Shown: positions 1 through 44,269 of the stretch, piece by piece
How the letters are laid out: each line of letters opens with the position of its first letter
Numbering within the stretch: the stretch's first letter is position 1
Assembly: GCA_902588635.1 (NCBI GenBank)
Contig: CACIPW010000005.1
Location: forward strand, 1-44,269
DNA length: 44,269 bases
Direction: 5' to 3'
Origin: an uncultured Pelagibacteraceae bacterium
GTDB taxonomy: Bacteria; Pseudomonadota; Alphaproteobacteria; Pelagibacterales; Pelagibacteraceae
Program-made: the position numbers and the translations under genes
The notes under the pieces: model-generated
The model's database searches: none
Told to the model about the DNA's origin: nothing
Seen by the model: only the letters and a program-made list of their open reading frames with translations

Positions 1-177
1 GTTGATAACTTTTTCCTTATTAAAATTTACACCAAAAGGCTCGGAAATCTCTAAATTTTTAATTTTGAAAGTGCTGCCGCTTGATTTTGAAATTGAAATT
101 ATATTTATAAATAGAACGAAAGAAAAAAAAAATATATAAAGTTTAATCAAATTGTTTAATTTTTTTTTAAATTGCAT
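1..177 (-). CDS. Partial secreted protein, probably DUF2066 family
   Basis: An open frame of 59 codons starts at an ATG read on the minus strand at 177 and runs off the left edge. The first residues are basic (MQFKKKLNNLIK), followed by a hydrophobic stretch (LYIFFFSFVLFINIISIS), as in a signal peptide or membrane anchor. Then comes a segment with the pattern KIKNLEISEPFGVN. That pattern and the position beside purM recall DUF2066 proteins of alphaproteobacteria, which often sit next to purM. The family call is an inference from a short N-terminus. Its start codon is only 11 bp from the divergent purM start, so the two promoters must overlap the coding regions. Confidence 0.45.
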   Translation of the reverse strand, partial: MQFKKKLNNLIKLYIFFFSFVLFINIISISKSSGSTFKIKNLEISEPFGVNFNKEKVIN

Positions 178-188
178 ATTTTATACTA

Positions 189-1217
189 ATGAAAAAAGAT
201 AAATTTACATATCGAAAAAGTGGTGTAAACATAAACGCTGCTGATAATTTTGTTAAATTTATATCTAATATTTCAACAAAAAATAAGGGCAATAAAAAGT
301 TTAAAAATATAGGCGGTTTTGGATCAATTTCGGACATACCTAAAAGTTACAAAAGACCAAAAATTGTTGCCAGCACTGATGGAGTTGGTACCAAAATTGA
401 AATAGCTAACATTTTAAATAAATATAACACAATTGGCATTGATTTAGTTGCAATGTGTGTAAATGATTTAATTGTTCAGGGTGCCAGACCTTTAATATTT
501 CTAGATTACATATCCATCAATAAAATTGACCTTAAAAAACTAAAATCCATAATAAAAGGTATTAAAAAAGGGTGTGAAATTTCAGGCTGCCAATTGGTAG
601 GTGGTGAAACTGCTGAAATGCCAGGAACTTATGAAAAAGGAAAATTCGATATAGCTGGTTTCTCAGTTGGTATTGTTGATGAAAAAAAAATTCTGTACAA
701 AAAAAATATTAAAAAAAATGATCTTATTCTTGCTGTTCCATCAAGTGGAATCCATTCTAATGGCTATTCCTTAGTTAGAAATATAATTGTTAAAAAAAAA
801 ATTGATCTAAAAAAAAATAAATTTTTAAAAAAAGAACTAATAAAACCAACTAAAATTTATGTCAAAGAAGTTTTAAATTTAGTTAAAAATAATCTAATAA
901 CTGGATGCGCAAACATTACCGGCGGTGGAATAAAAGACAATGTAAAAAGAATTGTACCAGATGGACTTACAGCAAATATAGATTTAAATAAAATTAAAAC
1001 AAAAAAAATATTTAATTGGTTAAAAAAAAATAATGTAGATGATAGTGAGATGTTAAAAACTTTCAATTGTGGTGTCGGTTTTTGTCTGATCATCAAAGCC
1101 AAAAATATAACTAAAATTAAGAAATTTTTTAAAAAAAAATATGAACCATATTTGATAGGAAAAATAACTGCAGGTAAAAATAAGGTTAAATTAGATGAAA
1201 AAATTAACTGGTCCTAA
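189..1217 (+). CDS. purM: Phosphoribosylformylglycinamidine cyclo-ligase (AIR synthetase)
   Basis: PurM closes the imidazole ring of formylglycinamidine ribonucleotide, using ATP, to give aminoimidazole ribonucleotide in de novo purine synthesis. The 342-residue length is normal for the family. Family motifs are visible in order: GGFGS (42-46), STDGVGTK (62-69), the VNDL segment (91-94), GGETAEMPGTY (138-148), GIHSNGYSLVR and a glycine-rich ITGGG loop. The residue before ITGGG is Asn where many homologues have His. The 3' end overlaps purN by 23 bp, indicating translational coupling. The protein is rich in lysine and isoleucine, as expected from the base composition. Function is secure. Confidence 0.97.
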   Translation: MKKDKFTYRKSGVNINAADNFVKFISNISTKNKGNKKFKNIGGFGSISDIPKSYKRPKIVASTDGVGTKIEIANILNKYNTIGIDLVAMCVNDLIVQGARPLIFLDYISINKIDLKKLKSIIKGIKKGCEISGCQLVGGETAEMPGTYEKGKFDIAGFSVGIVDEKKILYKKNIKKNDLILAVPSSGIHSNGYSLVRNIIVKKKIDLKKNKFLKKELIKPTKIYVKEVLNLVKNNLITGCANITGGGIKDNVKRIVPDGLTANIDLNKIKTKKIFNWLKKNNVDDSEMLKTFNCGVGFCLIIKAKNITKIKKFFKKKYEPYLIGKITAGKNKVKLDEKINWS

Positions 1218-1773
1218 AAAAATAAAAACTGCAGTTTTTATCTCAGGAAAAGGAAGCAATTTAAATAATTTAATTAAATTTTCAAAATTTAAAAACTATC
1301 CATATTCCGTTGATTTAATAATTTCCAATACAAATAAAGCAAAGGGTTTAAAATATTCTAAAAAATATGGAATTGAAAAAAAAATAATTAGCTATGACAA
1401 AAAAGTAAAAAGCGATAAAAAAATCTTATATTTTTTAAAACAAAAAAAAATAAAACTAATTTGCCTTGCGGGATTTATGAAAATTCTATCGAGTAATTTT
1501 GTAAAAAAATTTAAAGGCAATATAATTAATATACATCCTTCATTGCTCCCAAAGTATAAAGGACTAAATAGTCATATTAGAGCTATAAAAAATGGAGAAA
1601 AATTTTCCGGTTGTTCAGTTCATCACGTTACATCAAAACTGGACTCGGGAAAAATAATTTTACAAAAAAAAGTAAAAATATCCAAAAAAGATACCGCTTT
1701 TTCATTGGCAAAAAAAGTTCTTAAAATAGAACATTTAATTTATCCAGCTGCTATTAAAAAAATTTTAAATTAA
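1195..1773 (+). CDS. purN: Phosphoribosylglycinamide formyltransferase
   Basis: PurN transfers a formyl group from 10-formyl-tetrahydrofolate to glycinamide ribonucleotide in purine synthesis. The 192-residue protein has the phosphate-binding SGKGSNL loop (17-23) and the catalytic triad positions: N112 and H114 in NIHPSLLP, and D150 in KLDSGKII. The start lies inside purM in another frame, and no other Met occurs before the conserved SGKGSNL. The stop codon overlaps the convergent ndk stop by 4 bp. PurM and PurN are commonly encoded together, so this is an ordinary two-gene operon fed by the folate C1 pool. Confidence 0.96.
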   Translation: MKKLTGPKKIKTAVFISGKGSNLNNLIKFSKFKNYPYSVDLIISNTNKAKGLKYSKKYGIEKKIISYDKKVKSDKKILYFLKQKKIKLICLAGFMKILSSNFVKKFKGNIINIHPSLLPKYKGLNSHIRAIKNGEKFSGCSVHHVTSKLDSGKIILQKKVKISKKDTAFSLAKKVLKIEHLIYPAAIKKILN

Positions 1774-2180
1774 TCTTTAAAGAAAAAATTAATTTCTACT
1801 TTTGCGTTATCAACGCTATCTGATCCATGAACGGAATTTTTATCGATTGATATTCCAAATTTTTTTCTAATTGTTCCTTCTTTTGCTTCTTTTGGATTTG
1901 TTGCGCCCATAAGTTCTCTGTTTGCTAAAACCGCATTTTCTTTTTCAAGTATCATTACTACAATTGGTCCTGATGATAAATAGGTGCATAAATCACTGTA
2001 AAATGGCTTTGTTTCATGAACTTTGTAAAATTGTTCTGCCTCAGGTTTCGTTACTTGAATTTTTTTCTCTTTAACAATTTTAAAACCTTTGTTACTAAAC
2101 ATTTCTTTAATTTTTCTATCCAAATTTCTCTCAACAGCATCTGGTTTTACAATTGATAGAGTTTGTTCTGTACTACTCAT
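1770..2180 (-). CDS. ndk: Nucleoside diphosphate kinase
   Basis: Ndk equilibrates nucleoside di- and triphosphates through a phospho-histidine. From the chosen start (MSSTEQTLSIVKPDAV) the protein has 136 residues, near the usual 140. The catalytic His is H118 in the VHGSDS motif, and NRELMGATNP and the GTIRKKFG segment are present. The frame can be extended five codons upstream, but a strong GGAGGA lies 5 nt before this ATG, which fixes the start. The gene begins inside the 3' end of pepA (8 bp overlap), so it is probably translated with it. Confidence 0.97.
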   Translation of the reverse strand: MSSTEQTLSIVKPDAVERNLDRKIKEMFSNKGFKIVKEKKIQVTKPEAEQFYKVHETKPFYSDLCTYLSSGPIVVMILEKENAVLANRELMGATNPKEAKEGTIRKKFGISIDKNSVHGSDSVDNAKVEINFFFKD

Positions 2181-3636
2181 AATTATCCTCCACAAATTGA
2201 TTTAACAATCTAACACCATAACCTGTGGCTCCACTTGGATTTAAAGCGCCTCCATATTTTGAAAAAGCCATTCCAGCTATATCTAGGTGAGCCCATGATG
2301 TTTTGTTTAAAATAAATCTTTGTAAAAACTGTGCTGCTGTTGTTGAACCAGCGCCCCCTACATAATTTATATTTTGCATATCTGCATTTTTTGAGTCCAT
2401 AAGTTTATCAAAGTTTTTGTGAAGAGGCATTCTCCATAATTTTTCATTAACTCTTTCACCAGCTTCAAGTAATTGTTTTGATAGTTTATCATCATTAGAA
2501 AAAAGCCCTGCATATTCTGAACCCAAAGAAACAATGATAGCACCAGTTAAAGTTGCTAAATCAACCATTAATTCAGGTTTAAATTTTTTTTCAGTAAAAG
2601 TTAAAGCGTCTGCTAAAACTAATCTACCTTCTGCGTCAGTATTTAATACTTCTATAGTTTTTCCACTATAAGATTTTACAATATCGCCGGGTCTTTGAGC
2701 ATTTCCGCTTACCATATTCTCAACAAGACCTACAACACCAACTGCATTAATTTTTGCTTTTCTTAAAGCTAAAGTTTTCATTAAACCTACTACAGCAGCT
2801 GAGCCCGCCATATCATAAGTCATATCTTCCATAAATTTTGCAGGTTTTAGCGAGTAACCACCAGTATCAAAACAGACTCCTTTTCCAACAAATGCTAAAG
2901 GTTTTGATTTTGATTTATTTCCTTTCCATTCAACAGTTACAAGATAAGAACCTCTTATGCTTCCCTGCCCAACTCCTAATAAAGCATTACATCCTAATTT
3001 CTTTAATTTTTTTTGATCATAAACTGTAACTTTTAATCCATACTTTTTTAACTTAATCAATCTTTTTGCATATTCATCTGGATGTAAAATGTTCCCAGGT
3101 TCTGAAACTAGGTCTCTTGTAAAAAATGTTCCCTCTTCTAAAGCTTTAAATTTTAATTTATTTTTTAATGCTAAAGCACTTTGTTTTCCAATTAAACTGA
3201 TTGTTGTAACATTTTTAATTTTTTTCGTTTTATATATATTAAATTCATAAGATTTTAATTTGAGTCCATGAACAAAACGACCAATAAAATCTTTTCCTGG
3301 TTTATTTTTTACGCTTTCCGAATGTATAGAAAGATTTTGAATTTTGTTTTTTTTAATAAAGCTATAAAATTGTGCCCCTAAATTTTCTACTCCTGAGCCT
3401 TTTATATTTTTTTTAATAGATATTATAATTACTGTAGATATATGATTTAGGTTAAATGAAATAATATTTTCTTTAGTGTTTTCTTTATTTTTTAAAATTT
3501 TTTCAATATATGAAGTCTCATTTTTTGAAAAATAAGCACTTAGATTTTTTACTTGAAATTTATCATCTCCAAATAAAGCAAATACTCCTGAACTACTCGA
3601 TTTAGCCTTATTTATATAGATAACTTGAACACTCAT
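2173..3636 (-). CDS. pepA: Leucyl aminopeptidase (M17 family)
   Basis: A cytosolic two-metal aminopeptidase that releases N-terminal residues from peptides; in some bacteria PepA also binds DNA. The 487 residues comprise a divergent N-terminal half and a conserved catalytic C-terminal half. Metal and active-site residues are visible: K252 and D257 in VGKGVCFDTGG, D275 in MTYDMAGSA, and D334 and E336 in the signature NTDAEGR (332-338). The gene is first in a two-gene minus-strand unit with ndk and starts 46 bp from the divergent lptF. A pepA-lptF divergent arrangement is common in proteobacteria and supports both calls. Confidence 0.96.
   Translation of the reverse strand: MSVQVIYINKAKSSSSGVFALFGDDKFQVKNLSAYFSKNETSYIEKILKNKENTKENIISFNLNHISTVIIISIKKNIKGSGVENLGAQFYSFIKKNKIQNLSIHSESVKNKPGKDFIGRFVHGLKLKSYEFNIYKTKKIKNVTTISLIGKQSALALKNKLKFKALEEGTFFTRDLVSEPGNILHPDEYAKRLIKLKKYGLKVTVYDQKKLKKLGCNALLGVGQGSIRGSYLVTVEWKGNKSKSKPLAFVGKGVCFDTGGYSLKPAKFMEDMTYDMAGSAAVVGLMKTLALRKAKINAVGVVGLVENMVSGNAQRPGDIVKSYSGKTIEVLNTDAEGRLVLADALTFTEKKFKPELMVDLATLTGAIIVSLGSEYAGLFSNDDKLSKQLLEAGERVNEKLWRMPLHKNFDKLMDSKNADMQNINYVGGAGSTTAAQFLQRFILNKTSWAHLDIAGMAFSKYGGALNPSGATGYGVRLLNQFVEDNYE
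2186..2191 (-). promoter_or_regulatory. Ribosome binding site of ndk
   Basis: Read on the minus strand this is GGAGGA, five bases before the ndk ATG at 2180. It lies inside the last codons of pepA. It selects the MSSTEQ start over the in-frame upstream codon. Confidence 0.8.
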
Positions 3637-3682
3637 TGATTTTTGAATATATACTTATAGTTGAAAAGGTTTATAGATTATA

Positions 3683-4834
3683 ATGATGAATTTCAACGAA
3701 AAAATCGTCTTCAGAAAGTTTTTATCTGATAACACTTATTTTTTCTTGCTTTGTGCAATGAGTCTAAGCCTAATAGTGTGGATTATACAGGCGGTAAATT
3801 TCTTAGATTTTATATCAGAAGATGGTCATAGCTTTGATATATATTTCTATTTTACAGTATTAAATTTTCCTAAAATTTTTAAAAATATTTTACCATTTAT
3901 TTTTTTTATATCATTATTTTACACTATATCAAAATATGAAGAAAATAATGAACTTAAAATTTTTTGGATAAATGGAATCAATAAAATTAAATTTACAAAC
4001 GTATTAATCAAATACACTTTGTTATTTTTTATATTACAAATATTTTTATCTTCTTTGTTAAGTCCTGTCCTGCAAACCCAAGCAAGATCATATTTAAAAA
4101 GTTCAAATATGGACTTTTTTCCATCTTTATTACAAGAAAAAAAATTTATCGATACTGTCGATAGACTTACAATTTTCATTGAAAAAAAAAACTCAAGTGG
4201 AGAGTTTGAAAACATTTTTTTAAAAGACGAAATGGGAAGTAATAAATCACAAATTATTGTTGCAAAAAAAGGTTTTTTAAAAGAAATAAATAACACAAGA
4301 AAATTATTGTTATTGGAAGGAAAATTTTTTAATACAGATAAAAATAAAACAACTGTATTTAATTTTTCTCAAACTGAATTTGATTTGTCCAATTATGTTA
4401 CCAAATCTATTACCCACCCTAAGGTACAAGAGTTAAGTACTATTTTTCTTCTTAATTGTAATTATTCTTTTTACATAGATAAAATTAAAATCAGATATTA
4501 CAAATATAAAAATGTAAATATACTTTGCAATGAAGAATATGTTAAAGAGATAAATCAAGAGTTATTTGATAGATTGATTAAACCAATATATTTATTTTTA
4601 ATTGCAATAATTTCATGTTTTTTACTTACCAAGTATAAAGAAAGTCATAAATATAGATTACACAAATCATATATTTTTTCTTTTGGAATAATGTTGATAA
4701 TATTTTCAGAAATGTCTGTTAACTACGCAGGAAAAAGTTTAAGTGCTACAATTATATTTTACACCATGCCCTTAGTTTTGATTTTTCTTAGTTATTTAAA
4801 TTTAAGAAGTAAATTAATTTATAAAAAAAAATAA
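3683..4834 (+). CDS. lptF: LPS export ABC permease LptF
   Basis: An inner-membrane YjgP/YjgQ-family permease that, with LptG and the ATPase LptB, extracts lipopolysaccharide and drives it through the LptC-LptA bridge to the outer membrane. Membrane segments are seen at roughly 17-40, 55-80 and 97-120 and three near the C-terminus (about 295-375). They flank a hydrophilic central periplasmic domain, the usual six-TM LptF plan. The 383-residue length fits. Two adjacent ATGs (3683, 3686) are possible starts. One base separates its stop from lptG, so the genes form an operon. LptF and LptG are assigned by order (first is LptF in most proteobacteria). Confidence 0.9.
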   Translation: MMNFNEKIVFRKFLSDNTYFFLLCAMSLSLIVWIIQAVNFLDFISEDGHSFDIYFYFTVLNFPKIFKNILPFIFFISLFYTISKYEENNELKIFWINGINKIKFTNVLIKYTLLFFILQIFLSSLLSPVLQTQARSYLKSSNMDFFPSLLQEKKFIDTVDRLTIFIEKKNSSGEFENIFLKDEMGSNKSQIIVAKKGFLKEINNTRKLLLLEGKFFNTDKNKTTVFNFSQTEFDLSNYVTKSITHPKVQELSTIFLLNCNYSFYIDKIKIRYYKYKNVNILCNEEYVKEINQELFDRLIKPIYLFLIAIISCFLLTKYKESHKYRLHKSYIFSFGIMLIIFSEMSVNYAGKSLSATIIFYTMPLVLIFLSYLNLRSKLIYKKK

Positions 4835-4835
4835 T

Positions 4836-5918
4836 ATGCTAGCGATTTATCAAAGACATTTAATTAATTCATTTTTCAAATCTATAGGAATAGTTACAAT
4901 AATTTTTTTTTCTATCACAGTAATCCTAAATATATTTGAAGAAGTTAGCTTTTTTAAAAACGTTGAAGATGTAAATTTTACATTACCAATTTTTCTAACT
5001 ATTTTAAATTCACCTTCGGTAATTTTCGATGCATTTCCATTTGTATTTTTAATTTCAACTCTTTATTTTTTTTCTGAAATTATTGACAAAAATGAATTAA
5101 ATATTTACAAAAATTATGGATTAACAAATTTTGATATAATTAAAATTATTACGGTAACTAGTTTTATAACTGGTATTTTTATTGTTTTAATCTTTTACAA
5201 TATATCTGCAAATCTCAAATTTTTATATCTGGATATTAAAAATAATTTTGCAAAAGATGATAAATATTTAGCAGTAATTACTTCGAATGGTCTGTGGATT
5301 AAAGATGAAACGGAAAAAAACATTAACTTGATTAATGCTGAAAAAATTGAAGATAATTTCTTAAAAAATGTAATAATAACTGAATTTGATTTAAACTTTA
5401 AATTCAAAAGAATAATAAGTGCTGAAAAAGTTGATATTCAAAAAAAATCCTGGGTAATTAACAACCCTTTGGTAACAAATGAAAACGAAACTACACACAA
5501 AGAAAACAAAATTATTTTTAAAACAAATTTTAATAAAGAAAAAATATCGGGTTTATTTTCAAATTTATCTTCATTAAATATCTTGGATTTAGAAGATTTA
5601 AAAAAAGACTACAAAACCTTAGGATATTCAACAATATTACTTAGTGCACATCAACTAAAACTCTACTCTTATCCTGTTTATTTGGCAATAATGGTATGTC
5701 TGTCGTCAATCCTAATGTTCAACGTTAAACACAATAGATCAAAGATTTTCAATTTAATCTTTGGAATATTTATTTCAGTAATTATCTACTATGTAAATTT
5801 CTTTTTTAAGTTGCTTACTGAAAGCGAAAAAATTCCAATAAACGTTTCTGTATGGGCACCACAGATCGTTTTGTTATTAATCTCCTGTATTGGCTTGGTA
5901 AAAATAAATGAAAAATAA
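4836..5918 (+). CDS. lptG: LPS export ABC permease LptG
   Basis: The second YjgP/YjgQ permease of the Lpt machine, partner of LptF. It has 360 residues, with membrane helices around 12-35, 50-75, 97-120 and a C-terminal group (about 265-355), and a periplasmic middle domain. The conserved early segment near DAFPFVFLISTLYFFS is typical of the family. It starts one base after lptF and its last 11 bp overlap lptD, so lptF-lptG-lptD are probably co-translated. The ATPase gene lptB and lptA/lptC are not in the window. Confidence 0.9.
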   Translation: MLAIYQRHLINSFFKSIGIVTIIFFSITVILNIFEEVSFFKNVEDVNFTLPIFLTILNSPSVIFDAFPFVFLISTLYFFSEIIDKNELNIYKNYGLTNFDIIKIITVTSFITGIFIVLIFYNISANLKFLYLDIKNNFAKDDKYLAVITSNGLWIKDETEKNINLINAEKIEDNFLKNVIITEFDLNFKFKRIISAEKVDIQKKSWVINNPLVTNENETTHKENKIIFKTNFNKEKISGLFSNLSSLNILDLEDLKKDYKTLGYSTILLSAHQLKLYSYPVYLAIMVCLSSILMFNVKHNRSKIFNLIFGIFISVIIYYVNFFFKLLTESEKIPINVSVWAPQIVLLLISCIGLVKINEK

Positions 5919-8307
5919 TATTTTAACTTTTTTTATTTTTATATTTTTCGTATCTTTTTTTCTTAAAGGTGAAGCAATAAGCCAAGAATTGCAATTAAGT
6001 GCTACGGAAATTCAATCTTTAGAAAAGGGAAATAAAATAATAGCAAAAAATGGTGTTGAAATTAAAGATCCTAAAGGAATAATAATTAAAGCTGATCAAG
6101 CAGAATATGATAAAATTCAATCAGTAATAAAGGTAAAACACAATGTTAATATAACAGACATTGTAAATAATAATGAATTGTTTACCAATGAAGCTATTTA
6201 TTTTGTAAATGAAAACAAAATTATTTCTAAAAATGAAACTGTTATAAAAACCGAAGGAAAATACACTGTAGATACTTCGGATATTACTTATGACAGAAAC
6301 TTAAAAGAAATATTCTCTAAAAACAAAACTATAGTTCAAGATAAACATAATAATATACTAAGTTCAAATAATTTTGAAATGTCAATGAAAAACAAAATAC
6401 TTGAAGCTAAAAATGTTAATCTAATTGATAATCAATTAAACAAATATAGTTTTGAAATAGCAAAACTAAATCTAGCAACTGATGAAATTGTTGGAAAAGA
6501 TTTGTCAATAAAATTTAATAAGAAATACTTTGGAATAAATAATGAACCAAGACTTAAAGCTAATGCGGTTATTATCGATGAAAAAGAATCAAGTTTTAAA
6601 AAAGGTGTTTTTACGATTTGCAAAAAAAGAAAAGATAAGTGCCCACCGTGGGAGATTTCAGCACAAGAAATAAAACATGATAAAACTGAAAAATTAATTC
6701 ATTATAAAAATGCTTGGTTAAAAGTTTACGACAAACCAGTTTTGTATTTTCCAAAATTTTTTCACCCAGATCCAACTGTTAAAAGGCAGTCTGGATTTTT
6801 AATGCCAGTTTTGGCTGCTTCTAGCAATGTTGGAAATTATCTTTCAATTCCATATTTTTATGTAATATCAGACAATAAAGACTTAACATTTACACCTAGA
6901 TTTTACGATAAACAAAAGACAATTTACCAAACTGAATATAGACAAGCTAACAAAGATTCATACCATCAAATAGATTTCAGTGTTTTGAGTGAATCATTTC
7001 TCCTTGAAGCTAATAAAACAAAAGGAAGTCACTTTTTTACAAAATCAAGTTTTGATACTGATATAAGTTTTTTTAAAAATTCAAAAGTTGACTTAACAGT
7101 GCAACAAGTTACCCAGGATACTTATCTAAAAACACATAAATTAAAATCTCCTTTGATAACATCTACATCCGTACTGAACTCTAAAATCATGTTAGAGGGT
7201 TCTAATGAAAATTTAGATTTAAATATTTCTTCAGAAATTTTTGAGGACTTAGCCAAAGAAGATAGTGATAGATATGAGTATATTTTTCCAAGTTATACTT
7301 TAACCAAATACTTAGAAAATAATTTGGATGGTGATTTAACATTTACATCAAGCGGAAACAATAGGGTTTATGACACAAACGTTAATAAAAGATCTATGAC
7401 AAATGATTTATATTTTAACTCTTTAAAAAATATTAGCAAAAATGGTTTTGTAAGTAATTATGAATTTTTATTAAAAAATCATAACTCTGACAGTAAAAAC
7501 TCAAAAGATTCAAAGAATAAATTAGAACAAAATTTACAATCAATAATTAAATATCGGATCGAATATCCACTTAGAAAAGAAGGTGTTAAATTTGATAGAG
7601 TTTTAACTCCTATTTTATCAGCAAGATTTAGCCCTAATAAAACAAAGGATATTGGAACTGCTGACAGGACAATTGATTACAATAATATTTTTTCGATTAA
7701 TAGAATTGGTGATGGGAGCACTGTTGAAAGTGGTCAGTCAATCACTTTAGGTAGCGAATTTAAAACATTTGATAAACTTGCTAATGAAATCTTTTCACTA
7801 AATTTGGCAACAATGTTTAGAGACGAAGAAAATCTAGATCTTCCAGAAAAAAGTACTCTAAGCAGAAAAACATCAAATATTGTTGGGGAAATGTTTTTTA
7901 AACCAAAAGAATTTATTGATTTAAAATATAATTTTTCTCTAGATAACGACATGCAAACTCTTAATTACAACTTTATAGATGCCACATTTAGTGTTAATAA
8001 TTTTGTTACATCTTTTGAGTTTTTAGAAAAAAATAATATTATAGGTGAAGAAAGTTACCTTGCAAATAAAACAACTTTTAATTTTGATGAAAATAACTCT
8101 TTATCTTTAAACACAAGAAAAAATAAACAACTGGATGTTAATGAGTATTACAATTTAATATATGAATATAGAAATGATTGTTTAAAAGCAGCAATTGAGT
8201 ATAAAAAAGATTATTACGAAGATAGAGATCTTAAACCTGACGAACAAATTTTCTTTTCACTTACAATTATGCCTTTTGGAGCTGCCAATTCTCCAAATTT
8301 AAAATAA
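5908..8307 (+). CDS. lptD: LPS-assembly outer-membrane protein LptD
   Basis: LptD forms the outer-membrane beta-barrel that, plugged by LptE, inserts LPS into the outer leaflet. The 799-residue protein begins with a signal peptide (about residues 1-25, ending near GEAIS). An OstA/LptA-like beta-jellyroll follows, then a transition segment with YFPKFFHPDPTVKRQSGFLMP-type residues characteristic of alphaproteobacterial LptD. A long barrel-like C-terminal half ends near the stop. Cysteines are few (two in the CKKRKDKC segment and one near the C-terminus), so any disulfide pattern differs from the four-Cys E. coli protein. The start overlaps lptG by 11 bp. Confidence 0.93.
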   Translation: MKNNILTFFIFIFFVSFFLKGEAISQELQLSATEIQSLEKGNKIIAKNGVEIKDPKGIIIKADQAEYDKIQSVIKVKHNVNITDIVNNNELFTNEAIYFVNENKIISKNETVIKTEGKYTVDTSDITYDRNLKEIFSKNKTIVQDKHNNILSSNNFEMSMKNKILEAKNVNLIDNQLNKYSFEIAKLNLATDEIVGKDLSIKFNKKYFGINNEPRLKANAVIIDEKESSFKKGVFTICKKRKDKCPPWEISAQEIKHDKTEKLIHYKNAWLKVYDKPVLYFPKFFHPDPTVKRQSGFLMPVLAASSNVGNYLSIPYFYVISDNKDLTFTPRFYDKQKTIYQTEYRQANKDSYHQIDFSVLSESFLLEANKTKGSHFFTKSSFDTDISFFKNSKVDLTVQQVTQDTYLKTHKLKSPLITSTSVLNSKIMLEGSNENLDLNISSEIFEDLAKEDSDRYEYIFPSYTLTKYLENNLDGDLTFTSSGNNRVYDTNVNKRSMTNDLYFNSLKNISKNGFVSNYEFLLKNHNSDSKNSKDSKNKLEQNLQSIIKYRIEYPLRKEGVKFDRVLTPILSARFSPNKTKDIGTADRTIDYNNIFSINRIGDGSTVESGQSITLGSEFKTFDKLANEIFSLNLATMFRDEENLDLPEKSTLSRKTSNIVGEMFFKPKEFIDLKYNFSLDNDMQTLNYNFIDATFSVNNFVTSFEFLEKNNIIGEESYLANKTTFNFDENNSLSLNTRKNKQLDVNEYYNLIYEYRNDCLKAAIEYKKDYYEDRDLKPDEQIFFSLTIMPFGAANSPNLK

Positions 8308-8308
8308 G

Positions 8309-9262
8309 ATGAATAAAATAAAAGCCAATTTAATTGTATTTAGTATATTTTTTTTATTTATTTTTAATAACACATTAAATGCTGAATCAAATTTTTACAT
8401 TGTAACAAAAGTAGATAATGAAATAATAACAAATATAGACATTGTTCAAGAAGCGAATTATTTAGTTGCATTAAATAATGATTTAAGAAAAATTGATAAA
8501 AATTCCTTGTTTAATTTAGCAAAAAATTCTCTTATTAGAGAAAAAATTAAAAGAAATGAATTAAATAAATATAATCAGTATAAATTATTTACAAATAAAG
8601 ATGATATTTTAGAAAAACTTATTGAAAATTTCTATAAAAATTTAAATCTTAAAGATATAAATGAATTTAAAAATTATTTAACAAAGTATAATTTAGATTT
8701 ATCCAGCGTGGAAGATAAAATTAAAACAGAAATTTTGTGGAATCGGCATATCTATACTAAATATGCAAATCAAATTAATATAAACCAAGAAGAGTTAAAA
8801 AAAAAAGTCGAACAAAATAAATATGTAGATAACAAAGTTACAAAGTATTTATTGTCAGAAATATTGTTTTCTATAGAAAATAAAGAAGATTTTGAAATGA
8901 AAAATATTGAAATCAGAAAAAAGATTAAAGAAAACGGATTTAAAACGGCAGCAAATATTTATAGTATATCTGATACAGCAAAATTTGGTGGGAGAATTGG
9001 ATTTGTGGATGAAAGGCAACTTTCAAAAAATATTCTATATCAAATAAAATCCATTAAACTTGGAGAAATAACCAATACAATTAATGTTCCAAGTGGACAT
9101 TTAATTTTAAAGTTAGATGAGGTTGTTATTGAAGAATTTAAAAAAGATTTAAAAAAAGAGTTAGATAATTTAATTAGATTTGAAACTGACAGACAATTAA
9201 ATCAATATTCAATTATCTATTTTAATAAAATAAAATTAAACTCAAAAATAAGTGATGAATAA
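8309..9262 (+). CDS. surA: SurA-like periplasmic chaperone / peptidyl-prolyl isomerase
   Basis: A periplasmic chaperone expected to escort outer-membrane proteins such as LptD. The 317 residues contain a signal peptide (1-25, cleaved near LNAES), a SurA_N-like helical region and one parvulin-like segment (about 170-275, with GGRIGFVDERQLS and GEITNTINVPSGHLILKLDEV). E. coli SurA has two parvulin domains, so this is a shorter single-domain form. It begins one base after the lptD stop and overlaps pdxA. The lptD-surA-pdxA-rsmA order is the classic proteobacterial arrangement and strongly supports the name. Confidence 0.88.
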   Translation: MNKIKANLIVFSIFFLFIFNNTLNAESNFYIVTKVDNEIITNIDIVQEANYLVALNNDLRKIDKNSLFNLAKNSLIREKIKRNELNKYNQYKLFTNKDDILEKLIENFYKNLNLKDINEFKNYLTKYNLDLSSVEDKIKTEILWNRHIYTKYANQININQEELKKKVEQNKYVDNKVTKYLLSEILFSIENKEDFEMKNIEIRKKIKENGFKTAANIYSISDTAKFGGRIGFVDERQLSKNILYQIKSIKLGEITNTINVPSGHLILKLDEVVIEEFKKDLKKELDNLIRFETDRQLNQYSIIYFNKIKLNSKISDE

Positions 9263-10229
9263 AAATATAGTTGTTGTTGCAGGTGAGCCTTATAGTGTTT
9301 TTTTAGAACTTTTATTTAAATCAATTAAATCAAAAAAAATTAAAAAACCTTTTATATTAATTTGTTCTAAAAAATTATTAATTGCCCAAATGAAAAAATT
9401 AAAATTTAATATCAAAATAAATATTATTGATAAACAAAAAATTGGAAAAATTAAACTACCAAGGAATGGTATAAATGTTTTGGATGTAAAATTTAATTTT
9501 AAAAAAACTTTTGATAAAATTAGTAATAATTCATCAAAATATATAGAAAATTGCTTTTCAGAAGGATTGAGCATTATCAAAACTGCTAATGCCAAAGTAT
9601 TAATAAATGGTCCTGTGTCTAAAAAACATTTTCTTAAAAAAAAGTTCCTTGGTGTTACAGAGTATATAGCAAAAAAATCTGACAAAAAAGGTCAAGAAGT
9701 TATGCTAATATACAATAATAAACTATCTGTTAGCCCGATAACTACTCATTTGCCCCTACAAGATGTTAAAAAAAATATTACAACTAAAAAAATAGTTGGA
9801 AATATAATAACAATAAATTCATTTTATAAAAATAAACTTAAAAAAAAACCCAAATTTGCAATAACTGGATTAAACCCACATTGTGAAACAGTAAAAAATT
9901 TTTCTGAGGAGAAAAAAATAATATTGCCCGCTATTAAAAAATTGAGAAAAAAAAATATTAATATAAGTGGACCTTTTGCTGCAGACACCGTTTTTTTAAA
10001 TAAAAATATTAATAAATTTGATGTTGTAATAGGAATGTATCACGACCAAGTTCTAACACCATTTAAAGCGCTATATGGATTTAAAGCTATCAATGTTACT
10101 TTAGGGCTTCCATTTTTAAGATTGACACCGGATCATGGTCCAAACAGTCCAATGCTAGGAAAAAATAAATCTAATCCTGCAAGTTTGATCGAAACTTTTA
10201 AATTTTTAAGTCGAATACGTGAAAATTAA
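9255..10229 (+). CDS. pdxA: 4-hydroxythreonine-4-phosphate dehydrogenase
   Basis: PdxA oxidises 4-phosphohydroxy-L-threonine in the DXP-dependent pyridoxal phosphate pathway. The protein has 324 residues from the ATG at 9255; a GTG lies immediately before it. The three metal-binding histidines are present: H165 in THLPLQDV, H209 in GLNPH and H263 in GMYHDQVLTPFK. The C-terminal LTPDHGPNSPM loop replaces the more common form. After GLNPH the usual AGE-type loop is replaced by CETVKNFSEE, a divergent version. The gene overlaps surA by 8 bp and rsmA by 11 bp. Confidence 0.93.
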   Translation: MNKNIVVVAGEPYSVFLELLFKSIKSKKIKKPFILICSKKLLIAQMKKLKFNIKINIIDKQKIGKIKLPRNGINVLDVKFNFKKTFDKISNNSSKYIENCFSEGLSIIKTANAKVLINGPVSKKHFLKKKFLGVTEYIAKKSDKKGQEVMLIYNNKLSVSPITTHLPLQDVKKNITTKKIVGNIITINSFYKNKLKKKPKFAITGLNPHCETVKNFSEEKKIILPAIKKLRKKNINISGPFAADTVFLNKNINKFDVVIGMYHDQVLTPFKALYGFKAINVTLGLPFLRLTPDHGPNSPMLGKNKSNPASLIETFKFLSRIREN

Positions 10230-11010
10230 AGCAAAAAAAAGTTTAGGTCAAAATTTTTTAATAGATAAAAATATAATAAAAAAAATAGTAGAAGTTGGAA
10301 ATATACTTCCAGATAGCTCAGTTTTGGAAATTGGAGCTGGAACAGGTAACTTAACTGAATATATTTTAGAAAAAAAACCAAAAAAATTGTTTATAATTGA
10401 AAAAGATGAAAGGCTTGTAGAAAAACTTAAAGAAAGATTCGACAAAAAAATTGATATAATTAATAAAGATGTTCTTAAAGTTTCAGAAAATTTAATTTGT
10501 TCTGATAGATTAATTGTCTATGGAAACTTGCCATACAATATTTCAACTCAAATCCTATCTAAATGGATTACTAATGATCGTCAAAATAACTGGTATGAAA
10601 ATTATATTTTAATGTTTCAAAAAGAAGTTGCCGATAGAATCTTAGCTAACACAAATTCTAAAAACTATGGAAGATTGTCTATTTTGTCTAATTGGAAACT
10701 TGATGTAAAAAAAATATTAAATATAAATTCTTCATGCTTTATACCTAAACCAAAAGTTGAGAGCACATTGTTAAAATTTACTCCAAAAAAAAACTATTTT
10801 AAATTAAAAAATTCGAAAAATCTTGAAACTATTACCAGAGTTTTTTTTAACCAGAGGAGAAAAAAAATTAAAAAACCACTAAACCAATTGTTTAAAAAAT
10901 CAAACAAAATTGTTGAAAAATTAAAATTAAATCTAGACCTGCGACCTCAAAATCTTTCACCAGAAACTTACTATGAGCTAGCAAAAGAATATGAGAGTTT
11001 AAGAAATTAG
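10219..11010 (+). CDS. rsmA: 16S rRNA dimethyladenosine transferase RsmA (KsgA)
   Basis: RsmA dimethylates two adjacent adenines in the 3' terminal hairpin of 16S rRNA using SAM, a late 30S assembly step. Motifs: [10 protein letters not shown] near the N-terminus, the SAM-binding [12 protein letters not shown], the catalytic NLPYNIST and the PKPKVEST segment. The 263-residue length is normal. The start is a GTG at 10219 inside pdxA (11 bp overlap), chosen because it puts KSLGQNFL at the expected distance from the N-terminus. The stop overlaps the convergent gmk by 12 bp. Confidence 0.96.
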
Positions 11011-11631
11011 TTTATTAACGTGATCTTCGATAGACTTTAAATTATAATTGTTTTTAGTTTTGTTTGTTTTAGATTCAATCAAATTACATATTTCTTTAAA
11101 ACAATTTTCTAATTCGTCGTTAATTACCACATAATCATAATTTCTCCAGTGCAGTATGTCTTTATTAAATTCTTTCATTCTTTCTTCTACAATTACTTTA
11201 TCCTTCATATCTCTGTTTGAAAGTCTATTGAATAAAACTTCTTTACTTGGAGGCAACAAAAAAAAAGTAATTAACTTATACTTTAAACCTTTGTTTTTTA
11301 TCTGTTGAGCTCCTTGCCAATCAATATCAAATATGACATTTTGACCTTTATCAAGATTATCTTTAACTGGTTTTAGAGTGGTTCCATAAAAATTATTAAA
11401 AACTTTAGCATGTTCCAAAAACTCTCCTTTGCTGATTAAATCTTTAAAATCTTTTTCATTAGTAAAAAAATAATCTTTGCCATAAGTTTCGTTTTGTCTG
11501 GGTTTTCTTGTGGTGTGGGAAATGGATATTTGATAATTGTTCGTTTCGGCTAATAATTTTACAAGGGTCGTTTTGCCGGCACCAGATGGTGATGACAGAA
11601 TTATCATTGTACCATCTTTTGTGGATGACAT
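10999..11631 (-). CDS. gmk: Guanylate kinase
   Basis: Gmk phosphorylates GMP to GDP with ATP. The 210-residue protein has a P-loop ([11 protein letters not shown], 13-23), the GMP-binding segment with [11 protein letters not shown] and the [11 protein letters not shown] segment. It is the last gene of a minus-strand run fabD-fabG-acpP-gmk, 10 bp after acpP. Its 3' end overlaps the convergent rsmA. Function is secure; linkage to fatty acid genes is probably a streamlined local arrangement. Confidence 0.96.
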
Positions 11632-11641
11632 TTAATTAGAT

Positions 11642-11881
11642 CTAATTATTTTTACTCTCAATAAATTTAATAGCATCATTAACAGTTAAAATTTTTTCAG
11701 CTTCACTATCTGAAATTTCTGAACCAAACTCTTCTTCGAAGGCCATTACTAATTCTACTGTGTCTAAACTATCGGCTCCTAAGTCATCTATGAAACTAGA
11801 CTCCTCTGTTACTTTTGCTTCATCAATGCCAAGGTGGTCGGCAACAATCTTCTTAACTTTGCTTGAAATATCATCTGACAT
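11642..11881 (-). CDS. acpP: Acyl carrier protein
   Basis: A small acidic four-helix carrier (79 residues) that holds growing acyl chains on phosphopantetheine. The attachment serine is S38 in GADSLDTVE, and [10 protein letters not shown] is the family signature. It lies between fabG and gmk, the normal neighbourhood. The 49 bp before the start could contain its own promoter, as ACP is needed in large amounts, but no clear -35/-10 pair was identified. Confidence 0.98.
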
Positions 11882-11930
11882 ATTAATCCTTTTAGTTATA
11901 TTTTCGTTAATAGATTATTAATCAACTTTG

Positions 11931-12665
11931 TCAAGCCATATACATGCCCCCATTAACATGTATTGTTTCGCCAGTAATATAAGCTGCAGCATCTGATGAC
12001 AAAAAAGCAACAGTATTCGATACATCTTCTCCCGTTCCAAGCTTGCTCATTGGAATTCTAGATGTCAAAACTGCTTTAATACTTTCAACTATTCTATCTG
12101 TCATTTTTGATTGAATAAATCCAGGTGAAACACAATTTACTGTAATATTTTTTTTTGCATACTCAATTGCTAAACTTTTTGACATTGCAACCATTCCAGC
12201 TTTTGAAGCTGAATAATTTGCTTGTCCTAAGTTTCCAGTATGTCCAACTATAGAGGTTATGTTTACGATTCTTCCATATTTATTTTTTAACATTTTTTTA
12301 ATTGCATGCTTACATAAATAGAAAGTTGAACTTAAATTTACATCAATTACTTTTTTCCACTCTTCATCTTTCATTCTTATTGACAAATTATCCATAGCTA
12401 TACCAGCATTATTAACTAAAACATCTAATCCAACTAATTGTGAAGCTACATTTTCAATAAAATCTTCTATTTTAGAATGGTCTGAAATATCAAATTTTAA
12501 TACATTAAGAGCTGGAAATTCTTTTTTTAAAACATCCAATCTTTCACTATTTGTGCCGGTTGCTAAAACTGTTCCATCTAAAGATAAAAATTTCTTTACA
12601 AGGGCATTCCCTATTCCGCCCGTGGCTCCTGTTATTAATATTTTTTTATCCTTAAAATTAATCAT
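11931..12665 (-). CDS. fabG: 3-oxoacyl-[acyl-carrier-protein] reductase
   Basis: An SDR enzyme that reduces beta-ketoacyl-ACP with NADPH in fatty acid elongation. In its 244 residues are the cofactor motif TGATGGIG (12-19), the NNAG motif (85-88) and the catalytic S138, Y151 and K155 (YSASK). The C-terminal ITGETIHVNGGMYMA is typical of FabG. The start codon overlaps the end of fabD by 8 bp. The order fabD-fabG-acpP is conserved across bacteria and separates FabG from other SDRs. Confidence 0.97.
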   Translation of the reverse strand: MINFKDKKILITGATGGIGNALVKKFLSLDGTVLATGTNSERLDVLKKEFPALNVLKFDISDHSKIEDFIENVASQLVGLDVLVNNAGIAMDNLSIRMKDEEWKKVIDVNLSSTFYLCKHAIKKMLKNKYGRIVNITSIVGHTGNLGQANYSASKAGMVAMSKSLAIEYAKKNITVNCVSPGFIQSKMTDRIVESIKAVLTSRIPMSKLGTGEDVSNTVAFLSSDAAAYITGETIHVNGGMYMA

Positions 12666-13590
12666 TTATTTTAATTATACTTATATCTTCTTCTTTATTT
12701 ATTGCACTAATTTTTACATTTCTGTCTATTCTTTTAATTAAACCCGATAATACTTTTCCTGGACCTATTTCAATAAATTGATTTACGCCACTATTAATCA
12801 TATATATAACGCTTTCTCTCCAGCGCACTCTACTTTCAATTTGTTTAACCAACAAATCCTTTAAAATAGATTTATCAACTATTTCATTTGCTGTTACATT
12901 TGAAATTAATGTGTTTTGAAAATTTTTAAATTCTAATTTTTCAATTTCTTTTTTCATTAACTCTGTAGCCTTGTTCATTAAATTGCAGTGGAAAGGAGCA
13001 CTAACGGGGAGCTTAATGTTTTTAATATTTTTAGATGTAAGATCTAATGAAAGTTTATTAATATCATCTATACCACCACTAGCAACTAATTGTCCATTCG
13101 AGTTATCATTTGCAATAAAACATTGATATTTATCTTTATTATTACGAAAAATTTTTTCAATAGTTTCAGGATCAGAACCTAGCACGGCTAACATACCACC
13201 TTTTCCTTTTGGTACAGCGCTTTGCATTGCCTTACCTCTGGTTTTTAGAATTTTTAATGTACTAGCAAAATCTAAAGATCCGGCACAAGCTAAAGCTGTA
13301 TATTCTCCAAGAGAATGACCAGCAAAAAATTTTGCTTTATTTAAATCAATTTTAAATTCTTGTTTTAAGATTTGAAAAATTGAATATCCAACCAAAAAAA
13401 TTGCTGGTTGTGTATTTTCAGTTAAATCTAATTGTTCTTTTGGTCCCTCTAAAATTAATTTTGATATAGGAAAACCCAAAACATCATCAGCTTCTTTGTA
13501 AAGTTTTTTAAATAACTCAAATTTTGCATAAAACTCTGATGCCATTCCAACCATTTGAGAACCTTGACCTGGAAAAATAACGGAAAACAT
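12658..13590 (-). CDS. fabD: Malonyl-CoA:ACP transacylase
   Basis: FabD loads malonyl groups onto ACP. The 310-residue protein begins MFSVIFPGQGSQ, with the oxyanion-hole GQGSQ motif at 9-13. It has the nucleophile S93 in GHSLGEY and the second catalytic residue His in APFHCNLM. It is the first gene of the fab operon. The 86 bp between it and rpsF must contain promoters for both divergent operons. Confidence 0.97.
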   Translation of the reverse strand: MFSVIFPGQGSQMVGMASEFYAKFELFKKLYKEADDVLGFPISKLILEGPKEQLDLTENTQPAIFLVGYSIFQILKQEFKIDLNKAKFFAGHSLGEYTALACAGSLDFASTLKILKTRGKAMQSAVPKGKGGMLAVLGSDPETIEKIFRNNKDKYQCFIANDNSNGQLVASGGIDDINKLSLDLTSKNIKNIKLPVSAPFHCNLMNKATELMKKEIEKLEFKNFQNTLISNVTANEIVDKSILKDLLVKQIESRVRWRESVIYMINSGVNQFIEIGPGKVLSGLIKRIDRNVKISAINKEEDISIIKIND

Positions 13591-13616
13591 TTAAATATTT
13601 AAATTTTTATATATTT

Positions 13617-13644
13617 TTAAGTATTGTAATTAAACAATTATAAT
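13617..13644 (+). promoter_or_regulatory. Candidate sigma70-type promoter for the rpsF operon
   Basis: A TATAAT (13639-13644) follows TTAAGT (13617-13622) with a 16-bp spacer and lies 32 bp before the rpsF ATG. In such AT-rich DNA a -10 hexamer is expected often by chance. The support is the position in the divergent 86-bp gap and the spacing. Confidence 0.4.
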
Positions 13645-13676
13645 AGTATATCCTCACTTTTTATAAAAGATCTAAT

Positions 13677-14027
13677 ATGAATTTATACGAACATACAATC
13701 GTTGCAAGGCAAGATGTAAGTCCTACACAAATTAAACAAATTACAGAGAAATATTCTAAAATAGTTGAAAAAAATGATGGCAATATTGTTAAGACAGAAA
13801 ACTGGGGACTTCTAAATTTATCATACATAATTAAAAAAAATAAAAAAGGAAATTACATTCACTTAAAATTTAAAGGAAATGGAAAAATTGTTAATGAATT
13901 AGAAAAAAATGAAAGAATAGACAAAAATCTACTTAAATATCTCACTGTTAAAGTAAAAAAATTCGACCTCGAAACAAATTACTTTGATTCAAAAGAAAAA
14001 AAAGAAGATACTGAAAGAAAAAACTAG
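13677..14027 (+). CDS. rpsF: 30S ribosomal protein S6
   Basis: S6 binds the central domain of 16S rRNA as a pair with S18. The protein has 116 residues and begins [15 protein letters not shown], with the [24 protein letters not shown] core. A charged C-terminal tail ([11 protein letters not shown]) is longer than the minimal form. It is followed 4 bp later by rpsR, the standard S6-S18-L9 operon. In E. coli-type operons the leader can be autoregulated by S6:S18, but no leader structure is evident in the 86-bp gap. Confidence 0.96.
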
Positions 14028-14031
14028 AACC

Positions 14032-14307
14032 ATGTTTAAAAAAAAAAGAAACGCTGGTAAAAAAAACAAACAAAGCAATTTTGCTAAACTAAGCATTTTT
14101 CAACCAAATAAATATAAATTTAAAAGATCTTGTCCTTTATCTATAAAAGGAGCTCCTGAAATAAACTACAAAAATATAAAGCTTTTAAAAAAATATATTT
14201 CTGAAAATGGAAAAATACTACCTTCAAGAATTACAAATATAAGTTTGAAAAAACAAAGAGAATTATCTCTATCAATTAAGAGAGCTAGAAACCTAGCATT
14301 AATTTAA
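14032..14307 (+). CDS. rpsR: 30S ribosomal protein S18
   Basis: S18 partners S6 on the 30S platform. The start is taken at the ATG at 14032 ([11 protein letters not shown]), 4 bp after rpsF, although the frame is open upstream to 13984. The resulting 91 residues are slightly longer than the E. coli protein, with an N-terminal basic extension. Conserved segments include [19 protein letters not shown] and [18 protein letters not shown]. The stop overlaps the rplI start by one base (TAATG). Confidence 0.96.
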
Positions 14308-14765
14308 TGAAAATTATATTGCTCGAAAATTTAAGAAAAATTGGTTCTATAGGTGATATAATCGATGTCAAAAGAGGTTTTGCTAGAAACTATTTAATTG
14401 CAAATAAAAAAGCTCTTTATGCTTCAAAGGAAAATATAGAAGAAGTTAATAAAATTAAAATACAATTAGGAAAAAAAGATCAAGAAAAAAAGAAAGAAGC
14501 AAAAAAAATATTCGAAAAAATAAACAAAAAATACTTTACAGTAAAAAAACTAAGTACAGAGAATAATGAGTTATATGGATCAGTCAAACCTACAGAAATT
14601 TCAAAAATAATTCTTGAAAATCAAAAATTAGAAATAAAACCTTCTATGATACAACTAACAAAAGAAATAAAATCTCTAGGGGATTTTAAAGTTAAAATAG
14701 ATTTACACCCTCAAATACAAGCTGTGATAGATATAAAAGTTGTGGCTGAAGAAACGGTTCAGTAA
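14307..14765 (+). CDS. rplI: 50S ribosomal protein L9
   Basis: L9 is an elongated 50S protein that influences reading-frame maintenance. The 152-residue protein has the N-terminal RNA-binding motif (KIILLENLRKIGSIGDI, then VKRGFARNYLIANKKAL), a lysine-rich connecting helix and the C-terminal domain (GSVKPTEIS, KIDLHPQIQAVIDIKVV). It overlaps the rpsR stop by one base. The next gene, dnaB, is 69 bp downstream, a neighbourhood often seen in bacteria. Confidence 0.97.
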   Translation: MKIILLENLRKIGSIGDIIDVKRGFARNYLIANKKALYASKENIEEVNKIKIQLGKKDQEKKKEAKKIFEKINKKYFTVKKLSTENNELYGSVKPTEISKIILENQKLEIKPSMIQLTKEIKSLGDFKVKIDLHPQIQAVIDIKVVAEETVQ

Positions 14766-14787
14766 TTATACAATCTTTTCCCCAATA

Positions 14788-14820
14788 TTTTTTTAACATT
14801 TTTTTAACATTTTTTTTAAT
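14788..14820. repeat. Short T-rich tandem repeat between rplI and dnaB
   Basis: Two exact copies of the 11-mer TTTTTTTAACA lie end to end (14788-14798 and 14799-14809), followed by a third degenerate copy. It sits in the 69-bp gap before dnaB. It could be a slippage product, or a weak termination or pausing region (no hairpin precedes it). No function can be assigned. Confidence 0.5.
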
Positions 14821-14834
14821 GTAAAAAATTAAAA

Positions 14835-16253
14835 ATGAATAAAAACTTAAGTTTAGTAAAAAATAACTTCGAGGAATTACCAAACAATATAGAAGCAGAA
14901 CAATCGGTATTAGGTTCAATATTATTGCAAAATGAAATTTTTGATGAGATCAGCACTTTAATTACCAGTGTTAATTTTTATGATCCATTACATCAAAGAA
15001 TTTTTGCTGCTATTGAAAACTTAATTTACAAAGGAATGCTTGCAAATCCTATAACATTAAAAAATCATTTTGAAAAAGAAAAAGACGATATTAATGTTCC
15101 TGAATATCTTATAAAAATTACAAAATTTTCATCATCTTCAAGACAAGCAATTGAATATTCTAAAATTATTTACGACATGTATGTAAGAAGAGAATTGATA
15201 AAAATATCCGAAAATACAATTGACACTGCAAAAGTTAATGATCTCAATATTTCTGGGCAAAAAATTATAGAAAATTCTGAAAAATTATTATTTGATTTGG
15301 CTGAAAAAGGATCTTTCAGTTCTTCTCTTGTAAAATTTAATGATGCTATGAAGTTAACCATTGAAATGGCTTCCAATGCTTATAAAAATGAAGAAGGTAT
15401 AGTTGGAGTGCCAACGGGTCTTAGAGATATAGATGATAGACTTGGAGGTTTACATCAATCTGATTTAATAATAATCGCTGGAAGGCCTTCAATGGGTAAA
15501 ACTGCTTTAGCTACCAATATAGCTTTTAATGCAGCTAAAAAAATACAGGATGAGAATAAAAAATCTTCAATAGCTTTTTTTTCTTTAGAAATGTCTTCAG
15601 AACAATTGTCTACCAGAATTTTAGCAGAACAATCTAGAATTACTTCTCACAACATAAGAAGAGGAAGGGTGTCAGATGAAGAATTTGATAAATTCATTGA
15701 AACTTCAAAAACTATTACTGAGCTTCCACTATTTATTGATGAAACTCCCGCAATTAGCATTGCTGCGTTAAGTAACCGTGCAAGAAGGATTAAAAGACTA
15801 CATGGGTTAGAAATGATTGTTGTAGATTATATTCAATTGATGAGGGCCTCAATTAGCAACAAAGATGGGAGGGTTCAAGAAATATCTGAAATTACTCAAG
15901 GATTGAAGGCTATTGCAAAAGAACTATCTGTTCCTGTTTTGGCTTTATCTCAACTTTCAAGAGCTGTTGAGCAAAGAGATCAAAAAAAACCTCAGTTAGC
16001 TGACTTAAGAGAATCTGGATCAATTGAACAAGACGCTGATGTAGTTATGTTTGTCTATAGAGAATCTTATTATTTAGAAAAACAAGAACCGAGACCAGCA
16101 ACAGTAGAACACGCGGAATGGCAAGCTAAAATGAATGAAGTATCCAATCTTGCAGAAATTATTATTGGAAAACAAAGACATGGGCCAACAGGAAACATAA
16201 TGCTCGAATTTGAAGCAATGTTCACTAAATTTAAAGATACTCAAATAAGCTAA
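14835..16253 (+). CDS. dnaB: Replicative DNA helicase DnaB
   Basis: The hexameric 5'-3' helicase that unwinds DNA at the fork and recruits primase. The 472-residue protein has an N-terminal DnaB_N domain (NIEAEQSVLGSILL, about 18-120), a linker and the RecA-like C-terminal domain. That domain has Walker A in GRPSMGKTAL (216-225), Walker B MIVVDYIQLM and the C-terminal DLRESGSIEQDADVV and GKQRHGPTG loops. No intein is present. It follows the ribosomal genes on the same strand and may be co-transcribed. Confidence 0.98.
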   Translation: MNKNLSLVKNNFEELPNNIEAEQSVLGSILLQNEIFDEISTLITSVNFYDPLHQRIFAAIENLIYKGMLANPITLKNHFEKEKDDINVPEYLIKITKFSSSSRQAIEYSKIIYDMYVRRELIKISENTIDTAKVNDLNISGQKIIENSEKLLFDLAEKGSFSSSLVKFNDAMKLTIEMASNAYKNEEGIVGVPTGLRDIDDRLGGLHQSDLIIIAGRPSMGKTALATNIAFNAAKKIQDENKKSSIAFFSLEMSSEQLSTRILAEQSRITSHNIRRGRVSDEEFDKFIETSKTITELPLFIDETPAISIAALSNRARRIKRLHGLEMIVVDYIQLMRASISNKDGRVQEISEITQGLKAIAKELSVPVLALSQLSRAVEQRDQKKPQLADLRESGSIEQDADVVMFVYRESYYLEKQEPRPATVEHAEWQAKMNEVSNLAEIIIGKQRHGPTGNIMLEFEAMFTKFKDTQIS

Positions 16254-16275
16254 TATCAAATATATAGTATTGTTA

Positions 16276-18675
16276 ATGATTTCAAAACTATATCAGAAAA
16301 ATATTATTGAAAAACCAAAGCTAATTCTTTTTTTACTAATTTTGGCACTGTTAGGTTTTGGGTATTTTTCAAAAGATTTTAGACTAGACGCTTCATCTGA
16401 TACTTTATTAATTGAGGGGGACCCAGATCTAAAATATTTAAGAGAAATTACTGAAAGATATGGTTCTAAGGATTTTTTAGTTTTAACTTATACCCCTAAA
16501 GATGGGATGACCTCAGAAAATTCCATTAATAATCTACTAAGTTTAAAATACAAAATTCAAAGCCTTGACTGGGTCCATAATGTTATAACATTATTAGATA
16601 TTCCACTTTTAAACAATTCTGAGGCGCCTCTTGCAGAAAGACTAAAAAACTTTGTAACATTAAAAGATAAAGGGATTGATAAAGAAAGAGGTTTTAATGA
16701 AATTTTAAATAGTCCTGTATTTAGAAATTTTGTAATTAGTGAAGATGGAAACACATCTGGTATCATAGTAAATATTAAAAAAGATGAAAAAATAAAAAAT
16801 ATTGAAGATAAAGATGAATTAGAAAAACACAAAGATTTAATAAAAAAAAAAAACCATGAAAACATCCTAGAGATTAGAAAAATAATTAAAACTTACAGCA
16901 GTGAAGCTAAAATTTTTCTAGGTGGAATACCTATGATTGCTGACGATATGATGTCATTTATTAAAAGTGACATAATAGTTTTTGGAGTTGGCGTTTTATT
17001 ATTTATTATCGCTACACTTTGGTTCGTTTTTAAAAAAATTATTTGGATAATTGTACCAATAAGCAGTTGTTTTTTTTCTGTTACAATTATGACTGGCTTA
17101 CTTGGGCTTCTAAATTGGAAAGTTACTGTAATATCATCCAACTTCATTGCTTTAATGTTAATTCTTACAATGGCAATGAACATTCATATGAGCACACGAT
17201 TTTTGCAACTAAAAAAAAACAATCCCGAAATGAAAAATTTAGAAATAATTTTAATGGCTACATCAAAAATGTTTTGGCCAATTCTCTATACAGTTCTTAC
17301 TACAATTTGCGCATTTCTATCTTTAATTTTTAGTGAAATTAAACCTATTATAGATTTTGGTTGGATGATGACTTTGGGATTATTAACTTCATTTATTGTT
17401 ACATTTACTTTATTACCCACTTTGCTTAATTTTTTATCTTCAGAAAAAACAAATATTGAAGAAGTAAATAAATCAAAAATTACTGAATTCTTCAGTAAAG
17501 TTTCTATAAACAATAATAAAATTATTTTTTCGATAACTGGTTTAGTAATAATTTTAAGTTTTATTGGAATTTCTCGTTTAGAAGTAGAAAACAGTTTTAT
17601 AAATTATTTCAACAAGAAAACTGAAATATATAAAGGCATGAAACTTATTGATGAAAAATTGGGTGGCACAACACCTTTAGAAATTATTATAAAATTCCCT
17701 GCTCAAAAAAAAGATGAAACCAGCAATGAAGATGAAGATTTTGAAGATTGGGAAGATGAAGACAACCAAAATAATGAAAAATATTGGTTTACTAAAGATA
17801 AAATTGATAAAATAGAAAAAGTTCATAATTATCTTGATGGCTTACCAGCAATTGGTAAAGTTTTATCTTTTTCATCAATTATTAAAGTTGCAGAACAACT
17901 AAATAACAACAAGCCTCTAGGAACGCTAGAAATGGGCGTTTTATACACTAAAATTCCTGAATCTATTAAAAAAGAAATAGTTGATCCATACATTTCAATC
18001 GAAGACAACGAAGCAAGAATTAATTTAAGAATTAAAGATTCTCTAGAAGACTTAAGAAGAAATGACTTAATAAACAAAATTAACTATGATTTGGAAAACA
18101 AATTAGGTTTAAAAGAAGATGAATTTAAATTAGCTGGTGTTTTAATTTTATTTAACAATCTTTTACAAAGTTTATTTAAATCACAAATATTAACTTTAGG
18201 TTTTGTAATGACCGGTATCCTTGCAATGTTTATGATCCTTTTTAAAAATTTAAAGCTATCTTTAATTGGTGTTGTGCCAAATTTTATTGCTGCTTTTTTT
18301 ATTTTAGGAATAATTGGATTGCTTGGAATACCTCTTGATATGATGACGATAACAATTGCCGCTATCACAATTGGAATAGCGGTCGATAATAGTATTCATT
18401 ACATTTATAGATTTAAGGAAGAGTTTAACCAAAACAATAACTATGCTGAAACACTAAAGTTGTGCCACTCTACAGTTGGAGTTGCAATCCTTAATACCTC
18501 AATCACTATTGTTTTTGGATTTTCTATTTTAGTCTTTTCAAATTTCATACCAACAATATATTTTGGAGTGTTTACAGGAATTGCAATGCTTTTAGCAATG
18601 ATATCTGTTTTAACTTTATTGCCATCATTAATATTATTATTTAAGCCATTCGGAGAAATACAAAATTATGGTTGA
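16276..18675 (+). CDS. RND/MMPL superfamily permease, substrate unknown
   Basis: A large inner-membrane protein (799 residues from the ATG at 16276; a TTG two codons earlier is possible). It has two repeats, each with one N-terminal helix, a large periplasmic domain and about five further helices. Membrane clusters are near 15-35, 230-390, 415-435 and 620-795. The repeat helices contain the MMPL pattern with ITIGIAVDNSIHYIYRFKEE. Related proteins (MMPL, HpnN) export lipids, but the substrate here cannot be read from sequence. The second periplasmic domain has a striking acidic insert (about residues 475-500, EDEDFEDWEDED). The gene overlaps cvpA by 8 bp. Confidence 0.85.
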   Translation: MISKLYQKNIIEKPKLILFLLILALLGFGYFSKDFRLDASSDTLLIEGDPDLKYLREITERYGSKDFLVLTYTPKDGMTSENSINNLLSLKYKIQSLDWVHNVITLLDIPLLNNSEAPLAERLKNFVTLKDKGIDKERGFNEILNSPVFRNFVISEDGNTSGIIVNIKKDEKIKNIEDKDELEKHKDLIKKKNHENILEIRKIIKTYSSEAKIFLGGIPMIADDMMSFIKSDIIVFGVGVLLFIIATLWFVFKKIIWIIVPISSCFFSVTIMTGLLGLLNWKVTVISSNFIALMLILTMAMNIHMSTRFLQLKKNNPEMKNLEIILMATSKMFWPILYTVLTTICAFLSLIFSEIKPIIDFGWMMTLGLLTSFIVTFTLLPTLLNFLSSEKTNIEEVNKSKITEFFSKVSINNNKIIFSITGLVIILSFIGISRLEVENSFINYFNKKTEIYKGMKLIDEKLGGTTPLEIIIKFPAQKKDETSNEDEDFEDWEDEDNQNNEKYWFTKDKIDKIEKVHNYLDGLPAIGKVLSFSSIIKVAEQLNNNKPLGTLEMGVLYTKIPESIKKEIVDPYISIEDNEARINLRIKDSLEDLRRNDLINKINYDLENKLGLKEDEFKLAGVLILFNNLLQSLFKSQILTLGFVMTGILAMFMILFKNLKLSLIGVVPNFIAAFFILGIIGLLGIPLDMMTITIAAITIGIAVDNSIHYIYRFKEEFNQNNNYAETLKLCHSTVGVAILNTSITIVFGFSILVFSNFIPTIYFGVFTGIAMLLAMISVLTLLPSLILLFKPFGEIQNYG

Positions 18676-19213
18676 TAGTCTGTTAGATTTTTATAAATCA
18701 ATTTCTGGTTTTGATTTAATTTATCTAATTATTACTGTTTGGTCTTTAATTAGATGCTCTTCAAAAGGTTTTGTATTAAGTGTTTTATCAGCTTCCAAAT
18801 GGTTGTTGGCTTATGTTGTTACCTTGATTCTTTTTCCTAAAATCAAACCTCACGTAAAGGATGTAATTGATAATCAATATATACTCGATTTAGTTTTGGG
18901 AATTGGTTTATTTATTGTAATTATATTTGTAATATTAATTATAAACAAAGGTATATCTAAAACTGTTAAATACTCAGGAATAGGCAAAGTAGATACTGTT
19001 TTTGGCTTTTTCTTTGGCTTTATACGAGCGTACATTGTTTGTGTTTGTATTTTTGCAACCATAAATATCTTCTTTAATTATAAAAATTGGCCATTAAATA
19101 TTTCTAAATCGTTTACCTTTTCATATGTTCAAAAAGGTAGTAACTATCTAGTAAAAGAATTTCCTAATGAAAAAGAATACAAAGATGCAAAAGACAAAGT
19201 TCAAGAGCTTTAA
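18668..19213 (+). CDS. cvpA: CvpA family membrane protein
   Basis: A 181-residue inner-membrane protein with four predicted helices (about 15-35, 43-58, 72-95 and 115-135) and a short cytoplasmic tail. CvpA was named for colicin V production. Its exact role is unsettled, but it is often encoded directly before purF, as here. It overlaps the upstream permease by 8 bp, and its 3' end overlaps the purF start region by 29 bp or more. The cvpA-purF pairing is the strongest support. Confidence 0.88.
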   Translation: MVDSLLDFYKSISGFDLIYLIITVWSLIRCSSKGFVLSVLSASKWLLAYVVTLILFPKIKPHVKDVIDNQYILDLVLGIGLFIVIIFVILIINKGISKTVKYSGIGKVDTVFGFFFGFIRAYIVCVCIFATINIFFNYKNWPLNISKSFTFSYVQKGSNYLVKEFPNEKEYKDAKDKVQEL

Positions 19214-20648
19214 TCCAAAACTTAAAGAGGAATGTGGAGTTTTTGGCGTAAGCAACATAATTGATGCTTCTGCTCTAACCGCGTTAGGTTTACACGCTCT
19301 ACAGCATAGAGGACAAGAAGGTTGTGGAATCGTTTCATTTGATGGAAAAAAATATTATGCTGAAAAAAGATTTGGTTTAGTTGGAGACAATTTTAATAAA
19401 GAAAAAGTTTTAAAAAATATTCCTGGATCATATGCTATTGGTCATAATAGATATAGTACCACGGGCGGAACAACTTTAAGAAATGTTCAGCCTTTTTTTG
19501 CTGACACAAATGCTGGTGGTATTGGAATTTCACACAATGGTAATTTAACTAATGCAATTACATTGCGTAAAAAGCTAGTTGAAGATGGAGCTATTTTCCA
19601 CACAACTTCAGACACAGAAACTATTGTTCAATTAATAGCTAGATCAAAAAGAAATAAAATTTTAGACAAAATAGTAGATGCACTCTTTCAAATTCAAGGA
19701 GGATATGCTTTGGTGATGCTTGCTCAAGATATTTTGGTTGGCGTTCGAGATCCATATGGAATTAGACCTCTGGTTATTGGAAAAATAAAAAATTCGTATG
19801 TGTTTGCATCTGAAACATGTGCATTAGATATAATTGGAGCAAAGTTTGTTAGAGAAGTAGAAAACGGAGAAATAGCTTATGTAGAAAATAACGAACTAAA
19901 AAGTATAAGACCATTTCCTCTAAAAAAAATAAGACCTTGTGTATTTGAATATATATATTTTTCAAGACCAGACAGTATTCTTAACGGAAAATCAGCATAT
20001 GATTATAGAAAAAATTTTGGAAAAGAGCTTGCAAAAGAAAGTGATGTTGATGCAGATGTAATTGTTCCTGTTCCAGATTCAGGAAATGCAGCTGCTATTG
20101 GTTACAGTCAACACCTTGGCAAAAATTTTGAACTAGGATTAATTAGAAATCACTATGTTGGAAGAACCTTTATTGAACCTACACAAAAAATTAGAAGCTT
20201 AGGGGTTAAATTAAAACTAAACGCAAATAAATCATCAATTAAAGATAAAAAGATTGTTTTAATAGATGACTCCCTTGTTAGAGGAACCACTTGCTATAAA
20301 ATTGTGAAAATGTTGTATGATGCTGGAGCAAAAGAAGTTCATGTTAGAATTGCCTGTCCTGAAATAAAATATCCTGATTTTTATGGAGTTGATACACCAA
20401 CTAAAAAAGAACTTTTAGCAGCTAATAAAAATGTTGAAGAAATTTGTAAATATATAGCTGCTAAATCTTTAAAATTTTTATCAATTGATGGTTTGTATAA
20501 AGCGATGGGGTTTGATAAACGAAATGAAACATATCCACAATTAACTGATCATTATTTTACTGGAGATTACCCTGTAAAACCAATTGATGAATTGGGTGAT
20601 AACAAAATAACTCAATTATCTTTATTAAGTTCAGCATCAAATAATTAA
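19185..20648 (+). CDS. purF: Amidophosphoribosyltransferase
   Basis: PurF makes phosphoribosylamine from PRPP and glutamine, the first committed purine step. Two ATGs (19167, 19185) are possible; 19185 gives 487 residues and a short propeptide before the N-terminal nucleophile Cys of the CGVFGV motif (KEECGVFGV). Other motifs are HRGQEGCGI, GHNRYSTTGG, SHNGNLTN, and in the PRTase domain VLIDDSLVRGTTC. The C-terminal FTGDYP segment lacks the CxxC of Bacillus-type enzymes, and HPCFYG is PDFYG, so the 4Fe-4S ligands are missing and this is the cluster-free type. It starts inside cvpA. Confidence 0.96.
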   Translation: MQKTKFKSFNPKLKEECGVFGVSNIIDASALTALGLHALQHRGQEGCGIVSFDGKKYYAEKRFGLVGDNFNKEKVLKNIPGSYAIGHNRYSTTGGTTLRNVQPFFADTNAGGIGISHNGNLTNAITLRKKLVEDGAIFHTTSDTETIVQLIARSKRNKILDKIVDALFQIQGGYALVMLAQDILVGVRDPYGIRPLVIGKIKNSYVFASETCALDIIGAKFVREVENGEIAYVENNELKSIRPFPLKKIRPCVFEYIYFSRPDSILNGKSAYDYRKNFGKELAKESDVDADVIVPVPDSGNAAAIGYSQHLGKNFELGLIRNHYVGRTFIEPTQKIRSLGVKLKLNANKSSIKDKKIVLIDDSLVRGTTCYKIVKMLYDAGAKEVHVRIACPEIKYPDFYGVDTPTKKELLAANKNVEEICKYIAAKSLKFLSIDGLYKAMGFDKRNETYPQLTDHYFTGDYPVKPIDELGDNKITQLSLLSSASNN

Positions 20649-20650
20649 TT

Positions 20651-21205
20651 ATGACTAAAGTAAAATTTACAGAGATGAAACATGGCTCTAAAGAAGATTA
20701 TCTTTTGCTCGAAAAACATGAGAAAGAATATATTCAAGGTACTGCTGAAAGAATAATTAAATTTATGAGTGGTCTAAATTCAACTCTTGAAGGGTATCAG
20801 GTTTCAAGATTGGAACATTCTTTACAAACTGCGACAAGAGCATTAAATGACAAAGCTGGCGACGAAATGGTTGTAGCCGCTTTACTTCACGATATAGGAG
20901 ATGAACTAGCTCCCTTAAATCATTCTGAATACGCAGCGGCTGTTTTAAAACCATTCGTGTCTGAAAAAACACATTGGATAATTGAAAAACATGGAGAGTT
21001 CCAAATGTATTATTATGCACACCACTTAGGAGGCAATAACAATCAAAGAGAAAAATACAAAGGTCACAAATATTATCAAGATACTGTGGATTTTTGTGAA
21101 CATTGGGACCAAAAAAGCTTTGATCCCAATTATAAATCTTTACCACTCAAAGAATTTGAACCAATGGTAAAAAAAATATTTTCTAGAAAACCATATTCTA
21201 GTTAA
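20651..21205 (+). CDS. HD-domain protein, PhnZ/MIOX-like metal-binding residues
   Basis: A 184-residue HD-domain protein. Visible metal-ligand candidates are H56 (RLEHSLQTA), H80 and D81 (LLHDIGD), H91 (LNHSEYAA), H114 (IEKHGEF) and D153 (CEHWDQKS). This set and order, with the LEHSLQ-n-LLHD pattern, resembles the PhnZ-type HD oxygenases that cleave organophosphonates. The fourth-position His of PhnZ (HDLGH) is D84 here, and the bridging Glu is not evident at the same place. It could therefore be a mixed-valence diiron oxygenase or an ordinary HD phosphohydrolase. It begins 2 bp after purF and ends overlapping the convergent BHMT gene by 4 bp. Confidence 0.6.
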   Translation: MTKVKFTEMKHGSKEDYLLLEKHEKEYIQGTAERIIKFMSGLNSTLEGYQVSRLEHSLQTATRALNDKAGDEMVVAALLHDIGDELAPLNHSEYAAAVLKPFVSEKTHWIIEKHGEFQMYYYAHHLGGNNNQREKYKGHKYYQDTVDFCEHWDQKSFDPNYKSLPLKEFEPMVKKIFSRKPYSS

Positions 21206-22260
21206 GCTTTAGTTCTATAATCTTTAATATGTTTTGGAATTCTTTTATTTTTCCCAAACATATAATGGTTATCCATTTTTTCTCTATACTTGCTAGCAGG
21301 AACTTTTAAACCAACTGCTTCTGCAACTTCTCTAATTAGCATTGGGTTTGCTCCACAACAAACACCTAAATAATTTATTCCTAAATCGTAAGCTTCCTTA
21401 GCAAATTTTCCAATTTCATATCTGCTGCATTGCATTGGGTCTAATGCTGTAGGAAAAGTAGTTTCGTGAGGTGTATGACAGCTACATCCATTATTATCTG
21501 GTAAATTAAAAAAAGTAGGATGAGCTTCTGTTGTTCGATAGGTGATGGGTAATCCTGCTATATGGCACTTTAAAACTTTTCTAATTTTTTTAAGGTAAGG
21601 CAACATTGTATTGGGTCCTCTATGACAATTCATCCCTACTACATCGCCTCCTTGTTGTTCTAGTTCTTTGCAAGTATCAAGAATAGAAACTTCATCTCTC
21701 ATTATATTTTGACCATATGGTGCGATTGTAATAACAGATGGAAGGCCAGTTTCTTTCATTACTTTTAATGCTGTATAAGCTTCTTCGGCATAATAAAAAG
21801 TTTCACCAATCAAAATATCCGCTCCTTCATCAACTGCCCAACCAACCATTTCTCGAAACATTTTTTCAACTTCTAATTGGGATTTTTTATCATCTTGTTT
21901 CCAAATATTTGAATTTGAAATGTTTCCTGCCATTAAATTAGGTTCTTTTCCTAATGGACTATTTGCTACATCTTTTGCAATTTGTAATGCGGCTCTGTTA
22001 AGAGGTTCTAATAATTCTTCTTTGCCAATAACACGCATTTTTTCTCTGTGACCGTTGTAAGTAAAAGCCTGTACAATATCTGATCCGGCATGTTGAAAAT
22101 CTCTATGTAAATTTAGTAGAGCCTCAGGGTTTTCCAATGAAACCATTGGAACAAACTCTCCAGAAGACATATATCCTCTTTTTTCTATTTCAAATAAAAA
22201 ACCTTCGGCACAAATAACTGGTCCTTGATTTAGTCTTTCAATTAACTCTCTTTTTTTCAT
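21202..22260 (-). CDS. bhmT: Betaine-homocysteine S-methyltransferase
   Basis: A zinc-dependent enzyme of the homocysteine S-methyltransferase family that makes methionine. Betaine (or another methylated osmolyte) is the likely donor. The 352-residue protein has the three zinc cysteines: C212 in VGMNCHRG and C301-C302 in LGVCCGANP. ETFYYAEEA and the N-terminal AEGFLFEIEKRGY are also typical. Two in-frame ATGs exist (22266 and 22260). The GGAG at 22268-22271 is only 1 nt from the first and 7 nt from the second, so 22260 is preferred. The leader carries two SAM aptamers, fitting feedback control by the pathway's end product. The nearest alternative is another donor-specific methyltransferase of the same fold. 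Confidence 0.88.
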   Translation of the reverse strand: MKKRELIERLNQGPVICAEGFLFEIEKRGYMSSGEFVPMVSLENPEALLNLHRDFQHAGSDIVQAFTYNGHREKMRVIGKEELLEPLNRAALQIAKDVANSPLGKEPNLMAGNISNSNIWKQDDKKSQLEVEKMFREMVGWAVDEGADILIGETFYYAEEAYTALKVMKETGLPSVITIAPYGQNIMRDEVSILDTCKELEQQGGDVVGMNCHRGPNTMLPYLKKIRKVLKCHIAGLPITYRTTEAHPTFFNLPDNNGCSCHTPHETTFPTALDPMQCSRYEIGKFAKEAYDLGINYLGVCCGANPMLIREVAEAVGLKVPASKYREKMDNHYMFGKNKRIPKHIKDYRTKA

Positions 22261-22267
22261 TTTCATT

Positions 22268-22271
22268 CTCC
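22268..22271 (-). promoter_or_regulatory. Ribosome binding site of bhmT
   Basis: Read on the minus strand this is GGAG, 7 nt before the ATG at 22260. It lies 7 nt downstream of the 3' strand of the SAM-V-like pseudoknot, so ligand binding there could occlude it. Confidence 0.7.
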
Positions 22272-22274
22272 AAT

Positions 22275-22323
22275 TTTAGTACTTTAGCTTTGTGCTGGGT
22301 GTACAATACGGTTCAAATACCCG
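22275..22323 (-). ncRNA. SAM-V-like riboswitch aptamer, translational control
   Basis: On the minus strand a GGGT (22319-22322) pairs with ACCC (22297-22300) around a loop containing ATTTGAACCGTATT. A GTAC immediately before the ACCC (22301-22304) can form a pseudoknot with a downstream GTAC (22279-22282), which follows AGCTAAA. The pseudoknotted layout and the AGCTAAA tail parallel SAM-II, and SAM-V has a similar architecture and is known before bhmT- and metY-type genes of Pelagibacter. The 3' pseudoknot strand is 7 nt from the GGAG, so SAM binding would block translation. The SAM-V name rests on this layout and context, not on a covariance-model hit. Confidence 0.7.
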
Positions 22324-22344
22324 GTTTTTAATTACTATTGTTGT

Positions 22345-22375
22345 AAAAAAAAACCACCGGCTAAAGCGGTGGTTT
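22345..22375 (-). terminator. Intrinsic terminator of the SAM-II switch
   Basis: On the minus strand, AAACCACCG (22375-22367) pairs perfectly with CGGTGGTTT (22359-22351) around a 7-nt loop. A run of nine T follows, part of which is in the stem. The strong GC stem in AT-rich DNA and the U tract make this a clear intrinsic terminator, located between the SAM-II aptamer and the SAM-V-like aptamer. Confidence 0.9.
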
Positions 22376-22391
22376 GAGAAGTCGCTTTAGC
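22360..22391 (-). promoter_or_regulatory. Antiterminator pairing (GCTAAAGCG with CGCTTTAGC)
   Basis: On the minus strand, GCTAAAGCG (22391-22383), the 3' end of the SAM-II aptamer, is perfectly complementary over 9 nt to CGCTTTAGC (22368-22360). The latter lies in the terminator's 5' arm end and loop. When SAM holds GCTAAA in the aptamer, the terminator can form. Without SAM the antiterminator removes it. This predicts an OFF switch. Confidence 0.85.
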
Positions 22392-22433
22392 AGGATTTAT
22401 AAAGCGCTCGCAATTTGATCTAAATCAGCGCTT
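22383..22433 (-). ncRNA. SAM-II riboswitch aptamer
   Basis: On the minus strand a perfect 7-bp P1 stem, AAGCGCT (22433-22427) with AGCGCTT (22408-22402), encloses a loop beginning GATTTA. It is followed by TATAAAT and the TGCTAAAG tail. This layout (GCGCTGATTTA, then GCGC, then ATAAAT, then GCTAAA) matches the SAM-II consensus of alphaproteobacteria. The downstream methionine-pathway gene supports the identification, as does the antiterminator in its tail. Confidence 0.85.
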
Positions 22434-22476
22434 GTAAATACATTAACATAATATAAAAATTTTTCAATAATTAATT

Positions 22477-24429
22477 ATGCCTAATCAGCTTAAAAATGAA
22501 AGAAGCCCATATTTAAAGCAACACGAAAATAATCCTGTTGATTGGTTACCTTGGAATAAAGAAACTTTAACAAAAGCTAAAAAAGAAAAAAAACCTATTT
22601 TTTTAAGCGTTGGTTATGCAAGTTGTCATTGGTGTCATGTAATGGCTCACGAAAGTTTTGAAAATAATGACACAGCCAAGATAATGAATGAAAAATTCAT
22701 TAATATTAAAGTTGATAGAGAAGAAAGACCTGATCTTGATTTTATTTTTCAAAAAAGTTTAGGAATTTTAACAGGAGCTCAAGGGGGTTGGCCGCTTTCA
22801 ATATTTTTAGATGAAAATGCTGTTCCTTTTACGGGTGGAACTTATTTTCCGCCACATGATATGGAGGGAAGACCGAGTTTTAATAAAGTTCTAGATAATG
22901 TTTCGAAAGTGTATTTAGAAAACAGAGAAAAAATTATTGCACAAGTTTCACAAATGAAAATGGTTTTTAAAGAATTAAATCTTAAAAATGCTGTTCTCAA
23001 GCAAGATTTAGAACCCTTAGCTGAAAAAATATTACAATACATGGATAAAGAAAACGGAGGATTTCAAGGAGCTCCAAAATTTCCTCAGTTTTATATTTTT
23101 GATACTATTTTATATTTTTATTTCAAAAATAAAAAAGAAAACTTTTTTAACGTAGTAGAAAAACTTTTAAAAAATATTTCATCGAAAGGAATGTATGATC
23201 AACTTGAGGGTGGTATTGCAAGATACACGGTTGATGACAAATGGATCGTACCACATTTTGAAAAAATGCTTTATGACAATATTTTGTTTGTTAAAATTCT
23301 AAATAACTTCGTTAATCATACAAATGATAATTATTTTAAAGAAAAACTAAAGCAAACTATCAGCTTTATTAATTCTGAATTTAAAAACAAAAATAATTTA
23401 CTTGGCTCAGCCTATGATGCTGATAGCGAAGGAATTGAAGGAAAATACTATGTATGGGAATATGATGAGTTAGAAAACTTATTAAAATCTGATTTAGAAC
23501 TTTTTAAAAAAAAATATGAAATTACAAAAAAAGGAAACTTTGAAGGATCAAATATTTTAATCGAAAAAGAGGAGATCAATCTTAATGATGATGAAAAAAA
23601 TAATATTAGAAAAATTGAACAAAAACTTTTACAATTAAGAAAAAAAAGAATTAAACCTTTTTTTGACGACAAAACTCAGACTGATTTAAATAGTTTTTGG
23701 ATTTATTCGATTTTGCAATCATCTTTAATTTTGGATGATAAAAATATTTACAACCAGGCAATAAATTATTTTGATAACCTTCAAGAAATACTTAAAAATA
23801 ATATTTTTCATTGCTATGATAAAAATAGAAAAGAAATAGATGTTTTTTTAGAAGATTATGCTTATTTTAGCCTACTTTTAGTTTCAATTTATGAAATAAA
23901 TAAAGATGAAAATTCTCTGAAAAAATGTTCAGAATTATTAAAAGAAATTTGGAACTTCTTTTATGATGAAGAAAACAATCTATTGCAAAAAAATATTAAA
24001 AACTCTAACGACCTTTTTGTAAAACCAATAGACATAATTGATAATAATATACCTAATGGAAACAGTGTTTTTCTCTTAGTTTGTAATAAAATATTTAATA
24101 TTACTGAAGATAGTTTTTGGAAAGACAAGATAGAAACCCTAAAAAAATCTTATCATTCCTCAATAAATAACAGTTATTCTCAGATGTTTAGCTATATAAA
24201 AATTCTAGATATTTGTGATCAAAATATTACTTTTACATTTAATGGCGATGATAAAAATCTTCAAGATATAAGAAATAAATTGCTCAAAAAATACTTTGAA
24301 AAGGCAACTTTTATATATAAAGAAAATAATAAAGAAAATTTTGTTTTAATTTGTAAAAACCAAACTTGTTCTGAAAAACTTAAAAATTTAAATGAGGTTG
24401 AAAATTATCTTAATGAAAAATCTATCTGA
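22477..24429 (+). CDS. YyaL/SSP411-type thioredoxin-domain protein (DUF255)
   Basis: A 650-residue protein with an N-terminal thioredoxin-like DUF255 domain followed by a six-hairpin glycosidase-like helical domain. The N-terminus shows NERSPYLKQHENNPVDW and the CHWCH motif (residues 50-54), the family signature. GGWPLSIFLDENAVPFTGGTYFPP is also typical (cited here as the pattern from GGWP to TYFPP). Homologues include Bacillus YyaL and human SPATA20; the biochemical role is unclear. It starts 43 bp from the SAM-II aptamer of the divergent bhmT leader. Its 3' end overlaps the next gene by 17 bp. Confidence 0.93.
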   Translation: MPNQLKNERSPYLKQHENNPVDWLPWNKETLTKAKKEKKPIFLSVGYASCHWCHVMAHESFENNDTAKIMNEKFINIKVDREERPDLDFIFQKSLGILTGAQGGWPLSIFLDENAVPFTGGTYFPPHDMEGRPSFNKVLDNVSKVYLENREKIIAQVSQMKMVFKELNLKNAVLKQDLEPLAEKILQYMDKENGGFQGAPKFPQFYIFDTILYFYFKNKKENFFNVVEKLLKNISSKGMYDQLEGGIARYTVDDKWIVPHFEKMLYDNILFVKILNNFVNHTNDNYFKEKLKQTISFINSEFKNKNNLLGSAYDADSEGIEGKYYVWEYDELENLLKSDLELFKKKYEITKKGNFEGSNILIEKEEINLNDDEKNNIRKIEQKLLQLRKKRIKPFFDDKTQTDLNSFWIYSILQSSLILDDKNIYNQAINYFDNLQEILKNNIFHCYDKNRKEIDVFLEDYAYFSLLLVSIYEINKDENSLKKCSELLKEIWNFFYDEENNLLQKNIKNSNDLFVKPIDIIDNNIPNGNSVFLLVCNKIFNITEDSFWKDKIETLKKSYHSSINNSYSQMFSYIKILDICDQNITFTFNGDDKNLQDIRNKLLKKYFEKATFIYKENNKENFVLICKNQTCSEKLKNLNEVENYLNEKSI

Positions 24430-25273
24430 TCAACAAAAAGGGTCATTATTAGCTTTTATTGCTGTATTTTTCATTACTCCAGACTCTTTGTTTGTTAGGT
24501 TAAGCAACATAGATACATGGGGTATGCTTTTTTATAGAGGAGCCATACCTTTTTTTGTCGTCTTAACTGGTCTATTAATATTTTACAAAAAAAACTTTTT
24601 TAAAGTTTTATTTTCTATGGGAATACATGGAATTTTTTATGCTTTAATTTTTTCAATAACCAACATTACTTTCATTATTTCAATACAAAATACAAATGTT
24701 GCAAATACTTTAGTAATGATAGCAATGGCTCCAATGCTGTCTGCTGTATTAGGTGGAATTTTTTTAAAAGAAATGCCAGATAAAAAAACTTGGGCAGCTA
24801 TAATTATTACCTTCGCGGCAGCTGTTTATATTTTTTACGATTCTATGCAATTAGGTAATTTTTTTGGAGATTTATTTGGTTTAATAACGGCTCTTGGGCT
24901 AGCTATTGGAGCCGTAATAGTTAGATCAGCAAAAAATAAAGATCTCGTACCTGCTGCAGTAATAGGTAAGCTTATGGTTGCAATATTTGCGGTGTCTTTT
25001 GTAGAAAGTTTTGAGCTTATTGAAACAGATATAATAATTGTGCCTTTAATGTGTGTAATGTGTGTAGCCTTACCTTTTGTTTTAGTAACAATTGCTCCAA
25101 GATTTATATCAGCAGCCGAAGTTAACCTATTTTTCCTGCTTGAGACTATAATAGGACCAGTTTGGGTGTGGTTATTCATCAATGAACAGCCAACCTTGGA
25201 AACTATCCAAGGTGGTTCAATTATAATATTAACCATAGCAATTCACTCATTTCTTAAAATAAAAAATTCATAA
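24413..25273 (+). CDS. EamA/DMT family transporter
   Basis: A 286-residue inner-membrane permease with ten predicted helices in two EamA repeats (roughly 8-130 and 150-285). Internal landmarks are an early LFYRGAIPF segment, the ITNTxVA-type helix (SIQNTNVANTLVMIAMAPM region) and LLETIIGPVWVW in the second repeat. The family exports metabolites or amino acids; the substrate cannot be read here. The start is taken at the ATG at 24413 (MKNLSDQQKG), which overlaps yyaL by 17 bp, indicating co-translation. A second, only distantly similar EamA gene lies at 29636-30541. Confidence 0.85.
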   Translation: MKNLSDQQKGSLLAFIAVFFITPDSLFVRLSNIDTWGMLFYRGAIPFFVVLTGLLIFYKKNFFKVLFSMGIHGIFYALIFSITNITFIISIQNTNVANTLVMIAMAPMLSAVLGGIFLKEMPDKKTWAAIIITFAAAVYIFYDSMQLGNFFGDLFGLITALGLAIGAVIVRSAKNKDLVPAAVIGKLMVAIFAVSFVESFELIETDIIIVPLMCVMCVALPFVLVTIAPRFISAAEVNLFFLLETIIGPVWVWLFINEQPTLETIQGGSIIILTIAIHSFLKIKNS

Positions 25274-25331
25274 CTCGGACACATTAAAAGCTTGATTTAG
25301 TCTAAAATGAGAAATAATAAGCTGTCGATTT

Positions 25332-26687
25332 ATGAATAAAGTTTTAAAAAATTCTTGGGCTCTCTTTTTAGGTATGGGTTTAATTATGATGGCTCATGGT
25401 TTCCAAGGTTCTTTATTGGGTGTAAGAGCGGTTGCTGAGGAATTTAGTTTAGCTTCAACGGGTTTTATGATGTCTGGATACTTCGTCGGATATTTCGTAG
25501 GTGCACGAACTGTTCCAAATATAATTTCTGGTGTGGGTCATATAAGAGTTTTTGCAGCATTTGCATCAATTGCATCGTTAGGTATTTTAATGCATTCAGT
25601 ATTTGTCAATCCATTCACATGGTTTGTTTTAAGAACTATCAATGGTTTTTGTATGGTGTGTATTTTTACTATCGCTGAAAGTTGGCTGAACGACAGATCC
25701 AGTAATAAAAATAGAGGTAAAGTTTTATCAATTTATATGATTATTTTATATGGAGCGATGGGAGTTGGAATGTTTTTTCTTAACTTTAGCAAACCCCAAA
25801 ACTTTGAACCTTTTATATTAATATCTGTAATTATGTCGGTTGCATTGATACCAATTTTACTTACAAAAAGAAAACCTCCAAATTTTAAAAAATTAAAAAC
25901 CATGTCGTTAAAAGAATTGTACGAATCTTCTCCTTTAGGAATGGTAAGCGCCGTTATTTATGGGACAACTCAATCTGCTCTTTTTACTCTTTTAGCGGTA
26001 TATGCGGCATCAATGAATTTTACAATTTTTGAAATTTCTTTAGTAACATTTCTCCTTGCGGTATCTGGTGCTATATCACAATACCCTATAGGAAACTTGT
26101 CTGATAGATATGACAGAAGACTAGTTATTGTTTATTCAACTTTTGGTGCATCATTGTTTGCGCTACTAGCAATTTTTTCTTCATCCACTATGCATCTGCC
26201 TGGGAGTCTAGGAAGTAAATTTTGGTTTTATGTATTTTTAACACTTTTTGCTTTTTGTAGTTTGCCAATGTTTTCATTAATTTTAGCTCACACAAATGAT
26301 TTTATCACAAAAGATAAATTCGTTGCTGCAGGAGCAGGTTTACAATTTGCATTTGGACTAGGCGCAATCAGTGGTCCTTTTTTATGTTCAATTTTTATGA
26401 ACTTGGTAGGATCAAATGGCTTTTTTGTTTTTTTACTTTTTTTTCACGGTTTAATTGGAATTTTTGGAATTTACAGAATGAAAGTAAGACCAACTAAAGA
26501 AAATCCGGACTCTCAATTCATTCCTTTACCTCAAACAATAACACCAGCTGGTATGGAATTAAACCCATCAACGGAACATATTGAAGAGCCATATACTGAA
26601 AAAGTACAGGAAATGCTGGAAAGAAAAGGAGTTAGCTTCAAAAAAGAGGATAAATTACCAGACGAACCATCAAAAAAAACAAAGTAA
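25332..26687 (+). CDS. Major facilitator superfamily transporter
   Basis: A 451-residue MFS permease with about twelve helices between residues 10 and 390. It resembles the YcaD-like group: an opening with MAHGFQGSLLGVRAV, a GYFVGYFVGARTVPNI segment, LNDRSSNKNRGKVLSIYM in the first half, and GNLSDRYDRR in the central loop. A hydrophilic C-terminal tail of about 50 residues is rich in Glu, Lys and Pro and probably cytoplasmic. Substrate unknown. It is preceded by a 58-bp gap that probably holds its promoter, and followed by 117 bp without a gene. Confidence 0.85.
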   Translation: MNKVLKNSWALFLGMGLIMMAHGFQGSLLGVRAVAEEFSLASTGFMMSGYFVGYFVGARTVPNIISGVGHIRVFAAFASIASLGILMHSVFVNPFTWFVLRTINGFCMVCIFTIAESWLNDRSSNKNRGKVLSIYMIILYGAMGVGMFFLNFSKPQNFEPFILISVIMSVALIPILLTKRKPPNFKKLKTMSLKELYESSPLGMVSAVIYGTTQSALFTLLAVYAASMNFTIFEISLVTFLLAVSGAISQYPIGNLSDRYDRRLVIVYSTFGASLFALLAIFSSSTMHLPGSLGSKFWFYVFLTLFAFCSLPMFSLILAHTNDFITKDKFVAAGAGLQFAFGLGAISGPFLCSIFMNLVGSNGFFVFLLFFHGLIGIFGIYRMKVRPTKENPDSQFIPLPQTITPAGMELNPSTEHIEEPYTEKVQEMLERKGVSFKKEDKLPDEPSKKTK

Positions 26688-26804
26688 AATAAAAGATAAT
26701 TTGACTCGAATTAATCCACCTGAAGTTGTACACAACATGGACACAAAATTTAAAACTTACTCTTGTGTAAATAAAGAAATTTTGTTGATATAGGTTTTAA
26801 AAAA

Positions 26805-27515
26805 ATGAAAAAGAAGAAAAAAAAAAGAATAGTTAAGAATGAAAGTTTGATTAAAGGAATTTTACCAAAGTCACTTGGTAAAGCTTATATTGACTTTAAA
26901 AAACATCAAGAAATTAGCAAACTAAAAAAAATAAAACTAGAAGAAAGAGAAGAGTCTAAACAGCTTATTCAAGAAAGAAAAGATTTAAAGTTAAGACAGG
27001 AAAAAATTGAAAAAGAAGAAGAAAGATTAAAATTAAAAGAAGAGAATCTTAACCAAAAAGAAAGAGATCAAAAAGTAAGAGATGAAGAACAAAGAAGGAA
27101 AGATGAAGACTTAAGATTAAAAGATTCAGATCTAAGACGAAAGGACAAAAATCAAACACAAAGGGATAATGAATTAAAATTAAAAGAAGAAGAACAAAAC
27201 AGAAAAGACATTGACCTAAAAGTACGAGAAGAAGAACAAAAACAAAAAGAACAAAAAGAGCGAAGACGTAAAAAATTAGATAATCAAAAATCTAAACTTG
27301 AAGAGCAAAAACTTAGAGACCAAGAAATGATAAGATTAAAAGAATGGGAATTAAAATTTGATGAGGAACAAAAGTTAAAAGAAACTAAGGAAAAATTAAA
27401 AGATGAACAAATAAGATTAAAGGATTTGGAAATTCAAAAACTTAAAGAGCAGGAAATGCAAAAATTTAAAGAAGAATTAATCGAAGAACAAGTAAAAAAA
27501 GACGACTTAAACTAA
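26805..27515 (+). CDS. Highly charged coiled-coil protein with tandem heptads
   Basis: I do not recognise this 236-residue protein. It begins with a run of six lysines (MKKKKKK) and has no membrane segment. From about residue 40 it is almost wholly Lys, Glu, Gln, Arg, Asp and Leu. Twelve in-register 7-residue units run from residue 72 to 155 (for example DEDLRLK, DSDLRRK, DNELKLK, DIDLKVR, EEEQNRK), followed by a less regular KLKEQE-rich tail. This predicts a long soluble single or coiled-coil alpha helix, perhaps 30 nm. The pattern resembles the central parts of TolA, but no anchor or globular end domain is present. The frame is continuous and begins 117 bp after the MFS gene. Confidence 0.75.
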   Translation: MKKKKKKRIVKNESLIKGILPKSLGKAYIDFKKHQEISKLKKIKLEEREESKQLIQERKDLKLRQEKIEKEEERLKLKEENLNQKERDQKVRDEEQRRKDEDLRLKDSDLRRKDKNQTQRDNELKLKEEEQNRKDIDLKVREEEQKQKEQKERRRKKLDNQKSKLEEQKLRDQEMIRLKEWELKFDEEQKLKETKEKLKDEQIRLKDLEIQKLKEQEMQKFKEELIEEQVKKDDLN

Positions 27516-27590
27516 TCTACTCTCTTTAAAACCATCTACTTTAATAAAGCACAGGCAAACTCAGTAAAAATAATGCAAGAAAGCTTAAAA

Positions 27591-27827
27591 TTATTTTAAA
27601 TATTTTCTGTAAACAAATATTACCGCAAAAACAATTATTAGTGCAGCAATACCCTGTTCTCCTAGACTATTAAGCAAATTAATTAAATTTTTTGTAACCT
27701 GTGAACCAAAAAAAGCTACATTTGGTCCAAATATTATTTCGGCAATTACAGATACACCCAATAAAAGAACTCCCAGTTCAAGAAACTTATTCAAATAACT
27801 CGAAATTTTAGAAATCCAACTATTCAT
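27591..27827 (-). CDS. Tiny membrane protein, paralogue of 27922-28137
   Basis: A 78-residue protein with two hydrophobic helices (about 18-34 and 57-73) joined by a loop with GPNVAFFG (34-41) and NSLGEQGI (53-60). It ends in a basic YRKYLK. An ATG at 27827 preceded by AAGGA with 6-nt spacing sets the start; an upstream in-frame TTG is rejected. It is clearly similar to its neighbour at 27922-28137, indicating tandem duplication. Family unknown to me. A hairpin-with-inverted-repeat lies between the two genes. Confidence 0.7.
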   Translation of the reverse strand: MNSWISKISSYLNKFLELGVLLLGVSVIAEIIFGPNVAFFGSQVTKNLINLLNSLGEQGIAALIIVFAVIFVYRKYLK

Positions 27828-27833
27828 TAAATA

Positions 27834-27838
27834 TCCTT
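27834..27838 (-). promoter_or_regulatory. Ribosome binding site of the 78-residue membrane protein
   Basis: Read on the minus strand this is AAGGA, six bases before the ATG at 27827. It decides that start over the TTG five codons upstream. Confidence 0.65.
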
Positions 27839-27843
27839 TCAAT

Positions 27844-27879
27844 AAAATCCCTAACCTTTCTTGTCAGGTTAGGGATTTT
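27844..27879 (-). terminator. Strong near-bidirectional hairpin terminator
   Basis: A perfect 14-bp stem, AAAATCCCTAACCT (27844-27857) with AGGTTAGGGATTTT (27866-27879), closes an 8-nt loop. On the minus strand it is followed by TTTTATT; on the plus strand by TTTTTTATT. It lies downstream of the 71-residue membrane gene (minus) and just before the ribosome binding site of the 78-residue gene. It can terminate the first transcript while the second is made from another promoter, or act as a leader hairpin for the second. Confidence 0.85.
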
Positions 27880-27881
27880 TT

Positions 27882-27911
27882 ATTAGCGACTACTTATGAG
27901 GGAGTGCTAAT
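27882..27911. repeat. Second inverted repeat between the paralogous small genes
   Basis: ATTAGC (27882-27887) pairs with GCTAAT (27906-27911), extended by ACT/AGT after a one-base bulge. It is immediately next to the 14-bp terminator and only 10 bp past the stop codon of the 71-residue gene. It could be an mRNA 3' stem-loop or a protein-binding site. Confidence 0.5.
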
Positions 27912-27921
27912 TTAACTGTAC

Positions 27922-28137
27922 TTATTTATATAAATTTAGAATGACGATAGCCGCTACTAAACCAACTATACCAGCATCACCTAAACTTTGAACTAGACCA
28001 ACGATATTGTCTGCTACTCCTCCTACAAATGGTACATTTCCACCAAGTAGAGAAACGACGATACCAAGGCCAAGCAGACCAATAACAACACTAGTCAAGC
28101 TTGATATTGTTCCTGATAATCCTTGTAACACTTTCAT
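27922..28137 (-). CDS. Tiny glycine-rich membrane protein, paralogue of 27591-27827
   Basis: A 71-residue protein with two hydrophobic segments (about 14-32 and 53-69) and a short basic start (MKVLQ), ending in LYK. The loop has GGNVPFVGG (32-40) and SLGDAGI (51-57), which align with GPNVAFFG and SLGEQGI of the downstream gene. Gly and Val dominate. A GGGAG lies 4-5 nt before the ATG, a strong ribosome site for this genome, suggesting high expression. No recognised family; small hairpin membrane proteins of this kind include bacteriocin-like peptides, holin-like proteins and complex accessory subunits. None of these is demonstrated. Confidence 0.7.
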   Translation of the reverse strand: MKVLQGLSGTISSLTSVVIGLLGLGIVVSLLGGNVPFVGGVADNIVGLVQSLGDAGIVGLVAAIVILNLYK

Positions 28138-28162
28138 TTTAGCTCCCTTCTTTTTAGTTATT

Positions 28163-28179
28163 TACCGAATCGTTCGGTA
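28163..28179. promoter_or_regulatory. 17-bp palindrome upstream of the 71-residue gene
   Basis: TACCGAA-TCG-TTCGGTA is a perfect inverted repeat with 7-bp arms and a 3-bp centre, 26 bp before the small-gene start. In DNA this AT-rich it stands out for its two CCGAA/TTCGG blocks. It resembles TetR-type operators. It could also be a hairpin in the 5' leader. It lies in the 150-bp divergent gap (28138-28287). Confidence 0.5.
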
Positions 28180-28287
28180 GTAGTAGAACAGTAAACATAC
28201 TGCGACGCTTTAAAAGCATTAATTTTCCGCTATAATCAACGTTTTTAAGTCCATTTTAGGTCGAATTAGTATAATTATAACTTTATA

Positions 28288-28515
28288 TTGAATAAAGAAA
28301 ACACAACTAAGCTTTGGAAAATTATCCAGGAAGCTGGTGATTATTTACAAGGCCAACTTCCAGACCATCCAAATCACCCTAAGGGAAGAAACTCTTATGC
28401 TCATGTTGCAATTTGTATAAAAAGTAAATTTAACGCAAGCTACAAAGATATCGAAGATGAAAAATTTGAAGAAGTAATAAATTATATTGAATTTTTAAAA
28501 AATAATCCTAGTTAA
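28288..28515 (+). CDS. Small conserved-looking protein, ORF6C-like C-terminal pattern
   Basis: A 75-residue soluble protein with a probable TTG start at 28288; no ATG is available before the compact domain. The central HPNHPKGRNSYAHVAICIKSKF segment (about 25-46, given here as HPKGRNSYAHV) and the following YKDIEDEKFEEVINYIEFLK (about 57-76) recall domains attached to phage antirepressor-type proteins (ORF6C-like). That resemblance is a memory of motif style and is weak. No catalytic residues are evident. The stop is directly adjacent to the convergent amidinotransferase stop. Confidence 0.55.
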   Translation: MNKENTTKLWKIIQEAGDYLQGQLPDHPNHPKGRNSYAHVAICIKSKFNASYKDIEDEKFEEVINYIEFLKNNPS

Positions 28516-29631
28516 TTATTGTTTTGGAAAATAGTCTTCTAATTTTCCTTCTCTATACACGTCTGCAGTGCAACAATGAAGTCCTCCGCCAAAAGCATAA
28601 GCATCTCTTAGTTCAACCGGTATCACTTCCATCCCGAGTTTATCTAATTGTTCAGCTTGGTAAACCTCACTTTTTTCCACACATACAGTTTTTGGATCTA
28701 AAACTAGAACATTCATAGATAGCCATACTGATGAATAACATAACGGAGGTGGAGCATTGTGAGCTGGTTGCGCAGCATCAACAATTTTCCAGCCATTATC
28801 TTCAAAAAGTTTTTTCTGTTCTTTTGGCAGTCTTCTATGGGGATTGTTGATAATTAAACCTGGTTTTATTGGTGTAAATGTAGCGTCAATGTGAATTGGA
28901 TAAGGGTCTCCTGGAAAATTAACCGCATGAACTCTATGATTTTTGTAATGTCTACTTAACCAATCAATTCCTTTGAGATTAGTTGTAAATCCATGTTGAA
29001 CTACTAAATCTTTTCCAAACCTTAAAATGTCTGCTGCATCAAAAAGAGGTTCCTCTTCTGTTGTCACAAAAAATTTTTTTTCAGTCCATTCTAATCTTTT
29101 TTGTATACCAATTTTATCAGACAAGTAATCTTTTCTATAGTCAAGATCTGTTAATCTAGGTTTAGGTGCAGACTCGTGTTTCATATTTGGATCTTGTTCA
29201 TAATATTTATTGATAAGTGGTCTGTAATTTAAATATTCAAACCATCTACATCTATAACTCATTGTCGCTTCTAACATTTCATTTCCGACAGTTAAAATAA
29301 CGTCACGGGCAGGCATACATCCAAACATGCTTTCAACTTTCCAATCGGGTGTTGAAATTTCTTGATTAAAATTTAAAGGCTCTGGTCTGTCAACTTTAAT
29401 TCCTCTTTTTTCTAAAATACTAACAAAGTCATTAAGTAATTGATTTGCTTTATCTACAGTGTCTTTTGTTCTTGGACCATGTTTTCCTTTCATATCTGAG
29501 TCTTCTGGTACTTTTGCATCTAAAGCTGGTTCTGGCGCAGGTATACAACAGCCATCTGCTCTTCCAACAATTACGTGTTTTAGTGGATCCCATTCATTCC
29601 AACTATTAACAATAACCTTTTTATCTTTCAT
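28516..29631 (-). CDS. Glycine amidinotransferase (AGAT-like)
   Basis: An amidinotransferase of the GATM/AGAT family, which moves the amidino group of arginine to glycine (or another amine), giving guanidinoacetate and ornithine. The 371 residues match GATM along the whole length: NSWNEWDPLKHVIVGR at the N-terminus, MPARD (106-110), D198 in LFDAAD, H247 in YPIHIDATF and the nucleophile C353 in GGGLHCCTADV. All catalytic residues are present. The acceptor cannot be read with certainty. It lies 4 bp after an EamA transporter gene, and the pair is probably co-transcribed. Confidence 0.85.
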   Translation of the reverse strand: MKDKKVIVNSWNEWDPLKHVIVGRADGCCIPAPEPALDAKVPEDSDMKGKHGPRTKDTVDKANQLLNDFVSILEKRGIKVDRPEPLNFNQEISTPDWKVESMFGCMPARDVILTVGNEMLEATMSYRCRWFEYLNYRPLINKYYEQDPNMKHESAPKPRLTDLDYRKDYLSDKIGIQKRLEWTEKKFFVTTEEEPLFDAADILRFGKDLVVQHGFTTNLKGIDWLSRHYKNHRVHAVNFPGDPYPIHIDATFTPIKPGLIINNPHRRLPKEQKKLFEDNGWKIVDAAQPAHNAPPPLCYSSVWLSMNVLVLDPKTVCVEKSEVYQAEQLDKLGMEVIPVELRDAYAFGGGLHCCTADVYREGKLEDYFPKQ

Positions 29632-29635
29632 ATAC

Positions 29636-30541
29636 TTAGTTAAGCCCTATAAATCTTCTATTTGTTTTTATTGTCAAACTATAATGACTTATAGATATAA
29701 AAATTAAAAAACCACCAATAATAGTATTATTGGTTGGCACTTCGTTAATACCTAGCATGGGAAGCCACACCCAGAAAATTCCTCCAATGACCTCTGTTAA
29801 AGATAACAAGGTTAGTTCTGCTGCTGGAATAACTTTAGAGCCTATTGAATATAAAATTAAACCAAAACAAACAATTGTTCCATGTATTGCAAATAGCCCT
29901 TCATTATAACTTGATGATATAAAATTTTTTCCATCATTAAATAGCATTGCTGAAGCAAATATTGCACAAATCAATCCTGCAATTGCGACTGTTGTAAATT
30001 TAGGTGTTTCCTTTCTCCATCTTAAAGATACGGAAAAAACTGAAAAACCTATCGCTGAGATTAGGCCAAAAACTAAACCTAAAAGTGATCCTTTGTTGGT
30101 ATTTCCTGAGGCCATAATCAGTATTCCTACAGCTGCCACTATTATTGCAATCCAAACGTTATATGAAATTTGTTCTTTAAGAAATAAAAAGCCCAGCAAC
30201 GCTGTCATGAATGGCATAGCAGCCAAACAAAGTAAAGTGATTGCAGCACTAGTATTAGTTATAGACCATATAAAAGTTATCATAGCTAAACCAAGGCCGC
30301 ATCCTCCGATTAAACCTGACAATCCAATTTTAAAATAATTTTTATAAAAATACTTTCCTTCATCAAAAAATAAATAAATATTTAAAATAAGAAAAATTAC
30401 AATTCCTCTTGTAAATAAATATTGCCACGGAACTAAATTCGGTTGATCCATATAACGGACTACCAGGGGTCCAAAAGACCACAAGAGTCCTGCTAGTAAT
30501 ACTACTGGAATTGCAATTTTTTCATTTTTTATTTGAAACAT
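29636..30541 (-). CDS. EamA/DMT family transporter
   Basis: A 301-residue inner-membrane transporter with ten predicted helices in two EamA repeats. Landmarks are LLWSFGPLVVRYMD in the first helix, FIWSITNTSAAITLLCLAAMP in the middle of the first repeat (cited to its core ITNTSAAITLL) and LSLTEVIGGIFWVWL in the second. The start is taken at the ATG at 30541; an earlier TTG-CTG is less likely. It sits directly upstream of the amidinotransferase gene with a 4-bp gap. Transport of a substrate or product of that enzyme is a reasonable inference but unproven. Confidence 0.85.
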   Translation of the reverse strand: MFQIKNEKIAIPVVLLAGLLWSFGPLVVRYMDQPNLVPWQYLFTRGIVIFLILNIYLFFDEGKYFYKNYFKIGLSGLIGGCGLGLAMITFIWSITNTSAAITLLCLAAMPFMTALLGFLFLKEQISYNVWIAIIVAAVGILIMASGNTNKGSLLGLVFGLISAIGFSVFSVSLRWRKETPKFTTVAIAGLICAIFASAMLFNDGKNFISSSYNEGLFAIHGTIVCFGLILYSIGSKVIPAAELTLLSLTEVIGGIFWVWLPMLGINEVPTNNTIIGGFLIFISISHYSLTIKTNRRFIGLN

Positions 30542-30588
30542 CAGCAATGTTTAATGCCTATTGAAGTTTTCTACAATAAAAATGATAT

Positions 30589-31845
30589 TTAATAAAAAAT
30601 ATTTTTATTTGGAGTAATGGGGATGAAACATTCAATTAATTCACCTTTTTTAAATAAAGATTTTCCTGACTTTAGTGCAGCCCATACATTGGATTTAATA
30701 AATGATTTAATTCTAAATGACTCTTGTCCACTTAAAATTTCTACTTCAAAATTTCCATTCTTAGTTGATTTTAATTTGGCTTTTAAAAATCTTGTAAATT
30801 TTTTTTTCTTTTCAAAGTCTTTTTTTAAAATAGCTTTAAATGGTTTCTCGCTTTTGGTGCCAAGTATTTTAGCTATGTAAGGATAAACAAAAAACCTAAA
30901 ACAAGCAGCTGATGAAATTGGATTACCTGGTAATCCAAAAAAACATTTTTGTTTATTTTTAAATTTTGCAAACAAAATTGGTTTTCCTGGTCTTATTGCA
31001 ACATCTTTAAAAAAACCTGTTAATTTAAATTTTTTGATAACTGATGGAACAAAATCAAACTTTCCAGCAGAAACAGCTCCTGAAGTTATAACTATATCAG
31101 CTTTTGAATTTAAACTTTTCCTTAGCATTTTTTCAAAAAGTTTTTGATCTTGATCTCTCAATATACCTCCATCAATAAAGTTAAACAGAAAGTTGTTCGA
31201 TAGAGACTTAATATAATAACTGTTTGAATTTCTTACTTGCCAATCATTTATCTTATTCTTTTCAGAAATTTCATTTCCAGTAGAAAAAAACAAGATATTA
31301 GGTTTTGACATTACTTTTATTTTTTTTACCCCTAAACTCTTCAAAGCTAAAATATGAGAAGCTTGTATTAATTCACCTTTAGAAATAATTAATTCTTTTT
31401 TTTTAAAATCTGACCCTTTAAATCTTATATGATTATTTTTCTTAATTTTTTTATTAATTAAAATATATTTTTTCATTTTATTATTTGGATAAAATTGAGT
31501 TTGTTCAATTGGTATAACGGTATCAAAAGGTTTTGGAATTAATGCTCCTGTCGTAACTTCAATCGTTTGAAATTTTTTTACATTTAGAATTTTTGGATTG
31601 TCACCTGCGGCTATTGTTTTAATTATTTTAAAAATTTTGCTTTTTTTTTTATTTAAAAAAATTGTGTCTTTTGAATTAATTGCGTACCCATCAAATGCTG
31701 TATTGTTACCAGCGGGATAATTGACTTTTGAATAAACATTTTCTGCTGAAATTCTGTTCAGTGAATTTAAAAAACTTACATTTTGTAAACCAATATTAAT
31801 TTTAGATTTCTCTAAAATTTTTTTTGCTTTTAAATATCCAATCAT
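30589..31845 (-). CDS. moeA: Molybdopterin molybdenumtransferase
   Basis: MoeA inserts molybdate into the adenylated molybdopterin to form the molybdenum cofactor. The 418 residues show the MoeA/gephyrin pattern: NTAFDGYAI near the N-terminus, TGALIP, a SGAVSAGKFDFV segment (usually SGGVSVGDYDYV) and GLPGNPISSA near the end. The first segment carries the substrate-binding acidic residues. It overlaps mobA by 4 bp. Molybdenum cofactor supply fits the formate dehydrogenase cluster on the other strand. Confidence 0.93.
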   Translation of the reverse strand: MIGYLKAKKILEKSKINIGLQNVSFLNSLNRISAENVYSKVNYPAGNNTAFDGYAINSKDTIFLNKKKSKIFKIIKTIAAGDNPKILNVKKFQTIEVTTGALIPKPFDTVIPIEQTQFYPNNKMKKYILINKKIKKNNHIRFKGSDFKKKELIISKGELIQASHILALKSLGVKKIKVMSKPNILFFSTGNEISEKNKINDWQVRNSNSYYIKSLSNNFLFNFIDGGILRDQDQKLFEKMLRKSLNSKADIVITSGAVSAGKFDFVPSVIKKFKLTGFFKDVAIRPGKPILFAKFKNKQKCFFGLPGNPISSAACFRFFVYPYIAKILGTKSEKPFKAILKKDFEKKKKFTRFLKAKLKSTKNGNFEVEILSGQESFRIKSFIKSNVWAALKSGKSLFKKGELIECFIPITPNKNIFY

Positions 31846-32462
31846 TTTTTATAATCTTTTAATATTTTTTCTGCCTCATTTAAATCCTCTTTAGTGTTAA
31901 TGTTTAAGAAAGGATCAAATTTATCAAATTTTATATTAATTGTTTTTACTCCAATTTTATTTGCCCAATCCTCTACTTTTCTAAAATTATTTTTTACTAA
32001 ATCATTCTCTAATGTATCTAATAAATCTATCGACCATAAGCCAAATATATTATGTCTTTTTTCATTAGATCTAACAAAGTAAAGAGTGCTGTCACTACTG
32101 GTTATTTTTTTTTCGTATTGTTCTACTATTGAAATATCAAAAAATGGGGTATCCGAAGGAAAAGTTGCAATCCATTTATAATTCTCTTTTGTGTTTTTTG
32201 CCCACTTCATTGCAGTTAGTGCTCCAACAAGTGGGCCTAAATTTCCTTCAACGCAATCAGGTATGATAGTTACATCTTTCGATTGTTCAATTTTTATATC
32301 TTTGTTAGCAATTATTAAAATTTTCTTAAATTTTTCTCGTACTTTATCAATTACATGTTCAATTAAACTTTTTGATCCAAGTTTTGCTAGATTTTTATCC
32401 TCCCCAAATCTTTTTGATTTTCCCCCAGCTAGAATAACTGCTAAAATATTGTTATCATTCAT
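31842..32462 (-). CDS. mobA: Molybdenum cofactor guanylyltransferase
   Basis: A nucleotidyltransferase that links GMP to molybdopterin to give the guanine dinucleotide cofactor used by DMSO-reductase-type enzymes such as formate dehydrogenase. The 206 residues begin with LAGGKSKRFGEDKNLAKLG, the nucleotide-binding loop, and contain PLVGALTAMKWA and a PSDTPF metal motif. It is the first gene of a two-gene moeA unit, 43 bp from the divergent NifU-like gene that opens the formate dehydrogenase cluster. Confidence 0.9.
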   Translation of the reverse strand: MNDNNILAVILAGGKSKRFGEDKNLAKLGSKSLIEHVIDKVREKFKKILIIANKDIKIEQSKDVTIIPDCVEGNLGPLVGALTAMKWAKNTKENYKWIATFPSDTPFFDISIVEQYEKKITSSDSTLYFVRSNEKRHNIFGLWSIDLLDTLENDLVKNNFRKVEDWANKIGVKTINIKFDKFDPFLNINTKEDLNEAEKILKDYKK

Positions 32463-32505
32463 ATTACAAAATATAAAACATAAATATTTTAATTAAAGAA
32501 TTATA

Positions 32506-32904
32506 ATGGACTTAGAGGTTTTAAAAATTGCATCAAATACTGAAAATCATAAAATAATTAATGATCATACACATATATCAAAACAAAAAAATCCTTTATG
32601 TGGAGATGAAATGGAAATCTCCTTGAAAGTAAAAAATGAAAAAGTAGTTGATTTTGGATACCGTTGTAAATCATGTGCTTACTGTCAAGCTGCAGTCAGT
32701 CTACTATCAAGAAAATCTATAAATAAACCAATTATAAAAATAAAAGAAATAATTAATTTTGCCTTATCATTTTTTGAAAAAAATAATAATACTTTTCAAA
32801 AAGAATGGTCTGTGTTTAATAAACTGTTTGATAAAAAAAATATTTCTAGAAAGGAATGTTTGATGCTTCCTTTTAAAACTCTTTCGAAAGCGTTAAAATT
32901 ATAA
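32506..32904 (+). CDS. NifU/SufU-like Fe-S scaffold protein
   Basis: A 132-residue homologue of the NifU N-terminal/IscU/SufU scaffold, on which Fe-S clusters are built before transfer. Ligand candidates are all present: C32 and D34 in LCGDEME, C57 in RCKSCAYCQAA and C118 in RKECLMLPFKTL. Two extra cysteines flank C57 (C54, C60). The last motif resembles SufU (RIKCATL). It is the first gene of the formate dehydrogenase cluster, directly before the HPP gene, and may supply clusters to the Fe-S-rich enzyme. That role is inference. Confidence 0.85.
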   Translation: MDLEVLKIASNTENHKIINDHTHISKQKNPLCGDEMEISLKVKNEKVVDFGYRCKSCAYCQAAVSLLSRKSINKPIIKIKEIINFALSFFEKNNNTFQKEWSVFNKLFDKKNISRKECLMLPFKTLSKALKL

Positions 32905-33369
32905 ATGAATAAAGAAAATTTAAAAAAATCAATTATATCTACAATATTTTCAATTATAACTATCGCTGTTTTAACTTTACTAACATACAAAACTGAATAT
33001 GGAATCTTTTTAATTGCATCCTTTGGTTCTTCAATGGTTTTGTTATACGGCTACCCAGAAAATCCGTTTTCACAACCTAAAAATATTTTTTTTGGTCACT
33101 TATTAACCTCTGTTGTCGGAATAATTTTTCTAAATTTAATTCCGTTGCCAATATATATAACAATTCCTTTTGCAGTAGGAATTGGTGTTGGTTTAATGAT
33201 ATTGTTAAACGTAACTCATCCACCTGCCGGTGGTAATCCCATAATTGTTATAATCGGTAGTGTTTCCTTAGATTATTTAATAATGCCGATAATTTTAGGA
33301 TCATTAATAATTTTAGTTTTTGGTATAATTTTAAATCGACTTATTTTAAAAAAGAAATATCCTTTATAA
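32905..33369 (+). CDS. HPP family membrane protein
   Basis: A 154-residue inner-membrane protein with four predicted helices (about 12-50, 63-85, 88-108 and 122-148). The family motif HPPAGG appears in the THPPAGGNP stretch (about residues 114-117). HPP proteins have been linked to nitrite transport in plants and algae, but the substrate in bacteria is mostly unknown. The gene begins immediately after the scaffold gene and ends immediately before fdhD with no gap, so it belongs to the formate dehydrogenase operon. A transporter of formate or a related anion is one possible reading. Confidence 0.8.
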   Translation: MNKENLKKSIISTIFSIITIAVLTLLTYKTEYGIFLIASFGSSMVLLYGYPENPFSQPKNIFFGHLLTSVVGIIFLNLIPLPIYITIPFAVGIGVGLMILLNVTHPPAGGNPIIVIIGSVSLDYLIMPIILGSLIILVFGIILNRLILKKKYPL

Positions 33370-34212
33370 ATGGACATTAAATATAACGTTACAAAATTAA
33401 AAGAGAATAATACTGAAGAAATCAAAGATTCTGTTTCAGTAGAAGAGCCTCTAGAAATGAATTTAAAATTTAAAACTAATGGAAATTGGAAAGTTGAAAA
33501 TCTTTCAATTACCATGAGAACACCAGGTAATGATGAGGATCTAATTGCAGGCTTTCTTTTTAATGAAAGAATTGTAGAGAATTTTTCTGATATAGAAAAA
33601 ATTGAAAAGCAAGGAGATGAAGTTGGAGATTATAATATACGTAATAAAATTATAGCCATCATTAATAATAATAAAAATATTGATATAGGAAAATTAAAAA
33701 GAAATTTCCTTACTAACTCATCATGTGGTGTTTGTGGAAAGACTTCTCTAGACTCTGTTGAAGTTATAAAAAATGATAAGTTAGATTTATCTTATCCAAA
33801 GATTGAAAAAAAAATTATTTTAAATTCACCTAAGCTTTTAATAAATGAGCAGTCAGAATTTGCAAAAACTGGAGGGATTCACGCAAGTTCTTTAATCGAT
33901 GATAACGGTAAGGTTATAGCAACAAGAGAAGATGTAGGTAGACATAACGCCCTTGATAAACTTATTGGCCACACACATAAAAAAAAATTAATTGATAATA
34001 AATCTCAATTTATAGCATGTTCAGGTAGATTAAATTTCGAGTTAGTTCAAAAAGCATTAATGTCAAATATAGGGCTAATGGCGGGTGTGGGTGCACCCAC
34101 TAGTCTTGCTATTGATTTAGCAAAACGTTTTGACATGACACTGCTTGGTTTTGTAAAAAACAATAGCTTTAATATTTATAGCAATAGAGAAAGAGTTATA
34201 ATAAAAAGCTAA
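33370..34212 (+). CDS. fdhD: Formate dehydrogenase accessory sulfurtransferase FdhD
   Basis: FdhD hands sulfur from a cysteine desulfurase to the molybdenum cofactor of formate dehydrogenase, and is needed for activity. The 280-residue protein has the reactive cysteines C119 and C122 in SSCGVCGK, and the family segments VTMRTPGNDEDL-like (MRTPGNDEDLIAGFLF) and GGIHAS. It starts one codon after the HPP stop. Position between scaffold and structural genes supports it as the maturation factor for the enzyme encoded downstream. Confidence 0.94.
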   Translation: MDIKYNVTKLKENNTEEIKDSVSVEEPLEMNLKFKTNGNWKVENLSITMRTPGNDEDLIAGFLFNERIVENFSDIEKIEKQGDEVGDYNIRNKIIAIINNNKNIDIGKLKRNFLTNSSCGVCGKTSLDSVEVIKNDKLDLSYPKIEKKIILNSPKLLINEQSEFAKTGGIHASSLIDDNGKVIATREDVGRHNALDKLIGHTHKKKLIDNKSQFIACSGRLNFELVQKALMSNIGLMAGVGAPTSLAIDLAKRFDMTLLGFVKNNSFNIYSNRERVIIKS

Positions 34213-34227
34213 AAATAAAAGGGTAAA

Positions 34228-35886
34228 ATGTCAAAAAATATTAGCAAGTTATCAGGTAAAGTAGGTTTAAAAAATAACTTATTTCAAAAAATCTCTGAAA
34301 GATCTTTAAAATCTAACAAAGATAAAGACATTAAGGACTTGGCTGATGAATATAATATGGGAGTATCAACTATTCATGGAGCTGAAAGTTTCTATGAATT
34401 TTTAAGACCTGCTCATAGAGAGAAAAAAGCATTTGTTTGTAACGGCAGCGCTTGCATGTGTGCTGGAACACAAGAAAATTTAAAAAAAAAACTAGAATCT
34501 AAACTTGGAAAAGAAAAAGTTGGACATATGTTTTGTTTAGGCCATTGCTATGAAAATAATTCATTCCATTATAACGGTCAAAATTATGCTGGTGAAGATA
34601 TAAACAAATTAGATCAAATCATAAAAGGAGAAAATATTAAACAGAAAAAATTTACTTCTAAAAGTTTTGCTTCAACAAGTTTTTTAATGGATGAAAATAT
34701 TTTGAATATAGATCAATTCAAAAAATTATTAGAAAAATATATAAACACTGAAAGAAAAGAAATAATTAAATCTCTTACGGATTCAAACTTATCTGGAAGA
34801 GGTGGAGCTGGATTTCCCACTGGTATGAAATGGGATTTTTGTGGAAGGGAAAAATCTGAAAAAAAATATGTAGTTTGTAATGCTGATGAAGGAGACTCGG
34901 GAGCTTTTTCAGATAGGTATTTATTAGAAGACCAACCCTTAAAAGTTCTATTTGGTATGGTCATTTGCGGTTATGTTATTGGAGGTGATGAAGGTGTTTT
35001 GTACATTCGAGGTGAATATCCTAGATCTATTGAATCAATTAATGGTTCAATAAATGCTTTAAAGGAATCAAAACTTTTAGGAAAAAATATTTTAGGAACA
35101 AATTTTTCATTCGATTTAAATATTTGTATTGGACAAGGAGCGTATATTTGTGGTGAAGAAACAGCTTTAATTGCATCGATTGAAGGAAGAAGAGCAGAAG
35201 TTGATGTAAGACCTCCTTTTCCTGTCACAGAAGGTTTGTATAAAAAACCAACTGTTGTTAACAATGTTGAGACACTTGCTGCTGCTACAGGTATACTTAT
35301 ACATGGTTCAGAAAAATTTTCTTCCATAGGAAATAAAAAATCAGCAGGAACTAAGTTAGTTTGTTTTGATAGTTTTTTTAATAATCCTGGCATATACGAA
35401 ATTGATATGTGCACACCAATGAAAAAAGTAATAAATGAAATTGGAGGAGGTTTTAAAGAGCCAATTAAAGCACTTCAAATTGGAGGTCCTTTGGGTGGGG
35501 TAGTTCCCCTTGAAATAGCTGAAAAATTAAATTTAGATTTTCAAGAATTTACAAACGCTGGATTTATGCTTGGACATGGAAGTATTGTAAGTATTCCAAA
35601 AAACTTCAAAATGATTGAATATATTCATCATTTGTTTGAATTTACCGCTGAAGAATCATGTGGCAAATGTTTTCCAGGAAGAATTGGTTCTTACAGAGGT
35701 AAAGAAATGTTTGATCAAGCTTTGAACAAATCACATAAAATCCCAATGAAAATACTAAATGATTTGCTAAAAACAATGAAAGAAGGATGTTTGTGCGCGC
35801 TTTGTGGTGCAATACCTGTGCCAATAAGCAACATTTTAAAGTATTTTGGAGATGAAATGAAAAATGATATATTAACAGAAAATTAA
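34228..35886 (+). CDS. Formate dehydrogenase beta subunit, NuoE-NuoF fusion
   Basis: The diaphorase subunit that passes electrons from formate to NAD. Residues 1-135 are NuoE-like: helical region, then C71 and C76 (CNGSAC) and C103 and C107 (CLGHC) for a 2Fe-2S cluster. Residues 160-552 are NuoF-like: FMN and NADH loops GRGGAGFPTGMKW (190-202) and NADEGDSGAF (218-227). The 4Fe-4S motif is altered: C478 and C481 are followed by G484 where a Cys is normal, and the distal motif is CLCALC (C521, C523, C526). The gene overlaps the catalytic-subunit gene by 1 bp. Usual relatives have two separate genes (fdsG, fdsB), so this is a fused form. Confidence 0.88.
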   Translation: MSKNISKLSGKVGLKNNLFQKISERSLKSNKDKDIKDLADEYNMGVSTIHGAESFYEFLRPAHREKKAFVCNGSACMCAGTQENLKKKLESKLGKEKVGHMFCLGHCYENNSFHYNGQNYAGEDINKLDQIIKGENIKQKKFTSKSFASTSFLMDENILNIDQFKKLLEKYINTERKEIIKSLTDSNLSGRGGAGFPTGMKWDFCGREKSEKKYVVCNADEGDSGAFSDRYLLEDQPLKVLFGMVICGYVIGGDEGVLYIRGEYPRSIESINGSINALKESKLLGKNILGTNFSFDLNICIGQGAYICGEETALIASIEGRRAEVDVRPPFPVTEGLYKKPTVVNNVETLAAATGILIHGSEKFSSIGNKKSAGTKLVCFDSFFNNPGIYEIDMCTPMKKVINEIGGGFKEPIKALQIGGPLGGVVPLEIAEKLNLDFQEFTNAGFMLGHGSIVSIPKNFKMIEYIHHLFEFTAEESCGKCFPGRIGSYRGKEMFDQALNKSHKIPMKILNDLLKTMKEGCLCALCGAIPVPISNILKYFGDEMKNDILTEN

Positions 35887-38660
35887 TGAGCTCTGAAAAA
35901 AGAAAAATTGCATATTTAGATGGAAAACCATATGAAATTGGTTCAAATCACACTTCTATATTAAAATTTGTTAAAAGCTATATTGGAGAAAAAACTGTTC
36001 CAACATTATGTGATGATCCAAATTTAGCTCCGTATGGTGCCTGCAGAGTTTGTTCTGTTGAAGTTGCACTTAAAAAAGATGGTCCAACTAAAGTTGTTGC
36101 TTCATGCCATACTCCAGTAGCAGAAAATCAACATATTTTTACCAATAATGAAAAATTAACATCCTTAAGAAAAAATATTGTTGAATTAGTTTTAACTGAT
36201 CATCCAATGAATTGTGGTACATGTGAAGTAAACAACAACTGTGAACTTCAAGATGTAGCAAATGATCTTGGTGTAAAAGATCATAGATATAATAATCCAA
36301 AACAACATAAAGGAATACCGAAAGATACCTCTCATTCTTATATGAGAATGAATTTAGATAATTGTATTAATTGCGGAAGATGTGTGAGAGCGTGTGATGA
36401 AATTCAAGGTTCTTTTGTTCTTACAATGAGTGGTAGAGGTTTTGAATCAAGAATTACTACTGACAATGATATGTTGTTTGGTGACTCGTCATGTGTATCT
36501 TGTGGTGCTTGCGCACATACATGTCCAACTGATGCAATTTCTGATGTATTTGCATCTAAGTCTGCTGATTACGATAAAAAAGTTAGAACAACTTGTTCTT
36601 ATTGTGGTGTTGGATGTAACTTAGAAGCTTCAATTAAAGACGGAAAAGTTGTTTCAATTGACACTCCAAAAGAAACTGATGTTAATGCTGGACATACTTG
36701 CATAAAAGGCAGATATGCCTTTGGTTTTTATGACCACAAAGATAGACTGAGATCACCTTTAATAAAAAGAAATGGAAAGTTTGAGGAAGCTTCTTGGGAC
36801 GAAGCTTATGATTACATAAAAAATAAATTAGAAAAAATTAAAAAAAATAATGGCCCTGACGCTGTTGCCGGTATTTCTTCAGCAAGATGCACAAATGAAG
36901 AAAATTATGTTTTTCAAAAAATGATCAGGGCAGCAATTGGTACAAACAATATTGATTGTTGTGCAAGAATTTGTCATTCACCAACAGCATGGGGAATGCA
37001 ACAGACATTTGGAACAGGTGCTGCTACTAACTCAACAGAAGATATATATCACGCAGATCTTTTCTTGGTTATAGGAGCAAATCCAACTAATGCACACCCT
37101 GTAACAGGAGCAAAAATTAAACAACAAGTCATGAAAGGCAAAAAGCTAATTGTGCTCGATCCTGTAACTACCGATTTAGCAAAATTAGCAGATTATCATA
37201 TTAAAGTGAGACCAGGAACAAACGTCGCTGTTTTAAATATGATGCTTTATTTCATAATTAATTCTAAATTATATAAAGAAGACTTTATAACAAGTAGAAC
37301 TGAAGGTTTTGAAAGTTTTCTTAAAGAAATAAAAAAATTAGACATTGACTACTTAGCTAAAATGGCCGGAGTTGATAAACAACAAGTGAAAGAGGCTGCA
37401 ATTGCCTATGCAACAGCAAATAACGCAATGGAGTTTCATGGTTTAGGAGTTACAGAGCAAGAGCAAGGTTCAAAAACAGTAATGTTGATAGCGGACCTTG
37501 CAATGATAACAGGTAACATTGGAAGAAAAGGTGTCGGTGTAAATCCTCTAAGAGGACAAAATAATGTTCAAGGTGCAGCAGATATGGGTTGTCAACCTCA
37601 CCAAGGAGCAGGATATTTTCCAGTTGCAGATAAAAAAATACAAGATTTTTATACTGAAAAGTACGGAGTAGTTCACCCAACAAAAGCTGGACTAAAAATT
37701 CCTGAAATTTTTGATGCAGCAATTAACAAAGAGGTAAAAGCTCTATGGATAATTGGTGAAGATGTTGTACAAACCGACCCTAATAGCGCTCATGTCGTAA
37801 AAGCAATGAATGCTTTAGATCTTTTGGTAGTTCAAGAAATATTTATGAGTGAAACAGCAAAGCATGCTGATGTAGTTTTGCCTGGAACTACTTTTTTAGA
37901 AAAAGATGGAACTTTTACCAATACCGAAAGAAGAGTGCAAAGAGTTAATAAAGCAGCAGAACCCCTTCCTGGAACAAAACCTGATGGTTTAATAGTTACA
38001 GAAATGATGCAAAAGCTTGGGTTTAATCAAAAATTATATAACGCTGACGAAGTATTGGCTGAGATTGCTGATATAGTACCTTTCTTTAAAGGGATTACTC
38101 GTGAAAGACTTGGAAAACTAGGTTTGCAATGGCCTGTAAAAGAAGATGGAACTGACACAAAAATATTACATGAGAAAGAATTTAAGCTAGGAAAAGGAAG
38201 AATTAAATATTTCGACTGGAAAGAAAGTAACGAAATAGAAAAAAATAAAAAGGATTTTCCATTAATACTAACTACAAGCAGAGTACTGCAACACTATAAT
38301 GCAGCAACAATGACAAGAAGAACAAATAATATTGAAATTGTTGATGAAGATATACTTTTAGTTAACCCTAAAGATGCAAAACATAGAGAACTAAATACTG
38401 GTGATATAGCTAGGCTTTATTCAGGTAGAGGCGAGGTTTCTCTAAAAGTTGAAGTAACTAGCAAAGTCAAAGAAGGTATAGTATTTACCACCTTCCATTT
38501 TCCTGAACACATGGTCAACATGGTGACGGGTCACGGCAAAGATGAAGAAACACAATGCGCAGAATATAAAGTTTCTTCAGTAGAAGTCCAAAAAATATCA
38601 AATAAATTTAAAACTGAAGTTGTAGCGGAAAAAGACCAGGCTCAAGTCACATCCGCATAA
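35886..38660 (+). CDS. NAD-dependent formate dehydrogenase catalytic subunit
   Basis: The molybdenum subunit, which oxidises formate to CO2. Domain order over 924 residues: a 2Fe-2S domain (C42, C53, C56, C74), a NuoG-like His-Cys cluster (H106, C110, C113, C119), two 4Fe-4S ferredoxin sets (C160-C170 and C203-C213), a further 4Fe-4S at the start of the catalytic domain (C237, C240, C244, C272) and the molybdopterin domains. The active site is C363-H364 in ARICHSPT. It is a Cys, not Sec, enzyme. GLGVTEQEQGS and NPLRGQNNVQG are family signatures. This is the Fds-type soluble enzyme with a NuoG-like N-terminus, so NAD is the expected acceptor via the beta subunit. Confidence 0.95.
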   Translation: MSSEKRKIAYLDGKPYEIGSNHTSILKFVKSYIGEKTVPTLCDDPNLAPYGACRVCSVEVALKKDGPTKVVASCHTPVAENQHIFTNNEKLTSLRKNIVELVLTDHPMNCGTCEVNNNCELQDVANDLGVKDHRYNNPKQHKGIPKDTSHSYMRMNLDNCINCGRCVRACDEIQGSFVLTMSGRGFESRITTDNDMLFGDSSCVSCGACAHTCPTDAISDVFASKSADYDKKVRTTCSYCGVGCNLEASIKDGKVVSIDTPKETDVNAGHTCIKGRYAFGFYDHKDRLRSPLIKRNGKFEEASWDEAYDYIKNKLEKIKKNNGPDAVAGISSARCTNEENYVFQKMIRAAIGTNNIDCCARICHSPTAWGMQQTFGTGAATNSTEDIYHADLFLVIGANPTNAHPVTGAKIKQQVMKGKKLIVLDPVTTDLAKLADYHIKVRPGTNVAVLNMMLYFIINSKLYKEDFITSRTEGFESFLKEIKKLDIDYLAKMAGVDKQQVKEAAIAYATANNAMEFHGLGVTEQEQGSKTVMLIADLAMITGNIGRKGVGVNPLRGQNNVQGAADMGCQPHQGAGYFPVADKKIQDFYTEKYGVVHPTKAGLKIPEIFDAAINKEVKALWIIGEDVVQTDPNSAHVVKAMNALDLLVVQEIFMSETAKHADVVLPGTTFLEKDGTFTNTERRVQRVNKAAEPLPGTKPDGLIVTEMMQKLGFNQKLYNADEVLAEIADIVPFFKGITRERLGKLGLQWPVKEDGTDTKILHEKEFKLGKGRIKYFDWKESNEIEKNKKDFPLILTTSRVLQHYNAATMTRRTNNIEIVDEDILLVNPKDAKHRELNTGDIARLYSGRGEVSLKVEVTSKVKEGIVFTTFHFPEHMVNMVTGHGKDEETQCAEYKVSSVEVQKISNKFKTEVVAEKDQAQVTSA

Positions 38661-38668
38661 AAGTCAAT

Positions 38669-39406
38669 TTGAAATTATTTTTATTTACAATAATAATTTT
38701 AATTTCAATTACTTCAGTTAAAGCTAATACAATTTATAATCTAATCAAAATACCTAATTTGGAGATATATAAAAACAAATCCTCAAATGGTATAAAATAT
38801 CTAAGAGCAACTAAACCATTTCAAGTAGGTGTAAGAAATGACAATGTTACTTGTTTCAACTCTAAAAATGAAGATATTGAAAAAAAATTCTATTTAATAG
38901 AAAAAAATTTTAACAAATATGATTCAAACTTTTTAAAAAAAATTAATTTAAAATATATTGTTCTTTGTGAAAATCTTACTGTTTCAGAAATTAGCTCAGC
39001 AGGAGTACCGAATTATAAAATGAGAACTTTAATTATCGATATAAAATTTAATAAAAAACATTTTGAAAGAGTGCTACACCATGAGGTATTTCATATAATT
39101 AATGAAGGTTATAAAAATTTTTTTAAAGAAAATGAATGGAAAAAATTTAACAGTTCAAAATTTAAATATGCAAAATGTTCAACGTGCTCAGACCGATTAG
39201 GTTTATCACTTTTAGATAACAATAAAGGATTTTTGAGTGAATACTCAATGTCAACTCCATCAGAAGACATGGCAGAAGTATTTTCTTTTTTAATCACTCG
39301 TAGAGAAAAAATTGAAAATATAGCTTTAAAAGATGATATTTTAAAAAAAAAAATAATCTATATAAAAAATAATTTGTTAAAAATTGATGATCAGTTTAAA
39401 TTTTAG
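38669..39406 (+). CDS. Putative secreted zinc metallopeptidase-like protein
   Basis: I do not recognise the family. The 245-residue protein has a signal peptide (about 1-19, LISITSVKA, then N). It carries an HExxH zinc motif at 138-142 (HHEVFH in context) followed about 60 residues later by SEDMAE (198-203), which could provide the third ligand and resembles other zincins. Two cysteines lie in CSTC (170-173). The start is a TTG at 38669, chosen because it opens the signal peptide. It lies 8 bp after the formate dehydrogenase gene and before the cyclophilin, so it may be the first of two envelope genes sharing that transcript. Confidence 0.6.
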   Translation: MKLFLFTIIILISITSVKANTIYNLIKIPNLEIYKNKSSNGIKYLRATKPFQVGVRNDNVTCFNSKNEDIEKKFYLIEKNFNKYDSNFLKKINLKYIVLCENLTVSEISSAGVPNYKMRTLIIDIKFNKKHFERVLHHEVFHIINEGYKNFFKENEWKKFNSSKFKYAKCSTCSDRLGLSLLDNNKGFLSEYSMSTPSEDMAEVFSFLITRREKIENIALKDDILKKKIIYIKNNLLKIDDQFKF

Positions 39407-39409
39407 CAA

Positions 39410-40054
39410 GTGATAAAAAAAATCAAACAAACTAAATTAGAGAAAATTCTAATAGTATTTGTAATAATTTTAGGAATTGTAGCTTTTGGATCTTTTACAT
39501 CTATTAAAAACAAGTGTTTGTTTGTAAAAAAACACAATCCTGAAAAGTTAAATTTTAAAAATCCCAAAAATATTGCAATTTTAAATGCTCCATGTGGAAA
39601 TGTTATTATTGAACTTTATCCAGAAGTTGCTCCCAATTCAGTTAAAAGATTTAAAATGCTAATTAAATCAGGCAAATATAATGATGTTGCATTCCATAGA
39701 GTTATAAAAAATGTTTTAGTGCAAGCTGGAGATTTAGAATTTGGAAAAAAAAATAATATAAATTACGCCTATGTAGGAACCGGTGAATCTGGTTTTGGAA
39801 CCATAAGTTCAGAAGTAGATAAAGATTTTGATTTTAAAAAAGGAAGTGTTGCCTTAGCTAGAACAGACAAAAAAAATACTGAAGATAGTCAGTTTTTTAT
39901 ATTATTAAAAGATGCTCCTTTGTTTGAAGGTGAATATTCACCGGTTGGAAAAGTAATTTATGGATTAAATGTTCTACAAAAAATTAAATACGATGATAAA
40001 GTTGAATATGTTTTGAGACCTGATTTTATTAATACTTTTAAAATGCTTAAATAA
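39410..40054 (+). CDS. Membrane-anchored cyclophilin-type peptidyl-prolyl isomerase
   Basis: A cyclophilin (214 residues) with one N-terminal hydrophobic helix (about 13-33), which anchors it or acts as an uncleaved signal, so it acts in the periplasm or at the inner membrane. Core motifs are AFHRVI (catalytic Arg), the VQAGD loop and QFFILL. A GTG start at 39410, 3 bp after the preceding stop, is the only sensible start. The gene is convergent with the beta-oxidation gene, with one base between their stops. It is probably a folding helper for exported proteins. Confidence 0.88.
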   Translation: MIKKIKQTKLEKILIVFVIILGIVAFGSFTSIKNKCLFVKKHNPEKLNFKNPKNIAILNAPCGNVIIELYPEVAPNSVKRFKMLIKSGKYNDVAFHRVIKNVLVQAGDLEFGKKNNINYAYVGTGESGFGTISSEVDKDFDFKKGSVALARTDKKNTEDSQFFILLKDAPLFEGEYSPVGKVIYGLNVLQKIKYDDKVEYVLRPDFINTFKMLK

Positions 40055-40055
40055 T

Positions 40056-42278
40056 TTAATTAACTAAAGGTTTTCCTGTTGTTAAAGTATGTTTAATTCT
40101 CTCTTGAGTTTTTTTTGTTTGAATAAGTCTCATAAAAGATTCTAGTTCTAATTTATATAAATCATCTTCAGATAATGTTTTGTCAATTGTTGTTTCTCCA
40201 CCACTTAAAACATTTGCTAATTCTTTACCAACTTCCATTCCATGATCTAGTATTACTTTATCGTTATAAAGTTTTTCTAAAACCTTTATCATTTTTTCCT
40301 TTAAAGGTTTTCCAGATAAATTAAACTTGCACACCTCTGGAGCTTTAAAATCTTTATTTTCTTCCAATATTTTTTTTGCAACAGAAAACAAACTATTTCT
40401 ATTCATAATTTTTTTGTCTTCAGGTTTTAAATATTTTAAAGGTTCTGCTTCTATAGGGGATGTTGCTGTTTTAGCATATCCAATAATATCAAACACTTTT
40501 AAAGGAGCGAAGTCAGGATCTTTTTTTGCTTCATCTGACTGAGACCATCTCCATAAAACTTCTTTGCAACCTCCTCCGGCAGGAACTAAACCTACTAATG
40601 TTTCAACTAATCCCATTACAATATTTGTGTGCGATACAACAAAATTACTTTGTAACACTACTTCTTCGCCACCTCCTAAAGCTAAACCAGACGGTGCAGA
40701 AATAACAGGATTGTCACAATATTTTAAATGTTTACATGTGTCCTGAAAATATTTTATAAATTTTTCAATAGATTTAAAATCACCTTTGTCAGCAAAGTTC
40801 ATTGTATAAGTTAAATTAACACCAGCTGAAAATTGCATACTCTCATTTATAATTATCAATGGCTTGTTTGTTGCTTTTTTTAAACAATCCATTGAGTCAT
40901 AGTCTAAAACATTTGCTTTAGTTGTAAATTCAACAATATTAAAATCTTCAAACCTGTAAATTTCGGCTGAGTTATTTTTATCTATTTTAGTAGCTTTGGG
41001 TTTTGCTTTTCCTAATGTTTCTATTTCTGTGTATAATTGTCTTTCGCCATAAAAATCTTCATTTTTAGATTTTGCTAAATTTTCTAAAAATTTATTATTT
41101 TCAAAACTATCTATTTTTTCAAAAAAATTTTTAACTCCTATTTCGCTTAGCATTTCAAACGGACCTTTTACCCAATTAAAACCAAGTCTCATTGCTTCAT
41201 CAATGTCATTAAATTTATCCGTAACGCTTGGGACTAATGATGATGCATATTTAATTATTTTTGAAATTACTGACCAACCATATTTTCCATATTTATCTTT
41301 TCTATTGATTAAGCTCTTTAGGTCAACTTTTTCAGATTTAATATCTATTTTTTTAGATGAATAGTATTCTCCAGTTTCTAAATTGATAGCTTCTAAAATT
41401 TTTTTGTTATCGGCTTTTTTCATTCTATAAAAGCCACCCTTGCCTTTTCTTCCTGTATAACCTGTTGCTATTAATTTTTTTACAAGAGGTATTTCTTTAG
41501 CAACTATTTGAAATTCGTCTGTTTTTGGTAGTTCTTTTATAAAACTTTTAAGTACATCAGCCATTAAATCAATTCCTATTAAATCATATAAACCAAATAC
41601 TCCTGTTTTTGGTATTCCCATTGGTCTTCCAAAGATTGAATCTGCTTCTTCAATGGAAAGTTTCATTTTAAATGCTTCTGTCATAGCAACTTGCATTGCA
41701 TAAACTCCTACTCTATTCCCAAGAAAACCAGGTGTATCCTTGCAAATAATTGCACCTTTTCCTAATTCCTCTTCACAAAATTTTTTTAAAGAATTTATTT
41801 TATTTAAATCGTTATTTTCATTTTTTACTATTTCAAGTAACCCCATATATCTAACAGGGTTAAAAAAATGTGTAATACAAAAATCTTTTTTTTCTTCGTT
41901 TGATAATTTTTCTGACAAAACTTTTATTGGAATAGATGATGTGTTTGATGAAACTATTGCACCTGATTTTCTTTCTGTAAATATTTTTTTGTAAATATTA
42001 TGTTTAATATCAATTTTTTCAACTACCGCCTCAACAACCCAGTCTGCATCTTTAACGGTATTAAAATCATCATTGATATTGCCTACCTTAATATTATTTA
42101 TTTTTGACTTATCGATTAATAATGGAGGTCTTGATTTAAGAATTCTTTCTCTTGCTTTTTCACTTATTGCTGTTTTCAAATCTAACAAAGTTACTGGAAC
42201 ATTTGCATTACAGAGTTGAGCCGCAATACCGCTACCCATTGTCCCTGATCCTATTATGACAACTTTTTTAATTTCCAT
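40056..42278 (-). CDS. 3-hydroxyacyl-CoA dehydrogenase / enoyl-CoA hydratase
   Basis: A bifunctional beta-oxidation enzyme of 740 residues. Domains are in the order dehydrogenase then hydratase, the reverse of E. coli FadB. Residues 1-200 hold the NAD-binding GSGTMGSGIAAQL (10-22) and a 3HCDH C-terminal domain. A middle helical part follows. A crotonase-like domain occupies about 440-640 with ALGGGEEVVL and an oxyanion region near VGLVPAGGG. The C-terminal LQSNFVV-type stretch and a tail complete it. It handles acyl-CoA hydration and NAD-dependent oxidation; partner thiolase is not in the window. It lies 23 bp after the ABC permease gene on the same strand. Confidence 0.85.
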   Translation of the reverse strand: MEIKKVVIIGSGTMGSGIAAQLCNANVPVTLLDLKTAISEKARERILKSRPPLLIDKSKINNIKVGNINDDFNTVKDADWVVEAVVEKIDIKHNIYKKIFTERKSGAIVSSNTSSIPIKVLSEKLSNEEKKDFCITHFFNPVRYMGLLEIVKNENNDLNKINSLKKFCEEELGKGAIICKDTPGFLGNRVGVYAMQVAMTEAFKMKLSIEEADSIFGRPMGIPKTGVFGLYDLIGIDLMADVLKSFIKELPKTDEFQIVAKEIPLVKKLIATGYTGRKGKGGFYRMKKADNKKILEAINLETGEYYSSKKIDIKSEKVDLKSLINRKDKYGKYGWSVISKIIKYASSLVPSVTDKFNDIDEAMRLGFNWVKGPFEMLSEIGVKNFFEKIDSFENNKFLENLAKSKNEDFYGERQLYTEIETLGKAKPKATKIDKNNSAEIYRFEDFNIVEFTTKANVLDYDSMDCLKKATNKPLIIINESMQFSAGVNLTYTMNFADKGDFKSIEKFIKYFQDTCKHLKYCDNPVISAPSGLALGGGEEVVLQSNFVVSHTNIVMGLVETLVGLVPAGGGCKEVLWRWSQSDEAKKDPDFAPLKVFDIIGYAKTATSPIEAEPLKYLKPEDKKIMNRNSLFSVAKKILEENKDFKAPEVCKFNLSGKPLKEKMIKVLEKLYNDKVILDHGMEVGKELANVLSGGETTIDKTLSEDDLYKLELESFMRLIQTKKTQERIKHTLTTGKPLVN

Positions 42279-42301
42279 AATATTTAAAACTTGATTAAAG
42301 A

Positions 42302-43156
42302 TTATCTATTAATGCCTCTTATTCTTTCAGATCTTCTTCTTAGAAGTTCTGCAGTAACAAGTATTAATGTTGAAAGAATAATTAAACAAGTAGCAACTGC
42401 AAGTATAGTTGGGCTTAATTGTTCTCTTAAACCCGTCCACATTTGAATTGGTATAGTAGTGTTATCCAGTCCAGCTAAAAATAATACAACCACAACTTCA
42501 TCAAAAGAAGTAACAAATGCAAATAAGGCTCCAGATATCACGCCTGGTAAAATTAAAGGTAAAGTTATTTTCATGAAAGTATTAACAGGATCACTACCAA
42601 GACTTGCTGCGGCTCTAGTTACGCTATGATCGAAACCCGATAATGTAGCAGTAACAGTAATTACCACAAATGGAGTTCCCAATATTATGTGGGCTATAAT
42701 AATTCCAAGATGTGTAGCTGCCAATCCAATTTTGGCAATAAAAAAGAAAATTGCAACTCCTGAAATAATAAGTGGAACAATCATTGGAGAAATTAAAGTT
42801 GCCATTATCAATCCTTTATATGGCATATGTCTGCTACTTAATCCTAGCGCAGCAACTGTTCCAAGTAATACAGCTCCAATCGTTGCGAATATTGCAATAA
42901 TAAAACTATTTTTTGCGGCCATTCCCCAAGGGTTTTTGGTTCCATAAATCATATCTTCGTACCATCTTAAAGAAAATGCATCTGGATCAAGTCTTTTCAT
43001 TCCTTCTGAAAAAACTAAGAACTCTTCAGCGTTAAATGAAAGTGGAAAAATTACAAACAATGGCGCTATTAAAAAGAAAAATACAAAACCACAAATTGTT
43101 AAATACGAATAGTGCCAAATTCTATAACGAGTTTCTGTATATTTGGGTAATGCCAT
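42302..43156 (-). CDS. ABC transporter permease, PotC-like
   Basis: An inner-membrane permease of the spermidine/putrescine type, 284 residues with six helices. It has the cytoplasmic EAA loop, GSDPVNTFMKITLPLILPGV (about 180-200), that contacts the ATPase. A topology of helices at about 18-40, 75-100, 105-130, 140-165, 195-215 and 245-270 fits. It follows the PotB-like gene by 2 bp. The substrate is likely a polyamine or similar cation, by family. The ATPase and binding-protein genes are outside the window. Confidence 0.85.
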   Translation of the reverse strand: MALPKYTETRYRIWHYSYLTICGFVFFFLIAPLFVIFPLSFNAEEFLVFSEGMKRLDPDAFSLRWYEDMIYGTKNPWGMAAKNSFIIAIFATIGAVLLGTVAALGLSSRHMPYKGLIMATLISPMIVPLIISGVAIFFFIAKIGLAATHLGIIIAHIILGTPFVVITVTATLSGFDHSVTRAAASLGSDPVNTFMKITLPLILPGVISGALFAFVTSFDEVVVVLFLAGLDNTTIPIQMWTGLREQLSPTILAVATCLIILSTLILVTAELLRRRSERIRGINR

Positions 43157-43158
43157 AT

Positions 43159-44269
43159 CTATCCTAATTTAATATTATCAATTCCAACAAGTTTGTTATA
43201 AATCCAGTAAACGACCAAGACTCCTGTTAACAACATTAATCCCATAGCCGATGCAAAACTCCAGTCTAGAGTTTCTTTCATATGGTAAGCTATTTGGTTA
43301 CTAATTAATGTTCCTGATGCACCACCAACTAATGCTGGTGTAATGTAATATCCAATTGCAAGTATAAAAACCAATAAACAGCCTGCACCAATACCGGGTA
43401 TTGTTAATGGAAAATAAACTTTCCAAAAAGCAACAAAAGGCGTACCCCCTAAAGATTTTCCAGCTCTCATTAAGCTAGGAGATATTGTTTTCATAACACT
43501 GTACAAAGGCAATACCATAAAAGGTAAAAGAATTTGTGTCATTGCTATATAGGTTCCAGTTTTATTATACATCATCTCTGGTCTGTTATCGTCAGCTACC
43601 AATCCTATCATGACGAAAAAATCATTTACAATTCCTTGTTGTTGTAACAAAATCATCCAGCTTGCAGTTCTAACAAGTAAAGAGGTCCAGAATGGTAAAA
43701 GCACACAAATCATTAATAAGTTGCTATATTTCATCGGGAGCGTTGCAAGTAAATGTGCAATTGGATAACCCATTAAAAAACAAAGAATTGTGACAACAAC
43801 AGCTATTTCTAAAGTTCTCAGCCAAAGTATTCTGTGTATTCTTCTGTCCTTCTCAACTTGAACAACTTTCCCATCCTCGTCATAATACATATCCATACCT
43901 TTTAAGTATTTTGCCATAGTATAAGGAGGAGCTGTTCTTTTAATTGCTTGCCAATACTTTACATCTCTAAATCTTTTATGAATTTCCATAATTTGCTCTT
44001 TGGCATTACCATCCTCAAATTTTTTCATTTTTCTCCACAATTTTTTGAGAATTGTATTAAATCCATTTTTTTCTTTATTTAGTCTCTGACCTAGTTTTCC
44101 GTGTTCTTTTTTCTCTGCAAGAACTTTAAAATCTGACAAAAAACTAGCAAAAACTTCTTCTGAGGGTAGTTCCTTTCCATCCCATTGTTCCATTGCTTTA
44201 AATGTTTTTGGCAACATGTTTGTAATCATTCTGTCGTCTACACTTCTTGTAAACATCTCACCTATTGGA
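43159..44269 (-). CDS. ABC transporter permease, PotB-like, cut by the right edge
   Basis: The partner permease. The frame stays open through the right end (codons before the Met at 44256 read P-I-G-E), so the true start lies outside. Visible residues show a hydrophilic segment of about 135 residues (charged, around FTRSVDDRMITN and KKEHGKLGQRLN) ahead of the permease core. That core has LEIAVVVTILCFLMGYPIAHLLA and the EAA loop GGTPFVAFWKVYFPLTIPGI. This extra hydrophilic domain between the first helix and the core is characteristic of some alphaproteobacterial polyamine-type permeases. It is 2 bp before the PotC-like gene. Confidence 0.85.
   Translation of the reverse strand, partial: PIGEMFTRSVDDRMITNMLPKTFKAMEQWDGKELPSEEVFASFLSDFKVLAEKKEHGKLGQRLNKEKNGFNTILKKLWRKMKKFEDGNAKEQIMEIHKRFRDVKYWQAIKRTAPPYTMAKYLKGMDMYYDEDGKVVQVEKDRRIHRILWLRTLEIAVVVTILCFLMGYPIAHLLATLPMKYSNLLMICVLLPFWTSLLVRTASWMILLQQQGIVNDFFVMIGLVADDNRPEMMYNKTGTYIAMTQILLPFMVLPLYSVMKTISPSLMRAGKSLGGTPFVAFWKVYFPLTIPGIGAGCLLVFILAIGYYITPALVGGASGTLISNQIAYHMKETLDWSFASAMGLMLLTGVLVVYWIYNKLVGIDNIKLG

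Follow-up and report, generated by a model that had tools for sequence, protein, structure and literature searches.

SAR11 cells number among the most abundant in the ocean, and in Pelagibacter ubique the genes most strongly raised by sulfur limitation stand behind SAM riboswitches (PMC5069961). In the genome of one uncultured member of the Pelagibacteraceae (841,086 bases, 61% complete), the stretch analysed here, 44,269 nucleotides of contig CACIPW010000005.1 and called the window below, carries a bhmT gene whose leader raises a simple question: does one RNA sense SAM twice, once to control its own transcription and once to control its translation, and if so, when can the first sensor act? 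The initial annotation had proposed two such sensors in series. The minus strand from 22467 to 22200 reads as one leader, in the order putative promoter, SAM-II-type element, antiterminator, terminator, SAM-V, GGAG and bhmT; SAM-II P1, antiterminator, terminator and SAM-V all lie on that strand where the annotation had placed them. The features are as follows.

22440 to 22467, minus strand: putative promoter, recognised by eye, with TTGAAA at 22467 and a weak extended -10 element TG-T-TAATGT
22402 to 22433, minus strand: SAM-II P1 stem and loop, AAGCGCT...AGCGCTT, loop GATTTAGATCAAATTGCG (from the sequence)
22383 to 22391, minus strand: 3' strand of SAM-II P2, GCTAAA, running on as the antiterminator strand GCTAAAGCG, inside the RF00521 match
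22360 to 22368, minus strand: second antiterminator strand, CGCTTTAGC, lying in the terminator's 5' arm and loop (exact complement; covariation)
22345 to 22375, minus strand: intrinsic terminator, AAACCACCG-CTTTAGC-CGGTGGTTT followed by a T-run (terminator scan, folding)
22265 to 22332, minus strand: SAM-V aptamer overlapping the ribosome-binding site (RF01826, 63.2 bits, cut-off 41)
22268 to 22271, minus strand: Shine-Dalgarno sequence GGAG of bhmT (from the sequence)
21202 to 22266, minus strand: bhmT, betaine-homocysteine S-methyltransferase (Pfam PF02574), start probably at 22260

The product of bhmT matches the homocysteine S-methyltransferase domain of PF02574 (E 7.7e-35) and is up to 93% identical to SAR11 homologues among the best 80 of 297. 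Since five NCBIfam methyltransferase models were found for the product and none scored above its own cut-off, assignment of the precise substrate relies on the SAR11 bhmT of the literature. The ATG at 22266 follows GGAG by 1 nt and the in-frame ATG at 22260 by 7 nt, the latter being the likelier start. The gene next upstream is divergent, on the opposite strand, and bhmT is followed by a convergent HD-domain gene. The putative promoter would start the RNA just before P1, and TTGACA or TTGAAA can be recognised by eye at the equivalent place in several relatives. A promoter scan of the region did not list this site, its sole listed site being on the plus strand.

Relatives were collected with the window protein as 80 bhmT loci (the best 80 of 297), and their leaders were located by a pattern anchored on the terminator. 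The SAM-II/terminator unit occurs in 68 of the 80, and 67 of these 68 also have SAM-V (66 by pattern, L108 by Rfam); in L082, SAM-V was found by neither. These 68 loci, Pelagibacter ubique (L118) and the window make up the 70 leaders compared below. Among the remaining 12 loci, the contig ends too early in L046, no SAM-II/terminator element was seen in L066 and L083, and nine (L100-L103, L105, L106, L109, L111 and L113) have, by eye, a lone SAM-II-like element upstream of bhmT, which in L100 scores 31.0 bits with RF00521 (cut-off 36). Eight of the nine are titled SAR86 and one is another proteobacterium; their BhmT is about 74-76% identical to that of the window, which may reflect gene transfer. 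In a wider survey, the pattern of SAM-II tail and terminator was present in 38 of 397 Pelagibacterales genomes, from 7 of 13 genera; one of the genomes, G158, retains little of the loop complement (CGCTTTCTTT).

The second sensor, whose class the initial annotation had doubted, is SAM-V. RF01826 (SAM_V, E 4.3e-8) was the sole match above a family cut-off in an Rfam search of the whole window and covers the whole length of the model. GGAG (22271-22268) lies 7 nt after P2, and the PF02574 methionine-cycle gene adjoins. The element is typical except for one P2 pair changed on both sides, from G-C to A-U with pairing kept: of 67 readable leaders, 65 have GTGC/GCAC as P2 and the window alone has GTAC/GTAC. 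SAM-V of bhmT is reported to bind SAM, at 0.5 uM by calorimetry in PMC6061858, which also gives a structure and a model of Shine-Dalgarno control, and at 120 uM as cited in PMC5069961. Some relatives place SAM-V differently. In L079, L093 and L112, 154-218 nt separate its end from the matched bhmT start, and a different ATG (ATGAGCAA...) follows it immediately; the start region at that ATG seems complementary to sequence lying farther downstream. L108 has a second SAM-V above the Rfam cut-off (1886-1950) directly after bhmT, preceding a short open reading frame and another that by eye resembles a cystathionine/OAH-type enzyme.

Assignment of the first sensor is less direct. SAM-II is an H-type pseudoknot with P1, a GATTTA loop, TTGC paired with GC(U)AA, and a short P2a. 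The window has P1, the GATTTA loop, TTGC and the GCTAAA core in that order. The RF00521 (SAM-II, SAM_alpha) match at 22441-22366 nevertheless scores 21.3 bits (E 0.011) where the cut-off is 36, so that the comparison with Rfam models proposed in the initial annotation supported SAM-V and fell short for SAM-II. In a low-threshold Rfam search of 22180-22560, SAM-II came third by E-value, after SAM-V and GcvB. The GcvB match over the leader (22.8 bits against 42, E 0.0045) outranks SAM-II, yet looks like chance and is far below its cut-off; rimP, PyrR and other low-threshold matches over the leader likewise fall far short of the cut-off and draw on the hairpin and the T-run.

The same shortfall is seen in relatives: among the 40 of the 80 loci run through Rfam, SAM-V exceeded its cut-off in 31 and the SAM-II families (RF00521, RF01726) in none. 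As a control, the published P. ubique bhmT leader had no SAM-II family listed at E <= 1, although its SAM-II is reported to bind SAM with a KD of 1.2 uM (PMC5069961, citing Poiata 2009). The Rfam models thus miss a reported SAM binder, and because P. ubique SAM-II fails likewise, we file the window element as SAM-II-type by homology and not by the Rfam rule. By this homology, and because 68 of the 80 related loci have the same SAM-II/terminator unit, a SAM-II-type element is taken to be present before bhmT. Comparison of the 70 leaders also refines its structure. The pair closing the P1 loop is standard in all 70 (T-G 27, C-G 24, T-A 19) and P2a is TC/GA in 61, TT/GA in 7, TT/AA in 1 and unpaired in 1. 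The perfect 7-bp P1 of the initial annotation is present in the window; just 16 of 70 leaders have a standard pair at its outermost position, and so the conserved P1 is shorter. A permissive SAM-II search (E <= 10) of the genome to which the window belongs was uninformative, since all 14 control genomes also gave matches and none passed the cut-off. Elsewhere in this genome, a second SAM-II-like element, again under the cut-offs (22.0 bits with RF00521, 25.8 with RF01726), immediately precedes the gene of locus L002, the product of which we take to be MetX.

What could link the first sensor to transcription is the stretch between the two aptamers. The terminator described in the initial annotation has a 9-bp stem, a 7-nt loop and a T-run; a scan of 22200-22560 listed 2 candidate terminators, the one lying within the other, where shuffled sequence would give 0.2. 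The strand GCTAAAGCG, which contains the SAM-II GCTAAA as that annotation had recognised, and CGCTTTAGC in the terminator are exact 9-nt complements. One might argue that this terminator simply ends some other transcript, or is an attenuator without regulation, and that its loop complements SAM-II by accident; the isolated terminator helix is indeed usually the more stable one (in 60 of 70 leaders, the antiterminator helix equalling or exceeding it in the other 10). Going by base composition, however, 60 nt should contain about 5e-5 such 9-mers. Furthermore, because the upstream neighbour is divergent and on the other strand, there is no near gene for this terminator to end. Finally, the complementarity is kept across loci and beats that of swapped pairs, and we consider a plain terminator extremely unlikely.

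The comparative evidence for the antiterminator is as follows. Relatives keep its strand as GCTAAAnnG. If SAM-II and the antiterminator share GCTAAAGCG, its tail is expected to covary with the terminator, and this covariation is seen. Position 8 pairs in 69 of 69 registered leaders (C-G 45, A-T 23, G-T 1), and whole triplets change together (GCG/CGC in 37, TAG/CTA in 14, ACG/CGT in 2). Nine antiterminator pairs are formed in 27 leaders, eight in 33, seven in 8 and five in 1; at least one mismatch is thus found in 42 of 69, at position 2 in 16 leaders, 7 in 11, 6 in 11, 1 in 6, 3 in 6, 5 in 2 and 9 in 1. These counts omit L082, which is out of register, and include L080 despite its poor fit, this being the leader with four mismatches, or close to that. 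The terminator stem follows in part: where its 5' base facing position 8 is T (24 leaders), the 3' partner is A in 23 and G in 1, and where it is G (45 leaders), it stands opposite C in 27, T in 1 and A in 17, so that these last 17 lack the uppermost stem pair.

The mean complementarity score was 18.4 for own pairs. Exchanging strands among loci lowered it to 15.7 (sd 0.29), with 16.7 the maximum over 200 such exchanges, and shuffling the partner lowered it to 9.1. These means include L076 and L077 at a shifted or wrong anchor; the later counts use corrected rows. The covarying changes may represent few independent events: 10 map on the best bhmT protein tree, in which the P. ubique row is partial (37% of columns), and 3 of them on well supported branches, too few pairs for a sign test to reach significance. 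On the same tree (L038-L117), antiterminator position 8 changes 10 times and the extra hairpin discussed below, scored by pattern, 11 times; leaders seem to have been exchanged between strains or bhmT lineages apart from the gene.

Which of the two helices prevails depends on how much of the RNA is considered. All folding figures given here leave out pseudoknots, ligand and kinetics. As isolated helices in the window, the antiterminator (-11.9 kcal/mol) and the terminator (-11.8 to -12.4 kcal/mol in two computations) are about even. When the stretch from SAM-II to the T-run is folded, the antiterminator is favoured in 59 of 66 leaders (L076, L077, L080 and L082 being omitted) and by 0.66 to 0.34 in the window. 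In whole-leader folding, its mean pair probability rises to 0.993 in the window and 0.997 in P. ubique. Folding of growing prefixes has the antiterminator appear at 74-76 nt, before the 3' arm of the terminator is made. Read-through is thus probably the default outcome, as far as these models go. Since the antiterminator wins in the finished RNA by folding, the first decision must fall during transcription, and since it forms before the terminator 3' arm exists, SAM must act earlier than that point.

These considerations bear on a more serious objection, namely that SAM-II is a relic, or permanently masked by the linker, and that SAM-V alone regulates bhmT. According to the account in PMC11508383, SAM-II responds to SAM when cut out, and the SAM-II domain shows little response in refolded full-length P. 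ubique RNA, as would be expected of a masked element; the strong preference for the antiterminator in whole-leader folding points the same way. A relic, however, would hardly keep its inner P1, P2a (TC/GA in 61 of 70) and antiterminator/terminator pairs, with covariation, across 70 leaders. Moreover, under sulfur limitation P. ubique bhmT mRNA rises 34-fold as well as the protein 3.6-fold, as reported in PMC5069961. A decision taken co-transcriptionally would in any case be invisible to probing of refolded RNA. We therefore find it quite improbable that SAM-II is a relic or permanently masked.

The reading that we prefer, and hold to be highly probable, is that bhmT is preceded by a two-stage SAM switch in which SAM-II controls termination and SAM-V then controls translation. 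In the scheme suggested by the sequence of this genome, the RNA would start just before P1 and SAM-II would fold first as the leader is transcribed. At high SAM, P2 would hold GCTAAAG, the terminator would form and transcription would stop about 90 nt into the leader. At low SAM, GCTAAAGCG would pair with CGCTTTAGC on emergence, ahead of the terminator 3' arm, and the polymerase would read on. If SAM is bound by the read-through RNA, the SAM-V pseudoknot is predicted to fold and hide GGAG, blocking translation; otherwise the ribosome would bind and BhmT would be made.

A further consequence would be that formation of the antiterminator puts SAM-II out of use, leaving SAM-V alone to sense SAM on the finished mRNA. 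The antiterminator would then be a one-way latch, saving the transcript and erasing the SAM-II pocket, so that the first sensor is only briefly available; to the latch, together with the third step that the extra hairpins of relatives would add, we give an even chance. If true, it would explain the published silence of SAM-II in full-length RNA. DNA oligos covering the linker restore the SAM-II response, and PMC11508383, which terms this loss "linker-mediated inactivation", says that it remains puzzling and leaves the question open. From the silence of SAM-II in the refolded full-length RNA of that study, it follows that the first stage can work only during RNA synthesis. The modelled whole-leader folding agrees with both the insensitivity and the recovery reported there, and the antiterminator pair would offer a simple explanation of them.

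Some relatives carry an additional element that is absent from the window. After SAM-V, 26 of the 68 tandem loci and P. ubique have a Shine-Dalgarno/anti-Shine-Dalgarno/Shine-Dalgarno hairpin pair (L038-L041, L043, L047, L049, L050, L053, L055, L059, L060, L076-L078, L081, L085, L086, L088, L089, L104, L107, L110, L115-L117 and L118, the last being P. ubique). These 27 comprise every leader in which SAM-V precedes the matched bhmT start by 60-110 nt (actual distances 72-98 nt), and their order is the SAM-V GGAG, an anti-Shine-Dalgarno sequence (mostly CTCC), a second GGAG or GAGG, and ATG. As the anti-Shine-Dalgarno sequence can pair with the first or the second Shine-Dalgarno sequence, the two hairpins are mutually exclusive. 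The stretch folds more stably than shuffles in all 27 (z below -2; mean z -4.4). Bare helix lengths are a weaker signal: with G-U pairs and simple shuffles, 29-30% of shuffles reach 8 or 7 pairs. With Watson-Crick pairs and dinucleotide shuffles, the first arm has at least 9 pairs in 9 of 27 (1.0% of shuffles) and only 5-6 in 7 of 27, and the second arm at least 7 pairs in 18 of 27 (4.3% of shuffles). The hairpin pair was found in none of the 16 SAM-V loci read among L008-L037, the other 14 of these 30 being unmatched by the forward-strand pattern. A third switching step after SAM-V is possible in these relatives.

The P. ubique bhmT tandem was reportedly treated by Poiata et al. 2009 (RNA 15:2046), a paper known to us through those that cite it. 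As the initial annotation had stated, the class is known in SAR11: a SAM-II/SAM-V riboswitch upstream of P. ubique bhmt is listed in Table 1 of PMC2704228, and reports for SAR11 bhmT are also found in PMC5069961 and PMC9481103. Taken with the sequence and the relatives, these sources bear out the proposed series of two aptamers, one followed by a terminator and the next covering the ribosome-binding site. This tandem on bhmT, read as transcription and then translation control, has already been in print since 2009, and the window is a further copy. The present analysis adds the comparative evidence behind the antiterminator and proposes a simple cause of SAM-II inactivation in full-length RNA. 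The window contributes a clean copy of this known two-stage switch that can be tested directly, and the covariation of the P2 strand with the terminator points to specific mutations by which the apparent inactivity of SAM-II in full-length RNA could be examined.

Compared with P. ubique, the window has the same gene, the same order, a terminator between the aptamers and an antiterminator of which P. ubique forms 8 of 9 pairs. In P. ubique, however, SAM-V ends 78 nt before the ATG with the extra hairpin in between, whereas SAM-V of the window sits directly on the bhmT Shine-Dalgarno sequence; and osmC and ordL have the next locus numbers in P. ubique (Table 1 of PMC5069961), where the window has the convergent HD-domain gene. 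In its count of tandems, PMC9481103 gives 149 of the SAM-II/SAM-V type and states for the original 120 that a terminator invariably follows SAM-II and that control of the ribosome-binding site invariably falls to SAM-V. With SAM-II (by homology), a terminator and SAM-V over the ribosome-binding site of a single gene, the window arrangement differs in nothing of kind from the bi-mechanism tandems as that paper describes them.
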